Positions 1 through 64,000 of a stretch of 64,000 bases of DNA are shown here, piece after piece. The stretch lies in the NCBI GenBank assembly GCA_947499145.1, contig CANMNB010000013.1:1-64000 (forward strand), given 5' to 3'. Position 1 is the stretch's first letter, and each line of letters opens with the position of its first letter. A program made the translations under genes and the position numbers. The DNA is from an uncultured Arachnia sp. GTDB lineage: Bacteria; Actinomycetota; Actinomycetes; Propionibacteriales; Propionibacteriaceae. The notes beneath the pieces are model-generated. The model saw nothing but the letters and a program-made list of their open reading frames with translations, had not been told where the DNA came from and did not search any database.

Positions 1-105
1 CAGTCACCGTCACCGTCGGCACCGGCAAAGGCGCAGGCGTCTCAGTCACCGTCACCGTCGGCACCGGCAAAGGCGCAGGCGTCTCAGTCACCGTCACCGT
101 CGGCG
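1..105 (-). repeat. 42-bp tandem repeat encoding PTVTVTETPAPLPV
   Basis: Two exact 42-bp units (1-42, 43-84) and the first ~21 bp of a third (85-105) lie in the coding frame of the surface protein. The array continues to the left of the window. In-frame units like this change copy number by slippage and would change the stalk length. Confidence 0.9.
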
Positions 106-1270
106 CAGGCGAAGGCGTCACCGTCGGCGTCGGGTCCTCAGACGGCGTCGGCAATACCTCTGGCACGGGGATGTCCAAGCAGCGGATTGCTCCCTGGAAG
201 GCGTGATGGTGCAACTCTCCACCCCCAGCGGTGGTGATGTCACGCGCGAACCACTGGCCGTTGGTGCTGGCTCCGGAGTCGAAGGACAGGTCGGCCCCCG
301 GCGCCCAGATTGATCCCATCTCGAGGCCGTTGATGCGGACGGTGCCCGTCGTCTGGGACAGGTCCAGCAGAATGTGGCGGCTGAGCGTCTGATCCTGGTC
401 AGCGGACCATCCTTCGAACCTCAACGCCCCGATGGTGTCGAGCCCAGCGGCTCCCCGCACGATGAGCGGAGCTTGCTGCGTGGGACGGTAGCCGGCTGCT
501 CGATCCAACTTGACGGTCTTGCCAGCGATATCGGCGTAGTCGATGACGTTAGGCCCGGTAGTGGAAAAGCCGGAGACATACGCCATACCGTGTTCATCGA
601 CAACCGTGACCTGGCGAGCCAGATCGTTGCTGTACATCGAGGCAAAGCAGGCGTTAACGGCAGCCACATCCGCCTCGAGGTCCGGGAAGTAGTCCGCGAC
701 CGAGTCGCGCTGCGTCTCGAGGTCGGCCAGGCTCGCTCCCGCAAACGGCAGCGCCTTGACCTCGATGTAGCCACCGTCAGCGTTGGTCAGACGAACGAAA
801 TCGCGGCCGGCCGCCGGGCCCACTCCACCCCCGCGGGTAGCCAGCTTCAGGTTGCTGGTATCGGCAAACCGCAAGGTTGAGACCGCTTCGTTCGAGTCAG
901 CCGCAATGGTGCCGGACTGGTCGGCGTTGGTCAGGTCCACATTGCCATTCCTGACAAAGCGGTCCGCGAGGAGCCTCACGGGGGCGCCGTCGATCAGGGG
1001 CACAGTGTATTGGGGATTGCCGGCGGCATGATGCCGCATCGGAAGGTTCTGCTGGCCTGACGAGAAGGTTCCGAAGGCTGCGACGGCACCCTCCAATTCG
1101 GCATTGCCCAGATGGGCATCGCCGGTGGCCACCAGCGAGAATCCACGATTGACATGGAACGGGTTGACCTCAGCCACAAGCGGCTCGGCCGAGGCCAGCA
1201 GCGCGCCAGCGAACTGCAAACTGAGCGCGACGGAGACTGCGAGGCCTCCGATTGCCCGGGGTCCGATCAT
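1..1270 (-). CDS. Choice-of-anchor-A/collagen-binding type secreted surface protein, C-terminus outside the window
   Basis: Open frame from ATG at 1270 to the window edge without a stop, so the gene is incomplete. The ATG follows a good ribosome site (GAGAGGAAG). Residues 1-28 look like a signal peptide ending ASA. The next ~350 residues begin NPFHVNRGFSLVATGDAHLG and include GTFSSGQQN, resembling the choice-of-anchor A / collagen-binding family of Gram-positive surface proteins (family call from memory, not a search). The C-terminal part is a Pro/Thr/Val stalk (PTVTVTETPAPLPV units) that probably spans the cell wall; the anchor would lie beyond base 1. Likely an adhesin or wall protein; ligand unknown. 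Confidence 0.72.
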   Translation of the reverse strand, partial: MIGPRAIGGLAVSVALSLQFAGALLASAEPLVAEVNPFHVNRGFSLVATGDAHLGNAELEGAVAAFGTFSSGQQNLPMRHHAAGNPQYTVPLIDGAPVRLLADRFVRNGNVDLTNADQSGTIAADSNEAVSTLRFADTSNLKLATRGGGVGPAAGRDFVRLTNADGGYIEVKALPFAGASLADLETQRDSVADYFPDLEADVAAVNACFASMYSNDLARQVTVVDEHGMAYVSGFSTTGPNVIDYADIAGKTVKLDRAAGYRPTQQAPLIVRGAAGLDTIGALRFEGWSADQDQTLSRHILLDLSQTTGTVRINGLEMGSIWAPGADLSFDSGASTNGQWFARDITTAGGGELHHHAFQGAIRCLDIPVPEVLPTPSEDPTPTVTPSPAPTVTVTETPAPLPVPTVTVTETPAPLPVPTVTVT

Positions 1271-1296
1271 ACACTTCCTCTCATTTTGCCGCCCCT

Positions 1297-1318
1297 GAAC
1301 GCGCTCAACGGCGCGTTC
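1297..1318. promoter_or_regulatory. Perfect 8-bp inverted repeat before the surface-protein gene
   Basis: GAACGCGC (1297-1304) and GCGCGTTC (1311-1318) are perfect inverted repeats with a 6-nt loop, 27 nt upstream of the start codon. A second smaller repeat, GGGGT/ACCCC, lies at 1340-1356. Either an operator or a 5' UTR hairpin. The rest of 1271-1492 holds no gene I can support; an A7 run near 1445 (T7 on the minus strand) could end ldh transcription but lacks a convincing stem. Confidence 0.4.
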
Positions 1319-1492
1319 GAGCCATCCAGGGGTGTCGGTGGGGTACATTAAACCCCGGTCGGACTTAACGTCTACACGGGGCGGTACGTTTGTACCCGAC
1401 GAGGAACTTACCCCACGGCGGCGAACAATTTCGAGGTGTGTCCAAAAAAACAGAGATGCGCTACACAAATGGCCTTGCGGTCGTCGCGAGGC

Positions 1493-2443
1493 TCAGAAAC
1501 CCAGGTTCCGCAGAGTCCCCCGGATGATTTGAGCCGAGTCGTGCATGGCGCCCAGCTCTCCGTCTTGCAGCGGCAGACGTAGGTGCTGCCCGGCCCCGTT
1601 ATGGTCCACCACCGTGGGTACGGACATGCACACGTCGTGGATGCCGTACCACCCGTCGAGCAGACTCGAGATTGGCAGCACGCGATGCTCGTCGCGCAAA
1701 ATGGCCTCAATAATCTGGGAGCCGGCCAGGCCAATCGCGTAGTTCGTGGCACCCTTGCCGGCGATCACCTCATAGGCGGCATTGACAACGCGGTCCGCAA
1801 TATCGTCGCGTGCCGATTCTCCCAACTTGCCCGTCTGTTTCTCCCACTGCAGCAGCGGCACGCCGCCGATACTGGCACTGGACCAGATCGGGATCTCGGA
1901 GTCGCCGTGCTCCCCGCAGATGTAGGCGTGCACGTTGCGCACCGCCACGCCGCAGGCCTCCGCCACGAGGAATCGCAGGCGTGAGGAGTCCAGCACGGTC
2001 CCGGAGCCGAACAGTTGGTTGGACGGCAGTCCGCTGATCTTCAGGACCGCGTAGGTCGTGACGTCGACGGGGTTGGTCACCATGAGGAAGATCGCGTCGG
2101 GCGACCGCTCGACGAGCGGCGGGATGACCTTCCGCATCAGCCCCACCGTCGCCTCCGCGAGGTCCATTCGGGTCTCGCCGGGGTTCTGCTTGGCGCCCGC
2201 GGTGATCACCACGACGTCGGAGCCCCGGGTGATCTCAGGATCATCGGAACCCTCGATTCGGGCCTGCGGCATGAACTGGCTGCCATGGGCGAGGTCGAGC
2301 GCCTCGGCCCGCACCTTGGCACCGTTGACGTCGTACAGGACGACGTGTCGGGCCACGCCCCTGATGAGCGCGGCGTACGCGAGCGACGAGCCGACGGCGC
2401 CCGCGCCGATGATCGCGAGCTTGTTGACCCCGCGGGCGGTCAC
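1493..2443 (-). CDS. ldh: L-lactate dehydrogenase
   Basis: 316 residues, full length for the family. Reduces pyruvate to L-lactate with NADH in the cytoplasm. Visible: Rossmann motif GAGAVGSS, substrate loop GAKQNPGETR (Gln for lactate rather than malate specificity, catalytic Arg), TNPVDVTTY, GSGTVLDSSRLR, and active-site His in ICGEHGDSE. GTG start at 2443, one base after the prs stop codon, so translation is probably coupled to prs. Confidence 0.95.
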   Translation of the reverse strand: MTARGVNKLAIIGAGAVGSSLAYAALIRGVARHVVLYDVNGAKVRAEALDLAHGSQFMPQARIEGSDDPEITRGSDVVVITAGAKQNPGETRMDLAEATVGLMRKVIPPLVERSPDAIFLMVTNPVDVTTYAVLKISGLPSNQLFGSGTVLDSSRLRFLVAEACGVAVRNVHAYICGEHGDSEIPIWSSASIGGVPLLQWEKQTGKLGESARDDIADRVVNAAYEVIAGKGATNYAIGLAGSQIIEAILRDEHRVLPISSLLDGWYGIHDVCMSVPTVVDHNGAGQHLRLPLQDGELGAMHDSAQIIRGTLRNLGF

Positions 2444-2444
2444 G

Positions 2445-3419
2445 TCAGGCCTTGCCTGCGAACAGCGAGGTCACGGACCCGTCGTTGAACACGGCGCTGA
2501 TGGCCTTGGCGAGCAGCGGGGCGATCGAGAGGACCGTGAGGTTCTCGATGGGCTGCTCCGACCTGATGGGCAGCGTGTTGGTGACGATGATCTCGTCGAA
2601 GCCGGCTTCGTTGAGCCGCTGGGCGGCCGGGCCGGAGAAGATCGGGTGCGTGGTGGCGGCGATCACCTTGGTGGCGCCCCGCTCCTTGAGGGCGGTGGCG
2701 GCCTGGGCGATCGTGCCGGCTGTGTCGATCATGTCGTCGACCAGCAGGCACACCTTGCCCTCCACCTCACCGACGACCTCGTGGACCGCGATGGTGTTGG
2801 CCTTGTCGTGGTCCCGACGCTTGTGCACGATCGCGAGCGGCGTGCCCAGGACGTCGGTCCACATGTCGGCCAGGCGCACGCGGCCGGCGTCGGGCGAGAC
2901 CACGCACATGTCGGCCACGTCGTAGTTGGCCTGCACGTAGTCGCTGAGCACGGGCAGGCCCCAGAGGTGGTCCACCGGCCCGTCGAAGAAGCCCTGGATC
3001 TGGGAGGCGTGCAGGTCGACCGACATGATCCGATCGGCACCGGCGGCGCGGTAGAGATCGGCGACGAGGCGGGCGGAGATGGGCTCGCGTCCCAGGTGCT
3101 TCTTGTCCTGGCGCGCGTACGGGTAGAAGGGCGCCACCACGGTGATCCGCTTCGCGGAGGCCCGCTTCAGCGCGTCCACCATGATGAGCTGCTCCATCAG
3201 CCACTCGTTGACGGGAGCGGTGTGGGACTGGATCACGAAGGCGTCGCAGCCGCGCACCGACTCCTCGAAGCGCACGTAGATCTCCGAGTTCGCGTAGGTG
3301 AGGGCGCGGGTGGGCACGAGCTCCTCGCCCATGATCTCCGCCACCTCCTGCGCCAACTCGGGGTACGCGCGCCCCGAGAAGAGCATGAGGTGCTTGTTGT
3401 TCGCGGTGTGGGTGGACAT
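2445..3419 (-). CDS. prs: Ribose-phosphate pyrophosphokinase (PRPP synthetase)
   Basis: 324 residues. Makes PRPP from ribose 5-phosphate and ATP for nucleotides, His and Trp. Class I features: the ATP/flexible loop YARQDKKHLGREPISARLVA, SVDLHASQIQGFF, and the PRPP-binding loop LLVDDMIDTAGT. Lies 9 bp after glmU and directly before ldh on the same strand. The glmU-prs pair is common in bacteria, both drawing on central sugar phosphates. Confidence 0.97.
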   Translation of the reverse strand: MSTHTANNKHLMLFSGRAYPELAQEVAEIMGEELVPTRALTYANSEIYVRFEESVRGCDAFVIQSHTAPVNEWLMEQLIMVDALKRASAKRITVVAPFYPYARQDKKHLGREPISARLVADLYRAAGADRIMSVDLHASQIQGFFDGPVDHLWGLPVLSDYVQANYDVADMCVVSPDAGRVRLADMWTDVLGTPLAIVHKRRDHDKANTIAVHEVVGEVEGKVCLLVDDMIDTAGTIAQAATALKERGATKVIAATTHPIFSGPAAQRLNEAGFDEIIVTNTLPIRSEQPIENLTVLSIAPLLAKAISAVFNDGSVTSLFAGKA

Positions 3420-3428
3420 CTGCGCCTC

Positions 3429-4913
3429 TCAGCCGTTCTTCTTCGCCCGGGATTCCTCAACCGCGGGGTGGATGGCCCCGTCCGAGGACTGTGCCGCGAC
3501 GTCCTGCTTGGAACCGGGGCGGGTGCGGGCCACCCAACCTTCAGAGATGTGCTGCCTGCCACGGGCGACGGCCAGGGCTCCGGCCGGGACGTCGTCGGTG
3601 ATGGTGGAGCCCGCGGCAACCAGGGCGCCGTCGCCGATGTCGACGGGGGCGACGAGCACCGAGTTCGATCCCACGAACGCACCCTCCCCGACGTGGGTTG
3701 CCGACTTGTGGATGCCGTCGTAGTTGGCGAAGATCGTGCCGGCGCCGATGTTGGCGCCCGCATCAATGTGCGCGTCGCCGACGTACGCCAGGTGCGGCAC
3801 CTTCGCGCCGCCGGCGATGCGGGCGTTCTTTGTCTCGACGAACGTGCCAATCTTGCCCTTGTCACCCAGCTGGGTGCCGGGCCGGAGATAGGCGAACGGA
3901 CCGACCGTGGCCCCCTCCCCGATGATGGCGAACGAGCCGTGGGTGCGGATGACCTCGGCGTCGGCGCCCACCTCGACGTCCATCAGCGTCGTGTACGGGC
4001 CGATGACGGCCCCCTCACCGATGGTGGTGGCACCCTGCAGGATGGTGCCGGGCATCAGGACGACGTCGGGCGCCAGGTCGACGTCGACGTCCACCCAGGT
4101 GGACGCCGGGTCGATGATGGTCACGCCCTTGAGCATCCACGCGTCGAGGATGCGGCGGCTCATCTCCTTGTTCATCCGGGCCAGCTGGACGCGATCGTTG
4201 ACGCCTTCCGTCTGCCACAGGTCCTCGATGACCATGGCGCCGACCTCGCGGCCCGTGGTGTGGGCATGGTGCACGACGTCGGTGAGGTACTGCTCGCCCT
4301 GGGCGTTGTCCGTGCCGAGCGAGCCCAGACCCTCACTCAGGACCTCGGCGTCGAAGACGTAGATGCCCGAATTGATCTCGCAGATCGCGCGCTGCTCCTG
4401 TGTGGCGTCCTTGTGCTCGACGATCCCGACGACCTTCTCGCCGTGCCGGACGACCCGCCCATACCCGGTGGGGTCGTCGACGACGGCGGTGAGCACGGTG
4501 GCGGCGTGGTGCCGGGCGCGGTGGACCGCGACCAGCTGGCGCAGCGTGTCACCGGTCAGCATCGGCACGTCGCCGTAGGTGACCACGACCTCGCCCCGGA
4601 GTTCGCCCAGGTCCTCGAGACCGCACTTGACGGCGTGCCCCGTGCCCAGCTGTTCGTCCTGGACGGCCGTGCGGACCGTGGTGGTGAGCGTCTCCAGGTG
4701 GGCGGCGACCTCGTCGCGCTGGTGCCCGACGACCACGACGAGGTGCTCCGGGTTGAGCGCCGCCGCGGCGGAGACCGAGAAACTCAGCATGGTCTTTCCG
4801 CACACCTCGTGCAGCAGCTTGGACTTCTTGGACTTCATTCGGGTCCCGCCGCCTGCGGCGAGGACGACTACTGCGCTGACCGGGGCCAGGTCGTCGAGAT
4901 GATCTGCCGACAT
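3429..4913 (-). CDS. glmU: Bifunctional UDP-N-acetylglucosamine pyrophosphorylase / glucosamine-1-phosphate acetyltransferase
   Basis: 494 residues from ATG 4913, preceded by GGAGA; a longer upstream frame (to 5066) has no site and no homologous look. N-terminal nucleotidyltransferase starts LAAGGGTRMKSKKSKLLHEV; the C-terminal half is a left-handed beta-helix with hexapeptide repeats (IGEGAVIGPYTTL, VGPFAYLRPGTQLG) and the NARIAGGAKVPHLAYVGDA region. Makes UDP-GlcNAc for peptidoglycan (and mycothiol in actinobacteria). First gene of glmU-prs-ldh; divergent from the DUF5709 gene. Confidence 0.97.
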   Translation of the reverse strand: MSADHLDDLAPVSAVVVLAAGGGTRMKSKKSKLLHEVCGKTMLSFSVSAAAALNPEHLVVVVGHQRDEVAAHLETLTTTVRTAVQDEQLGTGHAVKCGLEDLGELRGEVVVTYGDVPMLTGDTLRQLVAVHRARHHAATVLTAVVDDPTGYGRVVRHGEKVVGIVEHKDATQEQRAICEINSGIYVFDAEVLSEGLGSLGTDNAQGEQYLTDVVHHAHTTGREVGAMVIEDLWQTEGVNDRVQLARMNKEMSRRILDAWMLKGVTIIDPASTWVDVDVDLAPDVVLMPGTILQGATTIGEGAVIGPYTTLMDVEVGADAEVIRTHGSFAIIGEGATVGPFAYLRPGTQLGDKGKIGTFVETKNARIAGGAKVPHLAYVGDAHIDAGANIGAGTIFANYDGIHKSATHVGEGAFVGSNSVLVAPVDIGDGALVAAGSTITDDVPAGALAVARGRQHISEGWVARTRPGSKQDVAAQSSDGAIHPAVEESRAKKNG

Positions 4914-5050
4914 GGTTCTCCAATGCTGTTTCAGGACATCGCGTCGCTCGCCGTCTCCTGGCGGAGGCAGGAACTCAGCCAATCTTGTCACATCCGGGCA
5001 GGGTCGCCACACGGGCTGCGATGACCCGGGGATCCGGCAGGCTGGAGCGC

Positions 5051-5356
5051 ATGAGCATGGACGCACACGATGGCAACATCGACGGGCTGGAGAATCTGGA
5101 CGCCGAGGAAATGGCCGACGCCAACCAGCCCTACACCGAGGTGACGGCCGAGGACCTGGCCACCGACGAACTCGTCTACGACGGCGCGGATCCCGCGGAG
5201 ATGGTCCCCGACGGCACCGCGCCGGTCGACCAGGCCCTGCACGAGGACGACCCCGCTACAGAGGAGACCATCGACGAGCGGCTGGCGCAGGAGCAGCCGG
5301 ACCCGGCGGCCGACGTCGCCTACGGCGAGCCGCTGCGCGGCGACGAGCTGGACTGA
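5051..5356 (+). CDS. DUF5709 family acidic protein
   Basis: 101 residues from ATG 5051, with GGAG six bases before; an earlier in-frame start at 4985 has no such site. Extremely acidic, no Cys, no membrane segment. The tail ETIDERLAQEQPD matches what I recall of actinobacterial DUF5709. Function unknown; probably a small soluble disordered protein. Transcribed away from glmU with 137 bp between them. Confidence 0.7.
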   Translation: MSMDAHDGNIDGLENLDAEEMADANQPYTEVTAEDLATDELVYDGADPAEMVPDGTAPVDQALHEDDPATEETIDERLAQEQPDPAADVAYGEPLRGDELD

Positions 5357-5375
5357 GCGGTTACTCCTCGCTCCC

Positions 5376-5540
5376 CGAGTGGGGCACGCGGTGCCCGTGT
5401 CGAGGGGAAGGGGACAAGACGCCTCGACACGCCGCCTGCAGCGGCTACTCGGCGACCGTCCAGCAACCACGTGAGCACCTGGTGACGCAGCCGCACCCAT
5501 ATCGCTCGCCGAGTAGCGGCGCAGCCGCGTGTCGAGGCGT
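5376..5540. repeat. Cluster of REP-like palindromic intergenic repeats
   Basis: Arm 5419-5455 and arm 5506-5540 are near-complete inverted copies (TCGCCGAGTAGC ... GCGTGTCGAGGCGT) around a ~50-bp spacer. A third diverged copy (CGAGT ... GTGTCGAGG) occupies ~5376-5406. This is the only content of the 225-bp gap 5357-5581 apart from the response-regulator promoter. Resembles dispersed palindromes seen between genes in many actinobacterial genomes. Confidence 0.7.
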
Positions 5541-5552
5541 CGCCCGACGGCG

Positions 5553-5558
5553 TACCGT
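5553..5558 (+). promoter_or_regulatory. -10 box of the response-regulator/kinase operon
   Basis: TACCGT lies 24 bp before the GTG at 5582, and a strong ribosome site GGGAGGAG (5569-5576) falls between them. The same TACCGTGGACCC string occurs before the gene at 15645. Confidence 0.5.
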
Positions 5559-5581
5559 GGACCCCGTTGGGAGGAGACGCC

Positions 5582-6271
5582 GTGGGGGCTTCGGTACTGG
5601 TGGTCGACGACGCGGCAGAGATCCGCAGCCTTCTGAAGTCCTACCTCGAGGCCGACGGCATGGCCGTGCGCGTGGCCGGGACCGGCGAGGAGGCCCTGCG
5701 GCTGGTCCGCGAGACATCCCCGGACGTCGTCCTCCTCGATCTCGGACTGCCCGACATCTCCGGCCTGGACGTCCTCGAGCAGATCCGCACCACGTCGTCG
5801 GTCTACGTCATCGCCGTCACGGCCCGCGCCGAGGAGGTGGACAAGATTGTCACCCTGCGCGTCGGCGCCGACGACTACATCGTCAAGCCCTTCAGCCCCC
5901 GCGAGGTCGTGGCGCGGGTCCACGCCATGTTGCGCCGTCCCCGTGCGGGAGCAGCACCGCCGGACCCGCGGCTGCGGTTCGACGGCTTGATACTCGACCC
6001 CGAGCGCCGCGAGGTGAGCGTGGACGGCGAGCCCGTGTCCCTCAGCGCCCTGGACTTCGACCTGCTGCACGCCCTCGCCGCCCGGCCGGGGCGCGTCTAC
6101 TCACGCGGGCAGCTCCTCGAGAGCGTCTGGGGCTATTCGTTCTACGGCGACGAGCGCGTCGTCGACGTCCACATCCGGACCATCCGCGCTGCCCTGGGGG
6201 ACGACGGCACGCGGTTCGTCGGCACGGTTCGCGGCGTCGGCTACCGGTTCCTCAAGGACCCGCTGCCGTGA
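5582..6271 (+). CDS. OmpR/PhoB-family response regulator
   Basis: 229 residues. I chose GTG 5582 because GGGAGGAG lies 5 bases upstream; an earlier TTG at 5567 lies before the ribosome site. Receiver domain: acidic pair in VVDDAAE, phospho-acceptor Asp in VVLLDLGLP, Thr in VTARA, Lys in YIVKPF. C-terminal winged helix (LSALDFDLLHALAARPGRVYSR ... VDVHIRTIRAALG ... RGVGYRF). Overlaps the kinase gene by 4 bp (GTGA). Confidence 0.93.
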   Translation: MGASVLVVDDAAEIRSLLKSYLEADGMAVRVAGTGEEALRLVRETSPDVVLLDLGLPDISGLDVLEQIRTTSSVYVIAVTARAEEVDKIVTLRVGADDYIVKPFSPREVVARVHAMLRRPRAGAAPPDPRLRFDGLILDPERREVSVDGEPVSLSALDFDLLHALAARPGRVYSRGQLLESVWGYSFYGDERVVDVHIRTIRAALGDDGTRFVGTVRGVGYRFLKDPLP

Positions 6272-7344
6272 GCCGCATCGCGACTCGCCTGACCCTGAGC
6301 CACGTGCTGGTGGTCGTCGTCGGGGCGCTGGTGACGTTCCTGCTGACCCGCGCCCTGGCGCCCGCCCTGTACGACCGGTTCGAGCGGGGCCCACGCTCGA
6401 TGCAGGGACAGAACCTGCGGCAACAGATGATCGACGCCGTCGACCTCGCACTTCTCATCGGCGCCGCATCGGGCATCCTCGTGGCGGCCCTGCTGGGGTG
6501 GCTGATCGCCGACCGATTCACCCGGCCCATCGAGGACCTGCAGGCCGCTGCCCGGGCCATGGCGGGTGGTCGCTACGACGTCGAACTTCCCGCGCCACCG
6601 GAACGCGAACTCGCCGAGCTCGCCGGCGACCTCCGCGCCCTCGGCGATTCCTTGGCCAGCACGGAGGCACGGCGCGTCCAATTGCTCGGCGACGTCGCGC
6701 ACGAGCTGCGCACACCACTGACGATCATCGGCGGCTACGTGGAGGGCATGTCCGACGGTGTGGTCGCCACGGACCCCGAACACCTCTCCCTCATCGGACG
6801 CGAGGTGGAGCGGATGCGGCGGCTGTCCGACGACCTGGTCGCCCTGTCCCGCGCCCAGGAGACCGGCCTCAACCTGCGCGTCGAGGTCGTCGATGTGGGC
6901 GCGGTCACCGCGGAAACGGTCGAGCGGTTGCGGCCGCAGGCACGCGACGCTGACGTGCGGCTCGTCGTCGTCCAGGAACCGACGCTGGTCGACGGGGACC
7001 CCGGTCGTATCGGCCAGGTGGTGACGAACCTCGTCGGCAACGCGCTGAAGGCGGTCCGGAGGGGCGGTCACATCGAGGTGGCCTGTCGACGACTCGGGGA
7101 CCAGGCGGTCGTGACGGTCGCCGACGACGGGGAGGGCCTGGCGCCCCAGGACGTCGAGCGCGTCTTCGAACGCTTCTACCGGGTGGAGCGTCGGCAGGGC
7201 GACGAGCGCGGCGGAGGGTCGGGCATCGGTCTCACGATCGCCCGGCAGATCGCCCGGGCCCACGGGGGCGATCTCGTGGCGGCCTCCCCCGGCCCCCAGC
7301 GAGGCAGCACTTTCACCCTGAGCCTGCCGATCACCAGGCGGTGA
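6268..7344 (+). CDS. Membrane histidine kinase, partner of the 5582 regulator
   Basis: 358 residues from GTG 6268. Two membrane segments (about 10-30 and 59-80) with only ~28 residues between them, so almost no external sensor domain; HAMP about 80-133; DHp with phospho-acceptor His145 in GDVAHELRTPL; ATPase boxes N (NLVGNALKAV), G1 (VADDGEGL), F/G2 (GGGSGIGL). The small loop suggests it senses something in or at the membrane or needs a partner. Ends opposite the DUF2202 gene, with a shared terminator between them. Confidence 0.92.
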   Translation: MSRIATRLTLSHVLVVVVGALVTFLLTRALAPALYDRFERGPRSMQGQNLRQQMIDAVDLALLIGAASGILVAALLGWLIADRFTRPIEDLQAAARAMAGGRYDVELPAPPERELAELAGDLRALGDSLASTEARRVQLLGDVAHELRTPLTIIGGYVEGMSDGVVATDPEHLSLIGREVERMRRLSDDLVALSRAQETGLNLRVEVVDVGAVTAETVERLRPQARDADVRLVVVQEPTLVDGDPGRIGQVVTNLVGNALKAVRRGGHIEVACRRLGDQAVVTVADDGEGLAPQDVERVFERFYRVERRQGDERGGGSGIGLTIARQIARAHGGDLVAASPGPQRGSTFTLSLPITRR

Positions 7345-7348
7345 CATG

Positions 7349-7382
7349 CCGTTCGGCGCCACCCCGGGGTGACGCCGAACGG
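7349..7382. terminator. Bidirectional hairpin terminator
   Basis: A 34-bp near-perfect palindrome: CCGTTCGGCGCCACCCC followed at once by its complement with a single mismatch. It lies between two convergent genes (kinase stop 7344, DUF2202 stop 7395). It has no T-tract, as is frequent for intrinsic terminators in high-GC actinobacteria. Confidence 0.75.
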
Positions 7383-7394
7383 ATCGCGGTGGTG

Positions 7395-8132
7395 TCAGCG
7401 GTTGCCGCGCGGGCCGCGGCGCGGGCCGTCGCCATCGCCGGGGCCATCCGGGTTGCCGGAGCCGTCGCGCAGTTGCGTGCCGGAGCCGTCGCGCATGCCC
7501 CTGCCCTCGCGCGGGCCCTGGGGTGTGCCGTCGCAGTCCTCCCGCGGGCCGACCATCTGGCCGCGGTCAGGACGCCCTGCGGCCGGGCCCTGTCCCAGCG
7601 GCTCCTCGCCGTTGGCGGCGCGGGTGAAGGCTGCGAGGTGCTTCTCGGACCCCCGCAGCAGCGAGGTGTAGACCCGCTCGATGTCAGCGTTGTCGACGTC
7701 CTCGATCTGCTCCTTGAGGTCGGCGATGTCCCGCTCCTCGAGCTCGATGGCGACGGCGAAGGCCGCCTCCTCGGAAGCCTGGCCGCGCTCGAGCCAGTCG
7801 TCGTAAAGGTCCTGGATGGCGGCGTCGGTGAACTCCCCGGCGTCCTGACCGGCTGCGGGATCCGCGATGTCGTAGGTGGTCAACAGACGCCCGATGGCGT
7901 CGTAGTGACGCTGCTCGCTGTTGGCGATGCGGTCCCAGACGACCGAGTCGTACTTCTCGCCGAGGGCGGTGTAGAGGTCCCGGGCCATCTTCTCCTCCTC
8001 GCGGCTGAAGGTGACCGAATCCTGCTCGTCCGTCTCGAGGGCGTCGGGATCGGCGCTGGCGATCGACGTGCCACCGATGGTGAGGGCGGCCACGGCCAGC
8101 CCGCCTGCGATGCCATAGATTGTGCGCTTCAT
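7395..8132 (-). CDS. Secreted DUF2202 ferritin-like protein
   Basis: 245 residues. Signal peptide 1-27 (MKRTIYG ... TSIASA|DP). The central part (EEEKMARDLYTALGEKY, NSEQRHYDAI, AIELEERDIADLKE, EKHLAAF) is the DUF2202 four-helix, ferritin-like fold with conserved Glu/His that could bind metal. The tail (~190-245) is Gly/Arg/Asp-rich with repeated RDGSG motifs and is probably disordered. Activity unproven. Three direct repeats upstream may be the binding site of the adjacent response regulator. Confidence 0.82.
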   Translation of the reverse strand: MKRTIYGIAGGLAVAALTIGGTSIASADPDALETDEQDSVTFSREEEKMARDLYTALGEKYDSVVWDRIANSEQRHYDAIGRLLTTYDIADPAAGQDAGEFTDAAIQDLYDDWLERGQASEEAAFAVAIELEERDIADLKEQIEDVDNADIERVYTSLLRGSEKHLAAFTRAANGEEPLGQGPAAGRPDRGQMVGPREDCDGTPQGPREGRGMRDGSGTQLRDGSGNPDGPGDGDGPRRGPRGNR

Positions 8133-8179
8133 GGCGTTCTCCTTGTGTTGAGGTGAGACACCAGTTCACAGCCGCCGCA

Positions 8180-8219
8180 TGAAGCTTGCCGTGAGGGACA
8201 TGTGAAGCTTCGATGAAGC
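8180..8219. promoter_or_regulatory. TGAAGC direct repeats upstream of the DUF2202 gene
   Basis: TGAAGC occurs at 8180, 8203 and 8214: spacings of 23 and 11 bp, near whole helical turns and typical of OmpR-family binding sites. The array is 48-87 bp before the DUF2202 start (8132, leftward) and is also just past the PIG-L stop codon (8222). Candidate site for the 5582 regulator; unproven. Confidence 0.4.
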
Positions 8220-8221
8220 CG

Positions 8222-8881
8222 TCAGGCTCGGGTCAGGCGCAGGTATTCCTTGTCGCCCAGCTTCTCGAGCCGGCGCCACAGCACGCTGCCGGGCACCGCT
8301 TGGGTGACGTGTTCGTGCGCCGCCGCCAGTTGGCGGGTGCGGTCCACCGTGATGACGATCGGGAGTTCGTCCGGGCCGAGTCCGACGAAAGACGCTCCGA
8401 ACTCCTCGTTCAAGGCGTCGGCCACGGCGTGGGGCAGCCCCCACTCGAGGACCGGTAGGCCTCGTTCCGCGGCGACGGCCAACGCTGCGCGGCTGGCGGC
8501 CTCGTGGTCCGGGTGCCCTGTGACCCCGCCCTCGGGCGCGAAGACCAGCAACCCGTCCGGTCGGGTCGCTTCGACGGCGAGCCGCACGTCGCGCTCCAGG
8601 TCGGCTGCCCGGTCCACCAGGCCGCCGTCGGGATGGGCGAGCAGCGACGTCGTGGCGCAGCCCAATTGCTGGGCGGCCGTCTCGAGTTCCAGCGCGCGGA
8701 GGTGGGCAAGATCCTGCCCTGCCCCGAGGGTCGAGGCCTCACCAGCTGTCAGGCAGAGGACATCGACGTGCGCGCCGTCGTCCACGAGTCGGCTGATCAC
8801 CGCTCCGAGTCCGAACGACTCGTCGTCCGGGTGGGCGACGACGACGAGCACGTGTCTCCAGGTCGGCAGCTGGTGTTCCAT
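8222..8881 (-). CDS. PIG-L family N-deacetylase
   Basis: 219 residues, full length for LmbE/PIG-L zinc hydrolases, which remove acetyl groups from GlcNAc-type substrates. Zinc motif AHPDDESFGLG at residues ~16-26 and GHPDHEAASRAAL further on. Smaller than mycothiol MshB/Mca enzymes, so I leave the substrate open. A sharp palindrome (8893-8908) lies 12 bp before the start codon. Confidence 0.85.
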   Translation of the reverse strand: MEHQLPTWRHVLVVVAHPDDESFGLGAVISRLVDDGAHVDVLCLTAGEASTLGAGQDLAHLRALELETAAQQLGCATTSLLAHPDGGLVDRAADLERDVRLAVEATRPDGLLVFAPEGGVTGHPDHEAASRAALAVAAERGLPVLEWGLPHAVADALNEEFGASFVGLGPDELPIVITVDRTRQLAAAHEHVTQAVPGSVLWRRLEKLGDKEYLRLTRA

Positions 8882-8892
8882 GATGCCTCATC

Positions 8893-8908
8893 ATACCCCA
8901 GGGGGTAT
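8893..8908. promoter_or_regulatory. ATACCCC/GGGGTAT palindrome, CsoR-like operator
   Basis: ATACCCC (8893-8899) and GGGGTAT (8902-8908) are perfect 7-bp inverted repeats, two bases apart, in the 105-bp gap between the divergent PIG-L and DUF421 genes. The G-tract flanked by TA resembles operators of CsoR/RcnR/CstR family repressors. No such repressor gene is in the window. Confidence 0.45.
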
Positions 8909-8986
8909 ATAGCAGCTACTCGACTCATCCCACAGCAGGCCGACGCCGCTGCAACGTGCCCCACATCCCGGTGCGACGATGACCCC

Positions 8987-9523
8987 ATGGAGTTCGCGAC
9001 GCAGCTGTGGCAGGAAATCGGCATCAACTGGGCGCAGGCGGTCGGGGTACTCATCGCCGCGTGCGTCCTCTACCTGAGCTTCACCACGATCCTGAGGGTC
9101 TGGGGCCAGCGCCTTTTCGCCAACCGATCGGGGACCGGGCTCGCCGTGGTGCTCGTCCTGGGCGCCATCGTCGGCCGGTCCATGCTGGGACCGGACGTCA
9201 CGCTGTCGGCCGGGCTGCTCTGTCTCCTGGCGCTGGTCGCCCTGGAGGGCTTCTTCGGTTCCGGGCGGCGGGCCGGGTTGATCGGGCACCGGCGCCCTGT
9301 CGTCCTCTACGCGGACGGGGAGCTGGACCGCCGGGAACTGAGACGTTTCCACCTCGACGAGCGGCTGGTGTGGGCGCGGCTGCGCAGATCGGGCATCACC
9401 CAGCTCGATGAGGTCCGGGCACTGATCCTTGAGACCGATGGCAGCCTCAGCGTCCTGCGCTCCGGCCCCCCGATGGACCCTCGACTCCTCCAGCACGTAC
9501 GGGGAGCCGAGCGACTGCTGTGA
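8987..9523 (+). CDS. DUF421 (YetF-like) membrane protein
   Basis: 178 residues from ATG 8987. Three hydrophobic segments at about 18-35, 50-65 and 72-88, then a soluble C-terminal domain (GHRRPVVLYADGELDRRELRRFHLDERLVWARLRRSGI ... EVRALILETDGSLSVL) typical of DUF421/YetF. Function unknown; the family is linked to spore or envelope traits in Bacillus. Divergent from PIG-L. Confidence 0.83.
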   Translation: MEFATQLWQEIGINWAQAVGVLIAACVLYLSFTTILRVWGQRLFANRSGTGLAVVLVLGAIVGRSMLGPDVTLSAGLLCLLALVALEGFFGSGRRAGLIGHRRPVVLYADGELDRRELRRFHLDERLVWARLRRSGITQLDEVRALILETDGSLSVLRSGPPMDPRLLQHVRGAERLL

Positions 9524-9538
9524 ACCCGGCGCTGAGTG

Positions 9539-10210
9539 TCAGCCGTCGACGTCCATGTCCCCCGCGAAGTGGCGGAACTGGCTCTTCTCCGCATGCATGG
9601 CCCACAGCCGCTCCGCCAGGACCTCGGGATCCTTGCGCTCATGTCCGGGGATGATGCCGCCCGGGATGATGAGCTGGGCGACGTGGATGCCGTCGGGAGC
9701 CAGGGCGTCGTGCATCATCTGGCCCAGCGCGGACTCGCCGGCGAAGGCGACGGACGTCCCCGCGAACTTCGCCAGCGGCCGGACGGCCGTGCCGCCGTTG
9801 ACGAGCAGGATGGTGCCGCCGCCTCGGATGCGCATGTGCTGCATCACATGGTGAATCGCCACGAGCGGGCCGTAGACGGAGAACTCGATCGCCGGTTGGA
9901 GATCCTCGACCGTGGTCTCCAGGATCGGGCGGAGGAACTCCTTGGCCGGCAGTGGGCTGTACTGCAGGACGTCGATCGGGCCCAGGTCCGCGGCGGCGTC
10001 GTCGAGGGCGGTTCGCAGCGAGTCGTGGTCCCGGACGTTGGCGACGTAGGCGCGTGCGGTGATGCCCTCCCCCTGGAGCTCCTCGGCGAGCGCCGTGACG
10101 CGCTCGCGGGTGCGGGAGATGAGGGCGACGGAGAACCCCTCCTTGGCGAAGCGCCGTGCGACGGTGGCGCCGAGCTGGGATCCCGCTCCGATGATGGCAA
10201 GCGTTGGCAT
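9539..10210 (-). CDS. Atypical short-chain dehydrogenase/reductase lacking the catalytic Tyr/Lys
   Basis: 223 residues. Rossmann start IIGAGSQLGATVARRF instead of the usual TGxxxGIG; ISRTRERV fits NADP binding. Where classical SDRs have YxxxK, this reads FAGES (in TSVAFAGESALGQMM), so both catalytic residues are absent; Ser/Asn positions are also altered (LVNGGTAV). It may bind the cofactor without classical catalysis, or use other chemistry. ATG 10210 follows GGAG. Divergent from the SNF2 gene. Confidence 0.78.
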   Translation of the reverse strand: MPTLAIIGAGSQLGATVARRFAKEGFSVALISRTRERVTALAEELQGEGITARAYVANVRDHDSLRTALDDAAADLGPIDVLQYSPLPAKEFLRPILETTVEDLQPAIEFSVYGPLVAIHHVMQHMRIRGGGTILLVNGGTAVRPLAKFAGTSVAFAGESALGQMMHDALAPDGIHVAQLIIPGGIIPGHERKDPEVLAERLWAMHAEKSQFRHFAGDMDVDG

Positions 10211-10289
10211 CTCTACTCTCCTCGTTGGTGACAGGCTGGTCCTTCGAGCCTATTGCGGTCCCACTCGGCGGGTGCGCGAACCCCGCGAT

Positions 10290-10331
10290 TGACACTGTCA
10301 CTTCTGTGCTGGTCATCCATCACATATGTGA
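10290..10331. promoter_or_regulatory. Two palindromes in the SDR/SNF2 divergent promoter
   Basis: TGACACTGTCA (10290-10300) and TCACATATGTGA (10320-10331) are perfect palindromes 30 bp apart centre to centre, in the 183-bp gap between divergent genes. The first overlaps a TTGACA (10289-10294). They resemble TetR- or CRP-type sites. No regulator gene is adjacent. Confidence 0.4.
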
Positions 10332-10393
10332 CAGCCACCCGGTCGGACCCACGCTCGCCACGCTGTCCGCTGGCCGCGGTAACCTCGACGACT

Positions 10394-13300
10394 ATGGATT
10401 CCGGCACCGCTGAGTGGATCCGGGAACTCCCGGAGGAGGAACTGAAGCGCCGCTTCGGTGCCCCCACCTTCTTCCGGGCGAAAAACTACCACGACGCCGG
10501 CCACGTCTCGGCGCTGGCGGAGGAGGACGGGGGTTTCCACTCCCTGGTGGCCGGAAGCGGTCACAGGGTCTACTCCGTCGAGGTGCGGATGGAACGCGAC
10601 GGGAGCCTGCAGTCCTGGTGCTCGTGCCCGGTGGGATGGGCCTGCAAGCACGTCGTCGCCACCCTGCTGGCCGCGCGACAGGAGACCATCGGCGCCGGAG
10701 AGCCCGCCGGGTGGGAACAGGAACTGTCCCGGCTCGTGGCCACTTCCAGCCAGCCCGACGAGGGCAAGGCCCTGGCGCTGGAGTTCTCCGTCGCGATGTC
10801 CGGTGGGCGTCCATCCGCCGTGCACGTCCGCCCGCTGCGTGAGGGATCGAGGACTCCCTGGGTCCGGCAGGACGCGAGCTGGATGGACCTGCTGCAGTCG
10901 TGGCGATCCACCGAACTGAACCCGGTGCATCGATCCCTGCTCACCCAGCTCTACCGGCTCGGGTCCGGCCCCCAGTACACGTACGGCAACTCGTCGACGG
11001 TGGACCTCGCCGACCTCGGGGCACTGGCTTGGCCACTCCTGAGGAGGGTGGCCGACGGAGGGGTCGAGTTCATCCCGGGCGAGGGCCTGCGCTCCGTAGC
11101 GCTGGCGGACGGGACCGCGTCGGTCGGATTGGACCTCACCCGCTCGGACGACGGCGGACTGCGCGCGTGCGCCCGCGCCAACGTGGTCGAGACCGGCCCG
11201 GGGGCCACCACCTTCCTGGTCGGCACGCCCGCGCACGGCCTGGCTCACCTGCGGGCGGGTGAGCTCACGTTGTGGGGTTTGGTGACCCCGCCGGCCGACG
11301 GGCTTGATCGGCTGATGGCCGAGCAGCGCACCATCGACATCCCGCCCGAGGACGTCAACCGCTTCCTGACTCTCTACCACCGGGCCCTCGTGAGGGCGGG
11401 GGGTGTGACGTCCTCCGACGGCTCGGTGACGCCACCCGACCTGAGCCCGCCCCGGCTCCACCTGCGATTGACGCACCTCCCCGGACACATCACCCGCGTC
11501 GAGTGGGGGTTCGCCTACCCGTCCCCGGTCGCGGGCGGCGAGCCGTCGATCCTGCCGCTGCGTCCCGAGCCGGGCGGACCCCCGCGCGAGGCCAGGGTGG
11601 AGTCGCGGTTGCTCGCCTCGGCGCTCCCGGCCGTGGCCCGACACCGGGAGCTGACTCGCCCCGGGCGCATCCCGATGGCCTCGCCGGCTGAACTTCGCGG
11701 GATGGCCATCGCCGACTTCATGACCGAGACCCTTCCCGCCCTGCGTCGGATCGGCGTCATCGTGGAGGAGGACGGGAGTCCCGCCGATTACGCGGAGGCG
11801 GACGAGGCGCCCGTCATCCACGTGGCCTCCGAGGACGGCGACGACCACGACTGGTTCAACCTGCACGTGACGGTCACCGTCGACGGACAGGACGTGCCCT
11901 TCGACCAGCTGTTCTCGGCCCTGGCCGCCGGAGACGACGCGCTGCTGCTCGATTCGGGTACCTGGTTCAGCCTCGACCTGCCGGAGCTGCACGCCCTCAG
12001 GAGGCTCATCGAGGAGGCGCGCGAGCTCAGCGAGGACTCCGCCCCCGGCGAGCTGCGCATCAGCCCGTTCCAGGCGGCCCTCTGGGAGGACCTCGTCGAG
12101 CTCGGCGTCGTCGCACGGCAGAGCCAGCGATGGCGGGAGTCCGTCACGGGACTGCTGCCCAGTGCCGACCGACTGGAGGTGCAGCCCCCCTCCGGGCTTC
12201 GGGCGTCGCTCCGGCACTACCAGCTCGAGGGATACCGCTGGCTGGCATCCCTTTGGGACGCCGGCCTGGGCGGTGTCCTGGCCGACGACATGGGCCTGGG
12301 CAAAACGCTGCAGACGCTGGCTCTCCTCGAGCGCGCCCGGGAGGCTGGCCAACTGGACGGTAGGCCCGTCCTGGTGGTGGCGCCCGCCAGCGTCGTCGGG
12401 ACGTGGATCGACGAGGCCGCCCGCTTCGCCCCCGGACTGAAGGTGGCCGCGATCACCTCGACGTCGAGAAAACAGGGCGAAGAGCTGGCCGCACGCATCG
12501 AGGGCGCCCACGTCGTCATCACCTCCTACACCCTCCTGCGCCTGGAGGACGCCGCCTACCGCGACGTCCCCTGGAGCGCCCTGGTGCTGGACGAGGCGCA
12601 GTTCGTGAAGAACCACCGTTCGCGCACCTACCAGGCGGCCCGCCGGCTGGGCGCCCCGTTCACCCTGGCGATCACGGGCACCCCGCTGGAGAACTCGCTG
12701 ATGGACCTGTGGGCGATGCTGTCGCTCGCCGCCCCCGGCCTCTTCCCCCGACCGGACCATTTCATCGAGCGGTACCGCAAGCCCATCGAGATGGAGCGTG
12801 ATCGCGAAGCGCTGGAACGGCTTCGGCGCCGAATCCGTCCCTTCGTGTTGCGCCGCACCAAACGGGAGGTCGTGCGCGAGCTGCCCGAGAAGACCGAGCA
12901 GGTCCAGCGCGTGGACCTCACCCCCGCGCACCGCAAGGTCTACGACAAGCAACTGCAGCGGGAGAGGCAGCGTGTCCTCGGCATGCTGGATGACCTGGAC
13001 TCCAACCGCATCGCCATCTTCCGTGCGCTGACCATGCTGCGCCAGCTGGCCCTGGACCCGGTGCTGGTGGATGAGAAGCACGCCACGTCGACGCCCTCGG
13101 CGAAGGTCGCGGCCCTCGTCGAACAGGTGGGCGAGCTGGCCGCCGAGGGCCACCGGGCGCTGGTGTTCAGCAGCTTCACCGGCTACCTGAAGCTGGTGCG
13201 CGACGCCCTCACGGCCGAGGGGATCGGACACGTCTACCTGGACGGCCGCACGCGCGACCGTCCCGCCCGGATCCGGCAGTTCCGGGAGGGTGAGGACCCG

Positions 13301-13603
13301 GTGTTCCTCATCTCGCTCAAGGCAGGCGGCTTCGGGCTCACGCTGACGGAGGCGGACTACGTGTTCGTCCTGGACCCGTGGTGGAACCCGGCGGCGGAGA
13401 ACCAGGCGATCGACCGGACGCACCGCATTGGGCAGACCAGGTCGGTCAACGTCTACAAGATGGTCTCCGTGGACACCATCGAGGAGAAGGTGGTGGCGCT
13501 GCAGGAACGCAAGCGGGACCTCTTCACCTCCGTCGTCGACTCCGGGACCTTCTCATCCGGCGCGATCTCGGCCGACGACATCCGCCGTCTCTTCGAGGAC
13601 TAG
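10394..13603 (+). CDS. SWIM zinc-finger SNF2-family helicase
   Basis: 1069 residues from ATG 10394. SWIM zinc motif at 76-86 (CSC ... CKH), a long middle region, then a SNF2 ATPase from ~600: Walker A DDMGLGKT (~629-636), motif II LDEAQ (~733, DEAQ rather than DEAH), motif III TGTPLENSLMDLW; helicase C half with LVFSSFTGYL, LISLKAGGFGLTL and DRTHRIGQ. Double-stranded DNA translocase, probably in DNA repair or remodelling; bacterial members are poorly studied. No clear ribosome site, so the start is less certain. Its last 51 bp overlap the convergent kinase gene. Confidence 0.9.
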   Translation: MDSGTAEWIRELPEEELKRRFGAPTFFRAKNYHDAGHVSALAEEDGGFHSLVAGSGHRVYSVEVRMERDGSLQSWCSCPVGWACKHVVATLLAARQETIGAGEPAGWEQELSRLVATSSQPDEGKALALEFSVAMSGGRPSAVHVRPLREGSRTPWVRQDASWMDLLQSWRSTELNPVHRSLLTQLYRLGSGPQYTYGNSSTVDLADLGALAWPLLRRVADGGVEFIPGEGLRSVALADGTASVGLDLTRSDDGGLRACARANVVETGPGATTFLVGTPAHGLAHLRAGELTLWGLVTPPADGLDRLMAEQRTIDIPPEDVNRFLTLYHRALVRAGGVTSSDGSVTPPDLSPPRLHLRLTHLPGHITRVEWGFAYPSPVAGGEPSILPLRPEPGGPPREARVESRLLASALPAVARHRELTRPGRIPMASPAELRGMAIADFMTETLPALRRIGVIVEEDGSPADYAEADEAPVIHVASEDGDDHDWFNLHVTVTVDGQDVPFDQLFSALAAGDDALLLDSGTWFSLDLPELHALRRLIEEARELSEDSAPGELRISPFQAALWEDLVELGVVARQSQRWRESVTGLLPSADRLEVQPPSGLRASLRHYQLEGYRWLASLWDAGLGGVLADDMGLGKTLQTLALLERAREAGQLDGRPVLVVAPASVVGTWIDEAARFAPGLKVAAITSTSRKQGEELAARIEGAHVVITSYTLLRLEDAAYRDVPWSALVLDEAQFVKNHRSRTYQAARRLGAPFTLAITGTPLENSLMDLWAMLSLAAPGLFPRPDHFIERYRKPIEMERDREALERLRRRIRPFVLRRTKREVVRELPEKTEQVQRVDLTPAHRKVYDKQLQRERQRVLGMLDDLDSNRIAIFRALTMLRQLALDPVLVDEKHATSTPSAKVAALVEQVGELAAEGHRALVFSSFTGYLKLVRDALTAEGIGHVYLDGRTRDRPARIRQFREGEDPVFLISLKAGGFGLTLTEADYVFVLDPWWNPAAENQAIDRTHRIGQTRSVNVYKMVSVDTIEEKVVALQERKRDLFTSVVDSGTFSSGAISADDIRRLFED

Positions 13604-14911
13604 CTGCGTCCGCAGGCCGCCGAGCTCTGACTCCCCCAGCACGACGTCGCCGCCATGGTCGCGGGCGATCTCACGCGCGATCGCCAATCCCAGCCCGCTC
13701 CCGCCGGCCTCACGCTCGCGCGCCTCCTCGAGCCGGACGAACCGCTCGAAGACGCGCTCCCGGTCCGCCACCGGTATCCCCGCGCCGTCGTCCTCGACCG
13801 ACACGGCACCCGGGGCGACGCTGACCCGCACCCGACTGCGGGCGTGGCGGACGGCGTTGTCGACGAGGTTCCGCACCACCCTCCGAACCGCCGCCGCGTC
13901 GACGACGGCGCTGCCGGCCCCGGCGACGTCGACCGGGACGCGCGGACGCACGCCAGCCACCACCTCGTCGACGAGGCCCCGCAGGTCCGTCTCCCCCCGT
14001 CGGGCCGGGGTGGAGCCCAGGCGGGCCAGGAGCAGGAGGTCGTCCACGAGGGCCTGCATCCGCAACACCTCGGGTTCCAGGTCGCCTGCCAGCTCAGCAG
14101 TCGGGAATGCCTCGGGATGGGACCTCGCCACCTCGACGCTGGCCCGTAACGCGGACAGGGGCGAACGCAGCTCGTGGGCAGCGTCCTCCACGAACGTCCG
14201 CTGCCGCGCCGCCGCGTGCTCGAGCCGGTCGAGCATCTCGTTCAGCGTGCGGGCCAGCGCGGCGAGCTCGTCATCGGCGTCGGGGACCGGAAGGGATCCC
14301 GGACCACCCTCGCGTGCCACCCGTGCGGCCGCGCCGCGCAATTCCTCGACCGGACGCAGCGCACGGCCGAGGGCCAGCCAGACGACACCGGCGAGCAGGA
14401 GCGTGAGCGTCGGGACGACGCCGACGAGCGACACCCGCAGCGCCCGCAGCACCCCCTCGACGTCGCGCAACGGCAGCGCCACCACCACCGTGACGGGCTC
14501 GCCCCGCCAGGTCGCCGGCGCCGCCGAGACCCGGGCACGCTCGTCGTACGCGGTCTCGAGTGTTGCCTCCGACCGGGACAGCACCTCCTGCAGGTTGTCA
14601 CCCGTCACCACCGGCAGCGTGCGGCTGGCCGACGCCGAGCTGGCCACCACCTGACCGGACTCGTCGAGCACCTGCGCCACCTCCCCCGCCTGGGTGACGG
14701 GCAGGGGCTCCGGGAGGCGGTCCTCCACTGCCAGCGCCGAGATCGTCAGGACGCGAGCGGAGGCGGCCCGGTCGAGCTCCGCCACCCGACTGGCGGAGAC
14801 GACGGCGCTGAGTGCCACTGCTCCGATCGACAGCCCCACGGCGAGCAGTCCGGCGGTCACCAGGGTCAGCCGCAGCCGCAGCGACAGCCCGCCCCACCGG
14901 CCGCCGTTCAC
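13553..14911 (-). CDS. Sensor histidine kinase with external sensor domain
   Basis: 452 residues, GTG start overlapping the regulator stop by 4 bp. Membrane segments ~13-40 and ~160-182 enclose a ~120-residue external domain; HAMP 183-237; phospho-acceptor His246 in DAAHELRSPL; N box NLVDNAVRH, G1 VEDDGAGI, G2 GGSGLGLAI. Near the divergent ABC operon, so it probably senses an envelope stress or compound that the exporter relieves. The C-terminus is read antisense to the end of the SNF2 gene (13553-13603). Confidence 0.92.
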   Translation of the reverse strand: MNGGRWGGLSLRLRLTLVTAGLLAVGLSIGAVALSAVVSASRVAELDRAASARVLTISALAVEDRLPEPLPVTQAGEVAQVLDESGQVVASSASASRTLPVVTGDNLQEVLSRSEATLETAYDERARVSAAPATWRGEPVTVVVALPLRDVEGVLRALRVSLVGVVPTLTLLLAGVVWLALGRALRPVEELRGAAARVAREGGPGSLPVPDADDELAALARTLNEMLDRLEHAAARQRTFVEDAAHELRSPLSALRASVEVARSHPEAFPTAELAGDLEPEVLRMQALVDDLLLLARLGSTPARRGETDLRGLVDEVVAGVRPRVPVDVAGAGSAVVDAAAVRRVVRNLVDNAVRHARSRVRVSVAPGAVSVEDDGAGIPVADRERVFERFVRLEEAREREAGGSGLGLAIAREIARDHGGDVVLGESELGGLRTQLVLEETADVVGRDRAG

Positions 14912-15561
14912 CCGACCACCCGGTACCCCGCACCACGGACGGTGACGATGGCGTCGCGACCGAGTTTGCGGCGCAGGTAGCCCACGTAGACCTCGACCAC
15001 GTTGAGGTCCTCCCCGGAGCCCTCCCAGACGTGGTCGCGGAGCTCCACCTTGCCGACGACCCGGTCGGGGTGTCGCATGAGGTACTCCAGCAGCGCCACC
15101 TCGCGGGTGGTGAGCTCCACCGGCTCGTCGTCGCGCGTGACCGATCGGGTGGAGGGGTCGAGCGTGAGGGATCCCACCGCGAGCACCGCGGGCCGGGCCC
15201 CCGACGGGCGCCTCACGAGAGCCCGGAGCCGGGCCACCAGGACGACGAACGAGAACGGCTTGGTGAGGTAGTCGTCGGCGCCGAGGTCGAGGGCGTCGGC
15301 GACGTCGTACTCGCCGTCCTTGGCGCTCAGCATGAGGATGGGGGTCCAGACGCCGCGTTCCCGGAGCGCTGCCGCGACGTCGTAGCCGTTGCGCCGGGGC
15401 AGCATGATGTCGAGCACGATGGCGTCGTAGTCGCCGTGCGTCGCCAGCGACAGCCCGGTGTCTCCGTCATGGGCGACGTCCACGGCGAACCCCTCGGCGG
15501 CCAGGCCGCGTTGGAGGGTGCGCGTGAGGGTGCGCTCGTCGTCGACCACCAGTACGCGCAC
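14908..15561 (-). CDS. OmpR-family response regulator (MprA/TcrA-like)
   Basis: 217 residues. Receiver: VVDDERTL, phospho-Asp in AIVLDIMLPRRNG, Ser in MLSAKD, Lys in LTKPF. DNA-binding winged helix: TTREVALLEYLMRHPDRVVGK and VEVYVGYLRRKLG, ending RGAGYRVVG. First gene of a leftward pair with its kinase. An 11-bp direct repeat in the 83-bp gap to the ABC operon is the obvious binding site. Confidence 0.93.
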   Translation of the reverse strand: MRVLVVDDERTLTRTLQRGLAAEGFAVDVAHDGDTGLSLATHGDYDAIVLDIMLPRRNGYDVAAALRERGVWTPILMLSAKDGEYDVADALDLGADDYLTKPFSFVVLVARLRALVRRPSGARPAVLAVGSLTLDPSTRSVTRDDEPVELTTREVALLEYLMRHPDRVVGKVELRDHVWEGSGEDLNVVEVYVGYLRRKLGRDAIVTVRGAGYRVVG

Positions 15562-15603
15562 GCCTCCATCATGCCAGCGGGCCCCTCCCGGTGGCCGGGT
15601 CCG

Positions 15604-15637
15604 CTCTCAGCGTCCTCTCAGCGACGTGCGCCTACCG
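15604..15637 (+). promoter_or_regulatory. 11-bp tandem direct repeat and -10 box before the ABC operon
   Basis: CTCTCAGCGTC (15604-15614) is followed directly by CTCTCAGCGAC (15615-15625): 9 of 11 bases repeat at one helical turn, the classic layout for an OmpR-family dimer. It occupies the -35 position of a TACCGT -10 box (15632-15637). The ATG (15645) is ~7 nt beyond that box, so the mRNA is probably leaderless. Suggests activation by the 14908 regulator. Confidence 0.6.
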
Positions 15638-15644
15638 TGGACCC

Positions 15645-16865
15645 ATGACCGAGTCACAGGCTGACCGCCGTTCCCTGCTCCGCTCCCCCTGGGCGGCCCC
15701 GATCGCCGTCGTGGGCGCCGTCGCCGTCTCGCTGGTCGCCCAGCCCCTTCTGGCGGCGGGCGAGTCGAACGACCTGCCCGACATCGGCGCCCAGGAGCTC
15801 GTGAGCCGGGTCCTCGAGGCCGAGCCGCAGGCGATGTCCGGCACCGTCGTGCACACCGCCCGCCTGGGGCTGCCGGACCTGCTGTTCACCGAGGCGCAGG
15901 GCGCCGACCCGATGTCCCTGCTCGGCGGCAGCTCCACCCTGCGGGTGTGGACCGACGGCGAGGAGCGCTCGCGCGTCGCGCTGCTGGGCACGATGTCCGA
16001 GTACTCCGTGGTCGCGGACGGCCCGGAGGTCTGGACCTACTCCAGTTCGGACGACGAGGCTGTCCACTACACCGTGAGCGACGCGGACCGGGCACGGCTC
16101 GAGGCCATGGGCGAGGAGGCACGGGCCGAGGCGCTGGAGCGCCAGGGCGAGTTGCCCACCCCGCAGGAGGCGGCCGCCGAGGCGCTGGCGAAGGTGGAGG
16201 AGTCGTCGTCCGTGGCGGTCGACGCCCAGATCACCGTCGCAGGCCGTGACGTCTACCAGTTGGTCGTGAGCCCGGATACCGACGGCACCCTGGTGGAGCG
16301 CGTCGTCGTCGCCGTCGACGGCGAGACCATGATCCCGTTGCGCGTCCAGACCTGGAGCACGCAGGACGAGTCGGCGCCGGCCGTCGAGGTGTCCTTCACC
16401 GACGTGTCCTTCGGGATGCCGAACGAGTCGGTCTTCGACTTCACCCCGCCCGCCGGCGCCACGCAGCGTGACGTCGTCGTGCCCCTGCCCGCCGAGGACG
16501 GCACCATGCCCCAGCACGAGGGCGAGGACCACGAGAAGGCCACCGTGACCGGTGAGGGATGGGAGAGCGTCGTCACCCTCGAGGGCGTCGACGTCGCCTC
16601 GCTCCTGGCCTCCGATCCCGGCTCCGTGGGCGGCATGCCCGACCGGTTCACCGGCTCGGAGGAGGCCCAGGACCTGATCGAGGAGTTCACGCCGGACCAC
16701 TCCGACGGGATGGGCCTCGACGGCGCGGCGCTCTACGAGCAGCTGACCACGGAGGTGCCCGAGGGTCGTCTGCTCAGCTCGGCGCTGCTCAGCATCCTCG
16801 TGACCGACGACGGCCGCGTGCTCGTGGGGTCCGTGCCCGCCGAGACGCTGCGCGCGATGGCGTGA
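15645..16865 (+). CDS. Membrane-anchored RseB/LolA-like lipid-binding fold protein
   Basis: 406 residues. One N-terminal hydrophobic segment (~19-37), so a signal anchor or signal peptide. The following part (LVSRVLEAEPQAMSGTVVHTARLGLPDLL ... LRVWTDGEERSRVALLG ... EVWTYSS) is like the LolA/RseB-type domain found in actinobacterial proteins of this kind. Acidic linker at ~290-305. First gene of an operon: it overlaps the ATPase gene by 4 bp (GTGA), so it probably works with the exporter outside the membrane. Function inferred from context. Confidence 0.72.
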   Translation: MTESQADRRSLLRSPWAAPIAVVGAVAVSLVAQPLLAAGESNDLPDIGAQELVSRVLEAEPQAMSGTVVHTARLGLPDLLFTEAQGADPMSLLGGSSTLRVWTDGEERSRVALLGTMSEYSVVADGPEVWTYSSSDDEAVHYTVSDADRARLEAMGEEARAEALERQGELPTPQEAAAEALAKVEESSSVAVDAQITVAGRDVYQLVVSPDTDGTLVERVVVAVDGETMIPLRVQTWSTQDESAPAVEVSFTDVSFGMPNESVFDFTPPAGATQRDVVVPLPAEDGTMPQHEGEDHEKATVTGEGWESVVTLEGVDVASLLASDPGSVGGMPDRFTGSEEAQDLIEEFTPDHSDGMGLDGAALYEQLTTEVPEGRLLSSALLSILVTDDGRVLVGSVPAETLRAMA

Positions 16866-17803
16866 GCGCCCCTGCCATCGAGAGCTCGGGGCTGACCAAG
16901 CGGTTCCGCTCCGGGCAGGTGGCCGTGGACGGCGTGGACCTCGCGGTCCCGCACGGCGCGGTCTACGGCTTCCTCGGCCCGAACGGGTCGGGGAAGACCA
17001 CCACCATCCGTATGCTCCTAGGGCTGGTCCGCCCGACGTCCGGCAGCGCCCGTCTGCTGGGGCAGGCCATGCCGAGTGAGACGCTGGAGGTGCTGCCCCG
17101 CGTGGGCGCCCTCGTGGAGGGGCCCGCCTTCCACCCGTACCTGAGCGGCCGCGCCAACCTCGTCAGGTTGGATGCCTGCGACGCCACCGCCGATCCCGCG
17201 ACGTCGAGGGCCCGCATCGGAGAGGCCCTGGAACGCGTGGGGCTGACCGCCGCCGCCAGGAAGCCGTACCGGCAGTACTCGCTCGGCATGAAGCAGCGTC
17301 TCGGGCTCGCCGCCGCCCTGCTCCGCCCGCGCGACCTGCTCGTGCTCGACGAGCCCACCAACGGTCTGGATCCCCAGGGCACCCGAGAGGTGCGACACCT
17401 GATCCGCGAACTCGCCTCCGAGGGGGCGACGGTGCTGGTCTCTTCGCACCTCCTCGCGGAGATCGAGCAGGTGTGCACCCACATCGGGATCATGAGCCAG
17501 GGCCGACTGTTGGCCCAGTCGGAGCGGGCCGCGCTGGTCGCCGACGACGACCCGACCCTCGTCGTCACCACTTCCGTCGACCACGCCTCCGCAGCGGCCG
17601 AGGTGCTGCGCGGCCTGGGACTCGCCGGGATCGGCGTCGAGGGCCCCGTGGTGCAGGCTCAGCTCGGCGCCGCGCCGCCGGCACGCGTCTCACGGGAGCT
17701 GGTGCACGCCGGGGTCGACGTCGTCGGCATGGACGTGCGCCGCCGCAGCCTCGAGCAGCTCTTCGTGGAACTGACCGGGGAGGGCTTCGATGTCGCGCGC
17801 TAG
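16862..17803 (+). CDS. ABC transporter ATP-binding protein
   Basis: 313 residues from GTG 16862. DrrA/CcmA-type: Walker A GPNGSGKTT, signature YSLGMKQRLGLAAALL, Walker B LLVLDEPTNGLD, H-loop SSHLLAE. A ~90-residue C-terminal extension follows the ATPase core, as in drug or lipid exporters with separate permeases. Partner is the permease at 17790, which starts 14 bp before this gene ends. Confidence 0.94.
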   Translation: MSAPAIESSGLTKRFRSGQVAVDGVDLAVPHGAVYGFLGPNGSGKTTTIRMLLGLVRPTSGSARLLGQAMPSETLEVLPRVGALVEGPAFHPYLSGRANLVRLDACDATADPATSRARIGEALERVGLTAAARKPYRQYSLGMKQRLGLAAALLRPRDLLVLDEPTNGLDPQGTREVRHLIRELASEGATVLVSSHLLAEIEQVCTHIGIMSQGRLLAQSERAALVADDDPTLVVTTSVDHASAAAEVLRGLGLAGIGVEGPVVQAQLGAAPPARVSRELVHAGVDVVGMDVRRRSLEQLFVELTGEGFDVAR

Positions 17804-18623
17804 GGGTTCCTTCGGCCGACTCCTCCGCAGCGAGCTGAGGTTGCTGTTCGGGCGCCGCCGCACCCTGGCCCTCCTCGCCGGCCTGGCGGCCGTGCCGCTG
17901 CTGCTCGCCGTCGTCCTCTTCATCGCCAGCAACAACGGCATGAGCGGGCAGGGACCGGGCTTCATCGACCGGGTCACCGGGAACGGCCTGTTCCTGGTCA
18001 TCGCCGCGCTGTTCATGGCCCTGCCCTTCCTGCTCCCACTGACCATCGGCATCACCGCAGGCGACGCCGTCGCGGGCGAGGCCCAGACGGGCACGCTCCG
18101 CTACGTCCTCACCGTCCCCGTGTCACGTACCCGCCTGCTGCTGGCCAAGGCCCTCGTCGCGCTCGCGTTCGCCCTCGCGGCGGTCCTGGTGATCACGGCG
18201 ATGGCGCTTGTGGCGGGCGGTGCGTTCTTCGGCTTCTCGGACATGACGCTGCTGTCGGGGACCACCGTCGGGCTCGGCGACGGCGTCGCCCGGATGCTCG
18301 GCGTGGCCGGCTACGTGGCGCTGTCGCTCACCGGGCTGGTCGCCGTCGGGCTCTTCTTCTCCACGCTGACGGAGGTTCCCGTCGGCGCCATGGCCGCGAC
18401 CACGGTGGTGGCCGTGGTGTCCTCGGTGCTGGACACACTCCCCCAGCTGGCGGCCATCCACCCGTACCTGCTGACCCACCACTGGTTCGACTTCGCTGAG
18501 TTCCTCAGGCTCGAGGTCGACTGGGGCGTGCTGGGGAGCGGTCTGCTGGTGCAGCTGGGCTGGGTGGCGGTCTTCGCGTCGCTGGCGTGGGGCAGGTTCC
18601 GAACGGCGGACGTCACGTCCTGA
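17790..18623 (+). CDS. ABC-2 type permease
   Basis: 277 residues with about six membrane helices (for example ~25-45, ~65-90, ~112-140, ~165-190, ~195-215, ~245-265). Arg-rich cytoplasmic start, then SGQGPGFIDRVTG loop. The motif GEAQTGTLRYVLTVPVSRTRLLLAK is the coupling region of ABC-2 permeases. Forms the exporter with the 16862 ATPase. Substrate unknown. Confidence 0.9.
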   Translation: MSRARGSFGRLLRSELRLLFGRRRTLALLAGLAAVPLLLAVVLFIASNNGMSGQGPGFIDRVTGNGLFLVIAALFMALPFLLPLTIGITAGDAVAGEAQTGTLRYVLTVPVSRTRLLLAKALVALAFALAAVLVITAMALVAGGAFFGFSDMTLLSGTTVGLGDGVARMLGVAGYVALSLTGLVAVGLFFSTLTEVPVGAMAATTVVAVVSSVLDTLPQLAAIHPYLLTHHWFDFAEFLRLEVDWGVLGSGLLVQLGWVAVFASLAWGRFRTADVTS

Positions 18624-18629
18624 CCAGAC

Positions 18630-20480
18630 TCAGCGGCCCCCGCGCAGACCGGTGAGCAGGTCCTCCCACTGCGTGCCCAGGTCGGCGCCGGGCGTCCAGA
18701 CACCCTCGGGGAGGCGGATCCCCCCGTCCTCGTCCACCGGGTAGGTGACCGGGTCGCCGAACTGGTTCAGCAGGACCAGGTACGGGTGGTCGAGGGCGTC
18801 GTATCCGCCGGACGGCCAGACATCTCCCGGGGTCGGAACGGCCTGCGAGATGGCCAGGACGAACTCGCCGGGCAGGTCGCGCTGGACCCATGCATCCTGC
18901 GCCGGATCGGACGGCAGACCGCACACGTACCCGCGGTAGAGGGAGCCGCGGTCGACGTCCATGATCGAGTTCAGACCGGCGACGGCGGCCGAGTTGTCGC
19001 AGACGTCCACCTCGTCGGTGAACGGCTCCGGGTTGGCCTCGCGCTGCGCCTGCCACAGGGGCAACAGGTCCTGCAGCAGGTCGGCGCCCCCCGTGCGCCC
19101 CTCCGGGCCGCCCACGAACTCACAGTTGACCGTCTCCGCCGCCACGATCCGCCGGGACCCGTCCGGGTAGTCGAACACCAGGTGGTACGTCAGCCCGCCC
19201 ATCTCCGTGCAGGCCTGGGCGTCGGCCGCCGGAAGACCATGGACGGCGTCGACCACCCTGTCGGTGTCCGTCGTGAGCGGCTCGGCGGGGCCGACCCCGA
19301 AACCATGGGCGCTGTCGCCGCAGAGCCAGACCCGGGACGCCCCCGCCGCCAGCTGATCCGTGGCGGGTAGGGGTTCGACCATGAGATAACCGGACTGGAG
19401 GTCCTCGCAGACGATCGGGGCCAGCGTGTCGCCGCGTTCCAAGGGCAGTGGCGGGAGTGATTGCGTCGGAGCCGGCTGCGGCCCCTCACCAGCGCCCTGG
19501 AGCTCGATGATCCTCGCTTCGAGCCCGGGGTCAATCGGTCCCCAGACTTGGCGCTGGGTGCCGTCGTCCCACCAGAAAGTGGCGTCGCCCTCCCGATGGA
19601 GGGAGATCGGGTCACCAGCGGGGGTCAGCAGCACCAGGTCGGGGAGCGGATACTCCTGGGTGGGCTCGGCCGTGGACAACTCCTCGCCGCTGCCGAGCGC
19701 CGCCAACAGGTCCGACGTCAGTCCCGGGTCAAGCTCCACCGGCGTCCCGTCAGCTCGGCATGTGATGGCGCGGGTCAGCGTGCCGATGTCGAGCGGCCGC
19801 AGGACCGAGGCGTACGAGGCGTCGCAGACCCCCGTGCCCGTGAACTCGAAGCCGTCGCGCTCCTCCGCCCAGAGTTCGCGCAGCTGGTCCACGTAGCCGG
19901 CGCCGTCGCCCCGGAAGACGTCGAACATGCTCGTCGCGTCACGGAGATCGCCACAGCCCGCAGTCTGCAGCGTGCGGTGTGAGCCGTCGGGGTACTCGAC
20001 GACGACGGTGTAGGCGAGGGAATTGGGCATGCAGGTGGTCACGCCCTCGTCCTTCTCGAGCGCATTGAAGGCTGCGACGGCATCGTGGGCGTGGGCGACG
20101 AGGGGGTCGGGATGGCCCACGAGTTCCAGTTCGGAGGCCGGATCCGCCGGTCCGCACAACCACACGCGGGAGGCGCCGTCGGGGAGGTCGTCGTCGACGA
20201 GGGGTTCGGCGCCGGTAACCGGATCGCGGCAGATGTCAGGGACCAGCTCCGTGACAGGCCCGGACTCGGGGCTGGGTGTGGCCAGGACCACCGGGGGCGG
20301 GGCGCTGAGCGTCTCGAGTGCGATCGGAGTCGCAATGGCGGCGGCGATCGCCAGGGCCCCGGCGGCGACGCCCGCCCGGCGCCTGCGGGCTCGGCTGCGG
20401 GCATTGTCAGCCCAACCCGTGGTGTCCGGGCGGGGAGGGACCGAGGCGCGGAGGGCGTCGGTCAGGTGGCGCTCGTTCAT
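18630..20480 (-). CDS. Membrane protein with duplicated external domain, partner of a SigE-family sigma factor
   Basis: 616 residues. Short cytoplasmic N-terminus (MNERHLTDALRASVPPRPDT), Arg cluster, one membrane helix (~38-56), then a large external part. That part holds two copies of one domain, each starting with a Cys-containing (I/V)C(R/E)D stretch and carrying GASRVWLCG (residues 102-110 and 380-388) and YPDGS(H/R)R. Several Cys may form disulfides. The gene overlaps the sigma gene by ATGA, so it may act as an anti-sigma or sensor, but no zinc anti-sigma motif (HxxxCxxC) is present. Confidence 0.75.
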   Translation of the reverse strand: MNERHLTDALRASVPPRPDTTGWADNARSRARRRRAGVAAGALAIAAAIATPIALETLSAPPPVVLATPSPESGPVTELVPDICRDPVTGAEPLVDDDLPDGASRVWLCGPADPASELELVGHPDPLVAHAHDAVAAFNALEKDEGVTTCMPNSLAYTVVVEYPDGSHRTLQTAGCGDLRDATSMFDVFRGDGAGYVDQLRELWAEERDGFEFTGTGVCDASYASVLRPLDIGTLTRAITCRADGTPVELDPGLTSDLLAALGSGEELSTAEPTQEYPLPDLVLLTPAGDPISLHREGDATFWWDDGTQRQVWGPIDPGLEARIIELQGAGEGPQPAPTQSLPPLPLERGDTLAPIVCEDLQSGYLMVEPLPATDQLAAGASRVWLCGDSAHGFGVGPAEPLTTDTDRVVDAVHGLPAADAQACTEMGGLTYHLVFDYPDGSRRIVAAETVNCEFVGGPEGRTGGADLLQDLLPLWQAQREANPEPFTDEVDVCDNSAAVAGLNSIMDVDRGSLYRGYVCGLPSDPAQDAWVQRDLPGEFVLAISQAVPTPGDVWPSGGYDALDHPYLVLLNQFGDPVTYPVDEDGGIRLPEGVWTPGADLGTQWEDLLTGLRGGR

Positions 20481-20986
20481 GAGGGGTCCTCCGAGTTGAG
20501 CTGGGGCGAGGTGCGCAGCGCGGCGAGGCCGCGGCTGACGTGGGACGTGACGGTGCCCTCAGGGATGCCCAGGAGTTGGGCGACCTCTCGGGTGGAGCGG
20601 TCCTCGAAGTAGCGCAGGACCAGCACGGTCCGCTGGAGGCGGGGAAGGGCAGCGAGGGCGCGCCTCACGTCGGTCTCCGAGGCAGGGTCCTGGTCGGGTG
20701 ACGGCAGGTCGGGCGGGCTGTCGGAGGGCACCTCCGAGCGCCACTGCAGCCGGCGCCACCACGACACGAACGTGCGGTACATCGTCGTGCGGACGTAGGC
20801 CTCGAAGTGCCGGTCGTTGTCGAAGGCGGCGTAGCGGCTATAGGTCTTGGACAGCGCCGTCTGGACCAGGTCCTCGGCGTGCTGGGCATCGTTGGTCAGC
20901 AACCACGCTGCGGCCCACAACTCGCCGCCACGGGCCGCGACGTAGTCGTCGAAGCCACCGGCTCTGGCCTCGACCGCATGCTCCAT
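20477..20986 (-). CDS. SigE-family ECF RNA polymerase sigma factor
   Basis: 169 residues from ATG 20986, with GGAGG five bases upstream; an earlier ATG at 20998 has its G-tract too close. Region 2: FDDYVAARGGELWAAAWLLTNDAQHAEDLVQTALSKTYSRY; region 4: ALAALPRLQRTVLVLRYFEDRSTREVAQLLGIPEGTVTSHVSRGLAALR. This matches the SigE-family (group ECF41-unrelated, SigE/SACE-like) actinobacterial sigma factors that pair with a membrane protein encoded just downstream, here by ATGA overlap. Confidence 0.88.
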   Translation of the reverse strand: MEHAVEARAGGFDDYVAARGGELWAAAWLLTNDAQHAEDLVQTALSKTYSRYAAFDNDRHFEAYVRTTMYRTFVSWWRRLQWRSEVPSDSPPDLPSPDQDPASETDVRRALAALPRLQRTVLVLRYFEDRSTREVAQLLGIPEGTVTSHVSRGLAALRTSPQLNSEDPS

Positions 20987-21090
20987 CACTGCCTCCATGC
21001 CCCCTATACGCGCTGGGTGGCGGGTTTCGCTGCACCCGGGGAGCAGCAAATCACGGAGGGATGGGGTGTTCGGGGATTTCCCCCGAAGCG

Positions 21091-21636
21091 TCAGGCAGCG
21101 ACCTCGCGCTGTCCCCGTGCACTGGACAGCTTTGCTGACGTCGCAGCGAGTTCGGCGATCTTCGCCTCGTCCGCGGTGACTTCTCCGGTGTGAGTGAGGT
21201 CGGCCTCGAACTGGAGGCCGACCGAACCGACCACATCGGCCTTGACGTTGGCCAGCAGTTGGGCCAGCGCCGTGGTGGCGCGGGCTCCACCGCCGAAGCC
21301 ATACCCGACAAGGCCCATCGGCTTGCCCTCCCACTCGGCGTAGAGGTAGTCGATCGCGTTCTTCAGTGGTGCCGGGAAGAACCCGTTGTACTCGGGGGTC
21401 ACCACGACAATCACGTCTGCGTCGTCGATGGCGGCCTTCCAGGCCAGCGTGTGGGGCTGCGTGTAGATCCCCGAACCGGGCACGGCATCCTCGTCAAGGA
21501 ACGGCAGGTCGATCTCCGCCAGGTCGAGCACCGTCAGATCCCAGTCGGGTTCGAGCTGGGACGCCACCCAGGAGCCGACGCGACCGCCGATGCGTTGCGG
21601 CCGGGTGGAGGAGACGACGACCGAGAGCTTGTTCAC
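21091..21636 (-). CDS. NADPH-dependent FMN reductase / flavodoxin-like oxidoreductase
   Basis: 181 residues. Flavodoxin fold with FMN-phosphate loop SSTRPQRIGGRVGSWV at residues 9-24 and the family motif TPEYNGFFPAPLKNAIDYL. Reduces flavin or quinone with NAD(P)H in the cytoplasm. No operon partner: 104 bp from the sigma gene and 31 bp from the DUF1206 gene on the same strand, which may be read first. Confidence 0.9.
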   Translation of the reverse strand: MNKLSVVVSSTRPQRIGGRVGSWVASQLEPDWDLTVLDLAEIDLPFLDEDAVPGSGIYTQPHTLAWKAAIDDADVIVVVTPEYNGFFPAPLKNAIDYLYAEWEGKPMGLVGYGFGGGARATTALAQLLANVKADVVGSVGLQFEADLTHTGEVTADEAKIAELAATSAKLSSARGQREVAA

Positions 21637-21667
21637 ACTTCCAGCATGCCAGCAAGAGGTTGAGATT

Positions 21668-22483
21668 TCAATTAGCCTTCGTGTTCAACCACGCCATCCT
21701 GGCCTTGGCGAGGCAGAAGAACCCGTAGAGGATGAGACCGATGGCGATGGCGAACAGCAGCGGCTGCCCGTAGGGCAGCTCGACGAGCGACTTGAGCGCG
21801 CCGTCGAGCCCACCGGTGTCCGAGGCGTCGCGCGTGAAGACCGCCACCACGAAGAGGATCCCGACAACGGCGACCGCCACACCTTTCGCGATGTACCCGC
21901 TGACTCCCAACCAGGTGAAGATCGTGCGGAACTTCGGAGGCATCCTGACATCCTCGAGGAACTTCTTGGTCGCGCCGCGGTAGATCATGGCGACGCCGAT
22001 GGCCAGGATGACCAGGCCCGCCAGCACCAGCAGGGCCGAGCCCCACCACGACTGGAGCAGCTGGGAGCTGAGTGACTCCGTGGTCTCCTCACCGTCCGAG
22101 GTCCCCCCGGTGGCATAGGTGAGTGCGCCCGCACCGACGACGGCGTACATGAGCGCTCGTCCAGCGTTCTTGGCGGCATCGCTCTTGTCGTGTCGCGACT
22201 CCCCGATCGCCAGGACCACCGAGTAGATCGCGAGGCCGAGGAGCGCGAAACCGACGAACCACAGCGCGATGTTCCCGAGTGGGTGCGCGTCGATCGCCCG
22301 CATGGCGCCCGACTGGTCCGCCGATCCTCCGCCACCCTCCGCGATCCCGATGGCGATGGCCCCGATGATCGCGTGCACGATGCCGTTCACCACGTGCCCC
22401 ACCGCGGCCACCCCGGCCGCCGCGGGGTGCTCCTCGACAAACTTGGCCCCGTCGCGAACCTCACCCACAACCTCGTCCGTCAT
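21668..22483 (-). CDS. DUF1206 membrane protein
   Basis: 271 residues with six predicted helices arranged as three repeats of a helix pair; each pair carries the Gly-rich pattern seen in DUF1206 (AAVGHVVNGIVHAIIGAIAI, NAGRALMYAVVGAGAL, GVSGYIAKGVAVAVVGILFV). Inner membrane; function unknown. Divergent from the aldo/keto reductase gene. Confidence 0.86.
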   Translation of the reverse strand: MTDEVVGEVRDGAKFVEEHPAAAGVAAVGHVVNGIVHAIIGAIAIGIAEGGGGSADQSGAMRAIDAHPLGNIALWFVGFALLGLAIYSVVLAIGESRHDKSDAAKNAGRALMYAVVGAGALTYATGGTSDGEETTESLSSQLLQSWWGSALLVLAGLVILAIGVAMIYRGATKKFLEDVRMPPKFRTIFTWLGVSGYIAKGVAVAVVGILFVVAVFTRDASDTGGLDGALKSLVELPYGQPLLFAIAIGLILYGFFCLAKARMAWLNTKAN

Positions 22484-22587
22484 GGCGACATCGTAAGGCG
22501 CGAGAGCCGCCCGCGTGCTCGCTGCCGTCAGCGGACCTGTCCGCCCTCTAGAGTGTCCGTGCCCCTCGACACCTGCCTGGAGGAACG

Positions 22588-23466
22588 ATGGCCACCGTGC
22601 CCACCACCCCCGTCACGCTCGGCGCCTCGCGGTTGGGCGAGCGCCCCGACGGCGAGGCTCTGGCCGACGCCCTGCTCGACTCCCGGTTGGGTCACGTGGA
22701 CACCAGCAACAACTACGCCGGTGGGCGCAGCGAAGCGCTCCTGGGAGACGCCATTCGGCGGGCCGGCGGCCTGCCGGAGGGGAAGCTGGTCTATTCCAAG
22801 GCCGATCGGGACATGACCACCGGCGCCTTCGACGGCGACCGCGTCCGGCGTTCGCTCGAGGAGTCACTGCAACGGTTGGGACTCGACCACCTTCCGATCT
22901 ACCAGTTCCACGACCCGTTCACGATCTCCTGCGACGAGGCGATGGCCGACGGCGGTCCCGTCGAGGCGTTGCTCGAGTTCCGCGACCAGGGCGTCATCGG
23001 GGCGATCGGCATCACGCTGGGACCGGTGTCCCAGGTTGCCGAGTACGTCGAGACCGGTGTCTTCGACGTCGCTCTCAGCCACAACCGCTACACGCTCGTG
23101 GACCGGCAGGCCGAGCCGCTCTATGCCCGGGCGAAGCAGCTCGGCATGCAGGTGTTCAACGCCGCACCCTTCGGCGGCGGAACGCTGGCCAACGGCCAGG
23201 AGTCCTACGGTTACCGGGAGATGCCGGCAGCGTTTGCTGCCCACCTAAGCCGGGTGCGGGATCTGGCCCGGGACATGGACGTCGACCTCGCGGCCGCGGC
23301 CCTGCAGTTCTCGATGCGGAGCCCGCTCGTCGACACCACCGTCGTGGGCATCCCGTCGCTTGAGCGACTGCGCGCACTCGAGGACCTGATGGCCCCCGGG
23401 GTGCCGGCCGAGTTCTTCGCAGCGGTCGAGGACTTGGGCGCACCTCCCAGCAGCGGTCAGGACTGA
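22588..23466 (+). CDS. Aldo/keto reductase
   Basis: 292 residues. TIM barrel with the catalytic tetrad visible: Asp in HVDTSNNY, Tyr in the same motif, Lys in LVYSKADRD, His in IYQFHDPF. Closest in look to the D-threo-aldose/L-fucose dehydrogenase branch (ALLGDAIRRAGG, GIPSLERLRALEDLM). ATG 22588 follows GGAGGAACG; a -10 TAGAGT lies at 22551-22556. Confidence 0.9.
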   Translation: MATVPTTPVTLGASRLGERPDGEALADALLDSRLGHVDTSNNYAGGRSEALLGDAIRRAGGLPEGKLVYSKADRDMTTGAFDGDRVRRSLEESLQRLGLDHLPIYQFHDPFTISCDEAMADGGPVEALLEFRDQGVIGAIGITLGPVSQVAEYVETGVFDVALSHNRYTLVDRQAEPLYARAKQLGMQVFNAAPFGGGTLANGQESYGYREMPAAFAAHLSRVRDLARDMDVDLAAAALQFSMRSPLVDTTVVGIPSLERLRALEDLMAPGVPAEFFAAVEDLGAPPSSGQD

Positions 23467-23490
23467 TTGAGACCAATTCCGCCCCACCCA

Positions 23491-23520
23491 TTGACATAAC
23501 CGGCGGCAGGTCTCTAGTGT
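23491..23520 (+). promoter_or_regulatory. Consensus promoter of the leader peptide/ABC exporter operon
   Basis: TTGACA (23491-23496) and TAGTGT (23515-23520), 18 bp apart, form the best -35/-10 pair I saw in the window. Transcription would start near 23527, giving a ~185-nt 5' UTR before the exporter gene. Confidence 0.7.
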
Positions 23521-23537
23521 TTGCCTGTCGTCGACCT

Positions 23538-23712
23538 TGGAGGAGGTGTCCGCAGATGTTGATCAACCACTCTGCCGCCCCTGGTCGGCCGCGCGCGTTC
23601 GTCCGCTGACCAGCACCGCGCCCGGGCCCTGTCGCCCATCCTGACGCCCCATCGCGTCCCCACTCCCACGTTTGCCTGCGTTTTCCGACGCTGTCCGTCA
23701 GGACCTCCTCCA
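23538..23712 (+). promoter_or_regulatory. Candidate ribosome-controlled attenuator in the exporter 5' UTR
   Basis: TGGAGGAGGT (23538-23547), containing the leader ribosome site, is exactly complementary to ACCTCCTCCA (23703-23712), which touches the exporter ATG. Next to it CCTGACG (23640-23646) pairs with CGTCAGG (23696-23702). Together the arms could fold the whole UTR and hide both start sites. The exporter gene has no Shine-Dalgarno of its own, only this anti-SD-like sequence, so its translation must depend on the leader region. Confidence 0.55.
23556..23609 (+). CDS. 17-residue leader peptide upstream of the ABC exporter
   Basis: ATG 23556 to TGA 23607-23609, encoding MLINHSAAPGRPRAFVR. 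It has the strongest ribosome site nearby (GGAGGAGG, 23539-23546, 9 bases before the ATG) and lies ~30 nt after the predicted start of transcription. Residues 11-13, Arg-Pro-Arg, fit the +X+ pattern at which macrolides arrest ribosomes (as in ErmDL). The frame is the same as the exporter's, with only this TGA between. Interpreted as a regulatory uORF; no direct proof. Confidence 0.6.
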   Translation: MLINHSAAPGRPRAFVR

Positions 23713-25568
23713 TGCATGCACCTGCCCGCGGGCGTTTCGACTTCCCGCCCGCGATCCCCCACGACTCACGCCCCGACGTGCGCTCTCCCAGCCGGTTCCT
23801 GTTCTGGCTGATCCGCTCCTACGGGTGGGTCGTCCCCGCGATGACCCTGGCCGCCTCTTCGTGGCTCGTCCCGGCCGCCCTCACGCCTTGGCTGCTGGGC
23901 CGCGCCATCGACGCCGGTGTGTCGCGCGCCGACACCTCGGCCGCCCTGGCCTGGGTGGGTCTGCTGCTCGTCGTGATCGCCGTCGGGGTGGTCGGCGGCA
24001 TCTGGTTCCACACCTTCGCCGTGCGAATGTGGCTCCTCGGCATCTACGGGATCCAGCGTCGCGTGTCCCGCCACGCCGTCCACCTCGGCCACGTCCTGAA
24101 CCGCCGCGTCCCGACCGGCGAGGTGCTCAGCGTCTCGTCGTCGGACAGCGACCAGTTCGGCGCGACCATCGAGTCGTTCGGCCACGTCATCGCGGCGGCC
24201 ATGAGCTTTATCCTGGCCTCCGCGCTGATGCTCACGACCTCCCCCCTGTTGGGCGCCGTGGTCCTCATCGCGACTCCCGTGCTGCTCCTGGCGTCGACGC
24301 CGGTGCTGCGCCCGCTGACCCGGGCACAGTCCGCGGAGCGAACCGAGAGCTCCTCGCTCACGTCACTGGCCAGCGACATCGCGACGGGACTGCGGATCCT
24401 CCGCGGCGTCGGCGGCGAGCGGACGTTCGCGCGCAACTACGAGCGCCAGTCGCAGAAGGTCCGTGCGCTCGGCGTCCGGCTGGGCACGTGGCAGGCCGTG
24501 GTCGAGGCCACGAGCATCCTGCTGTCGGGTCTGCTGCTCGTGACGCTGGTCTACCTCGGTTCAATGCGGCTCCTCGAAGACAGCTTGAGCGTTGGCGAGC
24601 TGATCAGCTTCTTCGGGTACGCGGTGTTCCTGACGTCTCCCATGCAGACCTTCTTCGACTTCGCCCAGAAGTGGGTCCAGGGGCTCGTCGCTGCGCAGAA
24701 GACGCTGGCCTTCCTGGGGGCTGAGGTCCCGTGGCGCGAGAGTGACCGGAAGCTCGCGTCGAACGCCGTGCTTCGGGACGACCTGTCGGGCGTGAGTGTC
24801 CATCCCGGGCGCATGCTGGGCGTGGTCTCCGCGGACCCGGACTCGTCGGCGGCCCTGGCGGACCGGCTGGGGCGCTACCTGCCGGAGGGCTCGCCCGAGG
24901 AGGTCGACGACGCTGAGTTGCGTGGCCGCGCCCGCCGCCTCGCCCGTCGCGAGCGCCTGGCCGCCCGCGCCCGACAGGCACGGGAGGATGCCGAGCTGGC
25001 TGCCCGGCCCTGGGGCGTGACGGCCGACGGTGTGGACTACTCGGTCCTCGACATCGCGGACCTGCGACGTCGCGTGGTCGTCTCGCACACCGGAGCCCTG
25101 CTGTTCGCCGGGACTCTGCAGAGCGCCATCGACCCCTGGGGGACGCACAGTCGCCAGGAGGCGGAGCGTGCTCTCGAGGTGGCCTCGGCCGAGGACATCT
25201 ACGCGTCCCTGCCGGGTGGCTGGCAGGGACGAATCGACGAGAAGGGCAGGGGCCTCTCCGGCGGTCAGCGGCAGCGGGTCGTCCTGGCGCGGGCGCTGCT
25301 CCGCGACCCCGAGGTGCTCGTCCTCGTCGAGCCGACGTCCGCTGTCGACGCCCACACCGAGGCACGGATCGCCGAGCGCCTCGCCGCGCATCGCCGGCGA
25401 CGCACCACGGTCGTCATCACCGCGTCGCCGCTGCTGCTGCGGCGCTGCGACGAGATCAGCGTGCTGGTCGACGGACGAGAGGTCGTCCGCGGCACGCACG
25501 ACGACTTGCATGACCATCCTGACTACCGCCGCATCATCGCGCGCGGGATGGAGGACTCCCATGAGTGA
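23712..25568 (+). CDS. ABC exporter half-transporter with degenerate ATPase site (subunit 1)
   Basis: 618 residues. Six-helix exporter domain (~30-320), then an ATPase domain in which Walker A is lost (GVVSADPDSSAALAD, no GKS/T), the Walker B Asp is Val (LVLVEPTSAVD) and the H-loop His is missing (TASPLLL), while the signature LSGGQRQR is perfect. That is the mirror image of the second subunit, so the two form a heterodimer with one working ATP site. Start ATG 23712 has no ribosome site (see attenuator). Overlaps the partner by 8 bp. Probably multidrug export. Confidence 0.9.
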   Translation: MHAPARGRFDFPPAIPHDSRPDVRSPSRFLFWLIRSYGWVVPAMTLAASSWLVPAALTPWLLGRAIDAGVSRADTSAALAWVGLLLVVIAVGVVGGIWFHTFAVRMWLLGIYGIQRRVSRHAVHLGHVLNRRVPTGEVLSVSSSDSDQFGATIESFGHVIAAAMSFILASALMLTTSPLLGAVVLIATPVLLLASTPVLRPLTRAQSAERTESSSLTSLASDIATGLRILRGVGGERTFARNYERQSQKVRALGVRLGTWQAVVEATSILLSGLLLVTLVYLGSMRLLEDSLSVGELISFFGYAVFLTSPMQTFFDFAQKWVQGLVAAQKTLAFLGAEVPWRESDRKLASNAVLRDDLSGVSVHPGRMLGVVSADPDSSAALADRLGRYLPEGSPEEVDDAELRGRARRLARRERLAARARQAREDAELAARPWGVTADGVDYSVLDIADLRRRVVVSHTGALLFAGTLQSAIDPWGTHSRQEAERALEVASAEDIYASLPGGWQGRIDEKGRGLSGGQRQRVVLARALLRDPEVLVLVEPTSAVDAHTEARIAERLAAHRRRRTTVVITASPLLLRRCDEISVLVDGREVVRGTHDDLHDHPDYRRIIARGMEDSHE

Positions 25569-27489
25569 CAACCTGTTGTCCGCCACGTCGGCGTCGACGT
25601 GGCTCGACGACCCGACGCCCACGCGGCTGCCGGAGGGACTCGACGTGCCCCGCGGCGCCGGGATCCGGGAGCGACTGGAGGCGCTGCGTCGCCGCCACGC
25701 GATCCGCACGGAGATCGCCCGGGACGCCTATCTCGAGGCCCGCGCCCCCCGGACCGGCTTCCCGGTGGCCACGTCATCGCAGGCCCTCAGTTTCCTCGGC
25801 GGCCTGCTGTCGGGGCGTCGGGGCCTATTGGTCTGGGCGATCGCCCTCAACCTCAGCGCTGCGGGTGCTGGTCTGGTTGCACCCTTCCTCCTGGGCCGAC
25901 TCGTCGACGACGTGGCCGGCGGACTGTTGGATCGGAACGGGCTCACGACGACGGTGGGCATCATCGCCGGCGTGGTCATTGCTCAGGCCTTGCTGACGTT
26001 CGCTGCCCGGCGGGCCTCCGCCGTGCTCGGCTACGACCTGCTCGCGGCCGCCCGTGAGGAGGTCGTGCGGATCGTGCTGCGGCTCCCGCTGGGGCACGTC
26101 GAGGCCTCCGGGTCCGGCGACCTCCTGACGCGCATCACCTCCGACGTCTCCAAGATGGCGACGGCGGCACGGTGGGCCATCCCCAACCTGATCGTCTCCG
26201 TGGTGCTCATCGGGGCGACGCTCGTGGCGATGCTCGTGAACTCGTGGGTGCTGACGCTGCCCATGCTCGGGACTGCCCTGGTCATGTGGCTGGGAGGGCG
26301 CTACTACCTCTCCCGCGCGACCGCCGGGTACATCACGGAGTCGCGTTCCTACTCGGTCATCAACACCACGACCACCGAGACGGTGGAGGGTGCGCGCACC
26401 GTGGAGGCACTCGGGCTGGAGGATCTGCGGGTCGCCCAGATCGACGAGGACACGGAGCTGTCCGGCCAGGCCGAGCGCTACACGATGACGCTGCGGAACA
26501 TGCTGTTCGCGATGGTGGACTCGTCGTTCCAGTTGCCGCTCGTGGGCGTCGTGCTCCTGGGTGTCTGGGGTCACGGCGAGGGTTGGGCGACGATCGGGCA
26601 GATCACCACCGCAGCCCTGTACATCTCGCAGTTGCAGGGTCCGCTCGATCGCGTCATCGCGGTGCTCGACCACCTCCAGCTCGGCATCGTCGCCACGGCA
26701 CGCCTCATCGGGGTCGCCCAACTCGACGACGACCGGACTCCCCGCGACGTGGAGCCGGATGGTGTCAAGCTCACCGGCAACGGCCTGCGCTTCGGCTACC
26801 GGCCGGACGTGGACGTGCTGCACGGCGTCGACGTCGACCTCCAGCCGGGCGAGCGGCTCGCCATCGTCGGACCGTCGGGTTCTGGGAAGTCGACGCTGGG
26901 CCGCCTCGTGGCGGGCATCAACCGGCCACGGGTCGGCGAGGTGACCGTCGGCGGCGTCGACGTGATGGACCTCCCGCTTGACCGGCTTCGGACCGAGGTG
27001 GCGTTGGTGACCCAGGAGCACCACGTGTTCGTGGGCTCCGTCCGCGACAACGTGGTGCTCGCCCGAGAGACGACGGCTTCCGACGAGGAGGTCGAGCGGG
27101 CGCTGCGGGCCGTCGACGCGTGGACGTGGGTGTCGAAGCTCCCGGGCGGTCTGGATGCCGAACTCGGGCATGGCAAGGCGACACTCACGCCGGCGCAGGC
27201 CCAACAGGTGGCGCTGGCTCGGCTCATCATCGCGGACCCCCACACGCTGGTGCTGGACGAGGCGACGTCGCTCATCGACCCGTCCTCCGCACGGCACCTG
27301 GAGGGCTCCATGGCCACGCTGCTGGACGGCCGCGCTGTCGTCGCCATTGCCCACCGGCTGCACACCGCCCACGACGCCGACCGCATCGCGGTGGTGGACT
27401 CCGGGCGGATCGTGGAGCTCGGCTCGCACCACGAGCTCATTGAGCTGGGCGGGCAGTACGCCGACCTGTGGCGCACCTGGCGCGACTGA
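25561..27489 (+). CDS. ABC exporter half-transporter with intact ATPase (subunit 2)
   Basis: 642 residues. An ~80-residue N-terminal extension, six membrane helices (~90-390), then an ATPase with good Walker A (GPSGSGKST), Walker B (LVLDEATSLID), and H-loop (AHRLHT) but a decayed signature (LTPAQAQQ for LSGGQ). Its Walker A/B pairs with the intact LSGGQ of subunit 1, giving one canonical and one degenerate site, as in TM287/288-type exporters. ATG overlaps the upstream stop (ATGAGTGA). Confidence 0.93.
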   Translation: MSDNLLSATSASTWLDDPTPTRLPEGLDVPRGAGIRERLEALRRRHAIRTEIARDAYLEARAPRTGFPVATSSQALSFLGGLLSGRRGLLVWAIALNLSAAGAGLVAPFLLGRLVDDVAGGLLDRNGLTTTVGIIAGVVIAQALLTFAARRASAVLGYDLLAAAREEVVRIVLRLPLGHVEASGSGDLLTRITSDVSKMATAARWAIPNLIVSVVLIGATLVAMLVNSWVLTLPMLGTALVMWLGGRYYLSRATAGYITESRSYSVINTTTTETVEGARTVEALGLEDLRVAQIDEDTELSGQAERYTMTLRNMLFAMVDSSFQLPLVGVVLLGVWGHGEGWATIGQITTAALYISQLQGPLDRVIAVLDHLQLGIVATARLIGVAQLDDDRTPRDVEPDGVKLTGNGLRFGYRPDVDVLHGVDVDLQPGERLAIVGPSGSGKSTLGRLVAGINRPRVGEVTVGGVDVMDLPLDRLRTEVALVTQEHHVFVGSVRDNVVLARETTASDEEVERALRAVDAWTWVSKLPGGLDAELGHGKATLTPAQAQQVALARLIIADPHTLVLDEATSLIDPSSARHLEGSMATLLDGRAVVAIAHRLHTAHDADRIAVVDSGRIVELGSHHELIELGGQYADLWRTWRD

Positions 27490-27525
27490 GCCCCGCGCAT
27501 TCGCCACTGCGCTAATGACCCAGGT

Positions 27526-27557
27526 GTTCGAATAATGTCGGTGGTGGGTTCTAGGGT
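27526..27557 (+). promoter_or_regulatory. Promoter of DUF222-HNH copy 1 with decayed SOS half-site
   Basis: TAGGGT (27552-27557) lies 7 bases before ATG 27565, indicating a leaderless mRNA. GTTCGA (27526-27531) matches the right half of a LexA box at the position where copy 2 has a near-complete box, but the left half (TGACCC) has diverged. Confidence 0.4.
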
Positions 27558-27564
27558 TGTGGGT

Positions 27565-28914
27565 ATGGATCAGGAGGCGCGCCAGACCGCTGAGCAACTG
27601 CGTTCGGTCGATGAGTTGCGCCGGTTCGCAGAAGCCCAGACGATCACGTTGTTGTGTGACCTGGCCCGCCAGTACCGGATCGAGTATGACGACGTGGTGG
27701 AGGTGCTGGCGGAGCGCCGGGTCCGGCTGGGTGGGGTGGGGACTCCGGCGGTGTCGGAGTTCATCGGCTTGGAGTTGGCGGGGCTGTTGCGGTGTCCGCC
27801 GATGGTGGCGGCCTCGAAGCTGGCTGACGCGCTCAACCTGAAGTACCGGCACCCGCAGTTGTTCGTGGCGGTGCAGGGGCTGCGTGTGGAAGCCGCGAGG
27901 GCCTGTAAGGCGGCCGCTTTGTGTTCTGACCTGCCGGCCGAGGTGGCCGCCCGGGTGACCGAAGAGTGGGTGGGCCGGCAGGAGTCGTTGGGGTGGACGG
28001 CGTCGTTGAACCTGTTGAAGAAGTTGATCATCCAGGCCGACCCGGCCCGGGCCGCGGAACAGGAGCGGCGGCGTCGTGCGGAGCGGGGAGTGTGGGTGTG
28101 GGGGCTGCATGAGGGGGCGATGAACCTCACCGGCTGCCTCGACGTGCTGGATGCCCGTTACCTCGACGCCGCCGTCGACCGGATCGCCGACCTCCTCGCC
28201 CCGGAACACCCCGGATCCTCCCAGTCGGTGTTGCGGTCCAAGGCGTTGGGGGTCCTGGCCAACCCGGCCTACGCGCTCGCGCTGCTGCAACAGGCAGCTC
28301 AGCCGGCACTCACCGACACCGATGCTGTCTCCGCTGTGGCTGCTGGTCCCGATGCGTCGGGGGATCTGCCGCAGCGGCATGACCCGCACTGCCTCGGGGT
28401 GTTGTGCGGCACGATCACCACACCCTTGGCGAAGCTGCGGCCGCGTTTGGAGTTGGCCGTCCACGTCCACGCTGACGCCGTCGGTCGGCTCACCGGCACC
28501 GCCCGCATCGACAAAGCCGGCCACACCACCACCGCACTACTGGCCGAGCTCCTCCCCGACGTCGAAGTCACCGTCCAGCCCGTCATCGACCCCGCCGAGA
28601 TCCCCGCCGAGGACCGCTACGTCCCCACCGTCAGGATGCGCAAGGCACTGGTGCTGGCCCTCAAACACGAACTCTTCCCGTATTCGAACACCCCCTCCGC
28701 CGGGTTGGACATCGACCACACCCAACCCTTCACCCCCGGCCGGCCGGCCCAGACCCGGATCGGGAACCTCGCCCCCGTGACCAGACGGGTCCACCGGGCC
28801 AAGACCGCCCGCGCCTGGCGGGTACGACAACCCAGCCCCGGGAAACTCACCTGGACCAGCCCACTCCGATTCGCCTACGACGTCACCCCCACCGGCACCC
28901 GCATGCTCGCCTAG
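27565..28914 (+). CDS. DUF222 / 13E12-repeat HNH endonuclease-like protein, copy 1
   Basis: 449 residues from ATG 27565; I prefer it to ATG 27535 because both copies share the -10 box 7 bases upstream and MDQEARQTAEQL. N-terminal DUF222 helical region (~1-300), C-terminal HNH-type nuclease motif (LDIDHTQPF ... RIGNLAPVTRRVHRAKT). The family (13E12 repeats of Mycobacterium tuberculosis) is repetitive, poorly understood, and often LexA-controlled. A close paralogue lies at 41025, same orientation, on the other side of the nitrate cluster. Confidence 0.88.
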   Translation: MDQEARQTAEQLRSVDELRRFAEAQTITLLCDLARQYRIEYDDVVEVLAERRVRLGGVGTPAVSEFIGLELAGLLRCPPMVAASKLADALNLKYRHPQLFVAVQGLRVEAARACKAAALCSDLPAEVAARVTEEWVGRQESLGWTASLNLLKKLIIQADPARAAEQERRRRAERGVWVWGLHEGAMNLTGCLDVLDARYLDAAVDRIADLLAPEHPGSSQSVLRSKALGVLANPAYALALLQQAAQPALTDTDAVSAVAAGPDASGDLPQRHDPHCLGVLCGTITTPLAKLRPRLELAVHVHADAVGRLTGTARIDKAGHTTTALLAELLPDVEVTVQPVIDPAEIPAEDRYVPTVRMRKALVLALKHELFPYSNTPSAGLDIDHTQPFTPGRPAQTRIGNLAPVTRRVHRAKTARAWRVRQPSPGKLTWTSPLRFAYDVTPTGTRMLA

Positions 28915-28957
28915 CCGCGGCGGGTCACCTTGCCTCCTGTCGTCCTAGTCTGACGGC

Positions 28958-29434
28958 ATGGCATTGACCGACGACGACCTACGCTTCCTCGACCGCGCCG
29001 TGGAACTGGCGGAGCGAGCCCTCGAGTCCGGTGACGAGCCCTTCGGATCGCTTCTGGTCTCTCCCAGCGGGACCGTGCTGTTCGAGGACCACAACCACGT
29101 GGCCGGAGGCGACAACACACAACACCCGGAGTTCGCGATCGCCCGGTGGGCCGCCGAGAACATTGACCCGGACGAGCGCGCCAGGTGCACGGTCTACACC
29201 TCGGGCGAACACTGCCCCATGTGCGCCGCTGCACACGGATGGGTGGGCCTCGGACGCATCGTCTACGCGTCGTCGTCGGCGCAGCTCACCGAGTGGTACG
29301 ACGCCATGGGATTGCCGGCCTCCCCCGTGGCGGCGCTCCCCATCCAGACCGTCATCCCCGGCGCGGAGGTCGACGGTCCCGACGACCGTCTCGCTGAGCG
29401 GGTGCGCCAGCTCCACGAACGCAGCCAGGGCTAG
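28958..29434 (+). CDS. Nucleoside/guanine deaminase family protein
   Basis: 158 residues. CDA-fold zinc enzyme: HPEFAIA supplies His and the proton-shuttling Glu, and GEHCPMCAAAHG the two zinc Cys (CxxC). Resembles guanine deaminase/tRNA adenosine deaminase-like proteins; 'NHVAGGDNTQHPE' fits the guanine deaminase side. A stand-alone gene inserted between DUF222 copy 1 and its cupin; absent from the second copy of this module. Confidence 0.83.
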   Translation: MALTDDDLRFLDRAVELAERALESGDEPFGSLLVSPSGTVLFEDHNHVAGGDNTQHPEFAIARWAAENIDPDERARCTVYTSGEHCPMCAAAHGWVGLGRIVYASSSAQLTEWYDAMGLPASPVAALPIQTVIPGAEVDGPDDRLAERVRQLHERSQG

Positions 29435-29454
29435 CCGGGCTGGCCGATCAGGAC

Positions 29455-29796
29455 TCAGGGAGCCGTATCGACCATCACGAGCGTCATCCGGCACGGCGTC
29501 TCCGCGACCAATGCGTGTGACGCACCTGGAGCGAGGTGGATGAGGTCGCCCTCCCCCATCGTGTGCTCGACACCATCGACAGTGAACCTCATTCGCCCGC
29601 TCACGAGCTGGACCACCACCGCACGCGGAGACGTGTGTTCGGTCAGCATCTCGCCCGCGTCGAACGTGAACTGCACCACTCGCATCAGTTCGTTGTTGAC
29701 GAGGACTCGCGACGTCGTCGACTCGGGCACTACCGGCAACGCATTGGCCAGGTCCAGATGGGCGGAGGATTCGGTCACTGGGGTTGTTTTCGCCAT
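29455..29796 (-). CDS. Cupin-domain protein, copy 1
   Basis: 113 residues, single cupin beta-barrel: MLTEHTSPRAVVVQLVSGRMRFTVDG (first motif, with reduced metal ligands) and LIHLAPGASHAL (second motif). Small metal- or ligand-binding barrel of unknown role. About 85% identical to the cupin at 42349, and both sit in reverse orientation after a DUF222-HNH gene. The start is within 7 bases of a minus-strand TAGGCT box, so probably leaderless. Confidence 0.85.
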   Translation of the reverse strand: MAKTTPVTESSAHLDLANALPVVPESTTSRVLVNNELMRVVQFTFDAGEMLTEHTSPRAVVVQLVSGRMRFTVDGVEHTMGEGDLIHLAPGASHALVAETPCRMTLVMVDTAP

Positions 29797-29888
29797 GCCG
29801 AGAGCCTACGGCGGCGGGCCCAGCGGGACTAGGCTGGGACGCGGATGGATGGCGCGGCTGCCCAGCCGTCCCCGTCCTTGGAGCACCG

Positions 29889-30590
29889 ATGTCCACGAGC
29901 GACACCCCCACGCTGACGACTGCGCCGCGCCTGGACGGGCTGTTGCGCGCTGGCGCCTGGGGAGCGTTCGGCTCCGTCGCGCTGATCGTCGCCCAAGTCG
30001 TCGTGTTCGCGATCTGGCCTCCGGTGCACACCGTCGCGGAGGTCTTCGAGCTGATGACCGGGAACCCCGTGCTGGGGCTGGTCTCCCTGGACCTGCTCTA
30101 TGTGGTCAACAACGTCCTGGTGTGGCTGTTCTACCTGGGACTGGGGGCCGGTCTATGGCGGGTGTCGCGCTCCGCCGTGGCGCTGGCGTTGGGGCTGGGG
30201 ACCCTGCAGATGGCTGCCTACTTCGCGTCCAACCCCGCCGTGGAGATGTTGGCCCTGGCCCAGGCGCACTCCGCGGCCGGGCAGTCCTCCAGGGCGCTGT
30301 TGGAGGCCGCAGGGGAGGCGCTGCTGGCGGGTTGGAAGGGGACGGCTTTCCTCACGTACTACTTCCTGGGCGCCGCGGTGCTCTTCATTCTCTCCTGGGC
30401 CCTGCACCGCTCCTCCGACTTCTCGTCGGCAACGGCCTGGTGGGCGTTGGCGTCCGGGGTCCTTATGCTGGTGCCGTCCACCTTCGGCACCATCGGGATG
30501 GTGTTCGCGCTGGTGTCACTCGTGCCGTGGAGCGTCTTCTGCCTGCTCGCCGGGCGGCGACTCGTCGGTCTGGCGGCCTCAGGCGACTGA
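29889..30590 (+). CDS. DUF4386-like multispanning membrane protein
   Basis: 233 residues from ATG 29889, after GGAG. Six hydrophobic segments (~25-45, 60-85, 88-110, 115-135, 155-180, 195-215). The layout resembles DUF4386/integral membrane proteins of unknown role; my family call is tentative. Stands alone, between the cupin and the small peptide gene. Confidence 0.65.
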   Translation: MSTSDTPTLTTAPRLDGLLRAGAWGAFGSVALIVAQVVVFAIWPPVHTVAEVFELMTGNPVLGLVSLDLLYVVNNVLVWLFYLGLGAGLWRVSRSAVALALGLGTLQMAAYFASNPAVEMLALAQAHSAAGQSSRALLEAAGEALLAGWKGTAFLTYYFLGAAVLFILSWALHRSSDFSSATAWWALASGVLMLVPSTFGTIGMVFALVSLVPWSVFCLLAGRRLVGLAASGD

Positions 30591-30760
30591 TTCGCCGCGA
30601 CACTCCTCGCCACGCAGCGGACCGCCCAGGGCCGCGCTGACGTAGCACCAGTCGAGGGCGCCGGCGCTCAAGGGGAGCACTCCCCAGGCCAGCGATGCCA
30701 CGCTCCCCGGCCTCCCCCTCCTGACCAGGCCCGTCACAACGAAGCAGGATCGCAGCCCTC

Positions 30761-30943
30761 ATGGCCACCGCAGCCGCAGCCGTCGCGATGACCGCTGCCC
30801 CGGCCGGTGCCGCTGAGCCAGAGGCCCGCGACTTCGCCGACCACGTCCGCATGTGCCAGTCCCACGAGGGCTTCGACGGCATGCACAACCCCGGCGTGAT
30901 GCACCAGGGGCTTGCCGGCTGGGAGGCCCACCACGCTTCCTGA
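30761..30943 (+). CDS. Small secreted peptide of unknown function
   Basis: 60 residues: Ala-rich hydrophobic start (MATAAAAVAMTAAPAGA) that looks like a signal peptide without its basic N-region, then ~42 residues rich in His and Met (CQSHEGFDGMHNPGVMHQG ends it). In-frame codons just upstream would read RSRIAAL, so a longer ancestral start may have been lost. AGGA lies 10 bases upstream. Ends 8 bp from the convergent cbiX stop. Confidence 0.4.
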   Translation: MATAAAAVAMTAAPAGAAEPEARDFADHVRMCQSHEGFDGMHNPGVMHQGLAGWEAHHAS

Positions 30944-30951
30944 CCCGCAGC

Positions 30952-31641
30952 TCAGACCGTGAGGTGTCGACAGCCTGAGCGATAGCGATCGACGACCACG
31001 TCGACCAACCCGGGATGGTCCCCGAGCGGCTCGGCCAGGAGGTCCCCACCTGCCTTCGCGAGCTTGCGCTGGAAGAACCCACGTCCGATCAGGTAGGACG
31101 CGAGTGCCACCGGCCCGGTGCTCCGGGCTGCGGCGACGGCGTCAGGGACGCTGGGCTCAGCGACGGCCAGGAACCCCACCGTCACCGGCCCGGACCAACG
31201 GGACTGGACGGAGCGGGCCACGCCGCGACCCACCTCGGCCGCCTCCGGGCGCGACGATCCCGCCACGCCCACCACGACGGCCGTGTCCTCGGGAACCCGT
31301 GCCTCGCGCAGCCGGTCGACCAGAGCGCCCGCCAGACGCGGGTCCGGTCCCAGGGGACCCGTCGAGACGGCTCTCCCGGGATGATCGGCAATGGCCTCCT
31401 GCACGTCCACTTCAGTGTGGAAACCCAGGGTCAGCAGAATCGGCACCACCACGACGTGCTCGCCCGCGGCGACGAGTCGGTCCACGACAGCGTCCAGCTT
31501 GGGTTCCTGCACGTCGACGTAGGCCGCCTCCACTGTCACGTCCGGCAGCCGCCCCGCGGCGGCTTCCGCGATGGCCACCACGGTGGCCCGGCCGTCAGGG
31601 TCGTCCGTGCCGTGGGCGCACACGACGAGGGCAGGCTTCAC
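30952..31641 (-). CDS. Sirohydrochlorin chelatase (CbiX/SirB-like)
   Basis: 229 residues from GTG 31641, overlapping the nnaR stop by 4 bp. Two CbiX-type halves: AHGTDDPDGR and PILLTLGFHTEVDV in the first, VGVAGSSRPEAAEVGRGVA and ASYLIGRGFFQRKL in the second. Would insert Fe into sirohydrochlorin to finish siroheme, the cofactor of NirB upstream. Last gene of the nitrite-reduction unit. Confidence 0.85.
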   Translation of the reverse strand: MKPALVVCAHGTDDPDGRATVVAIAEAAAGRLPDVTVEAAYVDVQEPKLDAVVDRLVAAGEHVVVVPILLTLGFHTEVDVQEAIADHPGRAVSTGPLGPDPRLAGALVDRLREARVPEDTAVVVGVAGSSRPEAAEVGRGVARSVQSRWSGPVTVGFLAVAEPSVPDAVAAARSTGPVALASYLIGRGFFQRKLAKAGGDLLAEPLGDHPGLVDVVVDRYRSGCRHLTV

Positions 31642-32750
31642 GCGCCGACCTCCAGTCGGTAGCCCCGCCGCGGCACGGTGCGCACCAGCGACCGATCCCC
31701 CATCCCGTCTCGCAGCCGCGCCACGGCGACCTCCGCCGCGTGCGGATCGTTGGAGCAGCCGGGCAGCACCCCCAGGATGTCCTCCCGGGAGACCACGCCC
31801 CCCTTGGCCTCGACGAGGGCGCGCAGCACCGCGAACTGGACCTGGCTGAGGGGTAGGGCCCGGCCGTCGAGGATCGCAGCGGAACGCCGCAGCCACAACG
31901 CGCCTGCCGGTGTGGCCACTTCCGCGACGCCGCGCTCGGCCAGGGCGGCGCTGAGTTCACGCACCAGCGCGCCAAGCCGGAACCTGTCGGGGATCAGTGG
32001 GTTCAGGCCCAGTTCCAGCAGCGGAGCCGCCGTGACGGGACCGACCGTGGCGGGGATCACCGGCCCGGCCATCGCCGCCAGCACCTCGTCCCGGCGGCCC
32101 TCCCGTTCGCAGGCGGCCAGGAACTCCACGACGCCATGGGCGGAGGTGAACGCGACGGCGTCGACCTCAGCTGCCGCGACGAGGCCGATGGCGCGGGTCA
32201 CAGCCTCCGGCTCGGGCGAGGGCCCCCATCGGTAGACGACGAGGGAGGTGACGCGTGCACCGAGTTCCACCAGCAGTTCGTCGATGCCGTCGCTGCCCGA
32301 GCCGTGGTGCTGGACGGCCACGTGCAGGCCCGCCGCGCCCTCGTCGTCGAACAACTCCTTGATCTCCGCCGCCGTCTCTGAGTCGGCCACCCAGTCCGCC
32401 GTCAGTCCGGCCCCGTGCACCGCGCCCTGCGCCTTGGGGCCGCGGGCGATGATGCGAGCCCGTCGCAGCACCTCCAGCAGCTCGCCTGCGCAGCCTGCCG
32501 CGTCGGCTGCGTCCATCCAGCCGCGGAACCCGACGCCGGTGGTCGCGACCACTGCGTGGGGCGGGTCCGCGATCAGCGCCCGGGTCTGGGCGATCAACAG
32601 TTCGTCGTCCGCGTGCGGGACGATGGACAGGATGGGCGCCCGGATCACCTCCGCCCCCCGCCGCTCCAGTGCCGAGGCCAACTCCGAGGCGCGCCGCTTC
32701 GCCGTGAGGACCACCCGGCAGCCGGCGAGCGGGGTTGAGGTGCTGTCCAT
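31638..32750 (-). CDS. nnaR: HemD-like regulator of nitrogen assimilation (NnaR-type)
   Basis: 370 residues: a uroporphyrinogen-III-synthase-like domain (~1-265) fused to a winged-helix DNA-binding domain (LPLSQVQFAVLRALVEAKGGVVSREDIL ... EVAVARLRDGMG ... VPRRGYRLEVGA). The fusion is that of NnaR of Streptomyces, a co-regulator with GlnR of nitrate/nitrite genes. The position between nirD and cbiX supports the call. Whether it makes uro'gen III or only binds a tetrapyrrole is not visible. Confidence 0.83.
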   Translation of the reverse strand: MDSTSTPLAGCRVVLTAKRRASELASALERRGAEVIRAPILSIVPHADDELLIAQTRALIADPPHAVVATTGVGFRGWMDAADAAGCAGELLEVLRRARIIARGPKAQGAVHGAGLTADWVADSETAAEIKELFDDEGAAGLHVAVQHHGSGSDGIDELLVELGARVTSLVVYRWGPSPEPEAVTRAIGLVAAAEVDAVAFTSAHGVVEFLAACEREGRRDEVLAAMAGPVIPATVGPVTAAPLLELGLNPLIPDRFRLGALVRELSAALAERGVAEVATPAGALWLRRSAAILDGRALPLSQVQFAVLRALVEAKGGVVSREDILGVLPGCSNDPHAAEVAVARLRDGMGDRSLVRTVPRRGYRLEVGA

Positions 32751-33143
32751 TCAGCCCGCCTTCGCGAGCCCGGCCTCGGCGTGACGGACCGGTGCCTCCT
32801 CGGACAGCTGGGCGCCGACGAACACCCGGCCGTCGAGCACAGCCACCGCCCACGTGCCGAGCGCCTTGGAGGGGTCCGACAGGCACACGCCCGTGCGGAG
32901 GTCGAAGGCCTGCTTGTACATGGGGGAGAAGAGTACGGGCACGTCCTCCCCGTCCACCAGGGACGACCCCACCAGTCCACGGGCCATCACGTTGGCGCGG
33001 GCGAAGGGGTCCCACATGCCGACGGCGACGACGCGGTCGTCGTGGAGCCTCACGATGGCCACCTGCCGGCCGTCGATCAGGGCGGCGACGGGTCGTTCGG
33101 GCAGCAGGTCGCTGAGGGTGCAGACGGGGTGCATGGTGGTCAT
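32751..33143 (-). CDS. nirD: Nitrite reductase small subunit NirD
   Basis: 130 residues from ATG 33143 (GGAGG six bases upstream, ATGA overlap with nirB). Rieske-like fold (RQVAIVRLHDDRVVAVG ... LFSPMYKQAFDLRTGVCLSD) but without the Cys-His ligands of a [2Fe-2S] cluster, as usual for NirD. Partner of NirB. The nnaR start lies directly at its stop. Confidence 0.92.
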   Translation of the reverse strand: MTTMHPVCTLSDLLPERPVAALIDGRQVAIVRLHDDRVVAVGMWDPFARANVMARGLVGSSLVDGEDVPVLFSPMYKQAFDLRTGVCLSDPSKALGTWAVAVLDGRVFVGAQLSEEAPVRHAEAGLAKAG

Positions 33144-35740
33144 CTCGGTCCTCCGACGGGCAGGGTGGCGCCGGCGACCAGGACCGGCCGGCGTTCGGAA
33201 TCGACGGTCTCGACGCCGGCCTCGCGGTCGGCGTCCGTGGCGGGGCGCGCCTGGCCGCGCTCGCCGACGTACTGCAGGTTGTCGTCCACCGCGTCGGCGG
33301 CGTTGACGAAGCCGGCGAATCGGGCCAGCTTGACCGGGTCCTCCAGGACGTCGCGCCACTCGTCGCGGTAGCCCTCGACGTGCCGGGCCATGGCGGCGTC
33401 GAGATCCGCGGCGATGCCGAGCGAGTCGTCGAGAATCACCTGCCGGACGTGGTCCAGCCCGCCCTCGATGCTCTCGAGCCACACGGCGGTGCGCTGCAGG
33501 CGGTCGGCGGTGCGGACGTAGTACATGAGGAAGCGGTCGATGGTGCGCACGAGTTCCTCGGTGGTGAGGTCTTCGGCGAGGAGGGCGGCGTGGCGCGGGG
33601 TGAAGCCGCCGTTGCCGCCGACGTAGACGTTCCAGCCCTTCTCGGTGGCGATGACCCCCACGTCCTTGCCGCGGGCCTCCGCGCATTCGCGGGCGCAGCC
33701 GGAGACGCCGAGCTTGAGTTTGTGGGGCGAGCGCAGCCCGCGGTACCGCAGCTCGAGGTCGATCGCCAGCGCTACGGAGTCCTGGACCCCGTAGCGGCAC
33801 CATGTCGAGCCCACGCAGGACTTCACGGTCCGCAGTGCCTTGCCGTACGCGTGGCCGGACTCGAACCCGGCGTCGACGAGGCGGCGCCAGATCTGGGGCA
33901 GCTGGTCGATGCGGGCGCCGAACAGGTCGATGCGCTGGCCGCCGGTGATCTTGGTGTACAGCCCGAAGTCGCGGGCGATCTCGCCGATGACGATGAGCCC
34001 GTCGGGGGTGATCTCGCCGCCCGGCACGCGCGGCACGACGGAGTAGGTGCCGTCCTTCTGGATGTTGGCCAGCACGTGGTCGTTAGTGTCCTGGATCGCC
34101 GCCTGTTCGCCGGCGAGGATGTGACCGTTGCCGAGGCTGGCGAGGATGGAGGCGACGACCGGCTTGCAGATGTCGCACCCGCGGCCGCGGCCGTGCCGGT
34201 CGATGATCTCGGAGAAGGTGGTGAGCCCGGTGACGCGGACGACGTCGAACAGCTGGGCCCGGGAGAGCTCGAAGTGCTCGCACAGGGCGTTGCTGACCAC
34301 AGTCCCGGACTTCTCGAGCTCCGCGATCATCAACTTGCGCACCAGCGGCAGGCAGGAGCCGCAGCTGGTGCCCGCCTTGGTGCAGGCCTTGACGCCGGCG
34401 AGGTCGGTGCAGCCGCCCTCGGTGACCGAGCAGCGGATGGCTCCGGCCGTCACGTTGTTGCAGGAGCACACGGGGGCGTCGTCGGGCAGCTCGCCTTGCG
34501 GTGCGGCGCCCTCCGGCGACGCGGGGACCAGGTAGGCGGCCGGATCGCCGCCGAGGGGGCGGCCGACCATCGGGCGCAGGCCGGCGTAGGCCGACGCGTC
34601 GCCCACCAGGATGCCGCCGAGCAGGGTACGGGCGTCGTCGGAGAGGACGAGCTTCTTGTAGACGCCGGCGATCGGGTCGGTGTAGACCACTGACAGGGCG
34701 CCCTCAGTGGTTCCGAAGGCGTCGCCGAAGCTGGCCACGTCGACGCCGAGAAGCTTCAGCTTGGTGGAGAGGTCGCCGCCGGTGAAGGTGCCGGAGCGAC
34801 CGAGCATCTGGTCCACCGCCACCTCGGCCATGGTGTAGCCGGGGCCGACGAGGCCCCAGACGCGGCCCTGGATGCAGGCCACCTCGCCGATGGCGTAGAT
34901 GTCGGGGTCGGCGGTACGGCAGGTGTCGTCGACGACGATGCCGCCGCGCTCCCCCACCTCGAGGCCGGCGTCGCGGGCGAGCTCGTCGCGGGGGCGGACG
35001 CCGGTGGCGAAGATCACCACGTCTACGTCGATGGAGGAGCCGTCGTTGAAGACCATCTTCTCGACGGCGATCCGGCCCTTGATGGCCGAGGTGGCGGTGC
35101 CGACGCGGACGTCGACGCCCATGGCCTCGATGAGGCGCTTGAGCGACTCGCCGCCGCCGTCGTCCACCTGGAGCGGCATCAGCCTGGGCGCGAACTCCAC
35201 CACGGTGGCGTCGGCGCCGAGCTTCTTCAGCGCGCCGGCGGCCTCGAGGCCCAGCAGTCCGCCGCCGATGACGGCGCCACGGATGCGGCGCATCGGGTTG
35301 CGCTCCTGCAGGGTCTCGACGTAGCCGCGCAGGGCCGCCACGTCGTCGATGGTGCGGTAGACGAAGCAGCCGGGCAGCTCACGGCCGGGCACCGGCGGCA
35401 TGAACGCGTAGGAGCCCGTCGCGAGCACCAGGGAGTCGTAGGCGTGGGACATGCCGTTCTCGGTGGTCACCGTGTGGGCAGCGGCGTCGATGGCCACCAC
35501 CTTGGCCCCGCGCCGCAGGCGGACGTTGGGGTCCTGCCACAGGTGCGCCTCGCCGAGGCTCAGCAGCTCGGGGTCGCGGTTCTCGAAGTAGCTCGTCAGC
35601 GCCACCCGGTCATACGGAGGGCGGGGCTCCTCCGCGAGGACGGTGACCCGCCACTCGCCCGCCTCGTCCCGGGAGCGCAGTGCCTCAACGAATCGGTGGG
35701 CCACCATGCCGCCCCCGACCACCACACACAGCTTGCTCAT
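33140..35740 (-). CDS. nirB: Nitrite reductase [NAD(P)H] large subunit NirB
   Basis: 866 residues from ATG 35740 (AGGAGG upstream); the frame is open further up (to 35917) without homology. Order: FAD/NAD(P)H reductase domain with GGGMVAHRFVEAL at the N-terminus, two BFD-like [2Fe-2S] domains (CSCNNVTAGAI ... CGSCLP; CDICKP), then ferredoxin-like half and siroheme/[4Fe-4S] domain with CVGSTWCRYG and GCARECAEARGKD. Reduces nitrite to ammonium with six electrons in the cytoplasm. Confidence 0.96.
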   Translation of the reverse strand: MSKLCVVVGGGMVAHRFVEALRSRDEAGEWRVTVLAEEPRPPYDRVALTSYFENRDPELLSLGEAHLWQDPNVRLRRGAKVVAIDAAAHTVTTENGMSHAYDSLVLATGSYAFMPPVPGRELPGCFVYRTIDDVAALRGYVETLQERNPMRRIRGAVIGGGLLGLEAAGALKKLGADATVVEFAPRLMPLQVDDGGGESLKRLIEAMGVDVRVGTATSAIKGRIAVEKMVFNDGSSIDVDVVIFATGVRPRDELARDAGLEVGERGGIVVDDTCRTADPDIYAIGEVACIQGRVWGLVGPGYTMAEVAVDQMLGRSGTFTGGDLSTKLKLLGVDVASFGDAFGTTEGALSVVYTDPIAGVYKKLVLSDDARTLLGGILVGDASAYAGLRPMVGRPLGGDPAAYLVPASPEGAAPQGELPDDAPVCSCNNVTAGAIRCSVTEGGCTDLAGVKACTKAGTSCGSCLPLVRKLMIAELEKSGTVVSNALCEHFELSRAQLFDVVRVTGLTTFSEIIDRHGRGRGCDICKPVVASILASLGNGHILAGEQAAIQDTNDHVLANIQKDGTYSVVPRVPGGEITPDGLIVIGEIARDFGLYTKITGGQRIDLFGARIDQLPQIWRRLVDAGFESGHAYGKALRTVKSCVGSTWCRYGVQDSVALAIDLELRYRGLRSPHKLKLGVSGCARECAEARGKDVGVIATEKGWNVYVGGNGGFTPRHAALLAEDLTTEELVRTIDRFLMYYVRTADRLQRTAVWLESIEGGLDHVRQVILDDSLGIAADLDAAMARHVEGYRDEWRDVLEDPVKLARFAGFVNAADAVDDNLQYVGERGQARPATDADREAGVETVDSERRPVLVAGATLPVGGPR

Positions 35741-35784
35741 CTCTGCCTCCTGGGATCCTTTTTCGATGGGTTCCTCGGTGACCA

Positions 35785-35799
35785 GAACGCTAGGCGTTC
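35785..35799 (-). promoter_or_regulatory. Palindrome over the nirB -10 box
   Basis: GAACGC (35785-35790) and GCGTTC (35794-35799) flank TAG in the 107-bp gap between nirB and the FAD gene. On the minus strand the centre reads CCTAGCGTT, a TAGCGT -10 box, so an operator here would control nirB separately from narK. Confidence 0.45.
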
Positions 35800-35847
35800 C
35801 AGTTTCCGGGGCTGGGTCAGCAACGTTTCGGCCGTGCAACAAGGGAC

Positions 35848-37329
35848 TCACGCGACGGTGACCCGGTCCAGTGAGCGCGAGCCGCCGGCCTCGCCGAGGG
35901 CGCTCACGAGACGGCACACATCGGAGGTGCAGCTCCCGCAGCCGGTCGACGCCCGGGTGGCGTTCGCCACGGCCTCAGCGGTGTCCGCGCCGGCAGCCAC
36001 GGCGGCCGTGATCGCCGACTTCGTCACCGCGTTGCAGCGGCACACGACGGCCGTCTCCGGCAGGTCGACCACGGAGGCGGGTGCGGACGCCCCGGCCAAC
36101 GGCCTCGCGAGGAGGGCGGCAGGGTCGTCCGGCACCGGTGTCCGGGAGTCGAATGCGACGGTGAGATCAGCCGCCACCTGGGGGTCGCCGACGCAGGTCG
36201 CACCCACCAGGAGACCGTCAGCCACGGCCAATCGGACGCGTCGACGCCCGGCCGGGTCGGTCAGGCTGAGCACTCTCGCGGCGCCCGGGGTGAACTCGTC
36301 GTCGGGGAACTCGCCCATGGTGACGGCCTCGAGTCCTTCCGCCTTGACCCGGAAGACTCCGCCGTCCGCGCCGAGCACGGGCCGCGGGCGCGAGCGGCCG
36401 CTGATCCGTTCGGCGAGGTGGTGCGCCAGCACTCGAGCCTGCTCCCAGCCGGGGCCGACCAGACCCGAACAGCCGCGCGGCGTGCGGGCGCAGTCGCCGA
36501 TGGCGTAGATGGCCGGGTCGTCGGTGCGGCACGAGTCGTTGACCAGGATGCCGTTGCGCACCCAGAGGTCCGCCTCCTCGGCGAGACGGGTCCGGGGCCG
36601 CACGCCGATCGCCACGAGCAGCAGGTCGGCCGGGATGTGCCGCTCGTCGGTCAGCCGGACGGAGGCCAGCGTGCCGTCGCGTCGGCGTTCCACCCCGGAG
36701 ACGCGGACGTCCACGAGGGTGGTGATGCCCAGGTCGGCCAGACCGGCACGGACGACGGCTCCGCTGTCGGCGTCGAACTGCCGGTCCAGCGGGGTGGAGC
36801 CGCGGTGGACGACGGTGACCTCGCTCCCGGCGGCGGCCAGGGCAACGGCGGCCTCGACGCCGAGCACACCACCTCCCATGACCACGACGCGGGCGCCTTC
36901 CTCGGCGGCGGACCGGACGCGGTGCGCGTCGTCCCAGGTGCGGAGGGCGGCCACCCCGGGCAGGGGATTCCCGTCCGCCCCGACCACGCCGTCGACGGTG
37001 GGGAACACGGGGTCTGCGCCGAGCGCAAGGACGAGGGTGTCGAAGGGGTGCTCCTCGCCGGTGGAATCGACGACGACTCCCCGGAGGCGGTCGATGGTGG
37101 CTGCCCGGCGTCCCCGCAGCAGCCGCACGCCTGGGGTCTCGGGGAGGGTGAGGCCCGCCAGGTCCGACCGGCCGAGGAGGACGTCGGGCAGCAGGATCCG
37201 GTTGTAGGCGGGGTGCGGCTCATCGCCGAGCACCGTGGTCCGGGTCCCCTCGAGCCGGTGGGCGGCCAGATCGGCGAGGAACCGGTGGCCCACCATGCCA
37301 TGGCCGACGACGACGATCCTGTGACTCAT
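35848..37329 (-). CDS. FAD-dependent electron-transfer subunit of assimilatory nitrate reductase (NasB-like)
   Basis: 493 residues. NirB-like NAD(P)H/FAD reductase (VVGHGMVGHRFLADL, VVVMGGGVLGVEAAVAL, AIGDCARTPRGCSG) and a C-terminal BFD-like [2Fe-2S] domain (VCRCNAVTKSAI ... STGCGSCTSDV). No siroheme domain, so it is not a second nitrite reductase. ATGA overlap with nasA marks it as the electron donor to NasA. Confidence 0.88.
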   Translation of the reverse strand: MSHRIVVVGHGMVGHRFLADLAAHRLEGTRTTVLGDEPHPAYNRILLPDVLLGRSDLAGLTLPETPGVRLLRGRRAATIDRLRGVVVDSTGEEHPFDTLVLALGADPVFPTVDGVVGADGNPLPGVAALRTWDDAHRVRSAAEEGARVVVMGGGVLGVEAAVALAAAGSEVTVVHRGSTPLDRQFDADSGAVVRAGLADLGITTLVDVRVSGVERRRDGTLASVRLTDERHIPADLLLVAIGVRPRTRLAEEADLWVRNGILVNDSCRTDDPAIYAIGDCARTPRGCSGLVGPGWEQARVLAHHLAERISGRSRPRPVLGADGGVFRVKAEGLEAVTMGEFPDDEFTPGAARVLSLTDPAGRRRVRLAVADGLLVGATCVGDPQVAADLTVAFDSRTPVPDDPAALLARPLAGASAPASVVDLPETAVVCRCNAVTKSAITAAVAAGADTAEAVANATRASTGCGSCTSDVCRLVSALGEAGGSRSLDRVTVA

Positions 37330-39428
37330 GCCGCGCCCCTGATCGCTTCGAGCCGCACGGCGGCCACCTTGAGTTCGGGCATCCCCGAGATCGGGTCGGT
37401 GGCGGCGTTGGTGACCCGGTTCACGGCACCGGCGTCCGGGTAGTGGAAGGGCATGAAGACGGTGTCGAGGCGGATGCCCTCGGTGAGACGGGCCACGGCC
37501 TCGCAGCTGCCTCGACGGGAGTGCACCGCCACGCGGTCACCGGCGCCAATGCCGAGTCGTCCGGCCAGCAGCGGGTGCAGCTCCACGTAGGCCTCGGGTT
37601 CGACGTCGGCGAGCGCGGGGACGCGACGCGTCTGGGCACCGGACTGGTAGTGCTGCAACACGCGCCCGGTCACCAGGTAGAGGGGCAGCTCCGGGGTCAG
37701 GGGGTCATCGGGGGGTGTCTGGTCCACGGGGTGGAGAACCGCCCGCCCGTCGGGGGTGGCGAACCTGTCCAGGAACACGCGTGGCGTCCCGGGATGGTCG
37801 GGCGCCGGGCACGGCCAGTACAACGCCTCGCCGTCGCGCAGCCGGGCGTGGCTGAAGCCCGAGTAGTCGGCGACGCCCCCCGCGCTGGCGCGGGCCAGCT
37901 CGTCGAACACCACGGCAGGGTCTGGGCTGAACGGGATGGGGCTGCCGAGTCGCTCCGCCAGGTCGCTCCACACCTCCAGTTCGGTGCGGACACCGACCGG
38001 TGGTTCAGTGGCCTGCGCCCGGAGCAGCAGGCGACCCTCGAGGTTGGTCATGGTGCCGGTCTCCTCCGCCCATTGCGTCACGGGGAGGACGACGTCGGCC
38101 ATGGCAGCCGTCTCCGACAGCACGAAGTCGCTGACCACGAGCAGGTCGAGCGCACCGAGCCGTTCCGTCAGTCTCAGGACGTCGGGGAGGCTGACGACGG
38201 GGTTGGCGCCGTGGACCAGCATGGCGCGCGGGCCGCCCGGCGTGGCCAGGGACTCGAACAGCGCCACCGCCGGAAGGCCGGGGCCCGGGAGGCTGTCCGG
38301 GTCGATCCCCCAGACCTCGGCCACGTGGGCCCGCGCGGCAGGGTCCGAGATCGACCGGTAGCCGGGCAGCTGATCGGCCTTGAGCCCGTGCTCACGCCCG
38401 CCCTGGCCGTTGCCCTGCCCGGTGAGGCAGCCGTAACCCGACCCGACACGTCCGGGGAGGCCGAGGCACAGGGCCAGGTTGACCGCCGCGGTGACGGTGT
38501 CTGTGCCGTGGGCGTGCTGCTCCGCCCCGCGCCCGGTCAGCACGTATGCCCCGCGACCGCCCCGGGCAGGGCTGGCGGCCGCAAGCAGGCGGGCCGCCCT
38601 CCGGATGTCCGCCACCGGGACTCCGGTGACGCGCTCGACCCGTTCCGGCCACCAGGCGGCCATGCTGGCCCGCAGCTCGTCGACGCCCGACGCCCGCTCG
38701 GCGAGATAGTCCCGGTCGACCAGACCTTCGGTCCACAGGATCTGGGTGAGCCCGAGGAGCAACACCAGGTCCGTTCCGGGCAGCGGGCTCAGGTGCAGTC
38801 CCCGACCGTCGCTGGTGAGGGCCGCCGTCGGAGTCCGGCGGGGATCGACGACGATCAGCCCGCCGCCCTCCTGTGTCCCTGCCAGGTGCGTCACGAACGG
38901 CGGCATCGTCTCGGCCGGGTTGGAGCCGACCAGGACGATGGCGTCCGCGCCGTCGAGGTCGGTCAGCGGGAATGGCAGTCCCCGATCCAGACCGAAAGCG
39001 CGTCGCCCACCCGCGGCCGCCGACGACATGCAGAACCGACCGTTGTAGTCGATGTTCGGCGTGGCCAGCGCCACCCGCGCGAAGCGGCCCAGCTGGTACG
39101 CCTTCTCGTTGGTCAGCCCGCCTCCACCGAACACGGCCACCGACTCCGGGCCATGATCGGCACGCAGCCGGAGCAGGGTGTCGGCGACGAAGCTGAGCGC
39201 CGTGTCCCAATCGGTGGGGACCAGTTCGCCGTCGCGGCGGATCAGAGGACTGGTCAGCCGGTCCGGCGTCGTCAGCACCTCCGCCGCTGTCCAGCCCTTC
39301 TGGCAGAGCCGGCCCCGGTTGGTGGGGAACTCGAGCGGGGTGATCGTCGGAGTCGCGCCGCGGGTCCCCGTCGGAGCCACTTCCATGGCGCACTGGAGGG
39401 CGCAGTAGGGGCAGTGGGTGGCGGTCAC
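37326..39428 (-). CDS. nasA: Assimilatory nitrate reductase catalytic subunit (Mo-bisMGD)
   Basis: 700 residues from GTG 39428, 2 bp after narK; the frame is open to 40034 but that part is antisense to narK. [4Fe-4S] motif CPYCALQC ... GRLCQKGW at the N-terminus, Mo ligand Cys in NGRFCMSSAA, and molybdopterin contacts (VGSNPAETMP, TGRGAEQHAHGT, TGRVLQHYQSGAQTRR). Soluble, cytoplasmic, no signal sequence, so assimilatory and not periplasmic Nap. Lacks the extra C-terminal [2Fe-2S] domain seen in some NasA. Confidence 0.92.
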   Translation of the reverse strand: MTATHCPYCALQCAMEVAPTGTRGATPTITPLEFPTNRGRLCQKGWTAAEVLTTPDRLTSPLIRRDGELVPTDWDTALSFVADTLLRLRADHGPESVAVFGGGGLTNEKAYQLGRFARVALATPNIDYNGRFCMSSAAAGGRRAFGLDRGLPFPLTDLDGADAIVLVGSNPAETMPPFVTHLAGTQEGGGLIVVDPRRTPTAALTSDGRGLHLSPLPGTDLVLLLGLTQILWTEGLVDRDYLAERASGVDELRASMAAWWPERVERVTGVPVADIRRAARLLAAASPARGGRGAYVLTGRGAEQHAHGTDTVTAAVNLALCLGLPGRVGSGYGCLTGQGNGQGGREHGLKADQLPGYRSISDPAARAHVAEVWGIDPDSLPGPGLPAVALFESLATPGGPRAMLVHGANPVVSLPDVLRLTERLGALDLLVVSDFVLSETAAMADVVLPVTQWAEETGTMTNLEGRLLLRAQATEPPVGVRTELEVWSDLAERLGSPIPFSPDPAVVFDELARASAGGVADYSGFSHARLRDGEALYWPCPAPDHPGTPRVFLDRFATPDGRAVLHPVDQTPPDDPLTPELPLYLVTGRVLQHYQSGAQTRRVPALADVEPEAYVELHPLLAGRLGIGAGDRVAVHSRRGSCEAVARLTEGIRLDTVFMPFHYPDAGAVNRVTNAATDPISGMPELKVAAVRLEAIRGAA

Positions 39429-39430
39429 GG

Positions 39431-40789
39431 CTATACCCTCAGCTCGGCAAGGCGCGAACCGCGGCGCAGGTAGGTGAACCAGGTGACCCCGAGCATCACG
39501 AGGTAGACGGCCACCATCACCAACAGTGCCGACTGCAGGTTCCCGGTCAACGTCCTCGAGAGAGCGAAGCCCTGCGGAATGAGGAACCCGCCGAAGGCCC
39601 CCACCGCCCCCGCTATGCCGATGCACCCCGCTGCCGCGCGACCCGCGGCGACCAAGGACATCGGGTCGCTCGCTGACGTGCCGGAGAACACCGCCGGGAT
39701 CATCCGGTAGACCGATCCGTTCCCGATGCCGGTGAACACGAACAGCCACAGGAACGAGAGGAAGAAGATCGGGAAGGACTGTTCCTGCAGGCCGATCATG
39801 GCGCCCACGGCGCCCACCGCCATCGCGACGAACGAGACGCAGGTCACCAGCGCTCCGCCGAGGCGATCGGATAGGTGCCCGCCCAACGGCCGCGACACGG
39901 AGCCGACGAGTGCCCCCAGGAAGGCCAGCGAGAGCGTCACCGTCGGGAAGAGGTTGTTCAGCAACGTCGGGAACGTGGCCGAGTAGCCGATGAACGAACC
40001 GAAGGTGCCGATGTAGATGAACGACAGGATCCACGTGTGAGGGTGCCGCAGTGCCACGGCATAGGCGCGGGGATCAGACTTCGCGTTGGACAGGTTGTCC
40101 ATGCCCCGCCAGGCCAGCACGGCCGCGAGCAGCGCCAGGGGAATGAACATCAGGCCCGCACGGTCAAGGCTGAGTCCGGCACCCAGTGTGATCACGATCG
40201 GCACGGCCAGCTGGACCGCTGCGGTGCCGACGTTGCCGCCTGCCGCGTTGAGTCCGAGGGCGGCCCCCTTCTCCTTCGCGGGGAAGAAGAAGGAGATGTT
40301 GGCCATCGATGAGGCGAAGTTGCCTCCGCCCACACCTGCCAACGCGGCGATGCCCATCAGGACGCCGAAGGGAAGCTCGGGGTGGTTGACGGCCCAGGCC
40401 AGGGCTCCAGCGGGCAGCAGGAGGAGCAGCGCGGAGACCACCGTCCAGTTGCGGCCCCCGAAGCGCGGCACCGCGAACGTGTACGGCAGTCGGAGCGTGG
40501 CGCCCACCAGGGCCGGCGTCGAGACCAGCCAGAACATCTGGTTGACGCTGAGGTCGAACCCGACGCCGTTGAGCTGCGGCACCACGATGCTCCACAACGC
40601 CCAGACGGCGAAGCCGAGGAACTCGGCGAAGATCGACAGCACGAGGTTGCGCCGGGCGATGGGGCGCCCGACGGACCCCCACTGGACCGGGTTCTCCGGG
40701 TCCCAGCCGTCGATCCACCGGCCGGGACGGTGGGTCAGCTCGACGGCGGTGGCCCGCTGGGTCGGCGGGTGGATGCGCGTGGTGGTCAT
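39431..40789 (-). CDS. narK: Nitrate/nitrite MFS transporter NarK
   Basis: 452 residues, twelve membrane helices. Nitrate signature motifs GVGGGNFASSMANISFFFP and GIGNGSVYRMIPAVF. ATG 40789 follows AAGGAG. First gene of the leftward narK-nasA-FAD unit. Upstream lie a hairpin at the predicted mRNA start and a GlnR-like box. Confidence 0.95.
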   Translation of the reverse strand: MTTTRIHPPTQRATAVELTHRPGRWIDGWDPENPVQWGSVGRPIARRNLVLSIFAEFLGFAVWALWSIVVPQLNGVGFDLSVNQMFWLVSTPALVGATLRLPYTFAVPRFGGRNWTVVSALLLLLPAGALAWAVNHPELPFGVLMGIAALAGVGGGNFASSMANISFFFPAKEKGAALGLNAAGGNVGTAAVQLAVPIVITLGAGLSLDRAGLMFIPLALLAAVLAWRGMDNLSNAKSDPRAYAVALRHPHTWILSFIYIGTFGSFIGYSATFPTLLNNLFPTVTLSLAFLGALVGSVSRPLGGHLSDRLGGALVTCVSFVAMAVGAVGAMIGLQEQSFPIFFLSFLWLFVFTGIGNGSVYRMIPAVFSGTSASDPMSLVAAGRAAAGCIGIAGAVGAFGGFLIPQGFALSRTLTGNLQSALLVMVAVYLVMLGVTWFTYLRRGSRLAELRV

Positions 40790-40810
40790 GGTCGCTCCTT
40801 CAGTTCTCTC

Positions 40811-40849
40811 TCGATCACGGAATAACTGAGCGACGCTGCTCGTGATCGA
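40811..40849 (-). promoter_or_regulatory. 39-bp inverted repeat in the narK leader
   Basis: TCGATCACG (40811-40819) and CGTGATCGA (40841-40849) are perfect 9-bp arms separated by 21 bp. A minus-strand -10 box TAGGTT (40849-40854) would start the mRNA at about 40842, so the arms lie at its 5' end. Possible regulator site (NnaR?) or RNA hairpin. Confidence 0.5.
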
Positions 40850-40886
40850 ACCTAGGAGGCTGGTGTGACGACGGATGACGCAGGCG

Positions 40887-40902
40887 GTAACGGCCCTGTC
40901 AC
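40887..40902. promoter_or_regulatory. GlnR-like box upstream of narK
   Basis: GTAAC-N6-GTCAC (40887-40902) matches the GTnAC-N6-GnnAC half-box pattern of actinobacterial GlnR. It is centred ~53 bp before the predicted narK transcription start. The neighbouring NnaR-type gene, which cooperates with GlnR in Streptomyces, supports it. Confidence 0.5.
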
Positions 40903-40974
40903 TGCTTCCTCACGCGCACGGCCACCACGCTGTGAGAAAGCTGATGGAGCGCATTCGAACCTCTCACCCGGCAT

Positions 40975-40990
40975 TCGAACATACGTACGA
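40975..40990 (+). promoter_or_regulatory. LexA/SOS box before DUF222-HNH copy 2
   Basis: TCGAACATACGTACGA differs by one base from the actinobacterial SOS consensus TCGAAC-N4-GTTCGA. It is 35 bp before ATG 41025 and just upstream of the TAGTGT -10 box (41012-41017), right for a repressor. A second half-site, TTCGAAC, lies at 40954. Confidence 0.7.
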
Positions 40991-41024
40991 AAAACTGTCA
41001 GTGGTGGGTCCTAGTGTGGAAGAC

Positions 41025-42437
41025 ATGGATCAGGAGGCGCGCCAGACCGCGGAGCAATTGCGCACCGTGGACGAGTTGCGCCGGTTCGCCGAGGCCCACA
41101 CCATCACATTGATGTGTGACTTGGCGGAGCAGTACCAGGTCCATTACAGCGATGTCGTGGAGGTGCTGGCCGAGCGGAGGGTGGTGGTCGGGGGTATCGG
41201 CAGTCCGGCGGTGTCGGAGTTCATCGGGTTGGAGTTGGCCGGGTTGCTACGGTGTCCGCCGATCGTCGCGGCCTCCAAGCTCGCCGACGCCCTGAACCTG
41301 AGGCACCGCCACCCGCGGTTGTTTGCGGCCATGCAGCAGTTGAAGGTTGAAGCCGCCAGGGCGTGCAAGGCCGCTGACCTGTGCTCCGACCTCCCGGTTG
41401 ACGTCGCCGAGCTGGTGACCGACGAATGGGTCGGCAAACAGGAGGCCCTGGGATGGACCGCAGCGCTCAACCTGTTGAAGAGGCTGATCGTGGAGGCGGA
41501 CCCGGCCCGTGCGGCCGACAAGGAACGACGCCGCCGGGCCGAGCGGGGTGTGTACGTATGGGGCCTCCACGAGGGTGCCATGAACCTCACCGGCTGTCTG
41601 GACGTGCTGGACGCCCGCTACCTGGATGCTGCGGTGGACCGGGTGGCGGACATCCTGGCTGCCCACCAACCCGGCCAGTCGAAGTCCGCGTTGCGGGCCA
41701 AAGCCCTCGGCGTACTGGCCAACCCCGCCTATGCGCTGGCACTGCTCCAGCAGGCCGCCCAGCCAGGGCTCACCGACCCCGACCCGGATCAGGCACCCAG
41801 CGCTCCTGGCGCCCAGCGGCATGACCCGCATTGCCTCGGAGCGCTGTGTGGGACGATCACCACCCCACTGGCGAACCTCCGGCCTCGACTGGAGTTGGCC
41901 GTCCACGTCCACACCGACGCCGTTGGGCGGCTCACCGGGTCAGCGCGGATCGACAAGGCGGGCCACATCACCACCGCCCTGCTCGCCCAACTGCTGCCCG
42001 ACGTCGCCGTCACCGTTCAGCCGGTCATCGACCTGGCCGAGGTCCCCGTCGAGGACCGCTACGTGCCATCGGTGAGGTTGCGGAAGGCGTTGATGCTGAC
42101 GCTCGACCACGAAGTGGTCCCCTATTCCCACAAGCGAGCTGCGGGTTTGGACCTGGACCACACCCAACCCTTCACCCCCGGACAGCGTCATCAAACCAGG
42201 ATCGGCAACCTCGCGCCACTCACCCGACGCACCCACCGCGCGAAGACCGCGCAGGCCTGGAGGGTCCGACAACCCAGCCCCGGAAAGCTCAACTGGACCA
42301 GCCCTCTCGGGTTCGCCTACGAAGTCACCACCAGCGGCACCCGCATGCTCAGACCGCTGTATCCACCATCACGAGCGTCATACGACACGGGGTCTCGGCA
42401 ACCAACGCATGGGACGCCCCAGGCGCGAGATAGATGA
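41025..42437 (+). CDS. DUF222 / 13E12-repeat HNH endonuclease-like protein, copy 2
   Basis: 470 residues from ATG 41025, the same start as copy 1; the open frame begins further upstream but crosses the narK promoter. Same DUF222 region and HNH motif (LDLDHTQPF ... RIGNLAPLTRRTHRAKT), ~75-80% identical to copy 1. After GTRML it continues for ~30 unrelated residues antisense to the cupin gene (42349-42437), because copy 1's stop codon is missing here. An SOS box and a leaderless -10 precede it. Confidence 0.87.
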   Translation: MDQEARQTAEQLRTVDELRRFAEAHTITLMCDLAEQYQVHYSDVVEVLAERRVVVGGIGSPAVSEFIGLELAGLLRCPPIVAASKLADALNLRHRHPRLFAAMQQLKVEAARACKAADLCSDLPVDVAELVTDEWVGKQEALGWTAALNLLKRLIVEADPARAADKERRRRAERGVYVWGLHEGAMNLTGCLDVLDARYLDAAVDRVADILAAHQPGQSKSALRAKALGVLANPAYALALLQQAAQPGLTDPDPDQAPSAPGAQRHDPHCLGALCGTITTPLANLRPRLELAVHVHTDAVGRLTGSARIDKAGHITTALLAQLLPDVAVTVQPVIDLAEVPVEDRYVPSVRLRKALMLTLDHEVVPYSHKRAAGLDLDHTQPFTPGQRHQTRIGNLAPLTRRTHRAKTAQAWRVRQPSPGKLNWTSPLGFAYEVTTSGTRMLRPLYPPSRASYDTGSRQPTHGTPQARDR

Positions 42438-42690
42438 TGTCGCCCTCCCCCATCGTGTGCTCGGCGCCGTCGACCGTGAACCGCATCCGCCCGGTCACGA
42501 GCTGGACCACCACTGCGCGGGGCGACGAGTGCTCGGTCAGCATCTCCCCCGCGTCGAACGTGAACTGGACCACTCGCATGAGGTCGTTGTTGACCAGCAC
42601 GCGTGATGTCGTCGACTCGGGCACAACCGGCAGGGCGCCGGCCAGGTCCAGGTGGGCATAGGATCCGGTGACTGGGGTGGTTTTCGCCAT
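42349..42690 (-). CDS. Cupin-domain protein, copy 2
   Basis: 113 residues, ~85% identical to copy 1 (29455), with the same two cupin motifs (RAVVVQLVTGRMRFTVDG; IIYLAPGASHAL). Overlaps the tail of DUF222 copy 2 on the opposite strand by 89 bp. The upstream CCTACGGCGGC / GGGACTAGG stretch is also shared with copy 1, so the duplicated block includes the promoter. Divergent from the yjbR-like gene. Confidence 0.85.
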   Translation of the reverse strand: MAKTTPVTGSYAHLDLAGALPVVPESTTSRVLVNNDLMRVVQFTFDAGEMLTEHSSPRAVVVQLVTGRMRFTVDGAEHTMGEGDIIYLAPGASHALVAETPCRMTLVMVDTAV

Positions 42691-42767
42691 GCAGTGAGCC
42701 TACGGCGGCCAGGCCTACGGGACTAGGGAAGACCCCGAATGGGCGGGCGTGCCCCTAACCTCGAACC

Positions 42768-43160
42768 ATGGGACACCCGTTGATGTTCGACGACGAGGAT
42801 CCGATCCTGGGCCGGGTCCGTGAGACCGCCTTGGCCCTTCCCGGCGCCGCCGAGAAGGTCAGCCACGGCCGCCCGGCCTTCTTCACCACGAAGGTCTTCG
42901 CCTACTACGGCGGTTCCATCAAGATCGACGGGGCCTACGAGCAGCACGACCAGTCACTCGTGGTGCATCCCGACGAGGAGGAGGTCCGGTCCCTCACGGA
43001 GGAGGATCGGTTCTACCGGCCGGCCTATCTGGGGCCCAGCGGCTGGATCGGGGTCGACCTGGACGACAAGACTGACTGGACAGAAGTGAGCGAGCTGATC
43101 GAGGCCTCGTACCGGATGACCGCCAGCGCCCGACTCATCGCCGAACTCGACGCGCGATGA
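42768..43160 (+). CDS. MmcQ/YjbR family protein, copy 1
   Basis: 130 residues of the MmcQ/YjbR (CyaY-like fold) family: GAAEKVSHGRPAFFTTKVFAYYGG, YLGPSGWIGVDLDD, and a C-terminal helix. DNA-binding fold with unknown role. Probably leaderless (TAACCT box 8 bp before ATG). Ends 23 bp before the left tRNA repeat. A homologue with the same length lies at 52098. Confidence 0.87.
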   Translation: MGHPLMFDDEDPILGRVRETALALPGAAEKVSHGRPAFFTTKVFAYYGGSIKIDGAYEQHDQSLVVHPDEEEVRSLTEEDRFYRPAYLGPSGWIGVDLDDKTDWTEVSELIEASYRMTASARLIAELDAR

Positions 43161-43183
43161 TCTGGGCGATCGATCCCTGATCA

Positions 43184-43232
43184 GCTCCCCGGGTAGGAGT
43201 CGAACCTACTTCGCTAATCCTGATTCAAAGTC
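43184..43232. repeat. Left 49-bp direct repeat (tRNA-Gln 3' fragment; attachment-site candidate)
   Basis: Identical to 52510-52558. It contains the T-arm, variable region and part of the anticodon arm of the tRNA, but not the 5' half nor the CCA, so it is not a gene. Typical of the target of tRNA-specific integrases. Confidence 0.85.
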
Positions 43233-44506
43233 TCGCTGGCTAGGCCTTTCTCATCACAAGCTCACAATATCCCGTATCATTTGATCACGTCGGGTGTCCC
43301 CGAGAATCACTGAATGTTGTGCGGTTTGTGAGCACGGTTGTGAGCGAGCAACGTCAACCGTCCAGCTCTCTCGGGACCGCTACTTGAATCACCGCTGAAT
43401 GGGCCCGCCGCTCCTCTGCCGCCCAGCTGGTGACGTAGAACTTGGACACCGGCCTGTCGAGACTCTGACCCAAGACCAACGCCTGGAGACGAGTGCCGAA
43501 CGTCAGCAGGCTGGGGGGCGGAGGGTGCTCCTGACCGGTCTGCACCCCCGCACGCTCGAAGCCTTCGAGCGCGCCGGCATCGTGAGCCCACGCCGCAGCG
43601 CCGCCGGCCAAGCGAGCTACGACCAGCACGACCTTGTGCGGCTGCGCCAAGCGCGGAGCCTGGTTCAGCGCGCCGGGATGGACCTCGACGAAGTCCGACA
43701 GCTCTTCGCCTTGCAAGACCAGATTGAGCAGACCCGCCAACGCTTGGATCAGATGGTGACCGAGCTGTGGGAGATCTTGGACCGGACCGTACCCACCCCC
43801 AGTGGGCGAGTGTTCACCACGGCAGCGATGGCAGGGCATGGCCCGGACGTCAGACGATGACGGGGTGTCGGCGCCTGGAGCGCTAATCAGCCTGGCTGGA
43901 ACAGCGCGCCACGGCCGCTACTCCATGTGACGTGCAATGTCGTGTTGTGCCTGCCGGCCGCATCTCTCAACTTTCGATACTCAACTGTGCGGCCGGCTTC
44001 GAAGGCCTCGTTCGTAGTCACCCAGGGCCGTTCAACACAGAGCCCGTATCACCGGTGGCCAACCTCACGACAGAGCCTCATGTGCCCGCCTTCGCAGCGT
44101 CCTCCGGCCGAGTGAGTTGGTAGTTGGTGGACGGTTTGGCGTCCCGATGGCAGCCCGAGTCGGAACCGTGACGCTCGCGTCGGGTAAGGAGCCCCAACGA
44201 ACCTGACCATGTTGTGGCGCGATACCCCGACCTACAGGTTGCTTAGCACTTTCGTTAGCACTTTTCGCGGCTCGGGGGACGCCGGCCCTCTCATCAGGAC
44301 TCGTGCCAAGCACGGAAGAAGTGCAATGAGCAAGCTTGAGAGACGCCGCAGTCCGAGCGCACCCCGGAACGGGATCGGCGTAGTGAGGGGACGAGGATTC
44401 TCGAGCACCAGGTGGTAAGTTCCGCACCTCGGCCAGCGCCACGCTACGGAATTCACCCCCGGCTGGAGGGATCAGTGTCGGTGCGGCCACGTCACTCACC
44501 CATCGA
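43233..44506. other. Low-coding region at the left end of the island
   Basis: 1.27 kb with only one recognisable gene, the MerR/HspR-like ORF at 43525. Other open frames (for example 44065-44529 minus) have no family resemblance, no ribosome site and unusual composition. It may hold decayed integration genes, but I cannot identify any. Confidence 0.5.
43525..43860 (+). CDS. MerR/HspR-like DNA-binding protein, possibly truncated
   Basis: 111 residues from GTG 43525, following GGGGGGCGGAGG. LHPRTLEAFERAGIVSPRRSAAGQ ... YDQHDLVRLRQARSLVQRAGMDLDEVRQLFAL is a MerR winged-helix closest to HspR, followed by a short coiled segment (QIEQTRQRLDQM). The usual first ~10 residues before 'LHP' are missing, so it may be cut at the N-terminus. 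Target unknown. Confidence 0.55.
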   Translation: MLLTGLHPRTLEAFERAGIVSPRRSAAGQASYDQHDLVRLRQARSLVQRAGMDLDEVRQLFALQDQIEQTRQRLDQMVTELWEILDRTVPTPSGRVFTTAAMAGHGPDVRR

Positions 44507-45937
44507 CTAGATGCCGAGCATGTCTTCAATTTGAGAAGCCTCGCTATGCACGGTGTCGGCGGAGACGAGATCTCCCGCCCCGTCAGTCAGTGTGTGCTCC
44601 CACTGCTCGAGGATCTGCGCGGCGCGTCCGCTGTCGATCAACTCGGCCTGTAAACGCGAAGCGGCGGCGTCGAACATCTGTGCGAACTCATCGTTCGCGC
44701 GGAAGCGTTCCGCGAGCACATTGCCCCGGCTCATGCCGCCTTGACCGCCGCCGAGGTCTCCGGGCCCGCCCATGCCTTCGGGCGCACCGCCGGGGAACTC
44801 GCCTTCGGAGACGCCGCCCTCGGGCACGCCTTCGGGCGAAGTGAGGCCGGTCCCATCTCCACCCGGCCGAGCCCTGTCGGGTCGATCGCCACCCCAGGCC
44901 CTGTTGGCATCCCCATCCGCCCCCTGGGCTCCCGGGCGGCCGGGCCCGCCCATGCCGCCCGCGCCGCCGGGTGAGGCGCCAAAGGCGAGGTTAAGATCCC
45001 AGTTCACCACCGTCATCAGGCCGCTCGTGGGATTGTAGGCGAGGTAGGAGTTGTTGCCCGGCCCGTCGATGTCGTCGCTGTTCTGCACGAGATCCTGGAA
45101 CGCGAGATACGTCGCGAACGCTTCGACGTCGAGCCGCGAAGACAACTCGGCCGCGAAGGTCTCGTCATCGGACTCGTTCAGGAACTGCATGAACTCGACG
45201 ATCGGCGTGAGATCGTCCTCGCCGGCCTGCTGGTCGAAGGAATCTGTATAGTCGGCGGGGTCGTCGCCGACGTAATCCCAGGTGCCATCGCTCTCCGATT
45301 TGTAGAGCAGCGTGCCGTCCGCGAAGTTCGTCTCTGTCCATTGCTCGTCGGGGTTCTGCACGATGAGGCGCAGTGCCGCGTCGCCGCCGTTGACCGAGAA
45401 CGATGACGCGATGGCGGCCTCGGCTGCGAGGTCTGTTTCTGCGAGCAGGCTGAGCGCGATGGCCTCATTGAGCGACGTCTCCGAACTGTTGCCTCGCACG
45501 ACGAACTCGCTCCACCCGTCCCAGGTCTGTTCGTCGACGTACTTGTCGAGGCGGATGATCCACGGCAGGGTCCCTGGATCGGAGTCGACGGAGATGCCGC
45601 GCAGACTCGAGTTGCCCTTCAGCTTGAGGCCGACGTTCTCGAAGCTCACGCCGTCGATGACAACGTTCGCACTGACCCATTCCTTGTCGCCCGAGTCCAG
45701 GTAGGTCTGGATCGCGTCCTGCAACTCGGTCTCGTCGACGTCGAGCGCAATGTCGTGCACTTCGGAGGCGTCCCACAGCGTGTCCGCGGAGAGTGTTGTG
45801 CTGGCAGCCGCCGTGCTCGTCGCGTTCCCCGGGGTCGCCGTGCAGCCGGCGACCCCGGAGACGACCAGGAGTGCAGCGGCGCCTGCCACGACCAGGCGCC
45901 GCGTGAACGGGGTTTGAGAGGAGGGAGAAGTAGTCAT
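44507..45937 (-). CDS. CotH-family secreted protein kinase, lipoprotein
   Basis: 476 residues from ATG 45937. Lipobox VAGC at residues ~31-34. CotH motifs: GLKLKGNSSLRG, LYKSE, NSDDIDGPGNNSYLAY and NWDLNLAFG (metal-binding Asp/Asn). CotH kinases phosphorylate proteins outside the cell using ATP. Between ~330 and ~410 a Gly/Pro/Met/Glu-rich insert (GGMGGPGRPG, PEGMGGPG) like that of the neighbouring DUF4353 protein. Last gene of a leftward five-gene operon. Confidence 0.88.
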   Translation of the reverse strand: MTTSPSSQTPFTRRLVVAGAAALLVVSGVAGCTATPGNATSTAAASTTLSADTLWDASEVHDIALDVDETELQDAIQTYLDSGDKEWVSANVVIDGVSFENVGLKLKGNSSLRGISVDSDPGTLPWIIRLDKYVDEQTWDGWSEFVVRGNSSETSLNEAIALSLLAETDLAAEAAIASSFSVNGGDAALRLIVQNPDEQWTETNFADGTLLYKSESDGTWDYVGDDPADYTDSFDQQAGEDDLTPIVEFMQFLNESDDETFAAELSSRLDVEAFATYLAFQDLVQNSDDIDGPGNNSYLAYNPTSGLMTVVNWDLNLAFGASPGGAGGMGGPGRPGAQGADGDANRAWGGDRPDRARPGGDGTGLTSPEGVPEGGVSEGEFPGGAPEGMGGPGDLGGGQGGMSRGNVLAERFRANDEFAQMFDAAASRLQAELIDSGRAAQILEQWEHTLTDGAGDLVSADTVHSEASQIEDMLGI

Positions 45938-45972
45938 GGTGTCATTCCAATGCGCGTGCTCGTGAGCCGGTA

Positions 45973-47415
45973 TCAACTGTCGGTGGGGGCCAAGCCGCCG
46001 CCGGGGCCGCCGTTCCCGCCGCCGGGCATCCGCTCGCCGCCGGGCATCCGGTCGCCGCCGGGCATTCCACCACCGGGCCCTCCCATCTGGTTCGCTGTGG
46101 CGGGATCCCAGTCGGTACCGTTCGCGATGATCGTGACGCCGTCGGCGACGGTGACCTCACCATTGGCGTCGAGCGGGGTGTCGCCGCCGTTGTCGGCGCT
46201 GGTGATCGTGAGCTCGCCGCCGGTGATGGTGACGGTGCCGTTCGAGTCGAGTCCGTCGCTGCCGGCGTGCACCGCGATGGTGCCGCCGGAGATCTCGAGA
46301 CGTTCGCCGGTGTCGGCCTCCCGATTCTGAGTGCCGTCGTTGAGCCCTGCGGCGTTGAACCCGTCGTCGGAAGCGGTGACATCGATCGTGCCGTCGAAGA
46401 TCGCGACGTTCGCCGCTTCGATCGCCTCAGAGGACTCTGTGACGGTGATGTCACCGCCAGCAATCGAGACGATCAGTTCGCCCTTGATGCCGTCGTCCGC
46501 GGCCGAAACGGTGATCGTGCCGCCGGTGATGATCGTGTCGGTCTCCGCCTGGATGCCGTCGTCGCCTGCGGTGATGTCGATCGTGCCGCCCGTGATGAGG
46601 ATGTAGCCCTTGGTCTCGTCGTCCTCGTGGTTGCTCTTCATCCCGTCACCTTCGGCTGTGGTGAGCGACAGTGTGCCGCCTTCGATTACGAGCGAATCTT
46701 TGCCGCGAAGCGCGTCATCCGCTGCGTTCACGGTGATGTCGCCGGAGAGGATGACGAGGTCGTCCTTGCTCGCGATGCCGTCGTTGCCGTCGCCGTTCAC
46801 GGTGAGAGCCCCTGTGCCGGAGATGGTGAGGTCGACGGCCGAGAAGATCGCGGCCGTCCCGGAGGCGTCCTCCGGGTACGAGGAGGTGTCGGAGACCGTG
46901 TTCTCGCTGCCTTCGGCCAGGTAGATCCCTACGTCGTCGGCACTCGCAAGGGTGATGGCGGATCCGGTGTCGTTGGTGATCGTGACGCCGTCGAGGATGA
47001 GCGCTACGATGGCGTCCTCATCGGCGTCGACGACGAGCTGCCCGTCGAGCGTGCCGCTGAGCCGGTAGGCGCCGGCCTCGGTGATTGTGACGGTCGATCC
47101 CTCGCTCGTCACGGCGGATGAGTCGCTCGTCGCGCCGGATCCGCTCAGGACCACGTCGATGGCGTCCGATTCCGACCATTCGTCGTCGTTCACGGTGGTG
47201 TAGTCGGAGTTGTCGGCGAGCACTGCGTCGGGGCTGAGGTCGCCGGCGAACGCTGAGAGTGCGGTGGTCACGGTTTCGGTGGTCACGGTTTCGGTGGTCG
47301 CGACCTCGGCCGTGTTGCTGGTGAGTGCGGCACTGTCGTCCGAGATTGCGGTGCAACCGGCCAGCAGGCCCCCCGCGATCAGGAACGAAGTGGCGATGAT
47401 CAGTGGTCGTTTCAT
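45973..47415 (-). CDS. DUF4353 carbohydrate-binding-like beta-helix lipoprotein
   Basis: 480 residues from ATG 47415 (AGGAGA upstream, ATGA overlap with VTC gene). Lipobox LAGC at ~18-21. Repeated short Gly/Asp/Thr strands (ISGGTIAVHAGSDGLDSNGTVTITGGELTI, DDGIQAETDTIITGGTI) form a parallel beta-helix, annotated as carbohydrate-binding domain-containing/DUF4353. The C-terminus is Met/Gly/Pro-rich (MPGGDRMPGGERMPGG). Probably displayed on the cell surface and a substrate or partner of the CotH kinase. Confidence 0.83.
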   Translation of the reverse strand: MKRPLIIATSFLIAGGLLAGCTAISDDSAALTSNTAEVATTETVTTETVTTALSAFAGDLSPDAVLADNSDYTTVNDDEWSESDAIDVVLSGSGATSDSSAVTSEGSTVTITEAGAYRLSGTLDGQLVVDADEDAIVALILDGVTITNDTGSAITLASADDVGIYLAEGSENTVSDTSSYPEDASGTAAIFSAVDLTISGTGALTVNGDGNDGIASKDDLVILSGDITVNAADDALRGKDSLVIEGGTLSLTTAEGDGMKSNHEDDETKGYILITGGTIDITAGDDGIQAETDTIITGGTITVSAADDGIKGELIVSIAGGDITVTESSEAIEAANVAIFDGTIDVTASDDGFNAAGLNDGTQNREADTGERLEISGGTIAVHAGSDGLDSNGTVTITGGELTITSADNGGDTPLDANGEVTVADGVTIIANGTDWDPATANQMGGPGGGMPGGDRMPGGERMPGGGNGGPGGGLAPTDS

Positions 47416-48269
47416 TGGTTTTCTCCTGCGGTCGGGGCCGGGTGGCCCGCGGTGGTCAATTGTGCTGCGAAGGGGCCGCCTAACGTGCGAGCCCACTTGT
47501 TGCTGGGTAGTTCCGGGTGGAGGGCGGCGGTTCCGGTGCCGAACTTGCTCAGGCTGCTCGGCCGGTATCCGGCCCGCCACAGGGTGCGATCGAGTTCGCT
47601 CGGCCGGCGCGGTGATTTCGTCTCGATGATGACGTGGCCGGGAAGCGCCGTACGTTGCTCGCCGTCTGCCGTCTTCCAGCGCAGTTCGGTGTCGATGGTG
47701 GCGCGGCTGCCGCATGGCAGGAGCAGGGTGGCGCGCCGGTAGCGGATCACGAGCGACGGGCGCAGCTGTTCGACGAGATGCGGATCGTGCCCGTGCCGTT
47801 CGAGGAGCTCCGAGACGTAGCCGCGGCCTTCGGCCGTGAGCATGTCGCGGTTCTGCGGATCGTACGGCACTCGATCCTTCACCGTGCTGCCGCGTCCGCT
47901 CTTAGTTTTCAGCTCCAGGTAGGCGGTACCGGCGTCGAGGTAGCTGCGGGTGCGGAGCTTGAAGCGGCGCCTGCGCCGCTGAGCTGTGAGCCGGTAGCTC
48001 AGATGGTCGGGGGTATCGAAATACACCGAATCGTAGGCAAAGTTACGCTGACCGCCGATCTCGAGCACTCGGCTGCGCCGGTCGACGCCGTCGAGGATGA
48101 CGGCTGCACTGACCGCTGGAACCAGGTATTTGCGGTCGACACGCTGGAGGAGGGCCGCTTGTGCAACGAGCCGCTCGAGGCTGATCGACGCGAGCCCCCC
48201 GAAGCCGATCATCTGCGCAGGCTCGGTGATTGTAGTCATGACGCGGGTCTCCTTCATCTGGGTGTCCAT
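47412..48269 (-). CDS. VTC-domain polyphosphate polymerase-like protein
   Basis: 285 residues of the triphosphate-tunnel fold: RVDRKYLVP, RRFKLRTRSYL, AYLELKTKSGRG, LVIRYRRATLLL, HVIIETKSP, SKFGTGTA hold the basic and acidic tunnel residues that in yeast Vtc4 polymerise polyphosphate from ATP. Cytoplasmic. One base overlaps the DUF4956 gene (TGATG) and four overlap the DUF4353 gene, so all are co-translated. Confidence 0.86.
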   Translation of the reverse strand: MDTQMKETRVMTTITEPAQMIGFGGLASISLERLVAQAALLQRVDRKYLVPAVSAAVILDGVDRRSRVLEIGGQRNFAYDSVYFDTPDHLSYRLTAQRRRRRFKLRTRSYLDAGTAYLELKTKSGRGSTVKDRVPYDPQNRDMLTAEGRGYVSELLERHGHDPHLVEQLRPSLVIRYRRATLLLPCGSRATIDTELRWKTADGEQRTALPGHVIIETKSPRRPSELDRTLWRAGYRPSSLSKFGTGTAALHPELPSNKWARTLGGPFAAQLTTAGHPAPTAGENQ

Positions 48270-48871
48270 CAGGCCACCTCCGTCTTCACTCGCGCCGAAC
48301 GCGCCTTCGAACGTGCCTCCGTGGGGTCGAGCCAGAACCGCACGTCGACCAGCGTCGAGTCATTCACGAGATCCAGCTGCTGCACGGTCAGCGACGTAAC
48401 CGTCGCGCCTAGGCGCGCTTCGAGCTCCGCCCGCAGTTCACCTTCATCCGGGATCGCACGGTCGATCTTCACCAGCTGATGCCGGCTACCGGAAAGCAGG
48501 GCCGGGTGATCCGCCACCCACATGACAGCGAGGATCAGCGTGATCAGCGCGGAGGCGAGCATCGGGTTCCCGGAGCCGAGACCCCCGATGAGCCCGGTCG
48601 CGAGCGCGGCGAAGTAGTAGGCGACTTCGCGTTGGGAGATCTCGGACGAGCGCAGTCGGATGATGCTCAGGACTCCGAAGAGTCCGAGGCCGAGGCCGGC
48701 GGCCACGCCGGCCTCGCTGAGCATCGAGGCGACGGCGAGCACGCCGATGTTCACGCCGAGGAATGCGACGACGAGATCCCTGCGCCGATGCCGCGGATAG
48801 TAGACGCCGAGTGTGAGGATGAGGGCGGCGGTGAGGTCGACGCCTAAGGGAATGAGAGTGTTGAGATCCAT
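48269..48871 (-). CDS. DUF4956 membrane protein
   Basis: 200 residues: four hydrophobic helices in the first ~125 residues (LGVDLTAALILTLGV; LVVAFLGVNIGVLAVASML; GLGLGLFGVLSIIRLRSSEIS; LIGGLGSGNPMLASALITLIL), then a cytoplasmic alpha/beta domain. RLRSSEISQREVAYYF is conserved in DUF4956. Usually next to a VTC-domain gene; may form the membrane part or channel. Confidence 0.86.
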   Translation of the reverse strand: MDLNTLIPLGVDLTAALILTLGVYYPRHRRRDLVVAFLGVNIGVLAVASMLSEAGVAAGLGLGLFGVLSIIRLRSSEISQREVAYYFAALATGLIGGLGSGNPMLASALITLILAVMWVADHPALLSGSRHQLVKIDRAIPDEGELRAELEARLGATVTSLTVQQLDLVNDSTLVDVRFWLDPTEARSKARSARVKTEVA

Positions 48872-48874
48872 GGT

Positions 48875-49213
48875 TCAGTTCTCCGATCCGGGCATTGCGA
48901 GAGGGGTGCCTCCGTCGCCGGGGCCGCCCGAGGGCGTATCCCCACGATCCGCCGGCGTTCCACCGCCGGGCCCTGTGGTCACCTGCTGGTCGACGCTGTT
49001 CGCGTAATCGTTCGTCGGGTCGCGGTAGGTCGTGTGCACATGCCCCCACCCGGAATCGGCGCTACCGCTCGAGTACTCCGACGTCGTCGTGGTCAAGCCG
49101 GTAGCCGCCGCGGTGCTGTCCACGCCGGTCGCGCAGCCGGTGAACAGTGGATCGTCAACGAGTGCGATCGTGGCGTTGCTCAGCGTTCGCCGCTTCGCCT
49201 TGGGCATCAGCAT
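48875..49213 (-). CDS. Small acidic protein of unknown function, first gene of the CotH operon
   Basis: 112 residues from ATG 49213 (AAGGAG upstream); stop 3 bp before DUF4956. MLMPKAKRRTLSNATIALVDD start, then Ser/Thr/Asp/Gly-rich with many Pro (GPGGGTPADRGDTPSGGPGDGGTP). No clear signal peptide, although a Cys occurs at ~27 (FTGC). Low-complexity; possible substrate or scaffold. Not recognised. Confidence 0.6.
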   Translation of the reverse strand: MLMPKAKRRTLSNATIALVDDPLFTGCATGVDSTAAATGLTTTTSEYSSGSADSGWGHVHTTYRDPTNDYANSVDQQVTTGPGGGTPADRGDTPSGGPGDGGTPLAMPGSEN

Positions 49214-49362
49214 GGGGGGCTCCTTCGTGAGAGTTGCTAGTGACTTCCATTCAAGTGGCGAAACATTCACGAACGATAAGAGGCATCCAAACGGTGTATA
49301 AGACTCCTCGTGCAGGTTCGTATTTACTGTTCGGGAGGCCCGCGATACGCGAAACTGGAGAC

Positions 49363-50094
49363 ATGAACGGGCCGACATCCACCCAGCGTTTCACCCACCC
49401 CGACGGCTCACCCGTCCGCGCGGTGGTGGTCGACGACGAGCAGAACTTGACCGAATTGCTGCACATGGCGCTCACTAATGAGGGCTGGGCCGTAGAAACA
49501 GCTACGAACGGGCAGGAGGCCATGAACAGGATTCGGGAGTTCGACCCCGATGTCGTGGTGCTCGACGTCATGATGCCCGCAGTCGATGGCCTTGAGGTAC
49601 TGCGCCGGCTCAGAGCATCGGGGAACGACGTGCCAGTACTGTTCCTCACAGCGAAGGACGGGGTCGACGACCGAATCGACGCGATCACTGCGGGCGGTGA
49701 TGACTACGTCACCAAACCATTTCATCTGCGCGAGGTCGTTGCCCGCGTGCGCGGCATGGCCCGCCGCTACATCGGGGCAACGAACGACGACCGGCCGCTG
49801 ACGGTCGGCGATCTCACCCTCAACGAGCGCAGCTACCAGGTGGAACGCGGGGGTGCGCCTGTCCAGTTGACGGCGAAGGAGTTCGAGCTGCTGCGCTACC
49901 TCATGCAGAATCCCGGGCAGGTGCTGACTCGTGCGCAGATCCTGGAGAACGTATGGAGCTACGACTTCGGCGGCAAATCCGGAGTCGTGGAGATTTACAT
50001 CTCGTACCTGCGCAGGAAAATCGATGCGCTCGGCCCACCGCTGATCCACACAGTGCGCAGCGTCGGCTACGCCATCCGGGACCATCCCTCATGA
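49363..50094 (+). CDS. OmpR-family response regulator of the island
   Basis: 243 residues. Receiver: VVDDEQNL, phospho-Asp in VVVLDVMMPAVDG, Thr in FLTAKD, Lys in VTKPF; winged helix LTAKEFELLRYLMQNPGQVLTRAQILENVWSYDFGG ... VEIYISYLRRKI ... RSVGYAIR. ATG 49363 follows GGAG at short spacing. Divergent from the CotH operon (149 bp), so its likely target. Confidence 0.9.
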   Translation: MNGPTSTQRFTHPDGSPVRAVVVDDEQNLTELLHMALTNEGWAVETATNGQEAMNRIREFDPDVVVLDVMMPAVDGLEVLRRLRASGNDVPVLFLTAKDGVDDRIDAITAGGDDYVTKPFHLREVVARVRGMARRYIGATNDDRPLTVGDLTLNERSYQVERGGAPVQLTAKEFELLRYLMQNPGQVLTRAQILENVWSYDFGGKSGVVEIYISYLRRKIDALGPPLIHTVRSVGYAIRDHPS

Positions 50095-51533
50095 CGCCTC
50101 GCGTACGTTCGTGGACCTTGCGGAGGAAGCTGATCGTTGGCACGACCGCACTGGTGCTGCTCGCGCTGCTCCTCTCGGCGGTCGCAACGTTACTCGCGCT
50201 CCGGGCCTCTCTGCATGAGCGTCTCGATCAGGACGTGCGCACCGGCCTGGAACTGACCGCAGGTCCGCCAGACGCGACGCCAGGTCTCCCCGATACAAGA
50301 GGGCCGAACGGAGTCGGCCCCCGGCAACGGATCGACACCCTCGAGATTGTCTTCTCCGCCGACGGGACAGCCACCCGTTCCGCCTACGTGACTCCGGCGG
50401 GTCGTGTCGTCTCCCTGACCGACTCTCAGCTGGATGTGATCTGGTCGGAGATCCAGCACAAGCAGGAGCCGATGACCGTCGATCTCGGCGGCTCGCTCGG
50501 TTCTTTCCGCGTCGCGGCGCAAACTGTTGGTACCTTCACGGTGGTCTCCGGCCTGTCGATGCGCGACGTGACCGCGACGATGACCTCCCTCGGGGGAATC
50601 CTTGCCGTCGTCTTGGGTAGCGTATTGCTCATCGTGGTGGTTGGGACCGCGTGGTTGGTCACGCACACGATGCGCCCGCTGCGGCGGGTCGCCGACACCG
50701 CCGAGCAGGTTTCACAGCGCTCGCTCGCAGCAGGAGCGGTGACGCTGCCTGAACGCGCCGGACTCTCCGTAGATCCACGAACCGAGGTCGGGCGGGTCGG
50801 CGCAGCACTCGACACGTTGCTCGGCCATGTCGAGCAGGCGCTCGGAGCCAGGCAAGACAGCGAGGATCGGTTGCGCGCGTTCATCGCCGATGCCAGCCAC
50901 GAACTGCGCACCCCGCTCGCCTCCATCCGAGGCTATGCGCAACTCGCCCAAGAGGAGGGGGCCGAGATGACGTCGACTCAGGCACGGTCACTCGACCGGA
51001 TCGAGTCCGAGGCCAGCCGCATGGCTGCACTGGTCGAGGATCTGCTATTGCTCGCGAGGCTCGACGCGGGACAGCCACTACGACGCGAGACGGTCGATGT
51101 CGCAGTGTTGGCGATCGAGACCGCAGGCGATGCCCACGCAGCCCACCCGGATCATGATTGGCCCGTTGAGGTCGACGAATCGATCGAGATCGTCGGCGAC
51201 GAGCACCGGTTGCGCCAGGTACTCATCAACCTGCTAAGTAATGCTGGCGTGCACACCCCCGCCGGCACACAGGTAACCACCACCGTGCGACGAGAGACGG
51301 ACCAGGTCGTGGTCACCGTCGCCGATGACGGCCCCGGCATCGATCCGGCCCTGCTCCCGAAACTTTTCGACCGATTCACCCGCGGCGACGTTGCCCGCAA
51401 CCGGGCGTCGGGCAGCACCGGCCTCGGCCTGTCAATCGCAGCAGCCATCGTGCACGCCCACGGCGGGACCATTGACCTAACCAGCGACGAGAATGGCACA
51501 TGTTTCCACATCAGGTTGCCACGTTGTCCCTGA
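50091..51533 (+). CDS. Sensor histidine kinase of the island
   Basis: 480 residues, ATGA overlap with the regulator. Membrane segments ~15-36 and ~168-190, so an external sensor domain of ~130 residues; HAMP ~190-245; phospho-acceptor His270 in DASHELRTPL; N box INLLSNAGVH, G1 VADDGPGI, G2 GSTGLGLSI. Resembles the TrcS/MtrB-like kinases of actinobacteria. Last complete foreign gene before the right end. Confidence 0.91.
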   Translation: MTPRVRSWTLRRKLIVGTTALVLLALLLSAVATLLALRASLHERLDQDVRTGLELTAGPPDATPGLPDTRGPNGVGPRQRIDTLEIVFSADGTATRSAYVTPAGRVVSLTDSQLDVIWSEIQHKQEPMTVDLGGSLGSFRVAAQTVGTFTVVSGLSMRDVTATMTSLGGILAVVLGSVLLIVVVGTAWLVTHTMRPLRRVADTAEQVSQRSLAAGAVTLPERAGLSVDPRTEVGRVGAALDTLLGHVEQALGARQDSEDRLRAFIADASHELRTPLASIRGYAQLAQEEGAEMTSTQARSLDRIESEASRMAALVEDLLLLARLDAGQPLRRETVDVAVLAIETAGDAHAAHPDHDWPVEVDESIEIVGDEHRLRQVLINLLSNAGVHTPAGTQVTTTVRRETDQVVVTVADDGPGIDPALLPKLFDRFTRGDVARNRASGSTGLGLSIAAAIVHAHGGTIDLTSDENGTCFHIRLPRCP

Positions 51534-51569
51534 GATTGTTGATGTCCTCAGATATGGGGAGGCCACGAA

Positions 51570-51935
51570 TCAAAAAGGGCGACGGGGAACATTGTCGCGG
51601 GACACTTGGAGAAGCGGGGCGTGCTCGGGGATGGCCCAGTGCATGTGCTGGCGGAAGAACGTCTCATCGACGTAGACGGTCCATGACCTCAACCAGGGGT
51701 CTGGGTGGGTGGATGACACAGCTCTTGCGGAGAGAACGAGCACGTCGCCGTGGGTCAGTGCCAGCTCTCCGTCCGTCGTTTCGATTCTGGCGCGCCCGTT
51801 CATGACGTGGCTGATCTTCGCCCCGAGGTGCGCGACGGCTCCGCTTGGTGCGCGCGCAACAGTCTCGACGGCCGGCGGTCCCGTCAGTGGAGCGACGTCG
51901 GCCAGCGTGGTCTGAGTAGTGCTCCTGGTCATCAT
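51570..51935 (-). pseudogene. AraC-family regulator, N-terminal sensing domain only
   Basis: Open frame of ~121 codons from ATG 51935: cupin-type AraC ligand domain (KISHVMNGRARIETTDGELALTHGDVLVLSARAVSS ... LRSWTVYVDETFFRQHMHWAIPEHAPLLQ). It then runs into unrelated residues and stops; the HTH half is missing. The break, near 51.60 kb, coincides with the edge of the foreign block, so the gene was probably cut by an insertion or deletion. The rest of 51534-52097 holds only the promoter of the next gene. Confidence 0.7.
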
Positions 51936-52097
51936 GGTCCGGTGCGGTTCCAGCGCGATGGCTCCGTGCGTGTTCGTCGCCGTTGATGTCGATGCATCAT
52001 CTGGAGCTTTGGGATCCCAGCGAGGTCGACGATGATGTCCGCGAGTGGCTCCGCGAAGCCCATCGACGAGCGTGAGCCCCGGGCCTACTCTCGACCC

Positions 52098-52490
52098 ATG
52101 GCTCATCCCCTGATGTTCGATGCAGACGACCCGATCCTCCAACGCGTCCGTGAGATCGCCCTCGCGCTCCCGGGCGCGGCCGAGAAGGTCAGCCACGGCC
52201 GTCCGGCATTCTTCACCACGAAGGTCTTCGCCTACTACGGCGGCTCCGTCAACGTCGACGGCGTCTATGAGCAGCACGACCAGTCCCTCGTCGTACACCC
52301 CGACGAGGATGAGGCCCTATCTCTGGCCGAGGAGGACCGCTGCTACCGGCCGGCCTACCTTGGCCCCAGCGGCTGGATCGGGATCGACCTGGACGACGAC
52401 ACGGACTGGTCGGAGGTCGGGGAGCTCATCGAGGCGTCCTACCGGATGACCGCCGGCCGACGCCACGTCGCGGAGCTCGACTCGCGATGA
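52098..52490 (+). CDS. MmcQ/YjbR family protein, copy 2
   Basis: 130 residues, ~77% identical to copy 1 (42768). Starts MAHPLMFDADDP, shares AEKVSHGRPAFFTTKVFAYYGG and YLGPSGWIGIDLDD. TACTCT box 9 bp before ATG 52098, so leaderless. Ends 19 bp before the right tRNA repeat, exactly as copy 1 ends before the left one. Shorter than the open frame from 52032. Confidence 0.87.
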   Translation: MAHPLMFDADDPILQRVREIALALPGAAEKVSHGRPAFFTTKVFAYYGGSVNVDGVYEQHDQSLVVHPDEDEALSLAEEDRCYRPAYLGPSGWIGIDLDDDTDWSEVGELIEASYRMTAGRRHVAELDSR

Positions 52491-52509
52491 CATGGGGCCT
52501 GCAGGACTG

Positions 52510-52558
52510 GCTCCCCGGGTAGGAGTCGAACCTACTTCGCTAATCCTGATTCAAAGTC
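52510..52558. repeat. Right 49-bp direct repeat within tRNA-Gln
   Basis: Identical to 43184-43232. Lies inside the complete tRNA gene (its 3' half), so this end regenerates a functional tRNA and the left copy is the displaced fragment. Confidence 0.85.
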
Positions 52559-52589
52559 AGGCGGGCCCTGCCGAAAGACCAACCGGGGA
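52511..52589 (-). tRNA. tRNA-Gln (anticodon TTG)
   Basis: Read on the minus strand: acceptor TCCCCGG pairs with CCGGGGA, anticodon arm CCTGA-CTTTGAA-TCAGG gives anticodon TTG, T-arm GTAGG-TTCGACT-CCTAC, G discriminator, CCA encoded at 52508-52510. The D-arm is less regular and the variable region is ~9 nt, a bit long. Gln is by anticodon; identity otherwise not checked. Confidence 0.85.
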
Positions 52590-52733
52590 ACGGTCCGCTC
52601 GGGACCTTCGACCAGCTTAGTCGTTGGCACCGCGCCGGGGCCAACGGCGCGAGGCCGTTCTCCACAGCCCCTCGGCATTCTGGTCGGAGGCCCGTGGCTG
52701 CACCCATCATGGATGTGACGAGAGAGGACGACG

Positions 52734-53336
52734 ATGACCACAGAGACGTTCCGGTGCTTCGGGACCGGTGACCCGCTGTACGAGCAGTACCACGACGAGG
52801 AGTGGGGCCGGCCCATCGAGGACGGCCCGGATGAGAGACACCTCCTTGAGCGCATCGGGCTCGAGGGTTTCCAATCCGGGCTCAGCTGGATCACCGTGCT
52901 CCGGAAGCGAGAGGCCTTCCGGGAAGCATTCCACGGCTTCGAGCCGGCGAAGGTCGCAGCCATGACGAACGAGGACGTCGAACGGTTGCGCGAGGACCCG
53001 GCGATCATCCGCAATCGCGCCAAGATCGAGGCAACCATCGGGAATGCGCAGGCCCTGCTGCGGCTCCACGAGGACGGCGTTCGCCTGACGGACCTCTACG
53101 CCCAGCACGCTCCCCCGGAGCGGGACGAGCCGCCCTTGGACTGGAAGGAGGTGCCAGGCACCACGGACGGATCCTTCGCCCTGTCGAAGCTCCTGCGCCG
53201 CCACGGCTTCCGCTTCGTCGGGCCCACCACCATCTACGCCACCATGCAGGCCATCGGCCTGGTCAACGACCACCTGGCCCAGTGCCCGGTGCGCGACGCG
53301 GTGGATCGGGAACGGCGGGCATCGGTCGCGACGTGA
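52734..53336 (+). CDS. tag: DNA-3-methyladenine glycosylase I
   Basis: 200 residues. Removes 3-methyladenine from DNA. Family signature: RCFGTGDPLYEQYHDEEWG with Cys8 and His20 and the C-terminal HLAQCPV supply the Zn ligands; GLEGFQSGLSWITVLRKREAFREAF is the conserved active-site helix. TetR gene starts 12 bp later and may be cotranscribed. The 144 bp before it hold only a probable promoter. Confidence 0.95.
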   Translation: MTTETFRCFGTGDPLYEQYHDEEWGRPIEDGPDERHLLERIGLEGFQSGLSWITVLRKREAFREAFHGFEPAKVAAMTNEDVERLREDPAIIRNRAKIEATIGNAQALLRLHEDGVRLTDLYAQHAPPERDEPPLDWKEVPGTTDGSFALSKLLRRHGFRFVGPTTIYATMQAIGLVNDHLAQCPVRDAVDRERRASVAT

Positions 53337-53348
53337 GAGACTGGCGGG

Positions 53349-54041
53349 GTGACCAGCGCCTCACCATCTCGCGCCCGCCGATCCCGGGTACGCATGACGG
53401 CTGCCCAGCGCCGCGAGCAACTCCTGGAGATCGCTCGTGAGCTGTTCGCCGAGCGGGGCTACGAGGGAACCTCGGTGGAGGAGATCGCGGCCCGCGCCGG
53501 TGTGAGCAAGCCTGTCGTCTACGAGCATTTCGGAGGCAAGGAGGGCGCCTACGCCGTCGTCGTCGACCGCGAGGTTCGGACCCTTCACGACTCCATCCGG
53601 GCCGCACTGACCACCCCAGGCGCCGGCTCCCGGGAACTGCTGGAGCGTGGCGCCATGGCTCTGCTGGACTACATCGACGAGCGGCCCGACGGGTTCCGGA
53701 TCGTCGCCAGGGACTCGTCCATCGGACATCCAACGGGTTCGTTCGCCTCCATCCTCAGCGACATCGCCGTCCAGGTGGAAGACATCCTGGAGGGCGAGTT
53801 CTCCAAGCTTGGCCACGACCCCAAGTTCGCCGGTCTCTACGCCCAGGCCCTCGTCGGCCTCGTCGCCATGACGGGCCAGCAGTGGTTGGAGAACCGCGAG
53901 CCGGACCGCCTCGTCGTCGCCCGGCACCTCATCAACCTCGCCTGGAACGGCATGGCGCACCTGAAGCCCGACCCCAAGCTCATCACGGAGTCCATCGACC
54001 GGCGCCGCCTCGAGGAACTCGACGGAGAAGAAGCCTCCTAA
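53349..54041 (+). CDS. TetR-family transcriptional regulator
   Basis: 230 residues from GTG 53349 (weak ribosome site; ATG 53394 is an alternative). HTH in RREQLLEIARELFAERGYEGTSVEEIAARAGVSKPVVYEHFGGKEGAYAVVV. C-terminal ligand domain with FRIVARDSSIGHPTGSFASI and a dimer helix, like SACE_7040-type regulators. Ligand unknown. Ends overlapping the convergent MarR gene by 4 bp. Confidence 0.9.
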   Translation: MTSASPSRARRSRVRMTAAQRREQLLEIARELFAERGYEGTSVEEIAARAGVSKPVVYEHFGGKEGAYAVVVDREVRTLHDSIRAALTTPGAGSRELLERGAMALLDYIDERPDGFRIVARDSSIGHPTGSFASILSDIAVQVEDILEGEFSKLGHDPKFAGLYAQALVGLVAMTGQQWLENREPDRLVVARHLINLAWNGMAHLKPDPKLITESIDRRRLEELDGEEAS

Positions 54042-54550
54042 GAGTCCTGAGGGACGAGGGCGAGGCTCAGGCGTCGCAGCAGCGCGGCCAGCGTGTCACG
54101 GTCGCCTCCCGACCAGCCGTCCAGCAGTTCCTGCTCCAGCGCCAACAGCGCGCTCAGGGCGCCATCCACCAGTTCCCGTCCCGTGGAGGTCAACCCGACC
54201 ACGGCCGCGCGTCGGTCGTGCGGCGCGACCTCACGCGTCACCAGTCCTCGGGCGCGCAGGCGGTCGATGCGGTTCGTCATGGTCCCGGACGTGACGTGGG
54301 TCAGCCGCATCAACTGTCCCGGCGACAGGCGGTAGGGCTCCCCCGCCCGGCGCAGCGCCGCGAGCACGTCGAACTCCCACGGTTCCAGGCCTCGCTCCGC
54401 GAACGTGTGCTTCCGTGCCGTGTCGAGGACCTGCGCGAGGCGGTCGATGCGGGACCACACGTGCATGGGCGCCACGTCGAGGTCAGGCCTCTCCGTGTGC
54501 CAGGCGGCGACGACGCCGTCGACCTCGTCATGACCGTGATCGCGCGTCAC
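54038..54550 (-). CDS. MarR-family transcriptional regulator
   Basis: 170 residues from GTG 54550, overlapping the ispE stop by 4 bp (GTGA). Winged helix: LSPGQLMRLTHVTSGTMTNRIDRLRARGLVTREVAPHDRRAAVVGLTSTGRELVD. Long N-terminal helix for dimerisation. Probably cotranscribed with the ispE cluster. Confidence 0.9.
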   Translation of the reverse strand: MTRDHGHDEVDGVVAAWHTERPDLDVAPMHVWSRIDRLAQVLDTARKHTFAERGLEPWEFDVLAALRRAGEPYRLSPGQLMRLTHVTSGTMTNRIDRLRARGLVTREVAPHDRRAAVVGLTSTGRELVDGALSALLALEQELLDGWSGGDRDTLAALLRRLSLALVPQDS

Positions 54551-55449
54551 CCGACCACCTTCGCGCCCTCGACGGGTCCGTGCGCCATCCGCACGGCCCG
54601 AACTCCCGAGAACACGGAGAGCGCCTCGGCCACGAGCTCCGCCCGTTCCGGTGAATCGGCGAGGAACGCGCACGTGGGTCCGGAGCCGCTGACGATCGCA
54701 CCCGCCGCCCCGGCGTCGAGTCCCAGCTGGAGCGTGGCCTCCAGGGTGGGTTGCAACCGGACGGCCGCGTCCGCAAGATCGTTGACCATGGCCGCGCCCA
54801 CCGCCGCGACATCGCCCTCGGCCAGAGCCGCCAGCAGCTCCACCGGGATGTCGGTCGGTCGTGGCTCACTGACCCTGTCGAACTCCCGGAACACTGCCGG
54901 CGTCGACAACCCGCCGTGGGACAGGGCCAGCACCCAGTGGTAGGTGCCGCGCGTCATCACCGGGAGGATCTCATCGCCGCGGCCCGTGCCGATCGCGGTG
55001 CCGCCGTGGAGGAGGAACGGCACGTCGGCCCCCAGTTCGGCGCCGATCTCGTGCAGTTCGTCCAACGACGCCCCGAGGCGCCAGAGCTCGTTGCAGGCCA
55101 CCAGCACAGCCGCTGCGTCCGCCGATCCACCGGCCATGCCGCCCGCCACCGGGATCCGCTTGCGGATCGTCATGGTGCAGCCCGCACCCTCCACCTCGAA
55201 CCGCGACGCCATGAGCTTCGCCGCTCGCGTGGCGAGGTTGGTGTCGTCGGTGGGCAGGAACGCGGACCCTTCACCGCGGAACGTCAGGCGGTAGACGCCC
55301 GGGCGGCCGGCCTCCACCGTCACCTCGTCGGTGAGGGACAGGGCTTGGAAGACCGTGCCCAATCGGTGGTAGCCATGCTCGTCGGTCTCCCCGACGCGGA
55401 GCGCGAGGTTCACCTTTGCCGGCACCCGGACCCGCACGGCGTTGCTCAC
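54547..55449 (-). CDS. ispE: 4-diphosphocytidyl-2-C-methyl-D-erythritol kinase
   Basis: 300 residues, GTG start. GHMP kinase of the MEP isoprenoid pathway. PAKVNLALRVG at the N-terminus, ATP loop PVAGGMAGGSADAAA, DVPFLLHGGTAIGTGRGDEI and C-terminal GSGPTCAF. Follows rsmA by 9 bp; the rsmA-ispE order is typical of actinobacteria. Confidence 0.96.
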   Translation of the reverse strand: MSNAVRVRVPAKVNLALRVGETDEHGYHRLGTVFQALSLTDEVTVEAGRPGVYRLTFRGEGSAFLPTDDTNLATRAAKLMASRFEVEGAGCTMTIRKRIPVAGGMAGGSADAAAVLVACNELWRLGASLDELHEIGAELGADVPFLLHGGTAIGTGRGDEILPVMTRGTYHWVLALSHGGLSTPAVFREFDRVSEPRPTDIPVELLAALAEGDVAAVGAAMVNDLADAAVRLQPTLEATLQLGLDAGAAGAIVSGSGPTCAFLADSPERAELVAEALSVFSGVRAVRMAHGPVEGAKVVG

Positions 55450-55458
55450 GCTTCGAAC

Positions 55459-56331
55459 CTAGCGCACCGCCTCCGCGTCGGGGAACAGTTGTTCGGCGAC
55501 GGCGGCGAAGGCGGCCACGTCCAGCATCTCGCCGCGAACTTGCGGGTCGACGCCGGCAGCCTCGATCGCCTGGGACGCGGCGGACGCGGACCCGGCGATG
55601 CCGGCCAGCGCGGCACGCAGCATCTTGCGGCGCTGGGAGAACGCGGCGTCGATGACCTGGAACACCTGCCGACGCGTGGCCGTCGTGATCGGCGGCTCGC
55701 GCCGCTCGATCCGGACCAATCCGGACTCCACGTTCGGGACCGGCCAGAACACCGTGGGCGGTACGGTCCCCACCCGCGACGACGACGCGTACCAGGCGAG
55801 CTTCGCACTGGGCACCCCGTAGGTCTTGCTGCCGGGCGGCGCGACCAGCCTGTCGGCCACTTCGAGTTGCACCATCACCAGGCCACGCTGCCAGCTGGGG
55901 AACCGCTCGAGCAGGTGCAGGATCACCGGCACCGAGACGTTGTAGGGCAGGTTCGCGACCACCGCCGTCGGCTCCCGGCCGGGGAGCGCCTCGATGTGCA
56001 GGGCGTCGCCCTCGACGACGGTCAGCCGTGACGCGACCTCCTCGCCCATCCGCTCACGCGCGGTCGTCTCCAGCTGACGGGCCAAGGACTGCTCGATCTC
56101 GATCGCCACCACCTCGTCGGCCACCTCGAGCAGACCGAGCGTCAGGGAACCGAGCCCCGGTCCGACCTCGACGACCACGTCGCCCGCCCCCACGCCCGAC
56201 AGGGAGACGATGCGGCGCACCGTGTTGGGGTCGATGACGAAGTTCTGGCCGCGCTGCTTGGTGGGGCGCAGGTCCAGCTGCGCGGCCAGGCGGCGCACCG
56301 AGTTCGGGTCCAGCAGTCCGCGCTCAGGCAT
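55459..56331 (-). CDS. rsmA: 16S rRNA dimethyladenosine transferase (KsgA)
   Basis: 290 residues. Dimethylates two adjacent adenosines near the 3' end of 16S r[19 protein letters not shown] start, SAM motif [11 protein letters not shown], catalytic NLPY ([14 protein letters not shown]), then [13 protein letters not shown]. Its start overlaps the tatD stop by 8 bp. Confidence 0.96.
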
Positions 56332-57196
56332 CGCTTCCCCACGACCTGCCGTACGCGGCGTCGGTGTTGGCGACGACGGCGTCGCAGAACTCCTCCAGGC
56401 CGACGCCGAGGAGCTCGGCCAAGAACCGCACCGTGTGAGGCATGAGGTATGGCGAGTTCGCCTTCCCCCGGCAGGGCTTCGGGGTCAGGTAGGGGGCGTC
56501 CGTCTCCACCAGGATTCTGTCCAGCGGCGTGGCGAGAGCGGCCTCCCGCAACGCCTCCGCAGACCCGAACGTCACGACCCCCGGGAAGCTCAACCAGTAG
56601 CCACGCTCGGCGCAGCGGCGGGCGAAGTCCGCGTCGCCGGAGAAGCAGTGCATCACCACCCGCTCGGGTCGGCGCGGCACGTCATCCAGGACGGCGAGGA
56701 TGTCGTCGTGGGCGTCGCGGTCGTGGATCACCAGCGTCAGGTCGAGTTCGGAAGCCAGCTCGATGTGGGCGCGGAAGGAATGGGCCTGGGCCGCCTTCCC
56801 GTCCCCGGATCGGGTGCGGTAGTAGTCGAGGCCCGTCTCGCCGATCGCCCGGACACCGGCCTGGCGGGCGATCTCGTGGATCTCACCGATCGCCGCGTCC
56901 AGCCCGGCGGTGCCGTCGCGCTCCGCCAACCGGGCGGCGTCGTTGGGGTGGATGGCCACCGCGGCCACCACGCGCGGGTCGCGCTGCGCCAGCTCGGCCG
57001 CCTGCCGGGACGAGGCGACGTCGGTCCCCACCTCGACCACGCGACCGACGCCCACCGACGCGGCCAGGTCGAGCGCGTCGGCCACCCGCAGCCCGGAGTA
57101 CTCCTCCGTCGAGAACAGGTGGGTGTGGTTGTCCACCATCGGGCGCGGCAGCGCCTCCGGGAGTTCCGGGAGCCCCAACTCCTCCAGCACGCTCAC
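56324..57196 (-). CDS. tatD: TatD-family metal-dependent DNase
   Basis: 290 residues, GTG start directly at the rsmI stop. Amidohydrolase fold: [35 protein letters not shown] and VETDAPYL supply metal ligands. Nuclease that may act in DNA repair or breakdown. Leftward operon rsmI-tatD-rsmA-ispE-marR. Confidence 0.93.
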
Positions 57197-58045
57197 TCAG
57201 GACTCCTTCCGCGCGGCCAGCGCCGCCTCGTACAGCGCCTTGCGGTTGGCGCCCGTCGCCTCAGCGACGTCACGCACCGCCCCGGACAGCTTCTCACCCA
57301 TCGCCACCCGCTCGTCGACCTGCTCGAGGGCGAGCCCCAAGGGGTCTCCGGTCTCCGGGGCGCCGGCGACGACGACCGTCACCTCGCCACGCACCCCGTC
57401 GGCTGCCCAGTCCCGGAGTTCGGCGAGGGTTCCCCGGATGATCTCCTCGTGCGGCTTGGTGAGTTCCCGGCAGACCACCGCCTGCCGCTCCTCACCCAGC
57501 ACCTCCGCGGCATCGGTGAGCAGCTCCTGCAGCCGGTGCGGGGCCTCGAACAAGACGGTGGTGCGAGGCTCGCGCGCCAGACCCGCGAGGCGTGTGCGCC
57601 GTTCGCCGGACTTGCGCGGCAGGAACCCCTCGAAGCAGAACCGGTCGGTCGCCAGGCCGGAGACGGCGAGCGCGGTCAGGACCGCTGACGGCCCGGGTAC
57701 GGCCGTCACCCGCTGCCCACGGTCGATGCAGGCCCGTACCACGCGGTAGCCCGGGTCGCTGACCGACGGCATTCCGGCGTCGGTGACCAGCGCCACGCGG
57801 CTGCCGTCGGCGACGGCGTCCGCCAGCTCCGCCGCCCGCGTGGCCTCGTTGCCCTCGAAGTACGAGACGATCCGGCCCTCCGCGGAAATACCCAGCCGTC
57901 GCAGCAGCGTGACCAGTCGACGGGTGTCCTCGGCGGCGACGACGTCGGCCCCGGCCAGCAGGTCCCGGAGCGCGGGGCTCGCGTCACGGTGCGAGCCGAT
58001 GGGGGTCGCGGCCAGCACGAGCGCGCCGGTGGGTTCGGGGGTCAT
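57197..58045 (-). CDS. rsmI: 16S rRNA 2'-O-ribose C1402 methyltransferase
   Basis: 282 residues from ATG 58045 (a 58078 start would extend into the opposite promoter). Tetrapyrrole-methylase-like fold: LVLAATPIGSHRD, AAEDTRRLVTLLRR, YFEGNE, ALVTDAGMPSVSDPGYRVV, GPSAVLTALAVSG. Methylates 16S C1402. A minus-strand TAGGCT box 7 bp before the ATG implies a leaderless mRNA. Head-to-head with the mannosyltransferase gene. Confidence 0.95.
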   Translation of the reverse strand: MTPEPTGALVLAATPIGSHRDASPALRDLLAGADVVAAEDTRRLVTLLRRLGISAEGRIVSYFEGNEATRAAELADAVADGSRVALVTDAGMPSVSDPGYRVVRACIDRGQRVTAVPGPSAVLTALAVSGLATDRFCFEGFLPRKSGERRTRLAGLAREPRTTVLFEAPHRLQELLTDAAEVLGEERQAVVCRELTKPHEEIIRGTLAELRDWAADGVRGEVTVVVAGAPETGDPLGLALEQVDERVAMGEKLSGAVRDVAEATGANRKALYEAALAARKES

Positions 58046-58068
58046 GGCCCTCAGCCTAGAATGCCTGC
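58046..58068. promoter_or_regulatory. 23-bp divergent leaderless promoters of rsmI and the Pmt gene
   Basis: The two start codons are only 23 bp apart. Rightward -10 TAGAAT (58057-58062) precedes GTG 58069 by 6 bp; leftward -10 TAGGCT (58052-58057) precedes ATG 58045 by 6 bp. They share a base, so the two polymerases cannot bind at once. Confidence 0.65.
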
Positions 58069-59619
58069 GTGCTGACAACCACCGAGGCGCTCGAGGAGGG
58101 GCGGCTCCGCGACCCCCGTGCCGGGTGGGCGGTCACACTCGCGATCACGGCGATGGCCTTCGTGCTGCGCATCGTGAACCTCGGTCATCCCCACGCGATC
58201 ATGTTCGACGAGACGTACTACGCCAAGGATGGCTGGACGCTCGTCCAGTTCGGCTACGAGATGGACTGGGAGGAGGACACGAACGACGAGATCCTCGCGG
58301 GCAATCTCGACGTCATCACCGACCAGGCCTCGTACGTCGTCCATCCCCCGCTCGGGAAGATGCTGATCGGGTGGGGCGAGCAGCTGTTCGGCATGGACCC
58401 GTTCGGCTGGCGCATCGCCGCCTGCGTGTTCGGCACCCTGCTGGTCTTCTTCACCATCCGCATGGCGCGTCGCCTTTCTCGTTCGACACTCGTCGGCGCC
58501 CTGGCCGGCCTGTTGCTCACGTTCGACGGACTTGCCTTCGTGATGAGCCGGATCGCCCTGCTCGACGGCTTCCAGGCCACGTTCGCCGTCGCCGCCATCT
58601 CCGCGCTGCTCGCCGATCGGGACTGGTTCCGCCAACGCCTGGCACGTCATCTGCGGGCCACCGGCAAACCCGATCTCGACGGTCGTTTCGGACCGCTCCT
58701 GTTGTGGCGGCCATGGCGGATCCTCGCCGGGATCGCCTTCGGCGCCTCGATCGCGGTCAAGTGGAACACGCTCTACCTCCTCGCGGTGTTCGGGATCGTC
58801 GCCGTGGTCTGGGACCTCGGGGCACGTCGGCTGGCAGGGGCCGGCCGCAGGGGGTGGTGGTCGCTGCTCGTCGACGCCCCCGCCGCGTTCGTCCAGCTCG
58901 TCGTCGTGGCCGTGCCCGTCTACCTCGCGTCCTGGTACCGCTGGATCGGCAGCGACGGCGGCTGGGACCGGCAGTGGGGTGCCACGCACCCGGACGACCC
59001 CGTCGTCCGCGCCGTCGGGGAGACCCTCGGCTCCCTGTGGCATTACCACGTCGCGATGTACAACTTCCACACCGGGGACGGCATGAAGGCGGCCGAGCAC
59101 CCCTACGAGGCGCACCCCGCCGGGTGGCTGTTCATGGTGCGACCCATCGGCATCTACGCGCCCGGCAGCATCGAGCCCGGCGAGCAGGGCTGCCAGGCCG
59201 TCGACACCACCTGCCTGCGGGTGGTCTCCGGGATGGGCACACCCCTGCTGTGGTGGCTGGCGGCTGCGGCGCTCGTCGCTGCCCTGTGGTTCTGGCTCGG
59301 GCGGCGCGACTGGCGTTTCGGCGTCCCGGTGCTGGCTGTGGCGGCCCTGTGGTTGCCGTGGTTCCAGTACGCGGAGCGCCCGCTGTTCTTCTTCTACGCG
59401 ATCATGCTCGTCCCCTTCACCGTGACCGCCCTCGCGATGGTGATCGGCAAGGTGCTGGGGCACTCACACCGCCCGGACCGCCGATTCCGGGCGATGGCGG
59501 TGGGGATCGCCGTCGCGCTCGTCATCATCAACTTCGCGTTCATCCACCCGGTCCTCACCGGCGACTTGATGACGCGTCCGGAGTGGCTGATGCGGATGTG
59601 GTTCGGCACCTGGATCTAG
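58069..59619 (+). CDS. Dolichyl/polyprenyl-phosphate-mannose-protein mannosyltransferase
   Basis: 516 residues, GTG start, ~10 membrane helices. First external loop carries the catalytic DE motif (MFDETYYAKDGWTLVQFG), a PMT/ArnT signature; TWYRWIGSDGGWD and NFHTGDGMKAAEHPYEAHPAGW are conserved in the Pmt C-terminal part. Adds mannose to secreted Ser/Thr proteins from polyprenyl-phosphate-mannose. The repeat-rich protein at 1-1270, rich in Thr, is a plausible type of substrate (inference). Confidence 0.93.
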   Translation: MLTTTEALEEGRLRDPRAGWAVTLAITAMAFVLRIVNLGHPHAIMFDETYYAKDGWTLVQFGYEMDWEEDTNDEILAGNLDVITDQASYVVHPPLGKMLIGWGEQLFGMDPFGWRIAACVFGTLLVFFTIRMARRLSRSTLVGALAGLLLTFDGLAFVMSRIALLDGFQATFAVAAISALLADRDWFRQRLARHLRATGKPDLDGRFGPLLLWRPWRILAGIAFGASIAVKWNTLYLLAVFGIVAVVWDLGARRLAGAGRRGWWSLLVDAPAAFVQLVVVAVPVYLASWYRWIGSDGGWDRQWGATHPDDPVVRAVGETLGSLWHYHVAMYNFHTGDGMKAAEHPYEAHPAGWLFMVRPIGIYAPGSIEPGEQGCQAVDTTCLRVVSGMGTPLLWWLAAAALVAALWFWLGRRDWRFGVPVLAVAALWLPWFQYAERPLFFFYAIMLVPFTVTALAMVIGKVLGHSHRPDRRFRAMAVGIAVALVIINFAFIHPVLTGDLMTRPEWLMRMWFGTWI

Positions 59620-59634
59620 GAGGTCTCCTAGGAT
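59616..59634 (+). promoter_or_regulatory. CTAGGAG-GT-CTCCTAG palindrome with -10 box
   Basis: Perfect 7-bp arms (59616-59622, 59625-59631) at the end of the Pmt gene. The right arm overlaps TAGGAT (59629-59634), a -10 box ~7 bp before ATG 59641, so the methyltransferase mRNA is probably leaderless and the palindrome may be an operator. Confidence 0.45.
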
Positions 59635-59640
59635 CACGTC

Positions 59641-60480
59641 ATGAGCGACGTCACAATCGGGTGGGACGAGGCACGCGGAGCCAACCTCGCGAACTGGGAG
59701 GACAGGGTTCCCCTCCACGAGGAGGCGTACGGGCTGGACGAGTTCGACGATCCCGCCCACCTGTCGAGCGTGGTGCGAACCGACCTCGCCGCGCTCGCCC
59801 CGTTCCTGCACTCGCTCGAGGGGCGGGACGTCTGCCACCTGCAGTGCCACATCGGCACGGACACCGTCTCCCTCGCCCGGGCCGGCGCCCGGGTTACCGG
59901 GGTGGACTTCTCACCCCGGGCGCTGGTAGCCGCCGCCCGGCTGGCGGACCGCCTGAGTCTCGACGTGACCTGGGTCGAGAGCGACGCCCTCGATGCGCGG
60001 GCCGCCGTGGAGGGGCACTTCGACCTCGTCTACACCAGCATCGGGGCCATCTGCTGGCTGGAGGACCTGGAGCGGTGGGCCGCCCAGGTGTCTGCGCTGC
60101 TTCGGCCGGGCGGGATCTTCTACATCCGCGACGGGCATCCCATGCTCCTCACGATCGACGAGGACGCCCCCGCCATGCTCGTCCGGTACCGCTACTTCGG
60201 CAACGGCAGCGCACTCATGTGGGACGACGCCGCCACGTATGCCGGGGACGGACAGGTGGAACACCCCCGCACCTACGAATGGCCGCACCCGCTCTCCGAG
60301 GTCGTGAACTCGCTGGTCGGGGCCGGACTGGAGCTGCTGCGGCTCGATGAGGACACGATGTTGCCGTGGCAGTTCAGCCCGCGAATGGTCGAGGTGGAGG
60401 GCGGCTGGGCCTGGCCCGGGGAGGAACGCCTGCTGGTGCCGTGCACGTTCACCATCGTCGCCCGTAAGCCTGCGCAGTAG
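59641..60480 (+). CDS. Class I SAM-dependent methyltransferase
   Basis: 279 residues. SAM-binding region VCHLQCHIGTDTVSLARAGARVTGVDFSPRALVAA; LVYTSIGAICWLEDLERWA is motif post-II. C-terminal third (MLVRYRYFGNGSALMWDDAATY) as in MerR-associated or tellurite/lipid methyltransferases. Substrate unknown. Followed after 33 bp by the hydratase gene. Confidence 0.85.
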   Translation: MSDVTIGWDEARGANLANWEDRVPLHEEAYGLDEFDDPAHLSSVVRTDLAALAPFLHSLEGRDVCHLQCHIGTDTVSLARAGARVTGVDFSPRALVAAARLADRLSLDVTWVESDALDARAAVEGHFDLVYTSIGAICWLEDLERWAAQVSALLRPGGIFYIRDGHPMLLTIDEDAPAMLVRYRYFGNGSALMWDDAATYAGDGQVEHPRTYEWPHPLSEVVNSLVGAGLELLRLDEDTMLPWQFSPRMVEVEGGWAWPGEERLLVPCTFTIVARKPAQ

Positions 60481-60513
60481 GGTGAGGTGAGCCACACCGC
60501 AAAGGAGCGCCCT

Positions 60514-61305
60514 GTGACCGACCCCATCCTCATCACAGTCGACGATGGCCTGGCCCGCCTCACCCTCAACCGACCGGAGCGCCTCAATGCGTTCAACGCC
60601 GACCTGGCCGGGGCCTGGGAGGTCGCCACCCGGGAGGTCACGGCCCGCGACGACGTCGGCGCCATCCTCGTCGATGCCGCAGGGCCCGCTTTCTGCGCGG
60701 GCGGCGACGTGCTGGACATGGCGACGTCGATGGGTTCAGGAGCGGAGATCGAGCAACTCGCCCACACCATCAACGCCGGCATCCGCGTGCTGATCACCTC
60801 CAGCACCCCCGTCGTCGCCGCAGCCCACGGCACCACCGCCGGCGGCGGTCTGGGCATCCTCTTGGCCACGGACTACGCCGTCGTGGGCCGCAGCTCGCGG
60901 ATCGGCAGCCTCTACGCCAACATCGGCCTCACGCCGGACCTCTCGGTCACGGCCCACCTCGCCCGTGCCGTCGGCGAGCGCCGCGCCCTCCAACTGGTGC
61001 TGTCCGATCGACTCCTCACCGCCGACGAGGCGCACGGCTGGGGGCTCGTGGCCGAGGTCGTCGACGACGGCCGGGTCGGGGCCCGCGCCGAGGAGGTCGC
61101 CCGGTCCTGGCTGGACGGCGCCACCACCGCCTACGGGGAGGCGAAGCGGCTCATCCGATCCCAGCCCTGGCGGTCCCTGGACGACCAGTTGGCCGACGAG
61201 GCCCGTACGATCGGCACTGCCTTCGACACCGCCGACGCCCAGGCCCGCATCCAGGGGTTCGCGCAGGCGTCGGCGCGCAAGCAGCGACAGCAGGAGGACG
61301 CATGA
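60514..61305 (+). CDS. Enoyl-CoA hydratase/isomerase family protein
   Basis: 263 residues from GTG 60514 with AAGGAG at 60502-60507, better than an upstream start at 60487. Crotonase fold: LNRPERLNAFNADL, oxyanion hole FCAGGDVLDMA and AAAHGTTAGGGLGILLA. The second Glu is replaced in LYANIGLTPDLS, so hydration may be altered; isomerase or other role possible. ATGA overlap with the SDR gene. Confidence 0.87.
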   Translation: MTDPILITVDDGLARLTLNRPERLNAFNADLAGAWEVATREVTARDDVGAILVDAAGPAFCAGGDVLDMATSMGSGAEIEQLAHTINAGIRVLITSSTPVVAAAHGTTAGGGLGILLATDYAVVGRSSRIGSLYANIGLTPDLSVTAHLARAVGERRALQLVLSDRLLTADEAHGWGLVAEVVDDGRVGARAEEVARSWLDGATTAYGEAKRLIRSQPWRSLDDQLADEARTIGTAFDTADAQARIQGFAQASARKQRQQEDA

Positions 61306-62135
61306 CCCGCACCCTGTCCGGCCGCGCCCTCCTGATTTCCGGGGGCAGCCGCGGCATCGGCCTCGCCATCGCCCTGCGCGCCGCGGCCGATGGAGCCAAC
61401 GTCACGCTCCTGGCGAAGACCGACACCCCGCACCCGAAGCTGGAGGGCACGATCCACACCGCGGCGGACCAGATCCGTGCTGCGGGCGGGCAGGCCCTGG
61501 CCGTCGTCGGGGACGTCCGCAACGACGACGACATCGCGCGCGCCGTCGCGGCCACGGTCGAAGCGTTCGGCGGGATCGACGTCGTCGTCAACAACGCCAG
61601 CGTCATCGACCTGTCCGGAACCCTCGACCTGGCACCGAAGAAGTACGACCTGATGGCCGACGTCAACGTCCGGGGCACCTTCATGCTGTCCCGCGCCGCA
61701 CTCCCCCAGCTCCGCGAGAGCAGCAACCCCCACATCCTGTCGCTGTCGCCGCCGATCAACCTCGACCCGAAATGGCTCGGTGCCCACACCGGCTACACGA
61801 TGGCCAAGTATGGGATGACCCTGGCGACCCTCGGCCTGGCCGCCGAGTTCGCTGGCGACGGTGTCGCCGCCAACACGCTGTGGCCGCGCACCACCATCGC
61901 CACCGCCGCGGTGCAGAACCTGCTGGGCGGCGACCGGGTGATGGCCGCCAGCCGCACGCCGGAGATCTACGCCGACGCCGCGCACGAGGCCCTCACGACG
62001 CCGTCGCGCGAGCTGACGGGGCAGTCCCTCATCGTCGAGGACGTGCTGGAGCGCGCTGGGGTCACGGACTTCTCCGGGTACGCCGCCGTGCCGGGGACTC
62101 CCGACGACCGGCTGTTCCCCGACATCTTCCTGTGA
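61302..62135 (+). CDS. Short-chain dehydrogenase/reductase (HSDL2-like)
   Basis: 277 residues. Classical SDR: SGGSRGIGLAIALR, NNASVIDL, catalytic Ser in LSLSPPINL and Tyr/Lys in GYTMAKYGMTL. AKTDTPHPKLEGTIHTAADQIRAAGG is characteristic of the HSDL2-like branch, often tied to lipid CoA metabolism, which fits the overlapping enoyl-CoA hydratase gene. Confidence 0.9.
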   Translation: MTRTLSGRALLISGGSRGIGLAIALRAAADGANVTLLAKTDTPHPKLEGTIHTAADQIRAAGGQALAVVGDVRNDDDIARAVAATVEAFGGIDVVVNNASVIDLSGTLDLAPKKYDLMADVNVRGTFMLSRAALPQLRESSNPHILSLSPPINLDPKWLGAHTGYTMAKYGMTLATLGLAAEFAGDGVAANTLWPRTTIATAAVQNLLGGDRVMAASRTPEIYADAAHEALTTPSRELTGQSLIVEDVLERAGVTDFSGYAAVPGTPDDRLFPDIFL

Positions 62136-62138
62136 GGC

Positions 62139-63251
62139 TCAGTCCCCCAGTCGCCTTGTCAGCCGACCCTTGGTGGCGGCCCGGATCCGGGCGAGAGGCG
62201 GCAGCGACACCTTCGGCCCGGACCGCGAGCCCAACAGCAGGGACGCGAGGTAGCAGCCGCTCGCGGTGCCGTTCATGAGCTCGCCCCGCCCGTTGCCCCG
62301 GGCATAGAAGCCCCCGGGAATGGCTGAGGCACCGACGACGGCGCGGCCGTGGTCGCTCGGGTCGATGACCATGCGTCCCTCCGTCACCGATTCGGGCGCG
62401 AACTCCGATTCTGCCCATCGCCGCAGCTCGTCCGCGGCGGTCGCCACCGAGTCGGGGGAACACTTCGGGCCGAAGACCACCACCTCGTCGCCGAACGGGC
62501 GCACCAGCCAGGCCGGCGGAGCGGGCAGGAGGGTCGTCACGTCGGGCACCTCGCAGCCCTGCATCCGCAGCGTGGGCACCACCTGGGCGTCGGCGACGCG
62601 GGCCGCGCGTCCCCACGGGCTGATGCCCAAGGTGTCGACGACGGCATAGGCCCGCAACCGGGGCAGCTCTCGCGCCCACGCGAGATTGTGGCGGAAGGAG
62701 ACGATGCTCTCCCCCTCGTGGCGGGTGAGGTGCGTGACGGTGACGTCGAACTCCACCTCCGCACCGGCGGACCTCGTCTGCGCCAGGAGCGCCTCGGCGT
62801 AGGGCTGCGGGTCGGCGAGCAGGGCGCGGGACCAGAGCGCGGCCGACGGGTGCCTGCGTTCGCCGTCGCGGAGGAACCGGGTCTCGGCCCCCGCCCGTCG
62901 AAGGAGAGCAGCCACCTCCGTGATATCGCGATCGACGGCTGCCCCGATCGAGTGGTCGTGCAGGTCGATCTCGGCCAGTTCGACGGCCCCCGCCACTGCC
63001 ACGCGCCGGATCTCCTCGATGCCGGCGAGGTTCCGGCGCACATGCTCGACGACGGCCTCAGGACCGTAGGCACCAGCCATGGCTGCCGCCGTGCTGGAGT
63101 GCGCCGTCGCCACCATGCCGTGACCGATCGCAGCCGACGACAAGGGCGGGTTGGGATCGAGCACCACCACCTCGAACCCCTCTGCCGCCAGTCGCCGGGC
63201 CGCGGTGAGCCCCGCGATCGTGGCCCCGATCATCACGACGTCACGTGCCAT
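62139..63251 (-). CDS. FAD-dependent oxidoreductase (DAO family)
   Basis: 370 residues. Dinucleotide-binding MIGATIAGLTAARRLAAEGFEVVVLDPNP at the N-terminus; C-terminal flavin contact GGFYARGNGRGELMNGTASG. Architecture of D-amino-acid oxidase/glycine oxidase type. Substrate unknown. Stop is 3 bp from that of the SDR. Confidence 0.85.
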   Translation of the reverse strand: MARDVVMIGATIAGLTAARRLAAEGFEVVVLDPNPPLSSAAIGHGMVATAHSSTAAAMAGAYGPEAVVEHVRRNLAGIEEIRRVAVAGAVELAEIDLHDHSIGAAVDRDITEVAALLRRAGAETRFLRDGERRHPSAALWSRALLADPQPYAEALLAQTRSAGAEVEFDVTVTHLTRHEGESIVSFRHNLAWARELPRLRAYAVVDTLGISPWGRAARVADAQVVPTLRMQGCEVPDVTTLLPAPPAWLVRPFGDEVVVFGPKCSPDSVATAADELRRWAESEFAPESVTEGRMVIDPSDHGRAVVGASAIPGGFYARGNGRGELMNGTASGCYLASLLLGSRSGPKVSLPPLARIRAATKGRLTRRLGD

Positions 63252-63350
63252 GACTCCACCCTAGGCACTGACCACATGCCGGGCGGTGGATACCGGTGCA
63301 TCCGGGTGGGTCGCCGGGCGCTACCATTCCCGCGGACGAAAGGACCCACC

Positions 63351-64000
63351 ATGGCCGGTTGGACTCTGCACAACAACGGAAACCTCCTTCCCGGGGCGGT
63401 GGTGATGCCGAAGGAGCGGCTGGGCTGGGGCCGCACCGTCGGACTCGGCGCACAGCACGTCGTGGCCATGTTCGGCGCCACATTCGTCTTCCCGCTGTTG
63501 ATGGGCCTGAATCCGCAGCTGGCCGTGATGATGAGCGGCATCGCGACGCTGGTGTTCCTCTTCGCCGTCAATCACCGTGTACCCAGCTACCTCGGGTCGA
63601 GCGCCTCCTTCGTCGGCGTCGCCACGGCCATCTACACCGCCGGCGGCGACCCGGCCGACCTGACCGGCGCGCTGTTCGTCGTCGGGGTGACCCTGTTCAT
63701 GGTGGGTCTCATCATCCACTTCGCCGGGGCCCGCGTGATCCACAAGGCGCTGCCGCCCGTGGTGACCGGGGCGGTCGTCATGCTCATCGGGTTCAACCTT
63801 GCCCCGGTCGTGGCCTCCGTGTACTGGCCGGTCGACCCGTGGCTGGCGTTCACCGTCATGCTCATCGTCATCGCCCTCAGCGTCGGACTCCGCGGCTTCC
63901 TGGGCCGTATCGCCATCTTCCTGTCGCTGGTGATCGGGTACCTCCTCAGCTGGATCTTCGACCTCGCCTTCGGACCCATGCAGAAGGTGGCCGAGGACGG
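63351..64000 (+). CDS. Uracil/xanthine permease (nucleobase:cation symporter-2), C-terminus outside the window
   Basis: First ~216 residues from ATG 63351 (AAAGGA upstream, -10 TACCAT at 63322-63327). GLGAQHVVAMFGATFVFPLLMGLNP and GSSASFVGVATAIYTAGG are signatures of the UraA/PyrP family of proton-coupled uracil importers; about six helices so far. The start does not show an obvious RNA leader. Purine or uracil specificity cannot be told from this part. Confidence 0.9.
   Translation, partial: MAGWTLHNNGNLLPGAVVMPKERLGWGRTVGLGAQHVVAMFGATFVFPLLMGLNPQLAVMMSGIATLVFLFAVNHRVPSYLGSSASFVGVATAIYTAGGDPADLTGALFVVGVTLFMVGLIIHFAGARVIHKALPPVVTGAVVMLIGFNLAPVVASVYWPVDPWLAFTVMLIVIALSVGLRGFLGRIAIFLSLVIGYLLSWIFDLAFGPMQKVAED

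Follow-up and report, generated by a model that had tools for sequence, protein, structure and literature searches.

A candidate R-x-R arrest-peptide leader upstream of an actinobacterial ABC exporter gene, probably added to an ancestrally leaderless mRNA

Leader peptides with an R/K-X-R/K motif are tied to macrolide- and ketolide-dependent ribosome arrest (PMC6851288, PMC6238534, PMC8298421, PMC6310831, PMC4335068), and only a fraction of such motifs arrest (PMC6851288). Erythromycin-dependent pauses have been assigned to the motifs +X(+) and XP(X) (PMC6238534). Among the closest described systems is tlrB (yxjB) of Bacillus subtilis, in which the leader MIIQFIRYR, whose RYR is needed for induction by tylosin, governs attenuation of a macrolide-resistance gene encoding an rRNA methyltransferase; an intrinsic terminator and an SD-sequestering hairpin both take part, the hairpin being proposed to repress the leader as well, and 180 leaders were predicted before tlrB homologues in Gram-positive organisms (PMC6851288). 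In Firmicutes, the resistance or efflux genes erm(D)/erm(K), mef(E) and msr(A) are preceded by leaders that are 8 to 14 residues long and contain RLR or RLK, mef(E) being equipped with a Rho-independent terminator (PMC4335068). In Listeria, a 14-aa ORF with RLR controls the antibiotic-response gene hflXr (rli80) through transcription attenuation by a terminator/anti-terminator (PMC6310831). Two further systems share other properties with the locus described here. In bmrBCD of B. subtilis, the multidrug ABC transporter BmrC/BmrD is under the control of a leader peptide that responds to protein-synthesis drugs, with an intrinsic terminator within the bmrB coding region (PMC4191407). In toiL-topAI of E. 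coli, a leader ORF senses ribosome-targeting drugs, at least five classes of which stall ribosomes at different positions; the downstream ribosome-binding site is hidden, Rho-dependent termination occurs inside topAI, and the target is a toxin-antitoxin gene (PMC12121999). In these reports, the worked examples of R-x-R arrest leaders come from Firmicutes (PMC6851288, PMC4335068, PMC6310831), and translation, intrinsic termination and Rho are all possible players (PMC6851288, PMC12121999).

The locus studied here lies in a 64,000-nt stretch of DNA (the whole of which is called the window) with a G+C content of 69%, whose nearest named relatives are Tessaracoccus (Propionibacteriaceae). A sequence-only reading had described a consensus promoter and a 17-codon leader ORF with a strong Shine-Dalgarno sequence (SD), and both were confirmed (Table 1). 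A strict promoter scan of positions 22000-28000 yielded zero sites; the pattern TTGA[CG][ACT]-N17/18-TANNNT is present in 17 of the 20 leader-bearing loci scanned, 16 of which have TTGACA. The leader SD occurs only once in the whole window, and a purine-rich SD-like site precedes an intact leader ORF in each of the 21 leader-bearing loci, so that the short ORF with its own SD upstream of a gene, typical of arrest leaders, is found throughout, with a single transcript predicted. An Rfam search of 23450-23800 with E up to 1 returned zero matches. From the leader stop to the exporter, 75-103 nt were measured in 17 leaders, and this interval is C-rich (C 0.43-0.52, G 0.19-0.25). In all likelihood the leader is a genuine regulatory element, the likely signal being a ribosome on it. 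The R-x-R motif, the SD of the exporter and the leaderless relatives had all escaped the sequence-only reading, while the features that it did describe are present in the window.

Table 1. Features of the leader-exporter locus (positions in the window)
Feature	Position	Strand	Evidence
Promoter	23491..23520	+	-35 TTGACA 23491-23496, 18-nt spacer, -10 TAGTGT 23515-23520
Leader Shine-Dalgarno TGGAGGAGGT	23538..23547	+	GAGGTG columns invariant in 18 aligned leaders
Leader ORF, 17 codons, MLINHSAAPGRPRAFVR then stop	23556..23609	+	intact ORF in 21/21 leader-bearing loci
Hairpin H1: motif codons 23581-23589 with leader end/stop 23605-23613	23581..23613	+	9/9 pairs in window; 77.8% of cells paired, 18 leaders
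Putative arrest-motif codons G-R-P-R-A, R-x-R at 23586-23594	23583..23597	+	R-x-R in 21/21
Hairpin H2: GACGC 23643-23647 with GCGTC 23654-23658	23643..23658	+	near invariant in 18 aligned leaders
Hairpin H3: GCGTT 23678-23682 with GACGC 23687-23691	23678..23691	+	86.7% of cells paired; GCGCC:GGCGC in L062
Small hairpin H4: GTCC 23693-23696 with GGAC 23701-23704, overlapping the exporter SD	23693..23704	+	4/4 pairs in 11/18
Exporter Shine-Dalgarno AGGA, 8 nt ahead of ATG	23700..23703	+	AGGA-type element 5-9 nt before start, 18/18
ACCTCCTCCA, perfect complement of leader SD, in pyrimidine-rich SD-start spacer	23703..23712	+	10/10 pairs in window only
ABC exporter subunit A, 618 aa, nucleotide-binding domain without Walker A	23712..25568	+	Pfam ABC_membrane, ABC_tran; orthologues; motifs
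ABC exporter subunit B, 642 aa, ATG overlapping the end of subunit A	25561..27489	+	Pfam ABC_membrane, ABC_tran; motifs

The leader is followed by a two-subunit ABC exporter operon, an arrangement also seen in bmrBCD, and the two subunits, each of them an ABC exporter half-transporter, are probable heterodimer partners. In subunit A, Walker A is present in none of the 35 rows examined and LSGGQ in 34, the one exception (L062) being an N-terminal piece only. Subunit B retains Walker A in 31 of 33 rows; LSGGQ is found in none, many rows ending before the motif at the locus end, and LTPAQ or LTSAQ was seen in its place in 13 rows (LTPAQ in the window). By these motifs the exporter is strongly asymmetric. 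No NCBIfam family scored above its cut-off among the matches listed, the nearest named families lying far below theirs, and the nearest solved sequences are P-glycoprotein-like for subunit A and the yeast-type a-factor exporter together with P-glycoproteins for subunit B; judged by sequence, this class fits drug efflux. The exporter frame is broken in two leader-bearing genomes, in T. lapidicaptus (L018/L032) by one in-frame TGA and in L062 (genome G193) near residues 395-433, with ATT at the start position; other genomes hold intact copies. Directly downstream of the operon, positions 27535-28914 contain a putative HNH/13E12-like ORF of 459 aa. Elsewhere in the window, a weak tRNA match was observed on the minus strand at 52512-52588, scoring 29.2 against the Rfam gathering score of 29.

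The leader peptide carries R-x-R in every one of the 21 loci, so the conserved R/K-x-R/K motif of arrest leaders is present; x is P in 15, L in 4, T in 1 and A in 1, and the preceding residue is G in 19 and R in 2. The second arginine falls at residue 12-14 in 20 of the 21 leaders. The codon of the first arginine varies (CGG in 13, CGT in 4, CGA in 4) while the residue stays constant, and among ten leaders of equal length the codons for G and both R show no first- or second-position differences. For the whole peptide in these ten, pN/pS is 0.99, i.e., selection is not detectable. Conserved G and R codons within a drifting peptide form the pattern that a short arrest motif would be expected to leave in a peptide whose other residues are free to vary. 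For a single leader the motif is not rare by chance, since R.R appears in 32% of shuffled versions of the window leader. The sequence R-P-R is compatible with each of the two pause classes, +X(+) and XP(X) (PMC6238534).

Compared with tlrB, the locus shares a short leader with R-x-R, and the attenuation described there is proposed here; the fold suggested to repress the tlrB leader together with its gene is a precedent for a structure hiding both starts. The differences lie in the placement of the motif (C-terminal in tlrB, internal here), in the regulated gene (an rRNA methyltransferase there, an ABC exporter here) and in the terminator, which accompanies the SD-sequestering hairpin in tlrB (PMC6851288). 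A simple consensus scan of the + strand over 22000-28000 found no terminator-like site, and thus neither the intrinsic terminator of the tlrB and bmrBCD type nor the Rho-independent terminator of mef(E). Relative to the RLR/RLK leaders of Firmicutes (PMC4335068), the leaders described here are mostly RPR and actinobacterial, and the ABC exporter separates the locus from hflXr (PMC6310831) and from topAI (PMC12121999). In the open-licence PMC literature, with preprints outside the search, no actinobacterial exporter leader with R-x-R was found among the matches listed. The leader most likely joins the known R-x-R arrest-leader attenuators (tlrB, erm(D/K), mef, hflXr), as a lineage-specific case before an actinobacterial ABC exporter.

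At E 1e-60 the exporter was recovered from 96 of the 197 genomes searched in the family, and 19 of the 39 searched in the genus have it as well (own genome counted). One genome scan supplied 23 named loci, one of which, from Paenibacillus, is a distant ABC match only. The leader was identified in 21 distinct loci, comprising 18 of the Tessaracoccus/Arachnia type and three of a Propioniciclava-like sister clade (L046, L019, L020), which stand outside both the alignment of 18 leaders and the model derived from it. When 198 genomes of the family were scanned with a covariance model of the leader, 17 matches reached an E value of 2.4e-6 or better, each of them situated just upstream of the exporter; in the window's own genome the model gave one strong match (E 6.9e-17), the next being at 0.005. 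Five weaker matches that were inspected (L130-L132, L110, L111) lie inside long open frames without a short R-x-R ORF, and no close leader copy away from the exporter was found in the 198 family genomes. The model scores the three sister-clade leaders weakly, at 15-20 bits; therefore, divergent leaders before other genes would escape it. In a 38-row exporter tree, built by a quick method with a midpoint root, a branch with SH-aLRT 100 separates the 21 exporters that have the leader from all others (L028 and L030 are labelled 'none', their upstream regions being unscored). On this tree, one gain of the leader suffices. Tessaracoccus caeni (L025/L061/L073) has a leaderless-type exporter of about 59% identity despite its genus name, a discrepancy that points to lineage sorting or to a transfer of the leader-bearing type.

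Relatives that have the exporter without the leader show a different organization of the start region. The scored rows, when pooled, number 73 (71 distinct); a -10 box lies 6-10 nt ahead of the start codon in 71 of them (69 distinct), and 2 of the 73 have an SD. TANNNT was sought 5-13 nt ahead of the start and was found at 6-10, mostly 9-10. Within Propionibacteriaceae it is present in 52 of 54 rows, as against 0.8% of 3296 control positions, with an SD-like element in 1 of 54; because L025, L061 and L073 are one gene, the 54 rows correspond to 52 distinct ones and the 52 matches to 50. In a second family of the order, TANNNT precedes the start in 19 of 19 scored rows, one of which has an SD-like element. 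These counts were made without L028, L030, L063 and L067, for which the upstream region is missing or the match partial, and repeats of one gene were removed apart from L025, L061 and L073. The start was not found for L099 in the first family and L152 in the second, although by eye L152 has TAGTGT just before ATG. A -10 box at this spacing leaves at most a few nt of 5' UTR; the mRNAs of these relatives are therefore probably leaderless. The simplest history is the gain of approximately 160-190 nt, including the leader and the exporter SD, between the promoter and the start codon. Since the R-x-R leader is found here and the distant relatives seemingly have none, an older gene, itself leaderless, probably acquired the leader as an antibiotic sensor.

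Local secondary structure was assessed over the 18 aligned leaders. Jointly, 86% of cells of the hairpins H1-H4 are paired, a level reached by 10 of 500 shuffles, and their covariation is 0.107 against 0.080 in shuffled alignments, reached by 2 of 500. Pairs changed on both sides are not outstanding (59 of 500 shuffles), and relatedness can inflate such scores. An exchange of partners between the arms of H2 and H3 was rejected by eye, because the changes of H3 in L062 and L021 break the swapped pairs. The RNAalifold consensus pairs the leader SD with exporter codons, which was taken to reflect coding conservation with G-U pairs.

The mechanism put forward in the sequence-only reading was a switch: base pairing between the leader SD and ACCTCCTCC, located ahead of the exporter, would close the mRNA and conceal the two starts until a ribosome on the leader opened it. 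Within the window several observations favour it: the 10-bp complementarity of TGGAGGAGGT and ACCTCCTCCA is perfect, a Watson-Crick run of 10 against the leader SD arises in only 5 of 1000 dinucleotide shuffles of the downstream region, and the predicted fold of 23527-23760 (MFE -89 kcal/mol, z -2.78, with 2 of 200 shuffles as good) contains both this pair and the adjoining 7-bp pair CCTGACG (at 23640)/CGTCAGG (at 23696) that had been proposed to extend it. Folding calculations for the window give a cost of 17.2 kcal/mol for opening the exporter start, which falls to 10.7 kcal/mol once a ribosome occupies the leader start. In relatives, however, the 10-bp pair is complete in the window alone of 18 aligned leaders, the other 17 forming 1-8 of 10 pairs, and the 7-bp pair is complete in only 5 of 18. 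Covariation of the two pairs together is at shuffle level (0.102 vs 0.104 in shuffled columns; 73.1% vs 72.9% of cells paired), and cognate duplexes of leader SD and downstream sequence are no stronger than mixed ones in 17 leaders (p 0.20, 0.26, 0.30), a comparison of limited power because the leader SD hardly varies. Homologues thus keep the exporter and not both arms, which the reading itself had named as evidence against it. The exporter had also been thought to be without an SD; a weak one is present in the window, and its type is kept in all 18 leaders compared (Table 1). The pyrimidine content of the SD-start spacer is 57-100%; what relatives preserve therefore seems to be its composition and not its complementarity. 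Only in the window and L014 does an initiating ribosome make the exporter start easier to open by approximately 6.5 kcal/mol, the next value being 3.0 in L045, and over the 18 leaders the effect is not significant (p 0.44); in these runs an in-frame start 6-9 nt upstream was taken for L014, L011, L017, L015 and L045, which shifts the initiating ribosome and not the stall site. Averaged over the leaders, occlusion of the exporter start does not differ from that obtained with shuffled upstream sequence (10.6 vs 10.0 kcal/mol, p 0.64), so special occlusion was rejected as a general property; occlusion exceeds all 15 shuffled controls in two of the 18, again the window and L014. We consequently rejected SD:anti-SD pairing as a family feature and regard the switch as quite unlikely to explain the leader: a regulatory leader with the ribosome as its signal survives from that proposal, while a lock by arms that neither persist nor covary is not supported as a general design. 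Because start opening and above-shuffle occlusion are confined to the window and L014, such a lock may exist in the window strain, yet it is not a conserved principle.

That the leader is a plain upstream ORF setting basal expression, by translational coupling or mRNA protection and without drug sensing, is unlikely. It would agree with the drift of most of the peptide and with the folding calculations, in which no conserved switch structure was found in the 18 leaders, but it would not account for an R-x-R kept in all loci and in a confined place, and the distance from the leader stop to the exporter is far for coupling. It is very improbable that the inverted repeats GACGC-N-GCGTC of H2 and GCGTC-N-GACGC of H3 are operators of a DNA-binding repressor, with the leader incidental: H2 is nearly invariant, but both lie more than 100 nt after the promoter, H3 keeps its pairing while its sequence changes (L062), and the conservation of R-x-R is left unexplained. 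Readthrough of the single TGA into an N-terminally extended exporter has a negligible chance of being correct. The leader and exporter do share one frame in the window, as had been pointed out, and that frame is open from the TGA to the exporter ATG, but it is incidental and unconserved, the distance from leader stop to ATG being 0, 1 and 2 modulo 3 in 6, 6 and 5 of 17 leaders.

The explanation that we consider probable is that the leader acts as a drug-sensing arrest-peptide attenuator raising expression of the ABC exporter, and that it was gained once by an ancestrally leaderless gene. By analogy with known arrest peptides, a drug-bound ribosome on the 17-codon leader would stall at R-P-R while Pro12 occupies the P site and Arg13 the A site, the inducer most likely being a macrolide, a ketolide or another drug of the peptide exit tunnel. 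Stalling would raise expression of the two-gene, probably heterodimeric exporter, and the step from the stalled ribosome to more exporter could involve translation, Rho-dependent or other transcription termination, or mRNA stability. Folding calculations gave no support to a stalled ribosome at R-x-R freeing the exporter start: alone it changes the opening cost by a mean of +0.7 kcal/mol over 18 leaders, the wrong direction, slightly closing the start (p 0.048), and a stall with a queue is borderline (p 0.06). A more specific form of the arrest-leader reading is put forward only tentatively, as a possibility that we rather doubt: an arrest peptide inserted before an ancestrally leaderless efflux gene would have turned a leaderless into a regulated mRNA and would control the gene without the help of an intrinsic terminator or of a conserved fold that hides the SD, e.g., through ribosome-blocked Rho loading on the C-rich linker. 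That the C-rich interval between leader and exporter would suit Rho is speculation.

The study of this locus is a reminder that a striking complementarity in one genome can mislead unless it is checked in relatives. If the leader is an arrest leader, it hints at the likely substrate class of the exporter. An R-x-R leader near apparently leaderless orthologues offers a case in which the addition of a drug-responsive attenuator to a gene without a 5' leader can be studied and, since leaderless mRNAs are common in actinobacteria, this route of leader gain may recur.
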